A program made the position numbers and the translations under genes. The notes below the pieces were generated by a model. It was not told where the DNA came from and made no database searches. It saw only the letters and a program-made list of their open reading frames with translations. 64,000 bases of DNA from positions 29,083,118 to 29,147,117 of the forward strand of contig NC_090280.1 in NCBI RefSeq assembly GCF_037392515.1, written 5' to 3'. Each line of letters starts with the position of its first letter. Positions within the stretch are counted from its first letter, which is position 1. Below, one piece after another: positions 1 through 64,000 of the stretch. Source of the DNA: Haliotis asinina. Its lineage: Eukaryota; Mollusca; Gastropoda; Lepetellida; Haliotidae.

Positions 1-358
1 ATAATATTTCCAAAGATAATGAAGGGACTTTTACGTGACTAAAAATAAAACAAAAAAATCTTGCTCTAACGACTTTCAAATCTCGTTATAACGACTTATG
101 ATGAATCGCATATGCTTCCGAATTGGGTCTCGTGGATATTCGCCCACCTCATAATAAATTTAAGGTCACAATATATGTCTTTGAATTGTTCATGACATTT
201 TACAAAGATAACTTGCGTCATTTAACATGGATTAAAAAATGTCAAGGATAAGCACCTGTTATGAAAACTGGAACACTCTGTCGAGACACATTTCCTTATC
301 ATTGACTTGGCAGATCTCATACATGGTATTATTATGCTAAATATTACTTGACATCTGA
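1..358. other. Intergenic, upstream of copy 1
   Basis: AT-rich sequence with no supported gene or repeat. It is presumably the upstream region of the first gene; the copy before it, if any, lies outside the window. Confidence 0.5.
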
Positions 359-396
359 CACATGCAGATTTCAGCCATGAATCAAACATATATAAG
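359..396 (+). promoter_or_regulatory. Core promoter of copy 1 (CACATGCA box and TATATAAG)
   Basis: CACATGCA at 359-366 is followed 30 bp later by TATATAAG at 389-396, about 48 nt before the ATG at 437. The same pair precedes copies 2 and 4. The TATA role is inferred from position; the factor binding the CACATGCA box is unknown. Confidence 0.5.
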
Positions 397-436
397 CCAA
401 TGTTTGTCAACAAATTTATCAGAATTCCACTGCAGA

Positions 437-3400
437 ATGATCCTACTGGTCCTATGCACATTGCTACTGTGCAGGGCGGCGTTCTCTGACACAACCGTCA
501 CAATCTACAACGAGTGGCTCGCCCAGGGTGGACGTGTCAGTTACGAACCTGAAAGGTGGAACAAGATCAATGGGCTCTCCCAGCTGAACCTAATTCCAAA
601 ATTGAAAGCCATCGGAACATCTCCCGGACGGTGGGTGAACAGGGACCTGAGAGCTAGTCTCTTTCCAAACGTACGTATGCCAAAAATTTGGTTGGTTGTT
701 TTGTTGTTTAATCCGCACTCATCATATTCCAGGTATATGTCTATAAATAGTCGAATCTGGACCATTACAAATCCAGTGATCACCATTACGAGGATCGATC
801 TAAGCACATGGGATACGATGACGCGTGTTAATGAAGACAGCAAGCCTGGCCACCAGATTGTGTTAGTGGCCTATTGTGAAAAACTATAGGTTGCCGAAAA
901 TCCATTCTGTCCCTGATCTTCCCGGGTAGCGCAGAAAGAAGATTACACCTTGAAACTATTTTAAGAAAGTGTATGACTCACGTATAATATTGATACATAA
1001 TGCAATGGGCCGAATTTCTTCTAACACTGAAATTGTACGGATGGCGTTGAGAAGACATCTATACGTATTTCAAAAAGCAGATCGTTGAGTATACTGCTGT
1101 GTTGTGACTCCTGGTGTGTAACTCCTTGTTCCTGCGTTCACTGATATGTTTAAGCAGGGTCATACATTTCTCACATCAGGTAATTGCAATACAAAACTTT
1201 TATGTGTATTGTGTGTGTCATAGCAATGTGTTGTGAAATTGTAATATATGCAGGAATATTATCACAATGTATACTCCAGAACGTATTCTTCCTTGGAGAA
1301 AGACCGTGAAGATCAGGGTTAGGATTGGCCTTCAGTAACTGATTCTTGTCGAAAGAGGCGACTAACGGGATCAAGTGGTCAGGTTCGTTACATTGGTTGC
1401 CCACTGTCATCGGATCCCAATTGCGTAGATCGATGCTCACGATGTTAATCACTGAATTGTATGGCCCAGGCACAAAATACTTACAGATCGCCGCCATATA
1501 GTTGGAACATCGCACAATGCTGCTACTACTACTACTCAGGACGTATCTGTACAATGTGTAACACTTTTATTCTTCCACGGAGAAACTTGCAAATCCATAC
1601 TAAGTTATTGTTCTTTATTCAGTGGCCAGAAAACCCTCGTCGTCATGGGTACCCCAACCCAAAGTATCTCCAGGATCATGCACTCCAGTCCAAGACATGG
1701 GCGTGGTACATGCAACAAATGCAAAACTATGGGGATGCCAAGATCGAAAACATCGTGTGGAACATAGAAGGTTGCCTAAGTCGTCTAATTGTTCGAACGT
1801 TTTAATGAAAAGACCTGCAGAGCTGGGGCAGTTGTCCTAGTGCTAATGATTATATTCGAGAGTTATTGCATTCAATAAAGCTTCCATTGCTTCATGATCC
1901 CAATCATATTTAACTCATAACCCCATTTTCTGTAGAATAAGTATGATCACGCCAACATGTTAATATTTGCCACTTCTCCTAATCTCAAACATCCATTCTG
2001 CATTAAGCCTTAAAGGCTGTGATGTAACCCCTACTCGATTAAAATGCTTGACTTTGTTTTCGCATTGCACATATTTCTTTTTACAGGTATGCACTGGCCA
2101 ACCTGGATAGACAGATCTAAACATCAAGGTAAATTCCCCAACAACGTTGACGCTGCATCAGAGTTTGTCGCACTGATGGTTCAAAGTGCCAAGGACTACA
2201 CGGGGGGACGTATTCCCAAAATATTTGAAGTCATCAATGAACCTGATTGGGTCGAAAGAATCATTGACCCACAAACAAATATAGACTTCCACAGGTCCGT
2301 CGCCGACAAACTAAAATCGCGAATTGGAATGAAGGTTTGCGGACCGTCGTACACCAGTATGATTTTAAGACAAGCAGATGAAAATAACTTCAGCAACTGG
2401 AAGAAAACTGCAAAGTTTCTCGACATGGCTCTCGACCATTTGGACTTTTTCTCTTTCCATTCATACAACTATCTGCGTATATCGGGTAATAAAAACTCCT
2501 ATTTTGGCATCAACGAAGCCCGTCTAGTTGCTTCTCTCGACATGGTGGAAAATTATTCTCATATCAAGAAAGGAAAAAATATACAGTTAATTAACACTGA
2601 ATTTGGGTTAGGTAACATGTTTGGAGTTGCTGCCGATTTTGAAGATGGTTTGACCGACTTTCACACCATTTACCAACCAAATGGCTTCATGTTTACCTTC
2701 CTTAACATGAGAGAGTTCATTGACAGAGTTACCGTCTTTCTCCTTTCAAACGAACAATTCCCGGGTCATACCACCCTTCGAAATTCCTTATTTACCATTG
2801 ATGGCCACCCTCTGGAGATGACAAAATTCTTCCTGTTTTGGAAAAACTTTGTTCAAGATCAGAAGTTCCTTCGAGTCTCAAGTCAATACAATGGACAGGA
2901 GAGGATAGTTTCACCACTTGCCCTAGCAAATCCTCGGACCAAAGAGCTGGTAGTTCTGCTCCACAACTATGGCAACAAATTTGAGAATGTTCAATTGGTC
3001 TTCCCCAACAATTGGCTCGATCCTTCAACAGGCGAAGAAACATGTGTTCTGTTTAACAATAGTAAACCAGTTATGAATGCTGACTACAAATTTGACCGGC
3101 ATAAACTCCAGGGCACCGTTGGTCTCCCAGCAACATCAACCTGCTTCTACAAGTTTAAAACCAACTACAACTTCAACGGAGTACGCACAGACAACGAGAA
3201 CACTTTCTACGGCAGGAACATGGTGATACCAGTCACAAACGGACGTGCTCAGACAACTATCGCTGTACCCAGCTCAGGGTACCATACAGCTCGCCTTAGA
3301 GTGGGAATTACCCGAGCCAAGAATGCCAATACCAAACCCAAGTCAGTTGTGTTCAATGGCCAGACGCTGTCCTCAAGCTACCAACTGTTTGATGCTATGA

Positions 3401-3546
3401 GAATTGAAGGAAGAACAGCGTGGAACGTGTGGGAGTTCATGGTCCCTGCATCACAGGTTCGCGCATCAAACTCAGTCACTATGACCTTTGATGGAAACGG
3501 TGGTGACGTCACGTCTGTTGCACTCGTTGTTGGAAAACTTCAATAA
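437..3546 (+). CDS. Secreted GH-A clan glycoside hydrolase, GH86 agarase/porphyranase-like, copy 1
   Basis: Three exons: 437-670, 1623-1770 and 2087-3546, giving 613 aa. The introns start GTACGT and GTTGCC and end in AG, with phases 0 and 1. The start is the ATG at 437, which opens a 17-residue signal peptide (MILLVLCTLLLCRAAFS) before DTTVT; upstream in-frame ATGs would bury it. Exon 3 begins GMHWPTWID and holds the barrel. NEPDW supplies the likely acid/base Glu179, SFHSYN follows, and NTEFG supplies the likely nucleophile Glu299. The 120-residue gap fits a retaining GH-A enzyme such as GH86. The last ~200 residues, ending DVTSVALVVGKLQ, look beta-rich and resemble the C-terminal sandwiches of that family. 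It is probably secreted in the gut to cut algal galactans. The clan is fairly sure; the family and substrate are inference. This is the first of four tandem paralogues, and it is intact. Confidence 0.85.
738..931 (-). repeat. SINE-like repeat family A, in intron 1 of copy 1
   Basis: Matches the family A order in reverse: TCCAGTGATCACC, GAGGATCGATCTA, AGCCTGGCCACCAGAT, then a degraded end. Family A is a ~240-bp interspersed repeat with about 13 copies in this window, mostly ending AAACTAAACTCACTC. Confidence 0.6.
1303..1521 (+). repeat. SINE-like repeat family A, in intron 1 of copy 1
   Basis: Reads GTGAAGATCAGGGTT, AGGCGACTAACGGGAT, CCCAATTGCGTAGATCGATG and CGCCGCCATATAGTTGG in family order. 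The tail is decayed. It is opposite in orientation to the copy at 738-931 in the same intron. Confidence 0.65.
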
Positions 3547-3547
3547 A
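3542..3547 (+). terminator. Poly(A) signal overlapping the stop codon of copy 1
   Basis: AATAAA contains the TAA stop (3544-3546). If it is used, the 3' UTR would be only about 15-25 nt. Confidence 0.5.
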
Positions 3548-3751
3548 TACCAATATATTTTGAAAATACCGTGTTTGTACTGAATCTGGGCTGTTTATGG
3601 GGGTAATGTGGTCAGTGATGGTGGCATGGTAGTGGATACTCTATTGCATATTCACATGACATTCTTGATAATGAAAGGAACTCGAAAATGGTATGCATTT
3701 GTTACATGTTTGCTGCAGTTGAGCTGATGAAATTGCATTTATTTCTTCGGA

Positions 3752-3912
3752 TGTCTGTACATAATCGAGTGAGCAACGCCGTGACCATCTATCTAAGCAA
3801 CTGGGATGCGATGACATGCGCGAACCAAGACAGTAAGCCTGACCTCCTGATCCATTTACTCACCTCTTAAGACAAGCATGGGTTACTGAAAGTCATTTCT
3901 AATCCGGGTTTT
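3752..3912 (-). repeat. SINE-like repeat family A, partial
   Basis: Contains CATCTATCTAAGCAACTGGG, AGCCTGACCTCCTGATCC and GACAAGCATGGGTTACTGAA, the reverse of the family A core. Both ends are lost. Confidence 0.6.
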
Positions 3913-4516
3913 CCTCCCACGCTATCATTGAGTGGTGCACGTTGCTCTCCCTTAGAACCACAGGTGACTGGATATTCTTAATATGGAATCTTTAGGTCTG
4001 ATATGTGGTGATGTGAGTGTTGATAGAAAAAGTGAAGACAAACTTCTCACCCCACAAACATATCCAGGTACATCTCCGGTTACGCCTACATTACATTGAG
4101 GGTTATTTCTTCAAAATGACCAACCATGGTGTGTTTTTGTAAATTTGATGTTGGTAAGTTTCAACACCGTATCTAACCCCCGTCCGCCACAGTTTGCGGT
4201 AGAATCCTAGATTAAAAACGGCCGTGAGAAGACTCATCATGGCAGTCTTGAATGTCATGGCCCTGGTGTGTCACCCTACCCAGCGTCAACCCTCAGCTCA
4301 TGTCACTCGATTGACACAATCTGAAGATACTACTTACAGGTGCGCCAGCAGTGCACTTCAGATGCAAAAATGCAGAATCGACTTTGTGTTGCGATATCTT
4401 TGCTTAGGTATCTAAGGAAACGTTCAGAGTCATGTACCCAATAATTCTCATAAGGACTACGCTGAAAGATTACCAAAAGATCTGATAATGTTCCCGTATG
4501 TGTCCAGTTGCAGTTA

Positions 4517-4603
4517 CTGTTGATCACTGGATTTTCGGGCCCTGACTCGTTTATTACAGACTCCCGATATAAAGAGTGAGGCGTAAAACTAAACTCGCTC
4601 ACT
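4517..4603 (+). repeat. SINE-like repeat family A, 3' part
   Basis: Starts TGATCACTGGATT, continues CCCTGACTCGTTTATTACAG, and ends GTAAAACTAAACTCGCTCAC, the family tail. Confidence 0.6.
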
Positions 4604-5116
4604 TTTTATTGTTGCTTAGGAGTTGAACGGACTATCGAATTAGTATTTTTCAACGAATGAGGGTTGAAGTAAACATGTCCCGTCGTGACTGTCAAACGCA
4701 CCACATTGACAAACAATATATTTTCCTGACAAGCACCTTAGGAATGAAACCATGCAAACTCGGACTTTCACTCGGACACCTCATTTCACTTCTAGTAGTT
4801 CGAAGTGAATATCACATTTTCTCATCGACATAATCACATCATATAATTATATTATACATATAAAAAGGGACAGAAAAAGCGACTTCTGGTTTTCAAAAAT
4901 AAACGTTACATAAAGCTTGGAAAAAAATGATCAATAGTTGAATATTTTGACAGGAAACCGACTTGGAATTCTGACGTAAGGTCAGTAATATTTAACCTGT
5001 AACCTAAATGCATTCGTATGTGTAAGTGTCCAAGTACATTTATCACACGTGTACCTGGGGGAATCTTACTACCTAAACTGCCTTTAATAATGGCAATATC
5101 ATACCAAACTAGTGTT

Positions 5117-5260
5117 GTCAATCCTAATTGCGTATTTCGATGTTCATGCTGTTGATCACTAAGTGAGTGAGTGAGTTAAAATTTAACGTCACTTGATCAC
5201 TAAGTTGGCTGCCCAATACAATAGAGTCTGCAGCCACACAGCAGCCTGAAACTAATCTCC
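5117..5260 (+). repeat. SINE-like family A fragment split by a 29-bp LINE tail
   Basis: GATGTTCATGCTGTTGATCAC belongs to family A, as does the sequence resuming at 5193. The middle (5164-5192) is a tiny LINE 3' end flanked by a 12-bp duplication, TTGATCACTAAG. Confidence 0.6.
5164..5192 (-). mobile_element. Minimal LINE 3'-tail insertion (29 bp)
   Basis: TGAGTGAGTGAGTT followed by AAAATTTAACGTCAC is the extreme 3' end of the LINE family seen whole at 34009-40116, in antisense. TTGATCACTAAG occurs exactly on both sides (5152-5163 and 5193-5204), as expected of a target site duplication. It is an extreme case of 5' truncation. Confidence 0.75.
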
Positions 5261-7531
5261 GTCACTCCTTTAGAATGTTGGAGAGATCTCCAAGAGGTTA
5301 TACTGTTTTGTAACGATTTTTTGTTGTTCTGAATGACAACAAACTCACATAATTTCGAGTCTGGTCTCCTTCACTTCAAGTTCAGGTGAGTATACCAGTG
5401 TACGATCATTTTCTGCTTGAATGTTACTGAACGTAACTGCGCACAGCTGGTGCCTATGGAGGATGCCTATTTCAAACCCAAAGGTTTTATGTAGATGATA
5501 GTCAATGAGTTAGTCCAGCATTTTGTTTCTCCACAACTTTCTTTTTGACGTTTTGATTTGTATCCACTTTCATTAACAGAATGGATCCTGAATCCTTAAA
5601 TAACGTTTGTCATGCAGGGTAACAGTGTGCAAAGTCGAAACTAATTAAATTATTTGACAGAGATGAACTTGAACTTATGGAAAACTTATGGAAAAAAATC
5701 CGTAAATTCTTTTTAATCCACGTCATGTAAATTCCTCCTGTCTAAAATACCTCATGTGAATATAACAGGCCCTTATCCTTGATGGTGTTTAGGATAACTG
5801 TTGTTACGAGCGTGTGTTTTTTTTTCTAATTTGTGTAATCATTGAATAGGTGATAGGTATTATGGGTCAAAATTTCGTAACAGGTATGTCCAATTTCAAC
5901 AATATTTTAGTGGCACACCTTCTTAGATAGCGTTTCAGAGTTGCTCCCCTTGATCCAATCTTACCTTATCTTATCTGTCTTATCTGTTGTGACTGGTGGT
6001 AATCACAAGGCCAATCGAGCAGATTCTGAAAGAATACTGATACAGCTACGCTTTGTTTACGAATCTGAGTTAATATGTGTAAAGGCAGTGTTGACGGGCC
6101 CACAGACAGACAAACACTCGGAATTATACTTGAGTTGTGTACACCTGCCTACCACGATCGTCTGACTGGTAAAGCATCTGACGCACGTTCAAGATTGGCA
6201 CTTCGTGCCTGACTGCTTCTGTGTAAACAACCTTCATTTAGTATATCAGGTGTCACTGTAAATGCCAAGACTGTGAGTTAATATTTGATGTTTTTGATCC
6301 ATTACCTTAGACTCAATGCAACTAGTGCTTAATTGTGACTTGAGAAAACTGGAAATTGACAGGAAAATGGAACTGAAAAGCTTGAAAACACTTCACCCTC
6401 AAATTCTTCCTTTTTGGTCATTGCAATGCACGATACCCCCTTTTGTACCCCCTTTTCATGAGAAAGAAGTAGACAGGTATTTTCTACATTTTTAAAACGT
6501 TGATAAAAACCTCAAGTGGCCTACGGGTTCATGGACTATGCTACTGCAATTTGTTTTGAAGGGTAAGGCTCAGCATGCTTATTCATCCTTGTCGACACAG
6601 AAAAGCTCAGACTCTGGTCTTGTCAAGAGAACACTTTTCAAAGGTTCTGTTACGATTAATAATTTTCCGTGACAAAAGGTATAAGAAATCCCCCCCAGAA
6701 CCAGCAAAATATAGCACAGACAAGTCTAAAGTAATATGTATTGACCAAAGAGCAAGATACAAATATTCACAATAGAGGTTTCTTGAACAATGCAGCAGAA
6801 TCAAATCTAAGGCAATGGATCACAAATATAATATCAACTCACCAAAGTCTTGGTTTTCATTGAAACCGTTATGCGAAATGTTACAGCGAGCTTTACGATT
6901 GTCGGTTGAACGTTGACAAAGAGGCAGCCAGATGGATATAGGCCGAATAATGATACACCTCAAGGAAAATTCTCCGTGTGTGTATGGTCAACACAGTAAC
7001 CAGCCTTATATATACACAGTCACTTATTCTTTAGTATTCCAGCGTTGTATGGAATCTTCGCGATTGGTTTGTGTTTAGCAATAGTAAAAACACCCCAAAG
7101 GGAGGCAACTCTAAAGCGCTACCTTAAAGGCGTGCCGTTAAAACACTATTACAGATGCGAAACGTGACCCATAATAACTATCACTATAAACTCTAACCAT
7201 TGTGACCCAATAATTACTATAGCTTAACCAACAATAATACAAACTGCAGAAAATACACCCTCGTAACACGTATGAATTTGTGCCTGAAGCATATGTTCAG
7301 AGGTTCAGAAATGCTCATGAAAGAGGACTCTTATACCTTAACGCTGTAAGCATTAAAAACACTGTTTTTTTCTGGTTCTTGTGGTTATGCTACCCTAACA
7401 GTTTCTGTTTTACCGGAATATTTATGGAAATAAATGGGCATTAGCTCTGTTTTTAGAATAATATTATTACTGCTTATCATGAACACTTCCAATGACATTT
7501 TATACAAGCAGACAATATTTTAGACACGTGA
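5261..7531. other. Intergenic, no supported gene
   Basis: No ORF here has a recognisable domain, and I see no clear repeat. Short open frames of 65-74 codons look random. Confidence 0.4.
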
Positions 7532-7543
7532 CACAATATTTCA

Positions 7544-8247
7544 GTGAGTGAGTGAGTTAATATTTAACGTCACATCGGCAATGTTTCAGCCATATCGTGA
7601 CGAGAACATTTTATTCTGAAATGAAATATATGTACAGTATAAAAACCTTTCAACGAAGGACAGTAAAACAACTAGAATATTACACTTTGAATTAACACTA
7701 GCGTGGAAAGTCAAAACTAACATCACTATTTGGACAATACAATGTAAACTCATACAGTTTAACTATAGATGAGAATACAATATAAAAATAGGCTGTAGAT
7801 TGCCAACAACTGAAGGTAGATCACCATACTAGGGACCATGGGGACTTACAGTGCCTTTGCTACCTGCATGGACCCTAGTTGGATTTACATCATCCCTTCA
7901 GCCGTTAGCAATTTAGACACATCTAGCCAAAAATTAAAAGTACACATATATACTACGACTAAGAACAGTGGAAAGTTTAAATTGACTGTGAATGCTTTTG
8001 GATTTGCGTACCCTCTCAGGAGGACAATAATTTTACAATACTTCAACCCCCCTTTGAGGGTACAGTCACCAACAATTTAAGTTACTAATCCAAACTTCCA
8101 ATAATTAAAATACATCTATTAATACAAGTTTTCACAATTCAACCGAAAAATCAATTTCTTTTAAAAATCCAATAATTAAATGAGACCTAACGCTGGTAAA
8201 AACATCCTTAATTGTTTTAACTGTATAATACTTATACCTTGTGATGG
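7544..8247 (-). mobile_element. 5'-truncated LINE copy
   Basis: Matches the 3' UTR and the last ORF2 codons of the full-length LINE, from the GAGTGAGTGAGTT tail to CTTGTGATGG. CACAATATTTCA is repeated at both borders (7532-7543 and 8248-8259), giving a 12-13-bp target site duplication. It is a typical dead-on-arrival insertion in antisense to the host genes. Confidence 0.8.
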
Positions 8248-8972
8248 CACAATATTTCAGACCAAAGTTGCAGTTTCAGAAATAGATTTTCTGTTTGCAA
8301 AAACAGTGTAATATGTTCGACAACGTACACATCTCAATGGGCACCAGTCACATTCTTCTTGCTAGTCTGATTCCATATGCATATACGTTATTAAATGGTA
8401 TCTCGTCTCGGCACATATATAGCCGGAAATTGTTAAATTAAGTTACGTGATCTGTCTGCGTCAATGGTCAAGAACGATCAAGGAAATAATTCCTTTCCAT
8501 TGATTTACTCGCCCAGATTTCAGATGGAGGAGGCTACTTCTGCTGCTTCATGCATGCAAAGTCAGAGGGACACAGGTCTCATTACAAGACTGTAGTACAA
8601 GAAGAATGACGACAAACAGCCATCTTTCTCATTATGTCCAATGATATTCCAAAAGCTTCTGTCTCCAGTTTTAACATATCAAAACTTTTGAGGTATACTC
8701 AAACATACTTTATAAGCATTTCCAAAAGCGCTATGTGACTTATGCTCAGAGGTAAATTGGTCAAGGTTACAACATTCCAAGTGTCAGTAATGCCTATGAT
8801 TATGGGACATATGATGAGGACAGTACATTTAGGCTCAGTCTAGCAGTGTAATGGATAATTCTGACTTTACTTAAACTGTTGTTGAGGATTTCCAATTGCT
8901 GACCACCTTGCCACTTTTTATCTCGCATCACAAATTATTACTTTGTGATTTCAATTTTCCTTGAGATAGCTC

Positions 8973-9250
8973 AAAGTGAGTGAGTGAGTTGTGGTTTATC
9001 TCGGTAGTCTCACATCGGCAAAAGTCCAGCCATATCGTAACGAGAACTATTATGTTTACACATAATAAGCAATGGTAAATTATATAAACCCCTCAATGAA
9101 GGACTGTAAAATAAGCGGATTATCACTGACAGCTGGTAATTACATCCAATACAGTTTAACTATAGATGAGAATACAATATGAAAATAGGCTGTAGATTGC
9201 CAGCAACTGAAGACAGATCACCATACTAGGGACCATGCGGACTTACAGTA
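8973..9250 (-). mobile_element. 5'-truncated LINE 3' UTR fragment
   Basis: Begins with the GTGAGTGAGTGAGTT tail, then CACATCGGCAAAAGTCCAGCC, and ends near GGACTTACAGTACATTCGC, all matching the LINE 3' UTR with more divergence than the copy at 7544. Confidence 0.65.
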
Positions 9251-9665
9251 CATTCGCATCCTGCAAGGCTTTAACAAATATTGGTTATGTTACTGTTCTT
9301 TGATAGAATGACTTCATAAATTTATACATGAACTAAATGTATTGATTTGTCGCGTCACAATATGGTTGTAATATTGCCGATGTTACAGTAAAGTTTAAGC
9401 AGGTCACAATCTGGGGATACTTCATGGAGGTGTGCCAACTGCTACTTCGTTATCAATTACATGAATAAACCCATCCCTAATGTGTAAAAGGCTCGCACAC
9501 AGATTACCAACTAGCCAAGGCCGTACTTTCCAGGTGCTACCGTTCACACAAGGATCACACCGACCTTACAAACAAACCGACAGTAGCTGAATCCGTTTAG
9601 TTATCGTTTTGCTTAATGAGGCTTTGTGTTTGTGGGTGTTCCACCCGGACTCTCTCCATTTACAC

Positions 9666-9901
9666 CCATGAAGATCTGGGTAAGAATCGATCTTCAGTAA
9701 CCCATGTTTGTCACAAGAGGCGACTGTCGGGGCCGGGTGGTCAGGTTCACTGACTTTTTGACACATAGTATCCCAATTCCATGGACCGATGCTCGTGATG
9801 CTGATGACTGGAATGTCTGGTACAGATTTGATATGCTATTGACCGCCCCCACATAGCAAGAATATTGCCGTGTGCCGCATAAAACTAAATGCAGTCACTC
9901 T
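9666..9901 (+). repeat. SINE-like repeat family A
   Basis: Runs from CATGAAGATCTGGGTAAG through AGAGGCGACTGTCGGGG and ATGGACCGATGCTCGTG to CGCATAAAACTAAATGCAG. It is nearly full length but diverged. Confidence 0.65.
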
Positions 9902-10805
9902 TGTCATTTACAATGATGGATGGCTCCATTGTTAACAGAGTAGTACGTTCGAGATCCAACAGACCATATCCATCTGTCCTTTCTAGATACGTCCCCATTT
10001 GTGTTTGACTCTATGACCTAACTTGACTTCCTTCTTATGTGTTTCTGTACGAGTCAGAATTTATTGACTTTTTTCTGAAGACAGAAAATGGCCATGGGAC
10101 TTTGCTAATGCAGTTTTCCTTGGACAGTAGGTAGAGTAGTGGCTGATATCTTGCAATACAGATGAAACCAGCAACGTCTTTTATAATCCGCCCAAATATG
10201 GGTTTGATCCTATGAGCCTAATTGTTCTTCTTTCACATTTGTACTGGTACGAGTGAGAATGTAGTCTCTGGTGGAATGTCATCGGACACTCTTATGTAGT
10301 TGTGTGATACACTTATGTCTGATACTGCGCAATAAAGGTGAACGTGTTAATTCCCCTCAACTGATTTATCATCCTTGGATATCATGTTACTGCATCAGTC
10401 CTCTTCCCTATATCCAGACAATCGTCTACAGTCACATCAAAGAAATGGTAAGTCAACAGATAACCAGTTGACCTTCAGATGTATATCGACAATACGTGCT
10501 CATTATACATCCCTGACTTTTATTCATTCGGTGACAAATGCGTTCGGCCCATATATCGGCATTCTAGGTAGCTGACGTATGTTTCAGTTCAAATAAAAAG
10601 CAAACTGATTCAATATCACTTGATAGGGACGTTATTATCACGGTCGTTGTATCGGTTTGACACATTAAGAAATCCATCAGGCAAATGACCAGTGCTGTGG
10701 CTGTGGATCTGACGTTCCATACAATTATTAGCATTCACTCTAATCTGTTCAGGCAAGGATAACAATTGATAAGTGCTGAACAAAAAAGATTTCAGACAAA
10801 ATAAA
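9902..10805. other. Intergenic, no supported gene
   Basis: The motif GTACGAGTCAGAAT appears twice in diverged form (around 10046 and 10247), hinting at an old short duplication. Otherwise nothing is recognised. Confidence 0.35.
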
Positions 10806-11380
10806 TCCGCGGCCTCTCTCTACTGAGCATTGTCGGCAAAGTGTCCTCCCGAGCCTCCGTCATCTGCCTTCAAAGCCTAGCTTCACGCGTCTATCCCGAG
10901 TTGCAATGCGGCTTCAGAGGTGGGTGGTCTACCGTGGACATGATCTTCTCCCTCCGTCAGCTGTAGAAGAAGTATCGTTAGAAGCAGCAGTCACTATTCC
11001 TCGCTATTTGTGGACCTGACCAAAGCCTTCAACCTGGTCAGCAGAAGCGGGCTCTTCCAGATCCTCCTGAAGATCGGCTGTCCCAAAGAACCCAATCATC
11101 ACCTCCTTTCACCAGGACATGCAGAGCACGGCCTCAATGGGGCGACCTCCGACTATTTTCCATTCAGCAGTGGAGTGAAGAAGGGGTGCGTCTTAGCCCC
11201 CACCTTGCTCGGGATCTTCTTCTTGATACTCCCCCCAGTATGCTTTTGCCGACAGCGACAAGGGCGTGTACATATTAGACAGGAGGGCAAGCTCTACAAC
11301 ATCGCTAGAATCCGCACCAAGAACAAGACCTACGAGATCCTGTGCGTGAGCTCCCGTTCGCAGGCGACGCTGCTCTAACA
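10806..11380 (+). pseudogene. LINE reverse transcriptase fragment (unrelated to the resident LINE)
   Basis: In one frame it reads SLLSIVGKV, then QCGFRGGWSTVDMIFSLRQL before an in-frame stop. In the next frame it reads FVDLTKAFNLVSRSGLFQIL, GVKKGCVLAPTLLGIFF and KLYNIARIRTK. These match the RT palm and fingers of non-LTR elements, where the expected text is DLTKAFDTVSR and GVKQGCVLAPTLF. The YADD block is lost. GC content is much higher than the surroundings. It is a dead fragment of a different LINE family from the RNase H-bearing LINE; I cannot name the clade with certainty. Confidence 0.65.
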
Positions 11381-12265
11381 TCTCATAACAGCACCTTGTC
11401 GACAAGCTGTCGACGATAACTTCCCTTTAACGGGTCTAAATTGGGTTAACTGAAATACATCACAAGAAGGATTCCTGTTTGAGTTTCTTATTGCATTTTC
11501 AAAACCCCAAATATATTATTCATAATAGTGTTCAGTCACAAGTAAAAGCGAAAAAAAAAAACATCTGCCGTTTTCAATTGAAAATATACTCTCCAAACAA
11601 GTAGGGGAACTGTACTTTCAATGTACGATTGTCGAATTTGGGAGATATATGGGATGGAATCAATGTTGATAGAATAATCATGGAGGTTTTGAGAATACAT
11701 TACCACATATTATATTATGTACATGTTCTATAGGCCTGTGGCCTCTTCGATACGAAATAAAGACTGATTGATTGATAGAAAGAGAATTATCTCGACTGAA
11801 TACGGGCTTCTTCAGTAATCTTGACTTGGATGGGCATTACGTACATGGTCATTTTTCACATGTATTGGGTAATGTATGCAACAAGACGTGATTAGTTAAT
11901 CCAATCAGAATGTTGGAATTCTAGTGAGTGAGTGAGTTATTAGAGGCGAGAAATGCCATAAGATAAACTGTTAATGATAACGATAACGATGTTTACTTGA
12001 AATTATAATTAACAAACCAGAAATGTAGTTATTGGTATCAGCAACGAGCATAGTGCAATGCGAAAACATAACGCGTGTCATATTTCTTTTATATGCTTTA
12101 GATGTTCTTTTCATTTCTTCTCAAATCTGAAACCAACTAATTTCACAACTTTCAACACACCCATTGGTTGACGTCAAACATGGCGGAGAGATATTGGATC
12201 TTCATTCTCTCTCCGTTATAGATAACACGCTGCATAGGTAACATGTCAACCGTCACATGGTGCTT
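11381..12265. other. Intergenic, upstream of copy 2
   Basis: AT-rich sequence with poly(A) near 11555. A single GTGAGTGAGTGAGTTA tail-like motif near 11923 may be another very short LINE or SINE end. No gene is seen. Confidence 0.35.
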
Positions 12266-12301
12266 CACATGCATATGTCAGCCTTGAAAAACATTTAAAA
12301 G
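12266..12301 (+). promoter_or_regulatory. Core promoter of copy 2 (CACATGCA box and TTTAAAAG)
   Basis: CACATGCA at 12266-12273 and TTTAAAAGCCC from 12294 lie 76 and 48 nt before the ATG at 12342, matching the spacing seen in copy 1. Confidence 0.45.
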
Positions 12302-12341
12302 CCCATATGGCTCACTTGAAAAGCCGTTGTCTCACAGAACA

Positions 12342-15160
12342 ATGTTGCTTCGGGTTCTGTGTTCCATGCTTCTCTGCGGAGCGGCGTTGTCTGACACAAC
12401 TGTGACTATTTACAACGAATGGCTCTCCCAGGGCGGACGTTTCCATTTTGACGTTGGAAGATGGAACAAAATTAATGGTCTCACCCAACAGAGCCTCATT
12501 CCAAAGATGAAATCCTTCAGAACGATTCCAGGCCGTTGGGTGAATAGAGATCTGAGAGGCGATCTCTTTCCAAAGGTACGTATAAAGTAAATTACAGCTT
12601 CTGTGCAGTCAAGCGATATTGTTCTGTCCAAATATGATGACGGAGTCAATCGTTTGTAAGGAGGCGTATTCCTTCATATCTGAAAGTGAAGGGGGGTGGG
12701 GTGAGGGGAGAGAGGCTAATGTTTAAGGCGTTCCCTCATGCTGAAGACCCGGGTGCGATTCCCCACTCCTCGCATGTGCGATGTCTTTTCTGGGGTCCCC
12801 GACGTGATAATGCTGGAACATTGCTAAATCACTCATATCTTAAAAAGGCGGTTAGATAGCCTAGTCGTTAGAGCGTTCGCTCGTCACGCCGAAGACCCGA
12901 GTTCGATTCCCTACATTGGTACAATGTGTGAAGCCCATTTTCTGGTGTCCCCAACAGTCAAGTCCCTGGAATATTGCTAAAAGCGGTGTAAAACTAAAAT
13001 CACTCACTCACTCATACCTTAAAATTGTAAGATACAGGTACACTCAGGTGCCAAAATAAAGTTCACAAGATGGCCGCCACACCATTTCTAACCTGTATCT
13101 TGCACAACATTTTGAATCATTTTTTGTGAAAAAAATACAAACTGGCTTACCTTATATTGTCTCAGTATTTGGTAATGCATCCATTAGCTTGCATAACATG
13201 CCTCATTCTCTTTGGTAGACTGTTATACAGTGACTGTATGTAGGCTGGTGTCAGGGAGGTCCAAATGTTCAACACACAGTCAATTAAATCTTGCTTTGTT
13301 TTGATGAGATGCAAGTCTTTCTGAAGTTTGACTTTGATTGTTCTCCAAACGTTTTCTATAATATTACAGTCTGGTGATTGTGGTGGCCAACTCATGGTAT
13401 TGATACCATTTCCCTGCTTCCAATTTGTTGTCTGCTTTGACACATGGACTGGGCAATTGTCCTCTTGAAAAATATAACCTCTCTCTTGTGGTACTTTTGC
13501 AATAACTGGCCAAAGATTACTGTCTAATATTTCTATATATTTTGTAGAGTTTATGTGACCATCAACTGGCACCAGTGTCCCTACACCGTCAAAACAAATG
13601 CACCCCCAAAACATCACACTAATCTGAGGGGGTTTCCTGTCATTGTAGATTCCAAGACACCTAGGTTTCCATTTTTCCTGATTAGTGCGCCAGACAAAAA
13701 CCTTTCGGGCCTTACCTATAATGACTTGTGTTTCATCTGAAAAAATTACTTTCCACCAGTCTTGATTCACTTTCCAGTGCAGATGAGAACGTGCAAAAGC
13801 TCGTCTTTTAAACCTGTTTACTGCAGACACTGTTGTTTTCTTCTTTACAACCCTCCTAAAATATCCATTTTCATGTAAACGACGCTGTATTGTTCTCTTG
13901 GATAGCTGAACAGTGGCATTTTCATTAAAAATTGCTGAAATGTCACTTAAAGATTTCCTTCTGTTAATTTTCACAATCCTCATCAGTGAGCGCACATGCC
14001 TTTCTGTTGACTTTCTCTTCCTCTTCTTTTAGGATTTTCCTTATCTTCTCCTTGTCTCACTTTCCTCAAATATTTACAGATGGTGAACCTGTTTATCCCT
14101 GTTATCTGTCCTATTTTGCAGCCACTTTTTCCTTCTTTGGATAGTCTTAATATCAATTCTTTCTGATACTCTGTCAAACATTTGCCTCTGGCCCCCATCT
14201 TGTTCTGAGCAGACGACTTCCTGTGACAGTGAGAGTTATTCCCCTTTGTTTACATTTCCTGACAGGTGAACACCAAGACATGCACCCTGTGAAATTTGAT
14301 CCCCCACTTTTGCCTATGAGTTAAGAAATCTTATTTTGAATCAAGAGGTATACTCCATGACGCAATACAGCAACCATTTTGTGAACTCTATTATGGCACA
14401 TGAGTGTAGATTAGATACAGGAAGACGTACGTTTGTATTGTCAGGGTAGTTATCGCTGTATACAGTTCAACTGCACAGGGATAGAATGTACCATTCACCG
14501 TAAACCTCCGTTACAACTGTTTCTTGATTTTGGTCTGGTTAATGGTGTAACTTAGCAGCGTTGTGGATGTGAATGTAACTGAGTGGTGATGATGAGGATG
14601 ATGAAAACTGTCGGTGTTGTCAGTGTTTGCCGAGCTGGTATCAATCACAAGTTACATGTAGGATATTCGTAAAGAGCTCTACAAGGGACATTACTCTATG
14701 GGGCGAGTGACTGAGTTAATATTTAACGTCACATCGGCAATATCTCGGCCATATCGTGACAAAAACAATTTACATGAGAAAAATGGAAACAATTTGAAGA
14801 ATATAACCTGTCATGGAAGGACAGTAAAAACACTGGACTACCATGGATATGGACATAAAAAGTAGCATATAAGCCTAATTGTAATTAAAGAAGACAATAC
14901 AATATAAAACCCGGTCTATAGATTACCAACGACTGAAGGTAGATCACCATACTAGAGAACATGGGAACTTACAGTACCTTTCCTACGCGAATGGACTTCG
15001 CTGGATTTACACCATCCCTTTAGCCACTGGTGATAAAAGTCGTTGCGTTTTCATTGCATCATAGTATATGATCTAAGTGTAGCTTAATAATCTGGGTATG
15101 GAATAACTAGTGGTGTCACAGATTTGTTGAGTGCTGCCTTAGCAGCAAGATCGGCTATTG

Positions 15161-15204
<44 letters not shown>

Positions 15205-17912
15205 GTGATGATGGTAGTGCCCTTGGGTCGTCTTGTACAGACATATTTTGAACTGGTTCTTGACTATATGCTAGTCACCTGAAAATTGCAGATCAAATAA
15301 CTGCATTGCCAAAGTGAATTCCACGGGCACACATGTTCGGCAAGATAAGTTAATTTCTAACATGAAACTATTTGTATAGCGTGACAACAAATATTGTCTT
15401 AAAAGGAAACTTCACATATACAATAAACATATTTATATATAACAAATCTATGAATGTAATGAGCGTACGCAAAACAGAAATAGGCAATAAACTTACGTCC
15501 ATAAATCGCACGGATTCGTCTTTCGTCACTGAACTAATCCTGTTCCGTTGTGTCTGGTTCCAGCGCAGTTGCCGTTGTGCACAACGTAGCCATTCATATA
15601 ACTGTGTTTAAATCGATCCAAAACAAGAACGTCGGCCACGAAGATGAGCAGGGAGGGAGCGGTTGCTCTGGTCTGGGCTGAGACACGACCTCTGAACAGC
15701 ACGCTACTGGTTGATTTTACTGTCGTAAAACAGTAAAAACTTAGTAAATGCTACAACCGAATTTTCGGCATTTAATCGTCATCCATGGCCGTTTGAACCT
15801 GTGGCGTTTGATGCAAAAGCGCCACATTCAGCTTCTAGTATTGTTGTCCTCTTTTCAGTGGCCCGAAAGCTCTAGTCGTCATGGGTATCCAGATCCCAGC
15901 TATCTCCAAGACCATACAATGCAGGCAAAGACGTTCGCAACGTATATGCTGCAACTGAAGAACTACGGGAATTACATTGACGATATGGTCTGGAACATAG
16001 AAGGTTTGAGATGACATAAATCATTTCGAGACGTTTATGGGCTAATTGTGATCTGAAGAGCAGATATGGATCAATGTTTCGAATTAAGATAATAAGGCTT
16101 GAATTATTGCACCAGGGTTTGCTTATGGAAATCCCATTTGAGCCCAAATTTCTTTCGGACATAAGTTTATATTTGACAAGTTACAGACATTTACATCTAC
16201 GTCTATCCCCTCTCGTATTCAGGCAAAGGGTAGTTTAATCTAAAATTTGTCTTACTGGCAAGGGCGGTTGAGTAGAGATTGACGCTTAGTTAAGACTCAT
16301 CACGTGGAAGAATCATGTTCGATTCTCCGCATGGGTAGAGTTAGTGAATTCCACTTTTGGTTTTCCACGTGATTTTCCTGAAAATATTGCAAAAATATTG
16401 TAAAACTAAACTCACTCACTAACGGACTGGGACGGTTGTTTGTTTGCAGGTCTTCACTGGCCCAGCTGGATAGATAAGTCTAAGCATGAGGATAAATTTC
16501 CCAACAACATTGACGCTGCATCAGAATTTGTGTCCCTAATGATTCAGAGTGCCAAAGACTACACAGGAGGACACCTTCCCTCTATCTTTGAAGCTCTCAA
16601 TGAACCTGATTGGGTCGAAAAGTACATTCCACCCCAAACGTGTGTCGAGTTCCATAAGGCAGTCGCCGACAAGGTGAAAAGGAAGTTTGGAATCAAAGTC
16701 AGCGGACCATCATACACTAGCATGGCCTTGAGACAAGCAGATGAAAATGATTTCGCCTTCTGGAAGAGAACTCAAAACTTTCTGGACATGTCTCTTGATC
16801 ACTTGGACTTTTTCTCTTTCCATTCCTACAACTATCTGCAGGATAAAACAGGTAAAAGCTACATGGGCATCAACGAAGCTCGTCTGTTTGCTTCTCTTGA
16901 CATGGTGGAGAATTATGCTCATATCAAGAAAGGGAAAAGTGTTCAGTTAGTTAACACTGAATTTGGATTAGGTTTAGATAACCTCCAAGGCGTTGGCCCA
17001 GACTTTGAAAATGGAATGACGGATTTCCAGACAATTTATCAAGCAAACGGGTTCTTGTGTTCTTTCTTTAACCTGCGAGAGGTTATGGACAGAGCGACAA
17101 TCTTTCTTCTCTCTAATGAACAATACCCAGGTCATACTTCCCTCCGAAATTCCTTATTTACGATTGATGGTCATGCCCTCAACGTGACAAAATACTTCAC
17201 CTTTTGGAAAAACCTTGAGTATGATCACAGGTTTCTTCGATTCTCAAGTGAATTCGATGGGAAGGAGAGAACAGTTTCAGCACATGCCCTTGCAAACCCT
17301 CATACCAAAGAGTTGGTAGTACTTCTCCACAACTTTATCAATAAATTTCAGAATGTGAGACTGGACTTCCCCAATAACTGGATCGACCCGTCGACAGGCG
17401 AGGAAACATGTGTTGTGATGGAAAATGGTTATCCAACTCTAAATGAGGGTTACAAATTTGACAGGCATAAACTTCAAAACACTGTTGGACTCCCAGCAAC
17501 ATCAACGTGCTTTTACAAGTTTAAAACCAACTACAACTTCAACGGAATACGCACAGACAACCAGAACACATACTATGGGAGGAACATGGTTATCCCAATC
17601 ACCAATGGACGTGCACAGACGACCATCAATGTACCGAGCTCTGGCTATCATGAAGGTCATCTTAGAGTGGGCATTAGTCGAGCCAAGAATGCCAATACCA
17701 AACCGAAATCCGTCGTGTTCAATGGTGAGACGTTGACTTCAAGTTACATGCTGTATGACGCGATGGGCACGCTAGGGAAAACAAAGTGGCACGTGTGGGA
17801 GTTCGCGGTCCCTCCGTCAAAAATCCGCACATCCAACTCGGTGACCTTAACCTTTGATGGAAACGGTGGACACGTAACCTCCGTTGGACTCGCTGCTGGA
17901 AAACTTCAGTAA
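12342..17912 (+). CDS. Secreted GH-A clan glycoside hydrolase, GH86 agarase/porphyranase-like, copy 2
   Basis: Exons 12342-12575, 15859-16003 and 16450-17912 give 613 aa. Exon 1 is again exactly 234 nt and exon 2 is 145 nt, with the same phases and a GTACGT first donor as copy 1. The signal peptide is MLLRVLCSMLLCGAALS, cut before DTTVT. Likely catalytic residues are Glu178 in NEPDW and Glu297 in NTEFG. The loop before the nucleophile reads NYLQDKTGKSYMG, unlike the NTSS form of copies 3 and 4. Intron 1 is swollen to 3.3 kb by a Tc1-like transposon, tRNA-derived SINEs, a LINE 3' fragment and a GAT microsatellite. No stop or frameshift is seen in the exons, so the gene should be functional. 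GH86 assignment is by motif and architecture only. Confidence 0.85.
12705..12836 (+). repeat. tRNA-derived SINE family B, degraded
   Basis: Contains CTGAAGACCCGGGTGCGATTC (a B-box-like block), TTTTCTGGGGTCCCCGACGT and GCTGGAACATTGCTAAATC, matching the better copy directly downstream. Confidence 0.5.
12845..13016 (+). repeat. tRNA-derived SINE family B
   Basis: The head reads GATAGCCTAGTCGTTAGAGCG (A-box-like) and GAGTTCGATTCCC (B box), the two internal pol III promoter blocks of a tRNA gene. The body ends GTGTAAAACTAAAATCACTC with a CACTC tail like the resident LINE's 3' end, suggesting LINE-driven mobilisation. Confidence 0.65.
13041..14406 (-). mobile_element. Tc1-like DNA transposon (DD34E) in intron 1 of copy 2
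   Basis: The left end reads CACTCAGGTGCCAAAATAAA and continues GTTCACAAGATGG. The right end is its inverted, slightly diverged counterpart (CACTCATGTGCCATAATAGA when read from the right). Each end is flanked by a TA dinucleotide (13039-13040 and 14407-14408), the hallmark duplication of Tc1/mariner elements. The length of 1366 bp is normal for the group. It lies antisense to the hydrolase gene and carries a single transposase gene with one frame break, so it is complete in outline but not autonomous as read. Confidence 0.88.
13162..14198 (-). pseudogene. Tc1 transposase with one frameshift
   Basis: The N-terminal part (MGARGKCLTEYQKELILRLS, with the helix-turn-helix block GCKIGQITGINRFTICKYL) is in one frame. 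The rest, from about RKSTERHVRSLMRIVKINRR, is in another. The break falls within a purine-rich run near 14010-14040. The catalytic part shows FSDETQV, QEDNCPVH and PQSPDCNIIENVW. Thirty-four residues separate the second D from the E, defining DD34E of the Tc1 group. The C-terminus ends RMRHVMQANGCITKY, as in typical Tc1 proteins. The 1037-bp length fits a ~340-aa protein, so little else is missing. Confidence 0.85.
14704..15160 (-). mobile_element. LINE 3' fragment with internal deletion
   Basis: Starts with GTGACTGAGTTAATATTTAA and AACGTCACATCGGCAATATC, follows the LINE 3' UTR to about 15040, then jumps to the RNase H-end segment GGTGTCACAGATTTGTTGAG and GCCTTAGCAGCAAGATCGGC. The intervening ~0.5 kb of ORF2 is deleted. 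It ends in a GAT microsatellite. Confidence 0.7.
15161..15214 (+). repeat. (GAT)n microsatellite
   Basis: About 16 tandem GAT units, the last few diverged to GGT. It adjoins the LINE fragment on its left. Confidence 0.9.
16262..16420 (+). repeat. tRNA-derived SINE family B, degraded, in intron 2 of copy 2
   Basis: Shows GGGCGGTTGAGTAGAGATT, CATGTTCGATTCTCCGCATG (B-box-like) and the tail ATTGTAAAACTAAACTCACTC. It lies just upstream of the exon 3 acceptor. Confidence 0.5.
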
Positions 17913-17917
17913 TTAAA
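17912..17917 (+). terminator. Variant poly(A) signal at the stop codon of copy 2
   Basis: ATTAAA begins at the last base of the TAA stop (17910-17912), placed as in copies 1 and 3. Confidence 0.4.
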
Positions 17918-19698
17918 TTATCTTTAAAAATATTTGTATTGTTTTGATTCCATTCCCGCATCAGGAATGAAATGCAACGAGACGGTGATGGAATTAGAGA
18001 TACAGATCCTAGAGGCACATTACAACACTTAGTACGTTTCAAGTGGTCATATATAATCGACAGGATTAGAATTATCAGCTATTTTTGCGGTGTTATTGAA
18101 AAACATTCTCGCACACATGCTTCGGCAACGGGTCCACATCAGAGTTCTCAGTGTGCAATTTAACAATGTTTAGAGGACATAAATAAACTGATGAATTAAA
18201 TCAACAACAGTACTTATAAAAGTTGTCAAATGAACATTATAAGTTACCATTTTGATCTTTAATGTGCGATCGTGTACTGTAATTCGGCTTTCGTCGCTTC
18301 GACCTACACGCTCGGACACGATGTTTAATGCATAAAACGTTCTTGTCACGGATAATATCCAGACATGATACATCCTCCAAGTTCCATAATATACATATTG
18401 GTGGTGCGTGTATGTGTAACACGTCCAGAACAGCTTGATGTTACCCAAAACTTTCGTCTGAATCTTCAGGCTTTCGTTTATGAGGACAGCATACATTTCT
18501 GTTATCTGATTGACTGACTTGGGCCACATGTCTGATTTTGACCAATCACGATCCTTATTGCAGACTGAGCCGACAAAGCGTCATTACAAAACAGTCTTTA
18601 TCCAATTAGATCACATCTTACAACCATGGACATACTCTTGGCAAGGGTACAGTGATATTGTTGATGTTGAGAGCTATCGAACGATACCTGCCATCAAACG
18701 AATCGCCCCACATGTTATTCATACGAAACTTCGAAAACGGAGGTTTCCACACTGTTGTGTCACGTTACCAGGCGGAATGCTACTGATATAGGGAAATACA
18801 TGACCATATATCTTATTTCAGAAATCTCTTTTTTCATAATAATTTTATGAGTGTCTAAAAATGAAAATAAGAGAGAAAAGAGGAAATGGACAGCATGGCA
18901 TGAAACAACACCCCAATTCCTGCTTCCTTCCTGGACATATAAACGTGTATGCCTGCATTTTCATTAAAAGTAGTTTATTTAAGTATTATGTAAATAATAT
19001 GATAAAGATAACTTTCATATTTACAAACAGAAGGATTAGGCCGTTCAAATGGTGTATGATGTGTAGTTGTAATAATGATTTAAGAGCTGCTATTGCCCTT
19101 GATAACCATAGGCTTCACCTATGACCTCTGGGAACTCGATGTCATGTCGGTATGTGCCTCTGGTTGACTGGTATTGAAAGAGTTAATTGTGACTATATCG
19201 TGAGCAATTCATTATTTCAGCAGCTGTATAATGTTTCTAAACTAATCGAAACTGCACCTGACAATCCTGTGATTACCATCATGCGATAGGAACACATGTT
19301 TATGAATCGCTATGAAATGCTCTGAAAAAAGACGAAAACTGATATGGGGAAAATGAATTTTAAGAAACTATTTGGCACAACCAAGTTCATACTGAATCCC
19401 CACATGTGGAGAAATAGTTTTAAAAACGAAACGCTGAACAAAACTGCAAACGTTATACGCACGTCTGTAGTCAAACGCTAAAACGCATCCCACATAAAAT
19501 GCACGTGCATCATCTTCATGCATTGTTAAGCCACTACATGAAAAAACTGGCAGAAGCTCAACGAAACAACCCATCAGCCGTTTGCAAGGACGGACATCGT
19601 AGCATGAGGTGACAAGGCACTTCAGCGTATGCACAAAGACCACCCCAAGCCTGCGGACCCCATATAATAATACTGGGTGTGTTAATGACAAACCCAGG
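17918..19698. other. Intergenic between copies 2 and 3, proximal part
   Basis: No supported gene. Open frames of up to 119 codons on either strand lack recognisable domains. No clear repeat was seen. Confidence 0.35.
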
Positions 19699-20190
19699 TC
19701 ACCGCCATCAAGGATCGCTACATCCGGGTGAGATATTTTTGTTCAAACACCACGGCTGCATCATCGACAGCAATCGAATTTACGAGACTGCACCGAATCT
19801 CCTCCCTGACAGTTGGCAAGGGGTTATGAGAAGTCAGACGTTTTACCAGAAGACCAGTCAAACATCATGTCGTTCCCGTTATCAATGTCAGTGGTTGAAC
19901 TTTGGAGCTTGACTATTCGCTACGTCTCACGTTGCAGGAGTTTGACAGGACTTCCTCCAGGAAAGCAATGTTCAGGTGGTACCTTAATTAGCCTTATCGA
20001 TCGCACCATTTGTCCCCCATTTAAACATCTATGGGATATCGTTGATCGACGCTTGCGTGAGCGCAATCCACCACCTCAGACAATACAAGAACTTCACACA
20101 GCACTTCAGAAAAGGTATCAAAACGTTCGCCAAAACAGCATTCGTCATTTCCTATCTTCTGTGAATCTGCTGGTCACACCAGATACAGTC
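19699..20190 (+). pseudogene. Degraded Tc1-like transposase remnant
   Basis: In one frame it reads KDRYIRVRYF, TTAASSTAIEFTRLHRISS and RRFTRRPVKHHV, echoing the Tc1 N-terminal region (RYI, TA, ISxxTV, RRPV). A later piece reads LWDIVDRRLRERNPPPQTIQ, then ELHTALQKRYQNVRQNSIRH, the end of a Tc1 transposase after the catalytic E. Internal stops and frame breaks are many, and the DD motif region is mostly gone. It is older than, and distinct from, the element at 13041. Confidence 0.65.
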
Positions 20191-20205
20191 ATTTTACTCT
20201 GACCA

Positions 20206-21689
20206 AGGGGCTTTCATACCCCTCCTGTGGCAATACCATTATTGCTTTGGAAATTTGTGAAGCGATGGTTTTACTGTAATTGAGCATTCATGTCATGTTT
20301 TAATCAGTTATATACAATCAGTAAGTAAACTCCAAGACGACATGTCAAGTTTCATTTTTAGAAGAGTGTACATATTTCCAAGAAATAGAAGCCTGACTTG
20401 GCGAGCAAGCCTATAAGGCCGCATAAAAAATGATTCATGTTTCTCGGGCACATTTTTTTCAAAAGTGACGCGGACGGGAGGACTTTATTTTTAAAGTTTG
20501 ATAGCAAAAAACAGTGAAGAGGGAGTAACCATTTTTTGTTTCGGTGCTCTCCGAAATACATCTTGGGAAGTTTGGCACGTGTTAATGAGTTATAGATTCA
20601 GTCACCCTCGTTCTTACAGACACACTCTTATATTTGACAAATGGATGATCGGGACGTGGCCAAGTCAAAATTATTGTTTTAAAATGACACTAAAAATTGT
20701 TACGCGAACAAATAAAAGTCATGCTCCGATGACCGAGAGACATTTCAGTTTTATTGTTGGTGTTGTTGTTGTTGGTGTTGTTGTTGTTTAGCTTTACGTG
20801 TTATGTTAACGCCGCAGCAGTATCCAGAGATTACATAAGCTGGATACATAGCATGCTTAAATCAACAACGCGAGAACTAGAAAGTAAAAAGTACTGTAGA
20901 TATTTACACATATTCACTTTCAGCTTTTACTTTTAGTAATAAGGATTTTACTCTTAATTGATTTACTCATTAACGTAAAATACTGTTTTAATGTCCTTGA
21001 ATATAAAAATAGATATTTATTCTTACGTCATTACGTCCGAATTATGATTCGTGTCGATTATATCTGTCTATATTAAGATCACTGCAGCCGAGTCTGAGGT
21101 GACAATATATGTTTTGACAAAACCTAGATCCGAACTCCAAATCAAAGTAACTCTGTTGGGCGTAATATTGTTTTAGATTTAAGGCATGGAATTACGCGAC
21201 ATAATCGCGCTAAGTAAAATGAATTAAGGATATCGTTACGTTCTACAGTTAACTGTTTATAGGGTAGAACTGTTCATTTGATCATGCTTGACCATGGTAC
21301 AATAAGATGTGTCGGAACGTCGCGCGTCACGAAGTAAACAAAGTTCATGTCCATAAATTGTGTTTAGTATTTTCTTTACTGAGATATAAATTGTACCAGG
21401 TTTATCTGTTATCTACTACAATCTGCTACCTAATACTTGAATGCATGTGAGTTGCACGTGGAGTTACTTATAATGACACAAAATGTGCAGCAGTTCTCAC
21501 GCCTTGCCAAGGTTTTCAGATAACCTGGGCGTACCGTGTATGCACATGGCTATCAATCAGCTCCACCCTCGTGATCAGATAAACAACATCTGATACCCAG
21601 CAAGCCTTTGTGCATACACTACTTTTACACGCCAATAAGTAAACGACGTTGACTCCATGAATCGTTTCAGATCATTACCATCTACGGCA
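20206..21689. other. Intergenic, no supported gene
   Basis: Contains a TGTTGT/TGTTGG microsatellite at about 20755-20790. Otherwise AT-rich with nothing recognised. Confidence 0.4.
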
Positions 21690-22315
21690 AATCAAGAATC
21701 AGCTACGTGTCCTGTAACCTATTACAAATAGCCTATTCACTATCGTAATCAGTTAGACTATTGCCAATTATAGACAAATCGCCCATTGACTCTCCTAAAC
21801 AAGTAGCCTAATGACTTTATGAACAAATGGCCTACTGCCTTTTTATAAACACATCTCCTACTGGCAATCATATCATAAACAAATAGCCTATTGACTATCA
21901 TTAACAAATCGCATATGTACTATTATATATTACACAAATAGCCGATTGACTATTATGAAGAATTCGCCAATTTACTATCATAAACAAGTAGCCTGTTGAC
22001 TAATGTAAACAAACAGCCTACTGACTATCATTAAAAACTCGCATATTGATGAATATAAGTAATTAGCTTATTGCCTATCGTAAACAAATAGCTTTTTGCC
22101 TATTTTAAACGAATCGTCTTTCGATTATCATGAACACATAGCCTACTGACTAATATAAACACATAGCGTATTGATTATTACTGAGAAATTGCCTGCTGAC
22201 TATTATAAAGAAAGTGACTATTGACTATTTCAGAGAAATTGTCCGTTGTGACTATTGATTATTATAAAGAAAGTGACTATTGCCTATTATGAAGAAACTG
22301 TCTAATGACTACCCA
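21690..22315 (+). repeat. Degenerate ~27-bp minisatellite
   Basis: A unit close to AAACAAATAGCCTATTGACT plus ATYAT recurs about 20 times with period 26-29 bp. It is best conserved near 21870-22030. The right third shifts to a variant with GAGAAATTGCCT and AAAGAAAGTGACTATTG. Unit sequence and length vary, so it is old or evolving by slippage. Confidence 0.75.
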
Positions 22316-22920
22316 GGCATTATCATCCATAGTATCACAGTGATATGGGCTTTCGAGAATACGCGTCTGAGAACATGGGGCAGAATGATATGTGCTCTTG
22401 CTTGTTGTTTAAAGGCCCTGTAAGCAATGTTTCACCGTCATTATGGTGGCCAGTAAGTAATCAAATATGTTCAAAACACTCCACGAAACGAGACTGCGAC
22501 TTGGCCACACAGCGGACTATATAATACTAGTACTAATACTAATACTAGAAACATGACTGGTAATGCATTAATAAAATAAGAAAAACCAAAACCAATCACC
22601 TAAAACACAAATACAGTTAATCCGTTCATATTGTGGCCAGTCATGAACTTCTCAGGACTAACCTTTGTTCAGCTCCCTCTTTCGGACACTGAAAGTCTGT
22701 TTCAAGGGCTCCTGTCAGCTCACTATTTATACAGGTTAAGTGTCATGTGTCATGTGTCATAACGTCGCTGTTTCTAATATCATCTGGGACATGTAGATCT
22801 ATACAGCGTCTAAAACTGCTTGGGGAACAATCGTCAACACCTAAAACTCATTGATGCAGCTGGAATAACCACCAAAGATACGTTATATGTTCTTGCCTGC
22901 AGTATCGTACATCGACCCTT
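22316..22920. other. Intergenic, no supported gene
   Basis: Holds a short ACTAAT repeat near 22525-22550 and two CATGTGTCAT units near 22745. No gene is seen. Confidence 0.35.
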
Positions 22921-23168
22921 GGGATAGAATAGGCTTCAGCAACCCATGCTTGCCATAAAGGGCGACTATGCTTGTCGAAGAGGCAACTAACGGTTCGGGT
23001 GGTCAGACTCGCTGACTTGGTTGACACGTTTCATCGGTTCCCATTTGCGCAGACCGATGCTCATGCTGTTGATCATTGGATTGTCTGACCCAGACTCGAT
23101 TATTTAGAAATAACTCCGCACAACTGGAATATTGCTGAGTGCGGCGTAAAACTAAACTCACTCACTCA
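22921..23168 (+). repeat. SINE-like repeat family A, near full length
   Basis: One of the best family A copies. Order: AGAATAGGCTTCAGCAACCC, CTTGCCATAAAGGGCGACT, GGGTGGTCAGACTCGCTGAC, GATGCTCATGCTGTTGATCA, CAACTGGAATATTGCTGAGT, GCGGCGTAAAACTAAACTC and a CACTCACTCA tail. Confidence 0.75.
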
Positions 23169-23775
23169 GTATTGCTCTTATATCAGTTGAAAGATAACGG
23201 CGTTATGTCACGCCGAAACATCCCTCATATTAAGCATAAAGACATTGAGCTCTATATCCATTGAACTCGCCTCGTTGTTTCACTCATTTGCAGTTAGCTA
23301 TAACATACACTGAAATAATGCGCAGCCTTACACACGACAGTCGCTATCATAAAGCACATGGTTGTGTCAAGTATATATTTTTAGATAACAAGAAGGAATG
23401 TGTTTTGACTGTAGCAGAGTCATTATCTATGACAGGATGGACCGATCCTAAATACCCACATACCGATCTCGTACACAACAGCTCCAAATTAGCCCATGGA
23501 AGAAACCGTCACAAGCATAACATTATGGTTTCGCTGGTGTCATGTGTAACTCCAGGTTGACACTGATTAGTTTTATGCGTTTCTTTTAATTATACGATAT
23601 TCAGTGTATCAATTTGGAAGCCTATATTTCAGTTTCACAAGAAAGGTATCAGATGTGAAAATTCTCTGTTACCAACAGGTTTGATCATGATCCCATACAT
23701 GTATATATCAACTTACACAGTTCAGTGTCATGACGCAGTACATCATTACATCAGAACATGATTGTCATATTTACA

Positions 23776-24033
23776 GTGAGTGACTGAGTTTAGTTTTACG
23801 CCGTATTATTCCGGCGTTATGGAGGCGATCTCTGAATAATCAATTCTGGACCAGACAATCCAATGATCAACGTAATGAGCATCGACCTGCGCAGTAGGGA
23901 ACCGACGGCAATCGTCAACATGTAAGCGAGATTGACCACCAGATCCCGTTAGTCGCCCCTTACGACAAGCATAGTCGCCTCTGTGGCAAGCATGGGTTGC
24001 TGAAGGCCTGATCTACCCAGATATCTCCACGAG
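23776..24033 (-). repeat. SINE-like repeat family A, near full length
   Basis: Reverse copy: GTGAGTGACTGAGTTTAGTT, TTACGCCGTATTATTCCGGC, CCAGACAATCCAATGATCAA, GTTAGTCGCCCCTTACGACA and GCAAGCATGGGTTGCTGAAG. With 22921-23168 it makes an inverted pair about 600 bp apart. Confidence 0.75.
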
Positions 24034-24593
24034 TCCCATCATACTTAAAAATATCCTGAGTAATTTGTGATAATTTGTTGACACAACACAGAATTTTAAG
24101 ACTGTGTGACTTAAACATAGTTTATGCATGAAAATATACGCCATGAACTGACTGCCCAACAAGTACTGAAGAGTTTATTTGAAGCTCTCTCCCTGATGCA
24201 AATTCATGTACATGTAAATACAGAACCAGATGACAGATCATTGATGATACTACTTTTATTCACCAGCGATCACGATGAGGATAATGTATGAATATCGATT
24301 CGTGTGTCTGGCATTCTATATCAACGTACTTGTGAAAGATCAAATTGATCAGATGTCATTATGTAATCTTGAATATTTTTTCAATAGTTCATGTAAGTGA
24401 ATGCCAGTGAGTGATGTACATCCCCATAGTACTGTCTGTGTGTTGGACAGCGTTTAAATATAGTAATATGTGCAGTGAGGAATGTTATGTTGAGTCTATA
24501 ATACTGTACATTGTCTATTGGCGTTTGAAATATGTTACCCTGATTATTCGAGGAATTTCAGACGCTCCTTTCACATAAAGATTACAGCAATCG
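24034..24593. other. Upstream region of copy 3
   Basis: No gene or repeat recognised. It probably holds regulatory sequence for copy 3. Confidence 0.35.
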
Positions 24594-24601
24594 GTTAAAA
24601 G
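24594..24601 (+). promoter_or_regulatory. TATA-like box of copy 3 (GTTAAAAG)
   Basis: GTTAAAAG lies about 37 nt before the ATG at 24632, in the same place as the TATA-like boxes of the paralogues. A clear CACATGCA box is missing here; only a diverged form (TCACATAAAGATTACAG) is seen just upstream. Confidence 0.35.
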
Positions 24602-24631
24602 ACCGCTCGGCGACCAGACCTTCGAATCAGA

Positions 24632-27600
24632 ATGTATCTACAAGTTCTGAACGCGTTGTTGCTGTGGGGATCGGCCTATTCCGACACAACCGTCACCATC
24701 TACAACGAATGGCTCTCCCAGGGTGGACGTGTCAATTATGAAGTTGAAAGATGGAACAACGTTAATGGACTCTCCCAATACTATCTAATTCCAAGTATGA
24801 AATCTGTCGGAGCTGTTCCTGGGCGGTGGGTAAACAGAGACCTCCGGGATAATCTCTTTGTAAACGTACGTGTAATGTACAAACATGTATCATGCAAAAT
24901 TGTTTTTGTAATTGATTTGAGTTAGGATTACTGCCCTTGTTTGCCTATTGAATCTGTATATTTAAGGAGTCGTCATTTGTGCCCGGCTTAAATAGGATGT
25001 ACATGACAGTGTGGGTTCTCTACTACTCAGCAACTAATTAGAGTCGCTTAAAGCAGTCACTATGTCTTATCATCATTTATTTAACTCATGGCAATTATCC
25101 TTTCGTGAGCAATTTGTTTTAAAATACATAACTTCATGTGTAAACAATACCTTTAAACTATCAGGAATATTTATAAAATTTAGTTAACAGATGCCTGAAG
25201 TTAGTGGCAAAAAAATTTACACTTGTTTGTCTGACCTTTTGACGGGTAGTATATTATGTCCTGGTTTTCACAGATGCTCATAGTTCAGTTATGTATTTAT
25301 TGGTTTAGAATGAATCATGTAAAGTGTCCCATTGCTGCAGGCATTTGTAAATTCTGGTCCCAGCAGAATTATGAGTGCCGCTCTGTAAGGCAGAAGATGA
25401 CCCGTGACGTCTTCTGTAACCCATGCTTGTCGTAAAAGGCGACTAACGGGATCGGGTAGTCAAACTCCCTGACTTAGCTGACACGTTATCGTATCCCACT
25501 ACGCTCATGCTGTTGATCACTAGATTGCCTAGTCCAGAATCGATTATTTACAAACCCTGACAATATAGCTGGAATATTGCTGAATACAATCAACTAACCA
25601 ACCGATCCCCCTTCGATACTGATTGGTCTTCATCTGCTCACAATCGCGGACTTCCTAAAATCTCTTTTTCTAGGTATTTCGTGGAGTACAATGTAAGGAA
25701 AGCAAGATCGTCTGCAAATGGGCAAACTAACGAATTCTATTGGAAGTTCCAACGACGTCCTCGTTTCAACTAGTCTGACCTCCATGATCAATTGTGTCAG
25801 TAGAAAGTTCATATGGATGGTGGCTAGAAAAAACATCTGAATATATGATTATACATGGAGAAATATTTTCATTTCTAAGAACATTTAAAATTCAACCCCG
25901 AGAAGAAGCAGAAATTGTCTCTGAATCTTCGCAAGAACAAACAAAAAGAAGTCGTTATTCATGAATCGTGTCATTTACATATGATCGTCCACCTTCTAAA
26001 AGCCTTTGAGGTACTTAGCTGACCTCAAGTATAAACGTGCCCGAGGCAACTCGTGGCACAAGATAGCTAAATTTACAACAATACTGTTCTTCTTCCCGAA
26101 AGAAGATTTACAACTGTATTATCAAAATGTTACTTTCTCATATTTTGTGGAAATTATTGTCCTTCATGATCAATGGTTGAAATCTAATTTAGATGGATGT
26201 CATAACAAACATAAATGTTTATATGATTATTCACCGGGAAAACTGTTCGTTCAATTTTATATTGTTTTGTTCAGTGGCCCCAAAGTCCTAGTCACCATGG
26301 TTATCCGGACCCCACCTATCTCCAAGACAAATCACTCCAGAGACGGACATTTCTAACGTATCTAAAACAACTGCAAGGCTATGGGAATGACATCGCCAAT
26401 ATGGTTTGGGAGATGAAAGGTTTGTCCTCTCAAAGAGTCAGATAGTGTGTAAAAAGTTAACTTTCACACTGTTTCAGCCATACAGTGACAATAAAGGTTT
26501 TGCATATATAATTAATGCAAGTTGTTAAAACCCCAGTCTTCAAAGGATTGCAAATGGGATAACTCTTACAGTGGGTTTATGTAATATAATATGCCGGTCT
26601 CTTTTACAGGTCTCTCCTGGCCCAGCTGGATAGATAAGTCTCAGCATCAAGATAAGTTCCCAAACAATGTTGACGCTGCATCAGAGTTTGTGTCATTAAT
26701 GGTTCAGAGCTGCAAGAAGTACACATCAGGACGCCTTCCATACATATTTGAAGTCATTAATGAACCTGATTGGGATGAAAAGTACATTGATCCACAAACA
26801 AATATAAACTACCACAGGGCTGTCGCTGACAAACTGAAATCAAGATTTGGAATGAAAGTTGCTGGACCATCCTTCACCAGTATGGTCTTACGACTAGCAG
26901 ATGAAAACAATTTCAGCCTCTGGAAGAAAATTTCCAACTTTATGGACATGTCTCTTGATCACTTGGACTTTTTCTCTTTCCATTCCTACAACCATATTTT
27001 CAATACATCAAGCGAATCCTACTATGGCATCAATGAAGATCGTTTGTTTGCTTCTCTTGACATGGTGGAGAACTATTCTCATATCAAGAAAGGAAAAAGT
27101 GTTCAATTAGTTAACACTGAATTTGGAGTCGGCTTGCTTAGCATGGGCATTGCGCCCGATTTCGAAAATGGACTGATTGATTTTGAGACAATATATCAAG
27201 CAAACGGATTCATGTTTTCTTTCCTTAACCTGAGAGAGTTTATGGACAGAGCTACGGTGTATCTCCTCGCAAATGAACAATACCCTGGTCATACGTCCCT
27301 TCGGAACTCCTTATTCACAAAAGATGGTCATCCGCTTAATGCGACCAAATTCTTCCTGTTTTGGAAAAATTTCATTTATGATCAACAATTTCTCCGAGTC
27401 TCCAGTCAATACGATGGACAGGAGAAAATAGTTTCACCACTTGCACTAGCAAATCCTCAGTCCAGTGAAATGGTAATTCTTCTCCATAACTTTGGCAGTG
27501 AATTTCAGAATGTAAAACTGGACTTTCCAAATAACTGGATCAACCCTTCTTCTGGCGAAGCGACATGTATTGTGTTCGAAAAGGGTAAGCCAGCTGTTCA

Positions 27601-28075
27601 TGCAGATTACCATTTCGACATATCTAGGGTTAATGACACCGTTGGTCTGAATGGATCGTCAACATGCTTCTACAAGTTTCAAACCAACTATAGGTTTGAC
27701 GGAACACCTACAATTAATCAGAACACATACTATGGAAAAGACATGCTCATCCCCATCAGCAATGGACATGTGCAGACAGTCATAAGTGTACCGAGTTCTG
27801 GTTACCATGAGGCTCGTCTTAGAGTTGGAATTAGTCGAGGCATCGCAGACAATACAAAACCTAAGACAATTGGGTTCAATGGTCAGACGTTGTCTTCAAG
27901 TTACATGTTGTTTGATGCGATGAAGACTTCACTAAAGAGGACAACAACATGGAACGTGTGGGAGTTCATGGTACCTGAATCACTGGTAAAAACAACCAAC
28001 ACCGTGACCATGGCCTTTGATGGAGACGGTGGGAGCGTGACATCTGTTGCACTTGTTGCAGGAAAACTCCAGTGA
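24632..28075 (+). CDS. Secreted GH-A clan glycoside hydrolase, GH86 agarase/porphyranase-like, copy 3
   Basis: Exons 24632-24865, 26275-26419 and 26610-28075 give 614 aa. Exon 2 is open in its own frame, reading WPQSPSHHGYPDPTYLQDK and ending VWEMKG, with intron phases as in the other copies. The signal peptide MYLQVLNALLLWGSAYS is the most diverged of the four. Likely catalytic residues are Glu178 (NEPDWDEKYID) and Glu297 (NTEFGVG). The pre-nucleophile loop is NHIFNTSSESYYG, with a possible N-glycosylation site. It is closest to copy 4, sharing the MKVAGPS and KYIDPQTNI segments. The stop codon overlaps an AATAAA signal. Intron 1 contains a SINE-like repeat. The gene looks intact. Confidence 0.85.
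25408..25603 (+). repeat. SINE-like repeat family A, in intron 1 of copy 3
   Basis: Contains CTTCTGTAACCCATGCTTGT, AGGCGACTAACGGGATCGGG, TGCTGTTGATCACTAGATTG and AGCTGGAATATTGCTGAAT. The tail is altered to ATCAACTAACCAACC. Confidence 0.65.
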
Positions 28076-28080
28076 ATAAA
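28075..28080 (+). terminator. Poly(A) signal overlapping the stop codon of copy 3
   Basis: AATAAA starts on the last base of the TGA stop (28073-28075). Copy 4 has no clear hexamer at the matching place. Confidence 0.5.
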
Positions 28081-28380
28081 TGCGTCAGAAGAATACTCTG
28101 TTTGTGTTGATTCAGTTTGATATGCAGCATGTTAGTGACACGGTGTTCAAGGATGCAGGTCATGACTTGGTTTATGTGTCATCATATTGCTCATTATTCA
28201 GACACAATTTACCAACAACGATCATCTGTTATTCATATGTGATACAAGTATGTAGAGAGGCGTTACATAAGTCTTCTGTCTACCACAGTTACCAAGGTTG
28301 ATCTCAGATGGTAACTAATTGCACAATATTGTGATGTTTTTCACCATGTTCATTGTCTATATTCTGCCTGTCATTGTGGA

Positions 28381-28414
28381 ATGAATGAATGAATAAATGA
28401 ATGAATGAATGAAT
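28381..28414 (+). repeat. (GAAT)n microsatellite
   Basis: Eight to nine GAAT units with one AAAT variant. Confidence 0.85.
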
Positions 28415-28741
28415 GTCCGTATGCCCGAGTCCATACGAAGTGATGGTGGTATCATGTATTCCCATGCATTAGAGTTATTTGTTACGCTGTGTATATCTGC
28501 TCCAAGAAAGAATGACAGCATATCATTGTTAATAATCATATCTATTTTCACATGCATAGCTGCATCATGTTTATCAAGAAGGCAGGAGGAAAAAGGTACA
28601 TAGCGGACATAAAAGAGTCACAGGGAAAATAGTTTGACACTCACTGTCAAAGCAATGTCTATTAAGGTGGTTACATTCTTCTGACACTTTAGCAATTATC
28701 TGAATTTGATCCAGTTGTTGTCTTAAACGTTGGATAGTGTG

Positions 28742-29085
28742 TGACTGAATATTTTTTATCGTCAAACTGGCAATAAATCAGCCATATAGAAACGAAAGCA
28801 ATTTCTGTATCTAACATAAATACATCTTACATAAAACCTGTAGTCGATGGGCAGTAAAACACAGATTGATTAAAAAACTAGCCGTTATAGAGAATAACTG
28901 AATAGAACACTGCAATATAGAACGGGCTATAGGTCACCAGTAACTGAAGACAGATCAACGTGGCTGGGCAATGGGAATTTCCAGTATATTTGCTACCAGC
29001 ATAGACCCTAGCTGGATTAACATCATACCGTAAGGTATTGGCGATTTGGTATTACTCCAACCCCTATTAAGGTACAGCTCCAAGG
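28742..29085 (-). mobile_element. Diverged LINE 3' UTR fragment
   Basis: Parallels the resident LINE 3' UTR: TGGCAATAAATCAGCCATAT, GATGGGCAGTAAAACA, GAACGGGCTATAGGTCACC, TGAAGACAGATCAACGTGG and AGACCCTAGCTGGATTAAC. Similarity is well below that of the copy at 7544, so it is an older subfamily. Confidence 0.6.
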
Positions 29086-30251
29086 GCGCGGTGAGAGAAA
29101 TCTGTCTAAGGCGCCAGCCAAGTAGTCCAGCGACTTTGGGGGTGCGGAAATAGAGATTACCTGTGATAGGTGTCAAAAACCTGGTACTCAAGTTTGTGCG
29201 CAGACGCTTTCCGTGTTGTCACAACCCCTAATGTGCAGTACACAACACTGTGCACTTAAAAGAACCCTCGAATCCTTTGGTTTATGACCAGATTGTGGCT
29301 ACATGAATACGTGCAAACACGCAATGCCCTATATCATATCATATTATATCATAATTGCGCGTGCACCGACGTGCAGTTAACTTGGAAGTACTGTCAGTGT
29401 GTGTCCCAGTCCACCCAACTGTGCATAGGTACCTCGTAAGGATGGGAAAGATACATTAACGCGATGCGACTAACAGGCAGCAAGAGTGGTATGATCCGCG
29501 GGAATTTGAGGCTGAAAATACGACGTGCCATTGTAATGGACATCCATGATGAAAACAAAGCTCCTTTGAGCAGCTGAATATATATATATATATATCTCTG
29601 TGTGTCTGTGTGTGTGTGTGTGTTTGTGTGTGAGACTTGAATGATTTCTTTGTTTTTTGTACTTTTTTTTTTTTTTTTTTTTTTTTGTTGTTTTTCTATA
29701 ATGAGACTCCGTTTATTATGAATTCATATGGTCATGTGCCTATAAATCTTTACTCACTCCACAGATCACTATAAATATGTGAACAATCAACAATGGTTCT
29801 CTTAAATGCTAAAATATGTACAGTATATCAAAATGTCATCTCTTTAAAATGACAGGATATCTTTTTCGTACTGGGTAATGTAGAGGTTACATGTGTTTAC
29901 TCGCGCAAAATCCTTTCTGGAATCCATCTAGTAATATCTTACGTATATGCTTTCAAACGATCAAGTCATTTTTCCATACACATTATTTAATTGGTTTGTC
30001 AAACATTAGGAACGGAGGTTGAATGTTTTGGAGGCAGCAACTCTAGAGGCCTACCTCGGGTGAGATGTTATAGTTTCGCGTACATTATTGGCATTATTCA
30101 CTTACATTACAAGAGATTGTATGGTAAAGTTCCATAAGGGCATAGTTGTAGTCCGATGTATAGTGTGGTTGTTTGTCTGTGTTATGTTTTCATTTCAAAC
30201 ATGTTTGATATGTGTATATAGCATAGACTAGTACACAGTTCACAATACGAT
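29086..30251. other. Intergenic, no supported gene
   Basis: Apart from the simple repeats at 29577-29690, nothing is recognised. Confidence 0.35.
29577..29690 (+). repeat. Compound (TA)n / (TG)n / poly(T) simple repeat
   Basis: A (TA)8-like run, a TG-rich run of about 45 bp with TCTG interruptions, and after a short gap a run of about 22 T. Confidence 0.85.
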
Positions 30252-30894
30252 TGTTATAGTGTCTACTTCAGGACAGCCATGTCCAAATATTTCTGCTGAC
30301 CAAAAACTATGTGACCAGGCTATATGATATTTAGTTATTATTAATATCTGCAATCTTGATCTTTATCACTACCGCAGAGTACATTGTTTTGTCAGCTACC
30401 TTGTTCCTCTTTGTCACTTCCATTAATTACTGTATATGACATTTATGGCCTTTATTGGTCATCCCCCTTGGCTGTGTCTGTCATCACTTCAGCTGTAGAA
30501 GGAAGTGCTATTAGCTTCTCTATCTGTCCATTGTTGAATCTTTGCCTGTCTATTGTCGTAAAAACTATATATATCTATGCTCACATCTATACTATACGTG
30601 AGAGGTGAGACGTGAGATGTGAGTGTGGAGACCGGCATTCCGATTGTCTTTGTAGTGACGACCGTGAGCAGGATTATGCCGTTCGCAGGAAAGGCCCTGA
30701 GGTTGAGCTGGAAGTCCGCTCACCTCATTCATGTATACTTGTTTGTCATGTCTTGTGAAACCAACTAAAGAAGTTTGATTAACTAAACTATGCCTTCGTT
30801 TTCATCAACGTATTCATCATTTCGTCAAAGTATTGCATGTATGTAATCACGTCAATCACATACTACGCGTTGACTACAGGCCCCCGCGTTGACA
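30252..30894. repeat. Left LTR of the fossil element
   Basis: Starts TG and ends CA. It holds CTATATATATCTATGCTCAC upstream of a GAGACGTGAGATGTGAG block, a plausible promoter and transcript start, although that use is inferred. Confidence 0.8.
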
Positions 30895-31539
30895 ACTGGT
30901 GGAGAATCCGGGTAGAGTAACTTTTTAGCTTACTCCCGATCTTGAAACCTCTCTATGTGCCTACCATTAACATCATGTATCAAGGATGATTCCCCAAGTT
31001 CTACGTCAAAACGAAGAGATTGCAAGCGAACATGGTCCCTCAACAATGCAATCTTGAATGGAGCATCATACAGCAACCGCCTAATGGACAACCCACAAGT
31101 TAAGGATGGAACAGCAAGATATGACAGACCAAGAAAGTAGGTGCGTCTCTCACATGGAGATCGTGTATTCATCCAGAAGCCACCTTATGGACATCTTCAA
31201 CATGAACATTGTGTACAAGACAGATCATTAGGACTTACTTATCTGTGTGTAGGTAAATGAACTGAGTGCAGGATATACAATGTGTTATTGTTGATAAGTT
31301 TAACCAGGTATGTTTGATCATAGACCAGTACATTACTACCTTCTTATGTCTATACCATATTGTATTTCGAGCATGTGAACATTGATTACTTATATAGATA
31401 CGGAATGAAGTCAGAGTAGGAATATTCTTTTCTCCAGATACCCATAACCACATTTTTATCATGTGTCAATATTAAGGCATTAACAGCAAAGCAATATTCA
31501 GCATTTAGAATTTTGAAGTCAGAGTAGGGTTGTTATTAA

Positions 31540-31700
31540 TACTTCTTTATTGGGCATAGCACCCACAATATATGGGCAAACTCTGTCAACGACACAGGAA
31601 TAGCCCCCATTGTAGGAGTATTATTTTTTATTGGGCATAGCACCCGCACTATATGGGCAAACTCCGACACAGACACGGGAAGAGCACCCATCATACTTCA
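31540..31700. repeat. Two-unit tandem repeat inside the LTR element
   Basis: TATTGGGCATAGCACCC and ATATGGGCAAACTC recur at a spacing of about 80 bp, two units in all, within the non-coding interior of the LTR element. Confidence 0.7.
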
Positions 31701-32174
31701 AAGGGCAACAGTACCCACTAGTACCGTCTGAGTCGCGCGGTAAAGTTAGACTCCTGGTTTCAAATTTCTTAATGTGAAATATTTGCTGAGATGTTTAATG
31801 CATACTTTTATGACGCTAATTATTATCATTATTTGGTACTGAGCCTCACCACAAAGCCTGACCCCAGATTTGAATATCCTGCTCAGACTTTGAAATGTTT
31901 CTTGAAACTGTCCTAAGTAGCCAATACCCGAATGTGAAATGTACATTGCAATGATCCTATGATTATTTTTCTGGTGTTAAAGTGACAAGATGATCACCCT
32001 CTTACCGTCGATGCATAGATATATTTGCTGCACGGGATGTCAACGACGTCAAGAATCACTTTACAGTGATTATGTACTGATTCGCAGTGTTGGTATTTAC
32101 AAAGCTTCACTCCTATCAGTTTGAACTCAATTTATTTAAGCTTGGGGTCCAAGCTTTCCGGAACAGGGGGAAGT

Positions 32175-32818
32175 TGTTATAGTGTCTACTTCAGGACAGC
32201 CATGTCCAAATACTTCTGCTGACCAAAACCTATGTGACCAGGCTATATGATATTAGTTATTATTATTCAATCTGCAGTCTTGATCTTTATCACTACCGCA
32301 GAGTACATTGTTTTGTCAGCTACCTTGTTCCTCTTTGTCACTTCCATTAATTACTGTATATGACATTTATGGCCTTTATTGGTTATCCCCCTTGGCTGAG
32401 TCTGTCATCACATCAGCTGTAGAAGGAAGTGCTATTAGCTTCTCTATCTGTCCATTGTTGAATCTTTGCCTGTCTATTGTCGTTAAAACTATATATATGT
32501 ATGCTCACATCTATACTGTACGTGAGAGGTGAGACGTGAGATGTGAGTGTGGAGACCGGCATTCCGATTGTCTTTGTAGGGATGACCGTGAGCAGGATTA
32601 TGCCGCTCGCAGGAAAGGCCCTGAGGTTGAGCTGGAAGTCCGCTCACCTCATTCATGTATACTTGTTTGTCATGTCTTGTGAAACCAACTAAAGAAGTTT
32701 GATTTACTAAACTATGCCTTCGTCTTCATCAACGTATTCATCATTTCGTCAAAGTATTGCATGTATGTAATCACGTCAATCACATACTACGCGTTGACTA
32801 CAGGCCCCCGCGTTGACA
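32175..32818. repeat. Right LTR of the fossil element
   Basis: Nearly the same as 30252-30894 over its whole length, with the purine tract directly before it. Confidence 0.8.
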
Positions 32819-33081
32819 CGATCAACGGTGTAAGGGCAAAGCATGCTCTCCATAACTGGACATATGTGTTATGTACATGCCTATCTTTACTGATGATGTA
32901 ACTTATAAACACAAATTCTTCTAAGCGATGCTGCTGTGCAGTGGTATACGTTTAGATATTGTAACACGAACTGAAAACGAACAGAGAGGATGGAAAGATG
33001 AGTCTGTGAAACCTGTACCTGTCTACTCTTATCTGAAATATGTTTATAAGATTACTTGAGGAATGCTACACCTGCGACTGT

Positions 33082-33113
33082 CACATGCAGTTTTCAGGTA
33101 ACAGTTAAAAGCC
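33082..33113 (+). promoter_or_regulatory. Core promoter of copy 4 (CACATGCA box and GTTAAAAGCCC)
   Basis: CACATGCA at 33082-33089 and GTTAAAAGCCC from about 33104 precede the ATG at 33148. The order matches copies 1 and 2 with slightly shorter spacing. Confidence 0.45.
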
Positions 33114-33147
33114 CAAACTGGTGATAGGATAATACTTTCACTGCAGA

Positions 33148-36100
33148 ATGTTGTCGCTGCTTCTGTGCTCCTTATTGCTGTGTGGTGCGGCCTTGTCTGA
33201 CACAACCGTCACCATCTACAACGAGTGGCTCTCCCAAGGTGGACGTGTCAGTTATGAAGTTGAACGATGGAACAACGTTAATGGACTCACCCAATACTAC
33301 CTTGTTCCAAATATGAAAGCTATCGGAGCTGTTCCTGGGCGTTGGGTAAACAGAGACCTGAGGAAAGACCTTTTTGCAAGTGTACGTATGACGTAATGCC
33401 ATTTTCAATGAAAGATGTTTGGACTTCTTGTGATATGATTTTATACATGCCACTTGTATGCCTACTGACTCAGAATATTGTCTTTCCTCATTATTGACAT
33501 TCCTGTCTTAAATTTTCAAAGTCACCGTGAGACAGTTGGAATGTATGAGCTGATGTTTATATATTTTCATGGTGCAGGTTTTGCTCATAATTCATATGCG
33601 CCTATACCAGTTTAATGTTCATATATACATACAATAGCCGATGATTCTCTTGTAAATGCCAGCAATAATGTTTTGTGAAAACCACGTCTGAATGAGTCTG
33701 GCCGCCATGACTCTCAGCTCAGATGTCGCAGTGCAGATGATTCCTTGGAAAGGAGTTAAGGGCAGTATCTCAATAAGTATGTAACGGTGTAGCTACATTT
33801 GCATTGAAAGTGGCGGCCGTTGATACCAGTGATTAGAGCGCTCGGCAAATTGTGTTTCGACCGTAGTATTGCACCGTGCTTGCACCCACCTTTAGGTTAT
33901 GTCAGTTTGTAGCCCACTTTTCATGGTATCGTTACATTATTGTTAGTGTTAAGTGCGTTTTCGATACACTGCGAGTTTAGCGTTTTCTCTGTCCGTTACT
34001 ACGGAAGTGAGTGAGTGAGTTAATATTTAACGTCACATCGGCAATATCTCAGCCATATCGTGACGAGAACGTTAAATACTGAAATGAAATATATGGATAC
34101 TATAAAAACCTGTCAACGACGGACAGTAAAACAACTAGAATATCACAACTGGGATTAAAACTAGTGTGGAATGTTAAAACTAATATCACTATTCGGACAA
34201 TACAACATAAAATCAGGCTACAGATTGCCAACAACTGAAGGTAGATCACCATACTAGGGGCCATGGGGACTTACGGTACCTTTGCTGCCTGCATGGACCC
34301 TAGTTGGATTTACAACATCCCTTCAGCTGTCAGCAATTTAGTCACATCTAGCCAAAAATTAAAAATACACATATACTACGATTAAGAACAGTGGAAAGTT
34401 TAAATTTACTGTAAATGCTTTTGGACTTACGTACCCTCTCAGGAGGACAATAATTTTACAATACTTCAACCCCCTTCGAGGGTACAGCCACCAACAATTC
34501 AAGTTACTAATCCAAACTTCCAATAATTAAAATACATCTATTTACACAACATAACATTCAAAATTCCACCAAAAAATCAATCTCTTTTAAAAAACCAATA
34601 ATTAAATATGAATTAACGCTAGTAAAAAGATCCTTCATTGTTTTAACTGTAAAATACTTATCCCTTGTGATGGAGAATTCAACACAGTCAAGCAGGATAT
34701 GCTTCACCGTGGTTCTCTCATCACAAGGGATACAAAACGGAGGATCCTCACCTTTTAAAAGGTGCACATGAGTATATCTAGTATGGCCAATACGACATCG
34801 TCTTAAAATAACTTCTTCAAATCTGGACTGACAACCCAAGTAAGTGTAACCAATATACGGTTTTATTTCATGTAATTTATTGATACCTACTTGGGTGTCC
34901 CACTTCTTCTGCATCAGATCACGGATGTAAGTTCTAATGCTAGCTTTATAATCAGAGTATGGAATAAGAAGTGGTGTCACAGATTTGTTGAGTGCTGCCT
35001 TGGCAGCAAGATCGGCCATTGCGTTACCGGAAATACCTACGTGGCTGGGTAACCAACAAAAGACGATGTCGTATTGGCCAGTGGCAAGAGTATTATACAA
35101 TTCAATAATTTCTATTAAAAGTGGATGTTTACAAGATATATTTTTAATAGCCTGAAGGCAAGAAAGAGAGTCTGAATAGATTATATATTGTTTACGTTTA
35201 GGGTGTCTTTGAATATATTTAAGAGCTGTTAGTATGGCGTTAGCTTCTGCTGTAAAAATAGAACTGTTATCTGGTAATCGAGAAGATATTGTTCTGGATC
35301 CAATGACAGTGGCACAAGCCACAGCGCCACCGTCCTTGGACCCATCTGTAAATAACGATTTATAATTGCTATATTTATGTTTCAGTTGATTATATTCTTG
35401 TTTATACTGTAATTCATTCGTTTCTGATTTTTTAAGTGATGTTAATGTTAGGTCAACTTGTGGCCTAACCAACTGCCAAGGAGGAGAAGAAAGAAGACGG
35501 GAAGGAGCTATATGGTCCAGCTCAATGCTAGAAGCAGCAAGAAATGGCTTAATTCTGACCCCAAGAGGCGGAAGAAGGGAAGACTTTTTGTTATACAAAT
35601 CTTCATAGGGAGGATTAAAAACACAATTAAATGCGGGGTTAGACTCATTAGAAGCTAATTTTGTAATGTATTGTAAAGATAGTTTGATACGACGTAAGTT
35701 GAGAGAAGGCTCATCAGCTTCGACATATATACTGTCGATAGGAGAGGTTCTAAAAGAACCAAGACAAAGTCTTAGGCCTTGGTGGTGCACAGGATCAAGT
35801 AGTTTTAGGTTGCTTTGACAAGCGCCACCATAGACGATGGAGCCGTAATCAAGTTTAGATCGGATCAGTGATCTATATAAGTGGAGAAGGGTAGATTGAT
35901 CCCCTCCCCATTTTGAATTTGAAACTACCTTTAATAAATCGAGTGCCTTCAGGCATTTGGCTTTAAGGGATTTAATATGCGGCAAAAAGGTCAAATGTGA
36001 GTCGAAAATAAGTCCCAAGAACTTGGCCTCCTTGACGACTTTGATTGGGGTACCACTGAGAAATAGTTCTGGTTCTTTATGGGGTTTGTATTTACGACAG

Positions 36101-39100
36101 AAGTGTATACAATTAGTTTTTGATTTAGAAAATTTAAAGCCGTTTTCAAGACACCATTTATCAATTTTGTTTAAACACAGCTGCAGTTGCCGTTCAATAG
36201 TATACATGTTCTTACCGCGGCAAGAAATATTAAAATCATCCACAAATAAATATCCATCTATTAAATCGCTTAAAACTTTAGATAAACTGTTGATCTTGAC
36301 GCTAAAAAGAGTGACAGACAAAATACTGCCTTGTGGAACACCCTGATCCTGATTATAATGATCAGACAGGGTAGAACCCACACGGACTTGAAATTGCCTG
36401 TTATTTAAAAATTTAGCAATGAATTCAGGCAAACGACCTCGCAAACCGAAATCATGTAAATCTCTCAGTATGCCATATTTCCAGGTTGTGTCATATGCCT
36501 TCTCAAGATCAAAAAAGATAGACACAGCATGTTGTTTATTAATCAGTGCGTTTTTCACAAATGATTCTAAACGCACTAAGTGATCGACAGTACTTCTGTT
36601 TTTCCGGAAACCACATTGTATATCTGTGATAAGATTATTAGTTTCCAAGTACCAAACAAGTCGATTATTTATCATGCGTTCCATGGTCTTGCAAACACAG
36701 CTAGTTAATGAAATCGGACGATAATTGGATGGATCAGTATGATCACGTCCAGGTTTAGGTATTGGTACTACTATGGCATCACGCCATGAAGAAGGAAATT
36801 TCCCGGATGTCCAAATATCATCAAATATTGATAAGAGCGTCTCTAAACAGGATTCTGGTAAGTGCTTCAGGAGTTGATAATGTATGTTATCAGCTCCAGT
36901 AGCAGTATCATGAGCTTGATCAAGAGCAGTATGGAGTTCATGAATAGAAAATGTTTCATTATAATCTTCCCCATTATCAGAATTGAAATTAATAGTTTTC
37001 ATTTCTTGTTGTTTTTGATATTGCTGAAATTTAGGTATATAATTAGAAGAGGAAGAATGTTTAGCAAGAGTTTCGCCCAGTTTATTCGCAATATCTGATT
37101 TATCAGTAAGTAATTGATCTCCATGTTTAAGATGATGGACAGTAGATTTAGTACCTTTACCTTTTATTTTCTGGACCATGTTCCACACCTTGGACATGGG
37201 TGTCCGAGAATTTATTTTGGATACATAATGTTGCCAAGATTGGCGTTTGTTCTGTTTAAAAGTACGCCGCGCTTTAGCATTTAAAATCTTAAATTTATTG
37301 AAATTATGCACCATAGGATGGCGACGGAAATAATGTTCTGCTTTTTTCCTTGCCTTCCTAGCTTGTTTGCAGTCAACGTTGAACCATGGTTTTCTTATGT
37401 GTGGAACTACAGAGGAGTTTGGTATACACTCATCAGCTATGGAATTCAGTTCACCAGAAAAGCATTTAATAGCATCAGGAACGTCAATAAAACGTTCAGG
37501 TTTAAGTTTTTCAGCACACAGTGTTTCATACAAAGCCCAGTTAGCCTTTTTAAAATTTCGTCGTGATGATGGAGGAACATCGGATGGAGCTACGGTTTTT
37601 AATAGAGTAGGAAAATGGTCACTTCCACAGAGGTCATCGTGGACTGACCATTCAAATTCATTTAATAGTTCTGAATTTGTCAATGACAAGTCAAGAGCAG
37701 AATAGGTCCCTGTCCCAGGGTGTAAATATGTGTTGGAACCATCATTATAAATACATAAATCATTGTCAGAACAAAAGTCCTCCAACAATTTACCTTTAGT
37801 GTTTGTAGTTACACTACCCCAAAGTGGGTTGTGTCCATTTAAATCTCCCATTATAATACAAGGCTTCGGGAGTTGGTCATATAGAGCTTGAAGATCAGTT
37901 TTGGTAAACACCGAAGACGGTGAAATATAGAGAGAGCATAGTGTAAACGCTACATGTAAAGTAATTCTCACAGCAACAGCCTGCATATTAGTATTAAGTG
38001 GAACAGGGCTTTGAATAACGTTTTGTCTGACTAGAATGGATGATCCGCCAGTGGCCCTATCACCTGGAGGTGAAAAAGAATGATATGCATTAAAATGACG
38101 AAGGTCAAATATATCTGTTTGTTTTAAATATGTCTCTTGGAGACATATCGCTGAAGGTGTGAAATCTTGGACTAATAGCTGTAATTCATGTACATTAGTC
38201 CTTAATCCTCTGCAGTTCCACTGTACAATATTATTGGGATAAACTATCTTTTGGGGGGATTTATTGGGGATCTACCCCGCACTCTTTTGGAGGGCGACAA
38301 GCTATGTGCCCTAGAATGGACGTTTTCAGAAACGTCCATGTCTTCAAGAGACCCATACTTATTAAACAATTGAACTTTATTTTGTGACCCTTTAGGAGGT
38401 CTGCCACTTTGTTGTTTTGAAGCATCAGGCTTTGGCTTCGGTTTACTTTTCACCGTTTGTGGAGTATCAGCTGTTGATTGAGACTTTGAATGTGACTGAG
38501 ATGATGATGATTTGTGATCAGAAGACGACTTTGAGGTACTAGGAAGTGATTCCTCAGTCTGTGATGATATAGCAGGGTACAAAGGCTGTGGAGAATCACA
38601 GTTTACCCAAGTCAAGGTAGTTTGGCAGCCTGTGGTTGATGTTGTTTTAGAGCTAGAACCCGATGATGTTTTTGCTTTTGTAGCATAACTTTCTGGAAGA
38701 TCAGATCTCTTTACCAGTTTTTTGGCCTCAGAAAAAGAGATATTGTGTGTGAATTTTATTTTATTGATCTCCATTTGTTCTTTCCAAATTGGACACTGTT
38801 TAGAAAATGAAGAATGGTCGCCTGAGCAATTGGTGCATTTTTTATAATCACTGTCACAATCTTCTGTTGTGTGTGTCTTCTCACCACAGTGAGCACACAC
38901 AACAGACAATGTGCAAGTATTCACACCGTGTCCATATTTCTGACATTTAAAACATCTTAACGGGTTGGGGATGTAGGTATCAACTGGAATATTACAGTAG
39001 CCTGCCCTCACTGATTTGGGAGCATTAGGACATGAAAAGGTAAACAGATACGTGTTCGTTTTGATGGTTTCGTTGTTTCTGCGAGTTGAAAAGCGCTTGA

Positions 39101-42100
39101 CGTAGAGTACACCTTGATCCTTCATTTCCGATCCTATATCAAGTTCCGACATATCATCAAACAATCGGTCGCGATCTCTAACGATACCTTTGCTGGAGTT
39201 TAAGGTTTTGTGTGCAGAGACCGTGACCGGAATGCCCACGAATGATTTGATGTTAAGCAAATTAGTTGCTTGTTGCTTTTTCCCGCACTCTACTAGTAGG
39301 CCACCTGAACGTAAGCGTCTTATATTCTTCACGTCCCCTGCAATACCCTGAATACCCTTGGATACAGCAAAGGGGTTCAACTTCAACGGTGTCTTGTCTG
39401 GAGTCTCAATCACGATGAAACGCGGCCAATACTCAATCGATGCAGACGGTCTATGGTCACTATCAACAGGGTCAATATCAAGTGGACGTTTTGGTTTTTT
39501 TGTTGGATTTTCATAAGCCATGGTTAGTTTATTTTGGTTCATCATCCGAGCTCCCCACCCACCACGGAGTATCACAAGGACAATGCTAAAAACAAGCGGG
39601 CCTCCAGCTTGCAGCACCAAGGATACCCGGATGATATACTCCAGCAGAAGAATTAAAAGATTAATAAATCCACCAGATTGGCCCATGAGCCACCGCCTTC
39701 TGGCATAGGACTCTAGGCAAATTACAGAACAACATATTTCAAAATCAAAAATGTTCTAGATAAAAAAAACCAAGTCCAAAGTTACAACAATTCCAAATGA
39801 CATGTGTGCATTGATAAATATAAAAAGTACTTCATGCACAGGGCTTGGCATGACCAGCCGATTGGTCGAACCGGGCCCATTCGACCACCCGTCTAGGCGA
39901 AGTCAGGGCCAAAGTGGTGTATTGAGCAACAGGAACACGGTTACAGGTCCCTATTGCCCTCAACCACCAGGATCCCCTCCTCCGCCGACACAGGGACGCA
40001 ACCCACGGCAAACGGGTTGGTGGACCAAATATCCCCCCGGGTCCACTACGGGGGTGTCGGCGAGCTCTTAGCATTACCCAGCACCCACCACGAGGAGGTG
40101 GCTCGCCACGGGTGCCACTACGGAAGTAGTGAAAAATAACTACTTTATAATTAAATATCTCTTTTGGACGTAGGAGTTGGTAATATCGTATCATGAAGTT
40201 AGATAGGTTACTTTCAGATCTTTCTGTACATATATGATGAAAGGTGTTATCCTTATTGCGTGTAGGCATGAGGAGGCAATTATAGTATTATAGAACAGAT
40301 TTACTGACGAAGTGAATCTGGACTGGCGACTATAGGTTGTTTTCTCTGACGTCCGCTTCGGTCATATTTAAGCAAAAGGACCAAACTACTACGGGGTCAG
40401 TAAGTCATAAGCCTGTAAACAACACACACGTCAGTCAAACAGGGTACCTAGTGGAATATATATAGGACACTTGGGGAAACATACACCCTGGAAATGGAAC
40501 AGTCGTTAAATTAATGAGTACCTTCTCTAGTGTTGCTGAGTTGGGGGAAGTACGACTGCCAAGTGTCAATCAGAGCATATTGAAGTTTTATATGACTGAT
40601 CTTTAGCCTTTGAAAACTTAGAGTTGGCCTGCATAATAATTAGTGTACTGCCTAGCGCCAGTTAGAGCATATTGTAGTTTTTGATCACTGACCTTTACAT
40701 TTGAAAACGTAGAATGAGCCTGCATAATAGTTAGGCTAGCCTTATATAGTAATAGCCTGATAGTTGCCTCGTTAAACCGCATTTATTCATGACTGGTCGA
40801 ATGATGTGGAAGTTTCCATAGCCTGCCTGTGGGTTCTCAATACTTCCGGCAGAGTGTTGTTTTCACCTGTGATAGTGAGTAGCTACCTCGTTGTTGAAGG
40901 TAGGGCAGGGTGAAGTATCTCTTGTAGTTGCCTGCAGGCATGTTCATTTTGTGACTACCTGTTAACCATTTGGAAATTGTAGAACGTATCTGCATAATAT
41001 TCCTGTGCGACGAAACGATGTCACATCGCATGCAGTCTTGCGTTGGTTCTAAAACAATCTTTGAAGTTCATCGACCTTGTTGCGTGTTGCTTTCATGTTT
41101 AGGCTATCTACAGGTGTATAGGCCTGCCAGATAGATTGTTGAATGTCTAGTAGTACATTCCACTGTAACAAAGTACTTGTGAAAAATAACTTTCTTCCAC
41201 TGAAAACGTAAAATAAAGGAATCTTTTGTCAATGTGAAATCGGACATGATTATTTGTGAGCTGCATATTTTGTGCTGCTGTGGTACAGCTGATCCTAAGA
41301 GTAAATCCTATCTTAGCCACCCATGGCCCATCCTGATCGGAGTCAAGTGATGCTGTACAAACGTAACTGTTTATCTTGTGATTCTTCGTAGAGACAACCA
41401 ATCAATTTACTACCATGTTCATATATTTAAATCAGTGGACTGAAAGCCCAAGTCACCATGGTTACCCGGACCCTACCCATCTCCAGGACCATTCTCTCCA
41501 GAGAAGGACATTTCTAACATACCTACGACAATTACACAACTACGGGCCTCACACCACAAATATGGTGTGGGAAATGAAAGGTTTGACGCATCTTTTATCA
41601 TTCTATACGTTTAGAAATGGCGCTACACATATTTCAAAGTTCAAAGTTGATTTGAGAACATTCAAATTTATTTCATTGGTTGCTACTGGGAGTCCCACTT
41701 TGATCTCTGGTACCCCCAGTTATAAATGTCAGCACTACTTAATACAAGTAAACCCATTTGCGTTTCAGAACAGAACACCCGATAAACATGCTGGACTGAA
41801 AATTTCATTTGTATTATATATTGCATCCTTTCAGGTCTGGCCTGGCCCAGTTGGATAGATAAGTCCCAGCATAATGGTGGATTCCCAAATAATGTTGACT
41901 CGGCATCTGAGTTTGTGTCACTAATGGTTCAGGCTTGTAAAGACTTCACAGCTGGACGCCTTCCTTACATATTTGAAGTCATCAATGAACCAGACTGGGA
42001 TGAAAAGTATATTGATCCACAAACGAATATAGATTACCACAGGGCTGTCGCCGACAAACTCAAATCAAGATTTGGAATGAAAGTTGCTGGACCATCCTAC

Positions 42101-43300
42101 ACGAGCACAGCATTACGACTAGCAGATGAAAATAATTTCAGCTTCTGGAACAGAACTGCTAACTTTATGGACATGTCTCTTGATCACTTGGACTTTTTCT
42201 CTTTCCATTCCTACAACCATATGTTCAATACGTCTAGTAAATCATATTATGGTATCAACGAAGATCGTTTGTTTGCTTCTCTTGACATGGTGGAGAACTA
42301 TTCTCATATCAAGAAAGGAAAAGGTGTTCAATTAGTTAACACTGAATTCGGAGTAGGCTTACTTTCACTGGGTGTGGCGTACGATTTTGAAAATCAACTG
42401 ATTGACTTTGAGACACTTTATCAGGCGAACGGATTCATGTTTTCTTTCCTTAACCTGAGGGAATTTATGGACAGAGCTACAATATATCTCCTTGCAAACG
42501 AGCAATACCCTGGTCATACCTCCCTCAGGAACTCCTTATTTACAACTGATGGTCAGTACCTTGAACCGACCAAATTCTTCCTGTTCTGGAAAAACTTTAT
42601 TGACGATCAAAAGTTTCTCCGGGTTTCAAGTGAACACGATGGGAAGGAGAAAATAGTTTCACCGCTTGCCCTTGCAAACCCCCACACAGAAGAGATGGTA
42701 GTTCTTCTCCACAACTTTGGCGATGAATTTGAGAATGTAAAATTGGACTTTGCAAATAACTGGCTTAGCCCCTCCACAGGTGAACAAACATGTATTCTGT
42801 TCGAAAATGGTAAGCCTGCTGTTCATCCCAATTACCCTTTCGACATGTCTAAGCTTAATGGCACCATTGGTCTACCTGGATCGTCAACATGCTTCTACAA
42901 GTTTCAGACCAACTACACCTTTAACAGATTACACACAGATAATCAGAACACATACTATGGTAAGAATATGCTCATACCAATTAGCAACGGACGTGCGAAG
43001 ACAACCATCAGTGTACCGAGTTCTGGCTACCATGAGGCTTATCTTAGAGTGGGAATTAGTCGTGGTATGAGAGACATTACAAAACCTAAGACAGTTTTGT
43101 TCAATGGTCAGACGTTGCCTTCTAGCTACATGTTGTTTGATTCCATGAAGAATGCAAAAAAGAGGACAACAACATGGAACGTGTGGCAGTTCATGGTACC
43201 TGAATCACTGGTAAAAACATCCAACACCGTGACCATGACCTTTGATGGAGACGGTGGGAGCGTGACATCCGTTGCACTTGTTGCAGGAAAACTTCAGTAA
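33148..43300 (+). CDS. Secreted GH-A clan glycoside hydrolase, GH86 agarase/porphyranase-like, copy 4 (LINE in intron 1)
   Basis: Exons 33148-33381, 41436-41580 and 41835-43300 give 614 aa. Donors are GTACGT and GTTTGA; acceptors are AATCAG and TTTCAG. The signal peptide is MLSLLLCSLLLCGAALS. Exon 3 opens GLAWPSWIDKSQHNGG, and its frame is open upstream of the first in-frame ATG, so the exon really starts at 41835. Likely catalytic residues are Glu178 and Glu297. Intron 1 is about 8.05 kb because a full-length antisense LINE (34009-40116) has inserted; without it and its duplication the intron would be about 1.9 kb. The coding exons are intact, so the gene may still work if the intron is spliced across the LINE. 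The 3' flank shares sequence with that of copy 3, which supports a recent tandem duplication. Confidence 0.83.
33998..34008 (+). repeat. LINE target site duplication, 3' side
   Basis: ACTACGGAAGT, abutting the GAGTGAGTGAGTT tail of the antisense LINE. Confidence 0.9.
34558..38271 (-). CDS. LINE ORF2: AP endonuclease, reverse transcriptase, RNase H, C-terminal zinc motif
   Basis: The frame is open for 1237 codons from just after a TAG at 38272-38274. The first ATG is only at 37986, inside the endonuclease, so initiation must be at a non-AUG codon or by frameshift from ORF1. Endonuclease motifs: IVQWNCRGL, ICLQETYL, IIMGDLNGHNP, SALDLSLTNS and GSDHFP. RT motifs: NYRPISLTSCVCKTMERMI, FFDLEKAYDT, GVPQGSILS and YLFVDDFNIS. 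RNase H shows the D-E-D-D set in FTDGSKDGG, TAEANAI, IYSDSLS and NAMADLAAK. The end carries CIPCDERTTVKHILLDC, a zinc-binding-like motif. It should nick DNA and copy LINE RNA by target-primed synthesis. No internal break is seen. Confidence 0.9.
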   Translation of the reverse strand: MPNKSPQKIVYPNNIVQWNCRGLRTNVHELQLLVQDFTPSAICLQETYLKQTDIFDLRHFNAYHSFSPPGDRATGGSSILVRQNVIQSPVPLNTNMQAVAVRITLHVAFTLCSLYISPSSVFTKTDLQALYDQLPKPCIIMGDLNGHNPLWGSVTTNTKGKLLEDFCSDNDLCIYNDGSNTYLHPGTGTYSALDLSLTNSELLNEFEWSVHDDLCGSDHFPTLLKTVAPSDVPPSSRRNFKKANWALYETLCAEKLKPERFIDVPDAIKCFSGELNSIADECIPNSSVVPHIRKPWFNVDCKQARKARKKAEHYFRRHPMVHNFNKFKILNAKARRTFKQNKRQSWQHYVSKINSRTPMSKVWNMVQKIKGKGTKSTVHHLKHGDQLLTDKSDIANKLGETLAKHSSSSNYIPKFQQYQKQQEMKTINFNSDNGEDYNETFSIHELHTALDQAHDTATGADNIHYQLLKHLPESCLETLLSIFDDIWTSGKFPSSWRDAIVVPIPKPGRDHTDPSNYRPISLTSCVCKTMERMINNRLVWYLETNNLITDIQCGFRKNRSTVDHLVRLESFVKNALINKQHAVSIFFDLEKAYDTTWKYGILRDLHDFGLRGRLPEFIAKFLNNRQFQVRVGSTLSDHYNQDQGVPQGSILSVTLFSVKINSLSKVLSDLIDGYLFVDDFNISCRGKNMYTIERQLQLCLNKIDKWCLENGFKFSKSKTNCIHFCRKYKPHKEPELFLSGTPIKVVKEAKFLGLIFDSHLTFLPHIKSLKAKCLKALDLLKVVSNSKWGGDQSTLLHLYRSLIRSKLDYGSIVYGGACQSNLKLLDPVHHQGLRLCLGSFRTSPIDSIYVEADEPSLNLRRIKLSLQYITKLASNESNPAFNCVFNPPYEDLYNKKSSLLPPLGVRIKPFLAASSIELDHIAPSRLLSSPPWQLVRPQVDLTLTSLKKSETNELQYKQEYNQLKHKYSNYKSLFTDGSKDGGAVACATVIGSRTISSRLPDNSSIFTAEANAILTALKYIQRHPKRKQYIIYSDSLSCLQAIKNISCKHPLLIEIIELYNTLATGQYDIVFCWLPSHVGISGNAMADLAAKAALNKSVTPLLIPYSDYKASIRTYIRDLMQKKWDTQVGINKLHEIKPYIGYTYLGCQSRFEEVILRRCRIGHTRYTHVHLLKGEDPPFCIPCDERTTVKHILLDCVEFSITRDKYFTVKTMKDLFTSVNSYLIIGFLKEIDFLVEF
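38244..39521 (-). CDS. LINE ORF1, nucleic-acid-binding protein with CCHC knuckles
   Basis: I place the start at the ATG at 39521 (MAYENPTKKPKRPL), which lies in a strong ACCATGG context. The frame is open 55 codons further up, but that part encodes a hydrophobic stretch typical of translated 5' UTR. The protein is 425 aa. An RRM-like region (RFIVIETPDKTPLKLNPFAV, then RRLRSGGLLVECGKKQQA) precedes three zinc knuckles: CFKCQKYGHGVNTC, CAHCGEKTHTTEDC and CTNCSGDHSSFSKQC. The tail is rich in S, K and P and basic at the end. It should coat LINE RNA in a ribonucleoprotein particle. The stop codon overlaps the start of the ORF2 frame. Confidence 0.85.
   Translation of the reverse strand: MAYENPTKKPKRPLDIDPVDSDHRPSASIEYWPRFIVIETPDKTPLKLNPFAVSKGIQGIAGDVKNIRRLRSGGLLVECGKKQQATNLLNIKSFVGIPVTVSAHKTLNSSKGIVRDRDRLFDDMSELDIGSEMKDQGVLYVKRFSTRRNNETIKTNTYLFTFSCPNAPKSVRAGYCNIPVDTYIPNPLRCFKCQKYGHGVNTCTLSVVCAHCGEKTHTTEDCDSDYKKCTNCSGDHSSFSKQCPIWKEQMEINKIKFTHNISFSEAKKLVKRSDLPESYATKAKTSSGSSSKTTSTTGCQTTLTWVNCDSPQPLYPAISSQTEESLPSTSKSSSDHKSSSSQSHSKSQSTADTPQTVKSKPKPKPDASKQQSGRPPKGSQNKVQLFNKYGSLEDMDVSENVHSRAHSLSPSKRVRGRSPINPPKR
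40059..40116 (-). ncRNA. Candidate HDV-like self-cleaving ribozyme at the LINE 5' end
   Basis: Read on the minus strand from 40116. P1 is GGCACCC (40116-40110) paired with GGGTGCT (40086-40080), including the G-U wobble at base 1. P2 is GGCGAGC (40107-40101) paired with GCTCGCC (40065-40059). P3 is ACC paired with GGT around loop TCCTCGT. P1.1 is CC in that loop paired with GG at 40079-40078. The joining strand GCTAAGA places a candidate catalytic C at 40071. This is the nested double pseudoknot of HDV-like ribozymes, with L3 very like that of HDV itself; P4 is absent. The predicted cut lies exactly at the 5' end set by the target duplication. Such ribozymes are known at the 5' ends of R2, RTE and L1Tc elements. 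Confidence 0.78.
40117..40127 (+). repeat. LINE target site duplication, 5' side
   Basis: ACTACGGAAGT again, abutting the first base of the LINE at 40116. This fixes the 5' end of the element. Confidence 0.9.
40128..41435. other. Remainder of intron 1 of copy 4
   Basis: Non-coding. CTGATCTTTAGCCTTTGAAA and CTGACCTTTACATTTGAAAA, about 90 bp apart, sit in a diverged internal duplication at about 40565-40730. No other repeat is recognised. Confidence 0.4.
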
Positions 43301-43418
43301 AACAAATCTCTCTTCATTGTGTTGATTCGTTTCACATATGATATGCTACAAATTGGTGAGAAGGTGCTAGGGGATGCAGATCCTGACTAAATTATGTGTC
43401 ATCGAATTCTCGGACTGT

Positions 43419-43468
43419 GTGATGGGGACGTGACATCCGTTGCATCCGTGACAGGAAAACGTTAGTGA
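43419..43468 (+). pseudogene. Residual duplicate of the hydrolase 3' coding end
   Basis: GATGGGGACGTGACATCCGT, then TGCATCCGTGACAGGAAAACG, matches the end of exon 3 (DGDGGSVTSVALVAGKLQ). It lies about 120 bp after the stop of copy 4. It has no other exon and is too short to encode anything. Confidence 0.5.
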
Positions 43469-44892
43469 CTAAATTCTCTAGACGAATGATTCAAGTGACC
43501 AACGATATGAACTGACATGCTGACACGTTGTAGATTGTGACAGTGTTATCGAAGCAAACGTGACCATTGTCATTATAATGATATACACAGTGCAATATGA
43601 TAATCAGTGCAATATGCTTTCTGTTTAACGCCAAGCTCTTTATCCTAGAGCCTGTGCATCCCTCCAGGCAGACATTTGAACAAAATCGACATGCAGAGAG
43701 GTGCGCTAGGCCGACGTGAGGGTGTCCTTTGAAGTAATGAACGCCAACTAACATTGTTTCAATAGTATCAACTCACTACTTTAGTGAGTTCTAGCTCACG
43801 GTTTAGTTAACGTGTTCAGCACATATACACACTGAAGCTACAGCTGTAAACTGTTTATAAACAGAGTATATGAAGAAATGTAAGAGTAAGTAAAGAAATG
43901 TTATATTTACCAAACCACCCACAATCATGACTCATGCACAGGTTCATCTTAAGTACATTCCGTCCAATCGTGGTGGGAAGAATACTAGTTGTTTTGTTTT
44001 CACATATCCCCGAGATTTAACCCCCACTGCCATTCTTTCGCTAATCTTCCTTTAATTGCAAAGGTGAAACGTTACGCTAGGCTACGAGCTAGAAGGGGCT
44101 GAAATGAGTAAATAAACTCGGTCGTCCCCCGCCACGTCCCCGTGCATAATATGCTTGGACCAGACAGCTCGCTTAATGACTACAGTTTACAAGGCTCACA
44201 CTGACATCATGGTAACCAAGCCGAGTCACTCCTACCAACATAGCGTGCTCGGTATCTACAGGCATGTTCAGTTAATTCAAACAGTATGTTTATGTTTTGT
44301 GAATACTCCGCCACGTGTACCTTTGCTTTACATTAGGATACTGTAAGCAATATAATAATAACGTAAGCAATGTAATAACATACTAGCATACTGTTGGTGT
44401 GAACTGTGGTATGCAACTGTTTTACCACGTAGCTGGAAACTAAATGTGGTTCTTAGTGATCCTAAATGTGTTCCCACCTTTCCCCGTGAACCACGTCTTC
44501 GTTAATAAAAGGTGGATACTATCCTAACAAAATACCTTCTTCGAGGCCTTTGTAAGTTGAGCAACTTCGCGCTTCTGTAGGGCCATCTAGAACCTAGTTG
44601 GGAAAAGTATGTGTTTCTGCCAATATTGTTTCTTCTCCGTTTGTGTATACATCAATCACACACACTGTCGCGATCCATTCTGTACGATAATGAGCAGGTT
44701 TTCTCGACCGATTTTGTACATTAATTGTAGATCTCTTTCAAGAAATCAGACAGCTGTGTATCAAATGCAGGATCGCATTCAATCAGGTATTCAGTCCAGT
44801 TGACTTTAGGAAACGTAACCAAACTCGATATGTTTCAAAGCCAGATCACAAATGTGAGATACTATTTGTATCCACCTACAGTACTTTCCGGA
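43469..44892. other. Intergenic downstream of copy 4
   Basis: No supported gene or repeat. The hydrolase array ends here within the window. Confidence 0.4.
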
Positions 44893-45451
44893 TCTCCCGT
44901 GTGGACCCGGGACAGAAAGTGTCCACTGCACCCCATTCCTTGTCGTAAGAGGCGACTAAATTGGGCAACCTGTTGGCCGTGGGTTGCGCCCCTGTGTCGG
45001 TGGAGGACCGGATCCTGGTGGTTGAGGGCAGTGGGTTCTTGGGACCGTGTTCCTACTTCTCAACACACCACTTTGGCCCTGACTTCACCTAGACTGGTGG
45101 TAGAATGGGCCCGATTCTATCAATCGGCTGGTCATGTCAAGCCCTGTGTTGGACATACCATGTTTTGAGTCTAATATCCTATTCTTTGGTGTTTGGGCTT
45201 CACATTTGTAAAAGGATATCAACAGTTTTTGCCTAGAGTCCTACGTCAGAAGGCGGTGGCTAATCTGGTTAATGTCAACCTCCGAATTCTGTAGGTCTCC
45301 AAATTTCTGTCATGTGCAGAACCAGCTGGACAGTCACTTTGGTAGACAAATGTAGCTATTCGTGTTACATTTTCTGGAGTATAGCAGACTTGTAGCCCTG
45401 ATTATGCAGACTGGATTCCTCTGCAAGATCGTCCTTTGTTGACGTTCGATG

Positions 45452-46103
45452 GCGGGTGGGGAGCAAGTTCGCCGAATACAATTCTCTCACCATCTCTCTC
45501 AACCAACACTCTGGTTCGTCAAAGAACAAACGCAGTCATGTTGATTCTGTGTCATCTGATGAGGAACTTACACCTGAAGTAAATGATTACTGGACGAGAT
45601 TTATTGTCATTTCATCTTCCGATCGTAATCCGCTCAAGTTGAATCCGTTTGCCATATCCTTGGGCATCAAATGTGCCTGTGGAGAAGTTAAAACCGTCAC
45701 TCGACTTCGCTCTGGCTCACTTCTTGTGGAATGTATACGAAGACAACAGTCCGTCAATCTGCTTGGATTAAAGCAGTTTGTAAATGTCATGGATCCATGA
45801 TAAACAAATATCTGTAAGTGATAGTATCCTATCAAGTCAAACGACAAATACATCGGCCTCTCAAACCGAAAGCCCACCACTGAAGACCACAGAGCCAGAA
45901 TCTCCAGAACTTTCTGACACTGAGAACAATGTTCTTCGTCAAACAAGGAAAGAAACAATCATAAGAAAAAAAAGACGAAAGTGCTTCAATACTTGGAGGC
46001 GCCAAATTCGTTTGAACTGCTGGAAATGAAAGTTACTACTCCGTTTCAAACCAACAGGAACGTTCTTCCTTCACGTTCTCGTTCACCCATTAACCCACCA
46101 TGA
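45452..46103 (+). pseudogene. LINE ORF1 remnant
   Basis: Reads DYWTRFIVISSSDRNPLKLN, then RLRSGSLLVECIRRQQSVNL, matching the N-terminal half of ORF1. All zinc knuckles are deleted. The C-terminal end is recognisable as RSRSPINPP. Its TGA stop overlaps the ORF2 ATG as ATGA (46100-46103). Confidence 0.75.
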
Positions 46104-49100
46104 GTGCAAGTCACATTATACAGTGGAATTGTAGGGGACTTCAGAATAATTTCAATGATCTGCAGTTATTAATTCAAGATTACAAACCATCGGTAATTTG
46201 TTTACAAGAAACTTTCCTTAAGACAAGAGATAAATTTGATTTACGGCTTTACAAATCATATCATCACTATTTTCCAGTGGGAGCTACTGGTGGATCGTCA
46301 GTACTAGTGCGACAGGGTGTGATTCAGAGTCCCGCTGCTCTAGCTACGCCCCCTCAAGCTGTTGCAGTCCGAGTTACATTAAACACAGTGTTTACTCTTT
46401 GTTCTTTGTATATACCACCGTCCTATTCACTTCAACAGTCTGAACTCCAGGCTCTATATGACCAGCTCCCTAAGCCATGTGTCATCATGGGTGATTTAAA
46501 TGGTCACAACCCAATTTAAGGTTCTCATGATACAAATACCAAGGGCAAAGTACTTGAAGAGTTTTTCTTGAATAATGATTTGTGTATTTTAAATCATCGT
46601 TCTCACATGTATTTACATCCTGCCACTGGCACGTTTTCGTGCCTTGATTTATCACTAGTTGATTCTAATTTGCTTACAGAATTCGAATGGTCAGTCCACT
46701 ATGACCTCTGTGGAAGTGATCATTTTCCTACCATTCTGTTCCTCCATCATCAAGGCGGAATTTTAAAAAGGCTAACTGGGCTTTATATAAAATACCGTGT
46801 CCTGAAAAACTTAAACCTGAACGTTTTATTGACGTTCCTGATGCTATTAAGTGTTTTTCTGATGAATTGAACTCCAAAGCTGATGAGTGTATACCAAAGT
46901 TCTCTGCAGTTCCACACATTCGAAAACCATGAATGCAAACAAGCTAGGAAGGCAAGGAAAAAAGCAGATTATTTCCGTCGCCATCCTATGGTGCATAATT
47001 TAAATAAATTTTAAATTTTAAATGCTAACGCACGGCATACTTTTAAATAGAACAAACGCCAATCTTGGCAAAAGTATGTATCTAAAATAAATTCTCGGAC
47101 ACCCATGTCCAAGGTATGGAACATGGTCCAGAAAATTAAGGGTAACGGTACTAAATCTAGTGTCCATCATCTTAAACATGGAGATCAATTACTTACTCAT
47201 AAATCAGATATAGGAAATAAACTGGGTGAAACCCTCGCTAAACGCTCTTCCTCTTCTAGTTATTTACCTAAATTCCAGCAGTATCAAAAACAAGAAAAGA
47301 AAACTATGAATTTCAACTCAGATAATGGGGAAGATTATAATGAAACTTTTTCTATTCATGAGCTCCATACTGCTCTTGATCAAGCTCATGATACTGCTAT
47401 AGGAGCCGATAACATACATTGTCAACTCCTGAAGCATTTACCAGAATCCTGCCTAGAAACTCTTGCAAATATTTTTGATGATATTTGGACATCGGGTAAC
47501 TTTCCTCCCTCATGGCGTGACGCCATAGTGGTACAAATAACTAAACCTAGACGTGATCATACGGATCCGTCCAATTATCGACCTATTTCACTAACTGACT
47601 GTGTTTGCAAGACCATGGAACGCATGATAAATAATCGACTTGTTCGGTACTTGGAAACTAATAACCTTATCACAGATATACAATATGGTTTCCGTAAAAA
47701 CAGAAGTACAGTCGATCACTTAGTGCGTTTTGAATCATTTGTAAAAGATGCACTGATCAATAAACAACATGTTATGATTACACGATGCCATTTAGAAAGT
47801 GGTCAAATGCAACATATGTCATATTTGGGATTTCACTTTCTTAGTAAAGTACAAATTCTAGTACTTTTTTCGGTTGAGTCCCATCCGGGATTCGAACCCG
47901 CACCCTCAGAGTCAGGCACCTAATCGCCAGCACACAAAGTCAGCTGCCTAGCCCGCTCAGCCACCGCGACTTCCACAAAAATGAAAGTCGGACAACTGGT
48001 AGTGTAGACTGCGTACTTTGTGTACCCCTCTGATGAGTGTAAATTGGCACGGCTCCCACGGCCGAAAGCTATGATTACACGATGCCATTTAGAAAGTGGT
48101 CAAATGCAACATATGTCATATTTGGGATTTCACTTTCTTTCTTTGTGTGCTGGCGATTAGGTGCCTGACTCTGAGGGTGCGGGTTCGAATCCCGGATGGG
48201 ACTCAACCGAAAAAAGTACTAAGACTTTGTCCTGATTCCTTCAGAACTTTACCTATTGACAGTCTCTACGTTGAGGTCGATGAACTATCTCTTACACAAC
48301 GTCGTATTAAATCATCCTTACAGAACATTACTAAATTATACTCTAATGATTCTAACCCTGCATATAACTGTGTGTTCAATCGCCTTTACGAGGATTTGTA
48401 CGACAAGACGTCTTCTCTTGTTCCACCTCTTGGGCACAGAATTAAACCCTTTCTTTCTTCAGCCGGCATTCAGCTGAAAAACAAAGCTCCCTCCCGTCTT
48501 CTTTCTTCTCCTCCTTGGCAGATGGTTAGGCCACAAGTTGATTTAACATTAACTACATTTAAAAAATCAGAAACTAATGATTTACAGTATAAACAAGAAT
48601 ATAATCAATTGAAACATAAATATAGAAATTATAAACCCTTATTTACAGATGGGTCCAAAGACGGTGGCGCAGTGGCTTGTACCACTGTCACTAGATCCAG
48701 AACAATATCTTCTAGATTACCAGATAATAGTTCTATTTTTACAGCAGAAGCTAACGCCATATTAACAACTCTCAAATATATTCAAAGACACCCTAAACAC
48801 AAACAATACATAATCTATTCAGACTCTCTTTCTTGCCTTCAGGCTATTGAAAACTTATCATGTAAACATCCACTTTTATTTGACATTATTGAATTGTATA
48901 ATAATCTTGCTACTGGCCAATACGACACCGTCTTCTGTTGGTTACCCAGCCATGTAGGCATTTCAGGTAACACAATGCCCGATCTTGCTGCCAAGGCAGC
49001 ACTCAACAAATCTGTGGCACCACTTTCTTATTCTTATTCTCTGATGACAAAGCGAGATTAGAACTTATATCAGTGATCTGATGCAAAAGAAGTGGGACAC

Positions 49101-49416
49101 CCAAGTAGATATAAATAAATGACATGAAATAAAACCATATATAAACCCTTCTTGGACTGTCAGTCCAAATTTGAAGAGGTTATTTTAAGACGATGTCGTA
49201 TTGGCCATTACTAGATATACTCATTCATACCTGTTAAAAGGTGAGGATCCTCCGTTTTGTATCCCTTGTGATGAGAGAGTCACAGTCAAGCATATTCTGC
49301 TTGATTGTGTTGAATTCTCCATCACAAGGGATAAGTATTTTACAGTTAAAACAATTAAGGATCGTTTTAATTCTCATTTAATTATTTTTTTTATAGAAAT
49401 TGATTTTGTGGGTTGA
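46100..49416 (+). pseudogene. LINE ORF2 remnant, RT core deleted
   Basis: Starts with ATG: MSASHIIQWNCRGLQNN, the endonuclease N-terminus, running to GDLNGHNPI before a stop. Later frames give NYRPISLTDCVCKTMERMI, then break at about 47770. The element resumes at about 48222 with FRTLPIDSLYVEVDE and keeps FTDGSKDGGAVAC, IYSDSLSCLQAI and LPSHVGISGNT of RNase H. At least five stops or frameshifts are present, and the FDLEKAYD and VDD motifs are missing. Confidence 0.85.
47774..48221. repeat. tRNA-derived SINE insert with inverted and direct internal repeats
   Basis: On the minus strand from 47970 a tRNA-like head reads GTCGCGGTGGCTGAGCGGGC (A box) and GGGTGCGGGTTCGAATCCCG (B box), Leu-like with a long variable arm. 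A second, partial head lies on the + strand at 48142-48212, inverted to the first. A 69-bp block starting ATGATTACACGATGCCATTT occurs twice in direct orientation (47774-47842 and 48071-48139). The acceptor stem does not pair well, so this is a SINE rather than a tRNA gene. Confidence 0.75.
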
Positions 49417-49969
49417 ATTTTTAATATTATGTTCTGTAAATAGATGTATTTTAATGATTGGTAGTTTGGATTAGTAACTTGAATTGTTGGTGGCTGTACC
49501 CTCAAAGGAGGTTGAAGTATTGTAAAATTAATGTCCTCCTGAGAGGGCACGTAAGTCCAAAAACATTCACAGTAAATATAAGTCTACAAGGTTTTTAATC
49601 GTGGTATTCTTGTTGTTTTAATTTTGGCTAGCATTTTGTAAACTCGCCAGCGGCTGAAGGGATGATGTAAATCCAACTAGGGTCCATGTAGGTACCAAAG
49701 GTACTGTAAGTCCCCATGGTCCCTAGTATGGCGATACCTTCAGTTGCTGGCGGTCTATAGCCTGTTTTTATGCTGTATTGTCCTTATATTTGAACTGTAT
49801 TAATCCAAATACTATTCTCTGTGATATTCTAGTTGGTTCTTCTTCGTTGACAGATTTTTATAACGTGCCATTAATTAATATGTAGTTTTGTAACTAATTG
49901 CTCTCGTTACGATATGGCTGAAATATTGCCGATGTGACGTTAAATATTAACTCACTCACTCACTCACTC

Positions 49970-51228
49970 TATCGGCACCTGGCCACTTGGCACACACGTT
50001 TGTCATCATTCCTGCAAATATGCAAAGCATTTGTAATACAGACATAACGGTTCCGCTGCGTTTTAAACATGCATTAGGTTGTGGAATAGTTGAATTATAA
50101 ATATACATTTATTGTTATTATTAAAACGTCACATTTTATGAGCGCTTTGTTTCACTAAAATGCATCAGATTACATCTGCTTGTCAGTCCTCACAATCATA
50201 CAATTGATTAAAGATATTCCTCACAATTTATGGTTAAAATATGTTTATATGAAATGAATTTCAAGCAAAAATTACATAAATTGTCTGAAAACATTCTAAA
50301 GTGTCCACCAAACACTCAAAAGGCCTCCTTCCAAACCTGTAATGCACCTGTATATCATTATCCGAATAGCCTAGAACGTTTAAATCGTAAGCGCTATAAA
50401 CTTTCTCTTGTCTTTGGTTCTTTAACGGCACCATGAACACGGCTTTCGGTTGAATGATGAGCGACATCTTGCCGATGTAAACAACCCGGTTAACTATTTA
50501 GCAGCTGTCCGTAGGTGTGTTAACTTTAACACTAAGATAGCGTCGGGTTAAAGATAACCGGGTTTTCAGAAACGCTTTGACCTCTTGGTTAACTTTAACG
50601 GCCGGTTAAGAGTATTTAACCAGTGGTTAAAAGATAACAGAGTTTTGAACAACCGGGCCCTGGATTGTCCCGTCCAAACTGGATTATTTATAGACCGTCA
50701 CCATTTATCTGGAATATTGCGGAGTGCAGCGTAAAATCTCAGTCACTGTACCTTAATGTGTCTTATGTATTGACATGTAATGTGAGCCTCGTTTCCTGCA
50801 CTGACCTGTCTTTTTTATTGATGCCCACTGCCCTAAAATGTATTGACATAATTGATTCATGACGTGTATTTTGCATATTAATGAACTAATTTATGATGGG
50901 GATTGTAGGATTTACCAGCACAAAATGTATATCTCATGAAACAATTAGCAGAACAATGTATTGACAGTAATGATCGTACCATTGCATTTCATGCATATTT
51001 GCCAACCTTTACAGCAGATCCCCTTAGACTAACCGTGTAGTTCATATTCTTTACTAACCAAGGTATACGTGAATTTTATATACAACAAGTGCTAAAAGTT
51101 GTCTGTAAATATTCTGTCTTAAATGGTTATATATATGTCTGGCAAATAAAGTAGGATAGACCTGTGCATAGTTAGAAAACGATTACATTGTCATCTTTAC
51201 TTACCAAATTAAGAAAAGAAGAAACACT
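49970..51228. other. Intergenic between the LINE relic and the long inverted repeat
   Basis: Contains GGTTAACTTTAAC and GGTTAA repeats near 50490-50640 and a SINE A fragment. No gene is seen. Confidence 0.4.
50661..50752 (+). repeat. SINE-like repeat family A, 3' part
   Basis: Reads GGATTGTCCCGTCCAAACTG, TCTGGAATATTGCGGAGTGC and AGCGTAAAATCTCAGTCACT. Confidence 0.55.
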
Positions 51229-51394
51229 AACACGTCACAATTTAATTCTGGACTCACAAAAGTCCAGAAACTCTCAGCACTGTGGCCACTCTCTTAAAAG
51301 GGATTTGGCAAAATTAAACACGCAGCTGTTATGTATATGTGCTAAGGATGAAAAATTGAAAATTTTTTTTTTCGAAAACTCAAAATTTAAACTC

Positions 51395-52380
51395 GCTCGC
51401 CCATGGGCACGCCCATGGGCGAACAGTGACCAATGGGCAGGCCCATGGGCGAAAGTGTTTAATTTCATCCAGAATAAATGTTTTGGAGGTTGTAAATGAA
51501 TGAAAAAATGTTGATAAGTATCATGACACAAATTTCAACTTGTTGTGACTTGACTCTGCTAACTGACAGCGATTTAAAAAAATCTCGCCCTTGGGGGAAA
51601 AACATATTGGCCCATGGACGAGAATAATTAATTTCATTGAAACTACATGGTTTTTTTCCAGGCTTTGCAGTTTTTCAATAAATGAACGTGTTTTTATAAG
51701 TGTCGTGACACGAAATTAAGCTTATTTTGACTTAATTCGGCTAATTTAGAGTGATTTTTCAAAAAGTCTCGCCCATGGGCGAAAACCATTTGGCCCATGG
51801 GTGAGAATATTTACTTTAACTCAAAATACACCTTTTCTCATGTTTTGGAGGTTGTGAATGGATGAAAGTATGTTCATAAGTATCATGTAACAAAATTCAA
51901 CTCATTTTGAATTAATTCCGTTAATTTAGAGCTATTTAACAAAATCTCACCCATGGGCGAAAAACATTTTGGCCCATGGGTGAGAATATTTCCTTTTACC
52001 CCAAACACATCTTTTCCAATATTTGGAGGATGTAAATGAATGAAAGTACATTTATGAGTATCATGACAGAAATTTCAACTCATTTTGACTTCATTCCTCT
52101 AAATGAGAGCTATTTTGAAAACTGTCGCCCATGGGAGAAAGACATTTTGGCCCATGGGCGAGAATATTTGCCTTCACTCAAAATACATCTTTTCCTGTGG
52201 TTTGGAGGTTGTAAATGAATGAGGATATATTTGTAAGTATCATGGCACAAAATTCAATTCATTTTGACTTAATTCCGCTAATTTGTAACAAGTACAAGAA
52301 TCTGGACTTCCACTTAAATTTTCATAGTTTTTTTTAGTGTCTTGGAGGTTGTTAATATATGAATGAAAGTGTGTTTATAA
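51395..52380 (+). repeat. ~180-bp satellite with CCCATGGG palindromes, left array
   Basis: Units recur at TTGGAGGTTGTAAATGAATG or variants, near 51483, 51661, 51846, 52023, 52203 and 52343. Each intact unit has CTCGCCCATGGGCG and GGCCCATGGGYGAGAATATT about 25 bp apart, which can pair as a hairpin. Confidence 0.85.
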
Positions 52381-52531
52381 GTATCATGACAAAAAAAATG
52401 AAATCATTCCGGTATTAAATCGACTAATCTCGCTCGTGGAAGAAAATATTTTCGTTTGCTTGTTTTCTTTATTTGGCAAACATATGGTTTAAAAATAGAT
52501 AAAATTCTAATGACAATTCAGTTTAATTTCG

Positions 52532-52770
52532 TGAGTTTAGTTTTATGTCGCACTCAGTAATATCCCAGCAATATGGCGGCGGTTTGTAGATAATCGAGTT
52601 TGGATCAGACAATCCAGTGATCAACAGCATGAGCATCGACCTGCACAATTGGGAACTGATGACACGTGTCAACCAAGTCAGCGAGCCTGACCACCCGATC
52701 CCGTTAGTCGCCTCTTACGACACGCATAGTCGCCTTTTATGGCAAGCATGGGTTGTTAAAGCCCTTTACT
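52532..52770 (-). repeat. SINE-like repeat family A, inside the left arm
   Basis: Near full length: GTGAGTTTAGTTTTATGTCG, ATCCCAGCAATATGGCGGCG, TCCAGTGATCAACAGCATGA and GATCCCGTTAGTCGCCTCTT. Its counterpart in the right arm is at 60186-60434. Confidence 0.75.
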
Positions 52771-53117
52771 TCCAGCAACATATAGTACACTCACACTACA
52801 GTACACTTAGAATACTAAGCCTTGAGATTCTTTTGAATTTAGGTGTACCTACCCAGTTTAGCATGTTTCGTTTTAATAGTGTGGTCTCCATTTTTAGTAA
52901 TTCCCGTTTTCCCGTCCCGGCTTTTCTTCGTCCGAGGTTTTATGGGGTATTCTCCTATTTGTCAGACCAGAAATAATCTACAACAGGGGTAGGTCACTCG
53001 CTTGTTTTCTTTGCCATTTGTACTAATTAGTATGCGCCTCGTCATGCATTTCCATCGCAACTTAGGCTGCGTTTAACAGTACTTCAGCCAGTTTACTGTA
53101 TGAGCAGAAATCTTACA

Positions 53118-53142
53118 ATGAATGAATGAATGAATGAATGAA
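53118..53142 (+). repeat. (GAAT)n microsatellite, left arm
   Basis: About six GAAT units; the mirrored ATTC run is at 59578-59600. Confidence 0.8.
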
Positions 53143-53837
53143 GAGCAAGAAGTACATGTGAATGAATGAAAGAAATAATAAAAGAAAGAAGTACATATAT
53201 GAATGAATGAAAGCATAAATGATACACCACGGCCATCCCTTCCAAAACATGCTAAAGAACGCAAAACTATCGTTAGATCACATGTGTTAACATCAGCTTG
53301 TGATTGTTAAAACAACAAACTATCTGGTTGACTGCACAGCTGCCTGTTGACGTAGTATACCCACATCACCTACTTTTCCGGCGTATCCTTCATCTACATC
53401 ACCATCTTATGGATATCAACTTCTTTATGAGAGAACACAACGTTTCGGAGTTAATGCTTACTCCTTCATCAGGTGATTGAGAAAGGGATACAGAGGTGTA
53501 TTTATATGTACAGGTAAAACAATAACAAAGTAACAAGTGGAATGAGTTAACGAAAGCTAGTATAAACAAGCACTGATAGGAAGCCGATAGTTAAGATAAC
53601 AATGATGGAAGCCAACGGTAATGCATTACAGTTGATTGGATATGTTTACATAACATGATTGGGGATAAGGATGGAAGCCAATGGTGATACATTACGCATG
53701 ATAGGATGATGTACATAACACACGATAGGGGGTGAGCATGTATACATGAGGGTTGGTGATGTACAAACACAAGTATGTACTCGGGTAGATAGGCTATACA
53801 TGAATTACATAGATAGAATGTACACAGGTAGATGAGA

Positions 53838-54125
53838 TTAATTTATCAATAAGTCCCAGGCACTTGGTAGGTACACTCCTTGGTCGCGGTTGATGGCTGG
53901 TTTCTGTCTCCGGATCTCGATGGCCTCTTGCAGTTTCCTTTGGCGCCAGTTGTTGTTGTTGGTAGATAGTATCCTAGTGTCCTCCCATCGAATTGAGTGT
54001 TCAGGGTTCTTGAGAATATGTTCAGAGATGGCCGATTTCTGGTCGAGTTTCCTGACTGAGGTCTGATGTTCCTTCATTCTGGTGTTACCTGTACATATAA
54101 ATACACCTCTGTATCCCTTTCTCAA
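53838..54125 (-). pseudogene. Penelope-like GIY-YIG endonuclease C-terminal fragment
   Basis: The translation includes TRMKEHQTSVRKLDQKSAIS, EHILKNPEHSIRWEDTRIL and RRQKPAINRDQGVYLP. It matches the family pattern of RxKEH, SAxxEH, HxIxWEDTxIL, RxxxEAIxI and NRDxG seen after the reverse transcriptase in Penelope-like elements. The GIY-YIG start itself is cut by the inverted terminal repeat. Confidence 0.75.
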
Positions 54126-54129
54126 TCAC

Positions 54130-54160
54130 CTGATGAAGGAGTAAGCATTAACTCCGAAAC
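54130..54160 (+). other. Hammerhead-like core in the Penelope-like terminal repeat
   Basis: CTGATGA (54130-54136), then stem GGAGT/ACTCC around an 8-nt loop, then GAAAC (54156-54160). The inverted copy at the left end carries the same motif on the minus strand. Hammerhead motifs are known in Penelope-like elements. There is one extra A after CTGATGA, and no clear stem III or cleavage site, so activity is doubtful. Confidence 0.45.
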
Positions 54161-55235
54161 GTTGTGTTCTCTCATAAAGAAGTTGATATCCATAAAATCT
54201 TCATTCTTATGTATTTACACTTCTAAATGACATTCAAAGACTTGATACATCACCATCCTTAATATATTGAGCAGAGAGCACAGAAGGTCGTATAGATGTA
54301 ACCACTGAACCGTGGCGTCTCTCTGTTCCCAAGTTCCCAAGTGGGGGTGTCCTTCTGTACCTCTTCCATTGATCTTAACAAGCTCAACGCATGCATCTTT
54401 TTATTAAAATGTGATGTTATACCTAATCATAAGAGTATTTTTATGTATTATTCAGTTGATAAATTATTATTTTATGATACATATATGTATGACACGCTGG
54501 ACAGGTCTAGGGCATTTTGTGTTAATTTATCATTCCCAATTTTATAATGCTTAAAAAAAGACACTCATTAATCTATCACAGAGTTTTGTCATTCCTTCAC
54601 TCCAACATGGTCGCTAAATCCCCTATGATCATAGTATATCGACTCTCCCATACCCAGTTCACCTAATCCTGAGAGATCAACCAGTCATGACATACCCACA
54701 TCGCCTAATTAATTTTCCGTACCTATCGAGTTAAAAATACATAAAATGGGAGGACGCCTTCTTAACTAATGGGAGTGAGCCTTGTAGTGAGTACCCTCAC
54801 TCTCACAAATCCACATATTGAGGAGAGGCGGCCGTGTTTGTCGGGGATTTTTCTGGCTTTGCTAAATAAATCGTACGTAAACATGTAAAATATTTTGCTT
54901 TGATTCTGTAACTACCCACATTATGACATTGAGGCCATTTTGATTTATCGAGTAAAATACGATTGAATAGTTTTGAGTTTGAATCTTGCCACTTTAGCGC
55001 TCTATCTTTTTAAATGGGGCGTGCATACTAATATTTTAGGTGGTTTTTAGTATTCCATCTATTTGTTTAAATTAACTGATTTATCTGTTTTTGCTTTATT
55101 TGGTTTTTCTTTTTTTACTGCTAGTGACCTAGCGGGTGAGTCTGCTTTGATACCTGTAAATTTATTCTGACGTTTGACGAGCGGGACGTAAACAAGAACA
55201 TATATGGAGCCCCTGCATCAATACGTATTAAAGTG

Positions 55236-58200
55236 TTTGAAACATTATTCTAGACCAGTATTTGTACACAACAGATGAAATGTACCTGAAAGATCACGGT
55301 TCATAAGAACGTAAGAACGTACAGGGCACATTTCTCCTACCCCATTTAAGAATGTCCATTTCTGATTGGTTCACGTGGCCTTAGGAGGGAGAATAGATCA
55401 TTTAGATTTACCCCGCCACGTGGGAAAAGCCTGCATCCACGGCAGTCAGTGAACTGTAAAGCAGTGGTTCGAATCGACTATAGTTAGTACCATGTTAATA
55501 TAATACATGGTTTCAGCTTGTTTTGATGCTCTATTTACATAAAGTGGTATTTAAACATTCGTTATGGTAAATACGTTGTAGCAATGTGATGAAGAGTATG
55601 CGGGTTTTCTTCATCCCATTTCATCCACCGATGAGAATGGTGCTATCCTCTTTTGGTTCACACCCGGATTGTCGATTGTTTTATCAAATACACAACAGGA
55701 CTGTCGAAAAGCAGTGGAGTGTGACAGTGCTCAACACTGTTCTAATGACACCCGGAGCGTCGACTGGCTTGGAGAACTTGTGCCCGAGAATAGCAGAAGA
55801 CTCGTCTCTACGCTAATTAACGAACTAAAACACATACACAACGACATCGGTGAAAGAATGAGCTGTGGAACCAGTTCCTGAATGATAGTCGTCTCACGGA
55901 CAGTAGTCGAGAAAGTTGGCGTCATCGTGAATCGAGGGTCTGTGAGCAATGTAAACTGCATATTGTGACACAGTGGCCACAATAAAGAATAAAGAAGAAC
56001 TTGACAGAAGGCTTCAGCGTCTCAACGAACAGCTCCAAAGAAAAGAGATTTCCGTAATGAGCTGTGCTCATCAGACTGTCTGCCTCGCTCATAGTGACCA
56101 CATTACTGTACTTTATAACGTATTTGGTTTACCTACATGTCCGGAGCGTCGAACGCCATAGTGTTGACACCTGATTACCTCCTTACGTAATACCCGAAAC
56201 ATCGAATTTACAAAATTTTCAATTCAATTTTAGACAGCCCAGGCAAGTAAGAGGATTAGGAGGCATGGTCGACTAGATTTCTTTGTTTAACTAATCTCAC
56301 ACGGCCTTCACCTATAGAGGGAATGATTTCTGTTCAGTTATGACATTTATGTTCTCCATAGGTCTTTATTTTCTCCACACATCTCCATGTTGTTGTATAT
56401 TTGTGTGTTTTGTAACTCTGATTGGGACTGGTGAACAAGCTTTACAGTACCTCACCCATACAGCATATAATACAAAATATAAATGAAGCATGTGTCGTCA
56501 TCCATATGAACTATCATATAATAACATATGAATACATATCATTACATCAAATACAATTATCATATAAGTAAGCATGAAAACTAGAGTTATGGTTTGTTGT
56601 GTCCGACTAGCTCTTTGTAGAAATACTGAACATTTGTGAGAAGGTTTTTGACAAGTTAATTAGTTTCCTGTTAAAAATTAAAAATCAAGCTTTGTGTTTT
56701 ATGATAAAATCGTGGACGGATTCAACTATTTTCTGGTTTTCACAGTGAACAGGTTCTTTTCTGTTCACCGAAGTCATCATAGACCACAGTGAGAAAAGGT
56801 CGATCTTCAAGCAGTAAGTAAGGCCATGATAGCACATGGAGTACGTGTGTCTTGGTCATCTCCTCCGTTACCCCCTCCCCCGAATCCACACCCCACCAGG
56901 GCGTGTAGGACTTGTCTCGGTGGATAAAAAGGGACTCCTATAACCCCATATACCCCTAATCACAATGCTATAATTTGTCGTTTTTGTGTATCCGGTTTTG
57001 TGTATTCTGTAATATTGTATAGTACTGGTGAAGTGTTAAGCAAAGCAATGTTTTGCTTGCAATTCTTTCTTTCTTTCTTTCAATTCACATTCTTTGAGAA
57101 TCAAAATATGTTTTAAGCACATTTCAAAAATTGAAATGCAGCATGCACACAATAACTAAATTGGAAGGAATATCGTGCTAGCTAAGGTTTTCCAGAGCAC
57201 ATGCACATAAATGTCAATGTCTTTCAAACACTAATATGTGCAGGTCTTGCAAAAGGACAAAGCGGGTATGCTTGACAAAGTTCTTGCAAAGGAGGTTTAT
57301 ACACAACACCAAAACCAACTGGTCAGCTCGACGCCTTATAAAACAATCAATTCGAGATTTCCTTTGAATGTGAGATATTTGGCTGCGCGTCTTGCGCAAT
57401 CAGTCTTTTTCATCCATATATACTCACGAACACCTGTTCATTTCAAAGTTGGTATCCCCTAATGACCTAATGTGATCCATGGATGAATTTTGTATATGAC
57501 AAGTAAAATACACTTGAAAGCGGCAGTTGTTTTACTCCAATAAACAAGACTAGCGGACGAGACATGACTTTTTCGGCGCAAATTGTCGTAGGCGCTTTGC
57601 GGAAATTACGTAAGTAAACGCGGAAGAAACAGAAAGCGTCATCGTACCGTTCAGTTTCCATTGTCTTTGCGAGTTATGCTGAGATACTCAACAAACTGAG
57701 ATAAAAGTCAAAATGATGAAAAAGTGGAAATCAGTGTGTGGATTAGAACTTGAAAATCACTTATGAAGTCTCTGACAAAGTAATGGCTGTTCAGGTCATG
57801 ATCATTTGAAGAAAAAAAACCCGAAAGTTCTATGGATATACAACTTCTTATAAGGTAAGCAGCATTTCGGCGTAGTTGTTAAACTCGTTATCAAGAAAGG
57901 GATATCTACGGGGTAGTCCTGTAAGTTAAACCTTTGTTTTGGGTCGAGGTTAAAATCGTTTGGTGTAGTGACAACGGTGTTGTTTTATGGGATTAGACAC
58001 GGATTTTCTATAAAAAAAGTAAAACGTGTGTCCTCAGGAAACGAAATAAGACACGTGTACCAGAATGTAAGTGAATCGATGTTAGCGAGTTCAATCAGTG
58101 ACTTCGGTTAATAAAATGGGCTTTCAGTTCACTCCTTTCATTAGTAATGAGTTATTTATTTTCTTGATAAAATTGCTTGCAAGGTGAATGTTGGAAATGA

Positions 58201-58634
58201 CAGTTTTCAGGATCATTTTAACAACTTCAGTTATGGCAAACGCGCTGCTATGCTTCACGTTTCTTCCTACTTATTTTACGGGAAGATACCTTTGTGTAAA
58301 CGGTTATATGTTTATTTTAGAAATGGTAAAAAGGGAGAATATATCTCGTGAAAATGAATTTTGAAAGACTGCAGATCAACAGTTCCAGTTGTCTCAACAA
58401 CATAATTTCTAAAATACTTACAGACCACAATCACGAAAGCCAAAGTAAATCTTTTCGAGTGTAGCGAAAATAGTGAAAATTTATTTAAAAAAGAGAAAAG
58501 TAAACGCAAGGTCAATCTTGATTATATGACGTATTCCTCATAGCCCGATATAATGATTACACATGAATAGTATGAATACCTTAATCTATAGTTTAAACTA
58601 ATCTCCTCAAGTAATCGTGACTGGATTGGCAAGC
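55236..58634. other. Spacer of the long inverted repeat
   Basis: Single-copy sequence between the arms. Apart from the possible coding stretch at 55586-56161 and a TTTC microsatellite at 57066-57081, no gene or transposase is recognised. Confidence 0.4.
55586..56161 (+). other. Possible coding stretch, unrecognised
   Basis: Three overlapping + strand frames are less AT-rich than the surroundings. One reads SRRLVSTLINELKHIHNDIG (55669-55881). Another reads KNKEELDRRLQRLNEQLQRK (from 55973), a good coiled-coil heptad pattern. A CEQCK motif lies between them in a third frame. No family is recognised. It could be exons of a small gene, a decayed gene carried by the inverted repeat, or chance. 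I would not call a product. Confidence 0.25.
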
Positions 58635-59577
58635 ATAAACATACATATCAATGCCGCTCCATACCAATAATATACATACATAACATACATGATAACAACA
58701 CTTCATGTTCCGCTGGTCAAACGTCAGAATACATTTACAGACTAACAGGCCCACTAGCAGTAAAAAACAAAACAAAACAAAAACAAATACATTAATAAAT
58801 CCAAATGAATAGATGGAATACTAAAAACCACCAAAATATGCACGCCCCCTTTAAAAACGTAGAGTGCAAAAGTGGCAAACCGGTAAAATATGCCAAGATT
58901 CAAACTCAAAACTATACAGTCGTATTTTACTCGATAAATCAGAATGGTCTCAATGTCATAATGTGGATAGTTACAGAATCGAAGCAAAATATTGTACATA
59001 TATGTATCGTGAAATAATAATTTATCAACTGAATAATACATAAAAATACTCTTATGATATGTATAACATCACATTTGAGTTAAAAGTTGCATGCGTTGAG
59101 CTTGTTAGATGTTTTAAAGATTAATGGAAGAGGTAGAAAAGGACACCCCCACTTGGGAACTTGGGAGCAGAGAGACGCCACGGTTCAGTGGTTACATCTA
59201 TACGGCCTTCTGTGCTCTCTGCTCAATATATTAAGGATGGTGATGTAGATGAAGGTTACACAGGAAAAGTAGGTGATGTGGGTATACTACGTCAACAGGC
59301 AGCTGTGCAGTCAACCAGATAGTTTGTTGTTTTACCCTGTCTGACAATTGTTACGTTTGACCAGGGAGACAATAACAAGTTGATGTTAACACATGTGATC
59401 TAACGATAGTTTTGCGTTCTTTAGCATGTTTCGGAAGGGATGGTCGTGGTGTATCATTTATGCTTTCATTCATTCACATATGTACTTTTTTCTTTTATTA
59501 TATCTTTCTCATTCATTCACATATGCACTTCTTTCTTTTATCAGTTCTTTCATTCATTCACATGTACTTCTTGCTCT

Positions 59578-59600
59578 TCATTCATTCATTCATTCATCCA
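59578..59600 (+). repeat. (ATTC)n microsatellite, right arm
   Basis: Mirror of the GAAT run at 53118-53142. Confidence 0.8.
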
Positions 59601-60185
59601 TTGTAAGATTTCGGCTGATACAGTAAACTGGCTGAGCTGGCTGAAGTACTGTTAAACGCAGCCTAAGTTGCGATGAAAATGAATCAGGTCACTGTGTGCA
59701 TTGGAGCATGACGAGGCGCATACTAATTAGTACTAATGGCAAAGAAAACAAGCGAGTGACCTACCCCTGTTGTAGATTATTTCTGGTCTGACAAATAGGA
59801 GAATACCCCATAAAACCTCGGACGAAGAAAAGCCGGGACGGGTAAACGGGAATTACTAAAAATGGAGACCACACTATTAAAACGAAACATGCTAAACTGG
59901 GTAGGTACACTTAAAACTACTAGGTAGGTACATTTGGCGAATATCAGTGGAATTGACAAGACATATTTCAATACAATTTAAAGATCTCACAACACCGTTT
60001 ATTAATGTGTCCCAGCATAGTCACTGGAGTTTGGTCACTCTTGATTAGGGCTTTCACAAATAACTTCAACTTCATAGATATAGCTTGAATTTTGTTATAT
60101 TTATAGAATACCTAAATTCAAAAGAATCTCAAGGCTTAGTATTCTAAGTGTACTGTATATGTTGCTGGAAGTAAAGCTCTGTGTT

Positions 60186-60434
60186 CGGGACCCGTGAAGA
60201 TCTGGAGTAGAAGAGGGCTTCAACAACCCATGCTTGCCATAAAAGGCGACTATGCGTGTCGTAAGAGGCGACTAACGGGATCGGGTGGTCAGGCACATGT
60301 CATCAGTTCCCAATTGTGCAGGTCGATGTTCATGATGTTGATCACTGGATTGTCTGATCCAAACTCGTTTATCTACAAACCGCCGCCACATTGCTGGGAT
60401 ATTACAGAGTGCGACATAAAACTGAACTCACTCA
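60186..60434 (+). repeat. SINE-like repeat family A, inside the right arm
   Basis: Near full length: CCGTGAAGATCTGGAGTAG, AAGAGGCGACTAACGGGATC, GATGTTGATCACTGGATTGT, CATTGCTGGGATATTACAG and ACATAAAACTGAACTCACTC. It is the mirror of 52532-52770. Confidence 0.75.
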
Positions 60435-60539
60435 TCTATTTGTAAACCATATGTTTGCCAAATAAAGAAAACAAGCAAACGAAAATATTTTCTTCCACGA
60501 GCGAGATTAGTCGAATTACGACCGGAATGATTTCATTTT

Positions 60540-61870
60540 TTTTGTCGTGATACTTATAAACACACTTTCATTCATAAATTTACAACCTCCAAGACAAAAA
60601 AAAACTATGAAAATTTAAGTGGAAGTCCAGATTCTCGTACTTGTTACAAATTAGCGGAATTAAGTCAAAATGAGTTGAATTTTGTGCCATGATACTTACA
60701 AATATATCCTCATTCATTTACAACCTCCAAAACACAGGAAAAGATGTATTTTGAGTAAAAATAATTATTCTGGCATATTTTTTAAAAATCTTCCTGAACT
60801 CGCAAAAATTAAGTCAAAATCAGTTGAATTTGGTGTCATGATACTCACAATGGCACTTTCATTCATTTACATCCTCCAAAACATTAGAAAAGATGTATTT
60901 GGAGTGAAAAGGAAATATTCTCGCTCATGGGCCCAATGTTTTTCGCCCATGGGCGAGATGTTTTTGAAAATCGGTCTCAATTAGCAGAATTAAGTCATAA
61001 TGAGTTCGATTTTGTGCCATGATACTCATAAATATATCCTCATTCATTTACAACCTCCAAACCACAGGAAAAGATGTATTTTGAGTGAAGGCAAATATTC
61101 TCGCCCATGGGCCAAAATGTCTTTCTCCCATGGGCGACAGTTTTCAAAATAGCTCTCATTTAGAGGAATGAAGTCAAAATGAGTTGAAATTTCTGTCATG
61201 ATACTCATAAATGTACTTTCATTCATTTACATCCTCCAAATATTGGAAAAGATGTGTTTGGGGTAAAAGGAAATATTCTCGCCCATGGGTGAGATTTTGT
61301 TAAATAGCTCTAAATTAACGGAATTAATTCAAAATGAGTTGAATTTTGTTACATGATACTTATGAACCTACTTTCATCCATTCACAACCTCCAAAACATG
61401 AGAAAAGGTGTATTTTGAGTAAAAGTAAATATTCTCACCCATGGGCCAAATGGTTTTCGCCCATGGGCGAGACGTTTTGAAAAATCACTCTAAATTAGCC
61501 GAATTAAGTCAAAATAAGCTTAATTTCGTGTCACGACACTTATAAAAACACGTTCATTTATTGAAAAACTGCAAAGCCTGGGGAAAAAAACCATGTAGTT
61601 TCAATGAAATTAATTATTCTCGTCCATGGGCCAATATGTTTTTCACCCATGGGCGAGATTTTTTTAAATCGCTGTCAGTTAGCAGAGTCAAGTCACAACA
61701 AGTTGAAATTTGTGTCATGATACTTATCAACATTTTTTCATTCATTTACAACCTCCAAAACATTTATTCTGGATGAAATTAAACACTTTCGCCCATGGGC
61801 CTGCCCATGGGCCTACCCATTGGTCACTGTTCGCCCATGGGCGTGCCCATGGGCGAGCGAGTTTAAATTT
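60540..61870 (-). repeat. ~180-bp satellite with CCCATGGG palindromes, right array
   Basis: Eight units in opposite orientation to the left array, marked by ACAACCTCCAAAAC near 60591, 60720, 60872, 61050, 61229, 61384, 61565 and 61748. The innermost units have lost the CCCATGGG hairpin. Confidence 0.85.
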
Positions 61871-62024
61871 TGAGTTTTCGAAAAAAAATTTTTTCAATTT
61901 TTCATCCTTAGCACATATACATAACAGCTGCGTGTTTAATTTTGCCAAATCTCTTTTAAGAGAGTGGCCACAGTGCTGAGAGTTTCTGGACTTTTGTGAG
62001 TCCAGAATTAAATTGTGACGTGTT

Positions 62025-62989
62025 CCACTAAAAACTTGAAGAAATGAAGGAGCGGTTTCCTTGGCATTAAAAGAGAGTATATTTTGAGATAGCACGTGAA
62101 CACTTTAAAACAGGATCGTGTCAAAATGACATCAAATGACACGGTACACATCCTGACTTTTGAAAAGATAATGTTGATAAAGGACACCTATATTATGAAT
62201 CAACAAACTGTTCAACGTGTAGGACACTAATGCATATCTGTGACCTTTAGAAGGTGCCAGCCGGATCTTTTTTTATATATTTAACATATTTAATTTCATA
62301 AATAGTTTAGCAGTGCTACGGGGATATCTGAGTGAGATTGGCATTAGACGTGAACATCGGATGACAAGAGATGATGTGAGATTTAAATCCCCCTAACCCA
62401 TTAATGTCATGTGCGACCGCCTTTAATCTCAAAACAACTGATGATGTTCCAAAATGTTACTACAGCACTGCTCAATGACTCCGTGAGTAACACGTGAAGC
62501 TGTTGTGGCAGTCACAGTAATCCCAACCCACGCCATTACTGAGCCACATCACATAGATCGTTCTGTCCAACGTTAAACAGAAGCCACAAAACACTTTTCC
62601 ACATTCACAAGAAATCTGTAATAAAAGCGACAGTGCAATGATGACTATATCATGAGCATACACCTTTCAGCAACGTTAGAGCCGTATGAGAAAGGCATGA
62701 AAACACCCATTTTGTCTACGTGGGACTTCGTTAGTCCACAGTAAACCTTGATTCATCCGGACATCCAAACGACAATCTGCCCATCGCTGCCGGAGTAATG
62801 TGAGTGTCCGTCAACCGTGGGATACACACGTGGACTTCGGATATTTAGCCTCTATCTTTCATTATAATTTGTGGACGTCAAAGAACCATCTGTGGACTCT
62901 TTGGTCCTGGTCTGGTGATACAGTTGTTTTCATGAAATGGTCCTCCTGCAACAAAGTCTTTTAGCTCTATACACTTAATCGTAAAATAT
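62025..62989. other. Intergenic, no supported gene
   Basis: Unique sequence to the right of the inverted repeat; nothing recognised. Confidence 0.4.
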
Positions 62990-63250
62990 GTGTTGTTGTT
63001 TTATATGGCTACCTACCAGTACAATCGCCAGTGGCCGAAGGCATGGTATAAATCCCGCTAAGGTCCATGCAAGAAGACACAGTAATGTAAGTCCCCATGG
63101 TACCTAGAGTAGTGGTCTTTTGTACATTGTATTGTCCTGATTTGAAGTCCTGTTTTAGCGATATATGCTAGTTTTGTTTATTGGCATTGTGTCGTTATAG
63201 CCAATTTTACTGTCCTTCGCTGAAATGTTGCCCATGTGACGATAAATTGT
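62990..63250 (+). mobile_element. LINE 3' UTR fragment
   Basis: CAATCGCCAGTGGCCGAAGG, AAGTCCCCATGGTACCTAGA and ACTGTCCTTCGCTGAAATGT match the LINE 3' UTR in sense. The CACTC tail is lost. Confidence 0.6.
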
Positions 63251-63339
63251 AAATCACGCGCTATGAACTGGTTCAGTAGAATCAGTACGCCAAACTGCAC
63301 TGTAATAATATTGCACATATAATGACGGGAAATGTTTGA

Positions 63340-63660
63340 CATATGCAATAGATACAAATAAATAAAAACAAGTCATCGACGGACTGTAAAATAACTGGAG
63401 TATCACAAGTAGAGTTAAAAGTAGCTAGCATGTATTTCCAAAAGTAGAAAACTATTTTAGACAATACAATGTAAGCTGGGCCATTGCTCGCAAACAACTG
63501 AGGCGAGTTCACCATACTAGGGATCGGGAGGACTTACAATACCTCTGCTACCTCAATGAACCAACCTGGATTTACACCATCTCTTCAACTGCTCGACATT
63601 GTTGGCAAATTTAGCCACAATTTATAAACTGGCAATAATACTACGGGTGAAAAGGTGGAA
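63340..63660 (-). mobile_element. LINE 3' UTR fragment
   Basis: CATCGACGGACTGTAAAATA, TTCACCATACTAGGGATC and CCTGGATTTACACCATCTC match the antisense LINE 3' UTR. It sits head-to-head with the previous fragment. Confidence 0.6.
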
Positions 63661-63849
63661 CATTACATTTTACTTCTACTTAATTTTACATACTTTGGGG
63701 ACTTACATATCGGCCAAGAGAGGTCGTTGGCATTGATGCAGTGGCCACATTCTTCCAAAGGTGGACACAAACGAAGTATCAAAAAATTTAAGCGCATTAT
63801 TTATTGATGTATAATTATACTTTCTACAAAATATACGACACATTAATAT

Positions 63850-63960
63850 CGCCTACTCTTATCTGAAATCTGCCTTTAGTTGTTGGCGATATGTAAGCCA
63901 TTTTATGCTGTATTGTTAACATGGAAATAATGTCTGATGAATATATGCTAGGTTTAAGGG
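63850..63960 (+). mobile_element. Short LINE 3' UTR fragment
   Basis: CCTTTAGTTGTTGGCGATAT, then AAGCCATTTTATGCTGTATTG, resembles the central LINE 3' UTR. Weak and short. Confidence 0.4.
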
Positions 63961-64000
63961 TGTATATTACATATGTAGGACTCAGATCTGAGGGGGCTTC

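Follow-up and report, generated by a model that had tools for sequence, protein, structure and literature searches.

The window, by which we mean the whole stretch of 64,000 nucleotides that was analysed, contains a full-length LINE on its minus strand, with two open reading frames between exact copies of a short target site duplication. The main features are:

34009..40116, minus strand: full-length LINE of 6,108 bp, with its 3′ end in (TCAC)n
40117..40127, minus strand: target site duplication on the 5′ side, an exact repeat
33998..34008, minus strand: target site duplication on the 3′ side, an exact repeat
38244..39686, minus strand: ORF1, 480 aa from the first ATG, with CCHC motifs read by eye
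34558..38271, minus strand: ORF2, an open frame of 1237 aa with matches to endonuclease, reverse transcriptase (RT) and RNase H domains

The window has exactly two copies of the 11-bp sequence ACTACGGAAGT, one at 33998-34008 and one at 40117-40127 (chance expectation 0.03), and therefore the element extends from 40116 to 34009 on the minus strand. G40116 is the first base of the LINE and directly follows one copy of the duplication, and the (TCAC)n tail precedes the other, at 33998-34008; the first base is thus where an earlier note on this DNA had placed it from the duplication. Both reading frames are open, as had also been claimed, with the qualification that no ATG precedes the endonuclease domain in ORF2, the first ATG being residue 96. 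The end of ORF1 and the start of ORF2 share 28 nt in a −1 relation (38271-38244, minus strand, worked out by hand), and the overlap region contains ATCCCCCCAAAAGATAG. Given this overlap and the missing ATG, frameshifting or re-initiation may be needed for translation of ORF2.

LINEs of the I superfamily carry an APE endonuclease, RT and RNase H in ORF2 and CCHC motifs in ORF1. By domain content, not by phylogeny, the present LINE belongs to this superfamily, with domain matches for the APE-type endonuclease, RT and RNase H, and with ORF1 CCHC motifs that we take to be zinc-knuckle-like; ORF1 had no match in Pfam. PDB matches of ORF2 include chains of L1 ORF2, R2 and TRAS1. The 28S rDNA target and REL-type endonuclease of R2 are both absent, the flanks being unrelated and the endonuclease APE-type. 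According to extracts of PMC10294476, the I superfamily has been reported from molluscs as Nimb and Ingi only, except for one unknown cephalopod clade, and curated I elements have a mean length of 6,122 bp, with which our 6,108 bp is consistent given the mollusc host.

Next to the LINE, a 461-aa open frame at 41915-43300 of the window (plus strand) matches PF18040, the C-terminal domain of beta-porphyranase A, with 36.9 bits; this is a domain of enzymes of the seaweed-polysaccharide type.

The fold at the 5′ end of the LINE

The first 58 nt of the element can be drawn as an HDV-like double pseudoknot, of which the parts are listed below (all on the minus strand):

40059..40116, minus strand: HDV-like ribozyme fold, 58 nt, with predicted cleavage immediately 5′ of G40116
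40110..40116, minus strand: P1 5′ strand GGCACCC, pairing with 40080-40086
40080..40086, minus strand: P1 3′ strand GGGTGCT, pairing with 40110-40116
40101..40107, minus strand: P2 5′ strand GGCGAGC
40059..40065, minus strand: P2 3′ strand GCTCGCC
40097..40099, minus strand: P3 5′ strand ACC
40087..40089, minus strand: P3 3′ strand GGT
40090..40096, minus strand: L3 TCCTCGT, in which CC at 40094-40095 would pair with GG at 40078-40079 as P1.1
40066..40072, minus strand: J4/2 GCTAAGA, with a candidate catalytic C at 40071
40073..40077, minus strand: GTAAT linker at the P4 position, from direct reading and the Rfam alignment

Bases 1-58 (40116-40059) read in successive segments GGCACCC, GT, GGCGAGC, C, ACC, TCCTCGT, GGT, GGGTGCT, GG, GTAAT, GCTAAGA and GCTCGCC. 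P1 joins bases 1-7 to 31-37 (7 bp, with a G1-U37 pair), P2 joins 10-16 to 52-58 (7 bp), P3 joins 18-20 to 28-30 (3 bp), P1.1 joins 22-23 to 38-39 (2 bp), and the joint GCTAAGA occupies 45-51, all of which agrees with the fold described in the earlier note, including its G-U pair at base 1 and lack of P4. The nested double pseudoknot has the HDV order P1-P2-P3-P1.1, with P2 supported by covariation and P1, P3 and P1.1 by complementarity, and P1 starts at the insertion boundary. The catalytic-type C of J4/2 (C46) and the conserved G of L3 (G26) do not vary among the 18 rows of alignment A3 (see below), nor in alignment A1, where the pattern on the first base of the P1 3′ strand (P1′) that chose many rows partly demanded them. 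The 5-nt GTAAT linker is too short for a P4 hairpin; we treated P4 as non-defining for the HDV-like class because some R2 ribozymes also lack it, having too few nucleotides for it (extracts of PMC3774820).

Rfam at gathering thresholds found nothing in the window. With permissive thresholds over 401 bases, HDV-F-prausnitzii (RF02682) matched 40116-40060 with 25.1 bits (E 0.012) and HDV_ribozyme (RF00094) matched 40118-40059 with 24.8 bits (E 0.14), both of them setting P1 base 1 at 40116, and drz-agam-1 (RF01787) matched only 40101-40066 with 16 bits (E 1.3). The corresponding gathering scores are 44, 50 and 37 bits, and the Rfam HDV scores of the window and its relatives amount to about half to two thirds of the cut-offs. 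Relatives L040, L041 and L099 matched RF02682 in register with 30.7, 25.9 and 27.4 bits; in L057, the fourth source that was scanned, none of the Rfam HDV models matched, and a different stretch was hit by a microRNA model with a better E-value, so E-values of this kind are weak proof by themselves. Over the genome, drz-agam-1 gave one match among the 56 of 64,324 candidates that were scored (25 bits, E 4.57), which is the truncated relative L039. The viral and prokaryote contig collections held no match to the ribozyme patterns used.

A loose home-made descriptor of the fold found 9 distinct starts in the window, which is not rare, as 20 shuffled windows gave 5.6 on average (range 1-10). When base 1 was fixed and local composition kept, 408 of 1,539,481 shuffles satisfied the descriptor, and 69 of 1,539,481 did so when P2 was required to be 7 bp, in a test which takes no account of how well loop and joint match known HDV-like sequences. 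Minimum-energy folding, which is limited to nested pairs and cannot represent a pseudoknot, gives a competing hairpin that is unexceptional (z −1.44, with 15 of 200 shuffles as good). Of the descriptor and covariance searches suggested in the earlier note as a check, the Rfam HDV models agree with the fold in register at 40116, with scores below gathering, and the descriptor is unselective over the window, so the case is carried by position, covariation and copies.

Copies in the genome and their 5′ boundary

The first 300 nt of the LINE were searched against the 1.14 Gb assembly that contains the window, which yielded 42 matches from the best 40 of 2,628 candidates; 40 span bases 1-300 at 98-100% identity and two are short pieces. 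Since the best-scored 40 are expected to be full length by construction, the informative part is the sequence upstream. Thirty copies were fetched, one of which (L018) is the window. Compared in pairs, they have a mean identity of 0.988 in bases 1-60 and of 0.274 in the 20 bases before base 1, and no full-length copy among them continues upstream of base 1; a few pairs of 200-nt flanks resemble each other, in another register or in the opposite orientation. Of the 17 copies that were followed to their 3′ ends, 14 share both ends of the present element and have exact duplications, 10-19 bp long, that stop directly before base 1; L024 has a 10-bp duplication (by eye) with one extra base at the 5′ junction, and no duplication was found in L020 and L030. 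Microhomology or repeats of the tail leave the junction uncertain by a few bases in some copies. Every one of the four bases occurs at position −1 (A in 18, T in 15, G in 9 and C in 9, over 51 of 60 copies starting GGCA). The coincidence of ribozyme base 1 with the 5′ end of the LINE, which had been read from the present locus by two routes, is thus upheld by two Rfam models in register and is repeated in independent insertions, as seen from the duplications and the drop of identity.

Truncated copies are also present (L043, L059). At the 5′ junctions of L009-L038 we noticed a target preference: 15 of these 30 copies have G at −2, and 24 have A or T at −1. Ribozyme-like sequences at L057:1483-1540 and L055:1492-1549 score 73.6 and 42.2 bits with model R1, and downstream of them there is no match to the present LINE; they are either old decayed copies or belong to another ribozyme carrier. 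A separate LINE family is locally clustered, 14 of the 150 RT matches listed lying within ∼400 kb of one contig (G000:C6:42280527-42676230); 10 of these 14 have a 1253-aa open frame and most share one score.

Pairing in P2 and constancy of P1

More distant relatives were reached through RT matches, of which 1.3-2.2 kb upstream was fetched, and the ribozyme was found in three of eight (L040-L047) and six of 20 (L097-L116); matches without it do not show absence, because the 5′ end may fall outside the fetched region. Nine relatives reach base 1 and are 74-96% identical to the 5′ 300 nt of the window where aligned. Over the window and these nine, column identity is 1.00 in P1, 0.94 in the core and 0.78 in both P2 strands, with P2 pairing kept except at one position in L097. 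Conservation of bases 1-58 is 0.907, and that of bases 109-158 is also 0.907, so overall conservation of the ribozyme is unexceptional; in the 350 nt after it, column identity ranges from 0.48 to 0.91 by 50-nt steps.

Four P2 types occur in subfamilies, GGCGAGC/GCTCGCC, GAAGAGC/GCTCTTC, GAACGGC/GCCGTTC and GAACAGC/GCTGTTC, each of which pairs in its common form, and single copies also have P2 mismatches. In alignment A3 (18 rows, 16 distinct, none of which came from the P1′ patterns), pairing is present in 99.3% of cells compared with 36-48% when the partners are slid, and four of the seven P2 pairs change on both sides, compared with none in the slid versions and with 0 of 500 shuffles reaching four. 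The number of further pair types in A3 is unremarkable, being reached by 115 of 500 shuffles. Alignment A1 has 32 rows, many of them chosen by the pattern that the first P1′ base is not G; here 95.1% of cells pair versus 34-51% slid, and five pairs change on both sides versus 0-2 slid, a number reached by 7 of 500 shuffles. Left out of A1 were L039, L055, L056, L059, L065, L071 and L096 as 5′ truncated or shifted, L052, L063, L067 and the copy at L070:1483, which the row filter missed, and sequences identical to kept rows; L041, also missed by the filter, was put in by hand. By pattern selection, 17 rows of A1 mismatch P1 pair 7, which A3 avoids. Relatedness is ignored by the shuffles and allowed for by the slid versions. 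P1.1 never varies in A1 or A3.

P1 is invariant in A3. Altered P1 was therefore sought by three patterns, each with a reversed control. A first P1′ base other than G gave 38 matches (control 1), of which 30 were inspected; two changed inner P1′ bases gave 2 matches, neither of them a P1 variant (control 1); and a fourth P1′ base other than T gave 30 matches (control 0), of which 27 were fetched, leaving out the places of L059, L096 and L095. At pair 4, 25 of these 27 copies remain mismatched and hence uncompensated, and the other two, L127 and L140, differ in the P1 5′ strand, where two more pairs are mismatched, and are probably 5′-truncated. One compensated pair was seen, pair 7 (A-U) of L057, whose P1 is otherwise poor, so a convincingly compensated P1 was not found by the three pattern searches. 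The altered 3′ strands GGGAGCT (12 of 27) and GGGCGCT (11 of 27) both recur with different P2 types, so that they may come from recurrent decay or from a lineage that carries a P1 mismatch. Within L117-L143, GGGAGCT faces an unchanged A at P1 base 4, except in the probably truncated L140. P1 thus rests on perfect 7-bp complementarity and position, not on covariation, and its frozen sequence may reflect a second role, e.g. in a promoter or at the cDNA end. The earlier note had looked to other full-length copies for a common start and for compensatory changes in P1 and P2, and these were borne out for the start and for P2, and not for P1.

Proposed self-cleavage, its alternatives and its precedents

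Three things are shown: the strands of the fold are complementary, the fold begins at the insertion boundary in independent copies, and P2 has evolved by compensatory changes. On these grounds we hold it highly probable that the first 58 nt are a self-cleaving HDV-like ribozyme by which the RNA of the element is released from read-through transcripts and given its 5′ end, in the manner of R2 and L1Tc/ingi, and judging from sequence the fold very probably serves to trim the LINE's own start. The LINE would be transcribed inside longer host RNAs, and the nascent RNA would fold into the double pseudoknot and cut itself immediately 5′ of G40116, leaving a released RNA that starts with the ribozyme and has a 5′-OH end. 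The released RNA would be the template and presumably also the message, and it would be copied to its very end, so that each new full-length insertion would start at the same base and carry the ribozyme along.

An internal promoter starting at G40116 could also set the 5′ end, and the double pseudoknot would then be a non-catalytic signal, e.g. for protein binding or translation start. In relatives whose P2 varies, P1 does not change and the core hardly does; together with the uncompensated changes in the P1 3′ strand, this suggests that the letters themselves, and not only their pairing, are under constraint, which speaks for this reading, as does Pr77 of L1Tc; however, a non-catalytic signal leaves unexplained the joint HDV-like agreement of geometry, register, P1.1 and the invariant catalytic-type C, and we regard this alternative as quite improbable. 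Promoter and ribozyme are not exclusive. Pr77 of L1Tc is both (extracts of PMC8256844 and PMC4035085), and the same 58 nt may have both functions here, as for Pr77 of L1Tc/ingi. This combination overlaps with the ribozyme reading, draws on the L1Tc precedent and on a P1 invariance that exceeds the needs of pairing, and deserves some credence, short of being probable. A chance fold in a GC-rich 5′ end might be suspected from the 5.6 descriptor starts per shuffled 64-kb window, but the small fraction of local shuffles that reach the fold at a fixed base 1, and strongly so the compensation of P2 in several subfamilies, speak against it, and its probability is close to nil.

With self-cleavage at the 5′ end as the preferred reading, a broader and rather doubtful proposal is that the 5′ HDV-like ribozyme is an old trait, handed down vertically in the I/ingi lineage of LINEs with RNase H, which reaches from L1Tc/ingi of trypanosomatids to LINEs of animals. 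Here P1 would be frozen while P2 drifts with compensation because the 58 nt act as ribozyme and promoter. If the clade of the present LINE is Ingi, it would tie the trypanosomatid Pr77 ribozyme to animal LINEs and would bear on inheritance versus repeated origin of LINE 5′ ribozymes. In any case, the LINE adds to the natural HDV-like ribozymes a compact one, which has 58 nt, lacks P4 and is present in many nearly identical copies. Its P2 subfamilies are a natural set of compensatory changes, and the exact 5′ ends of the copies make cleavage site and insertion boundary comparable in one genome.

HDV-like ribozymes in LINEs are known at the 5′ terminus of several groups, including I-group elements. 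Ruminski et al. are said to have described in 2011 those of R4, R6, SART, Baggins and RTE elements, which we liken to the present one by description only, as 5′-terminal HDV-like ribozymes in LINEs. That such ribozymes stand at LINE 5′ ends is established (extracts of PMC3774820, PMC4035085 and PMC7761336), and the L1Tc/ingi clade already joins one with endonuclease, RT and RNase H (extracts of PMC4035085). This combination is shared with the present LINE, whereas the L1Tc/ingi hosts are trypanosomatids and their 77-nt hallmark Pr77 is also a promoter; the likeness is drawn from descriptions. All main features of the fold have precedents. The earlier note's suggestion that a mollusc I-type LINE with such a ribozyme and no P4 may be undescribed is weakened by these L1Tc/ingi elements and by the P4-less R2 ribozymes. 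Among the papers listed in the literature searches, none announces an HDV-like ribozyme in a mollusc I-superfamily LINE in its title or the opening of its abstract.

R2, also a non-LTR element, likewise has an HDV-like double pseudoknot at its 5′ end, and CCTCCTCGTGG, which is bases 19-29 of our fold, is identical to the string called most conserved in R2 (extracts of PMC5035012). In contrast to the present LINE, which inserts at unrelated sites with its own G as base 1 and has an APE-type endonuclease and RNase H, R2 targets 28S genes and frequently cuts in the 28S sequence upstream, and R2 of species cutting at their own 5′ end have variable junctions (extracts of PMC3774820), whereas those of the present LINE are nearly uniform. 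RF02682 is a bacterial model whose P4 stretch of 15 model positions corresponds to one base in our fold and whose gathering score is not reached; it is nevertheless the best Rfam match for the window, with a similar loop and a GCUAAG joint to which GCTAAGA aligns.
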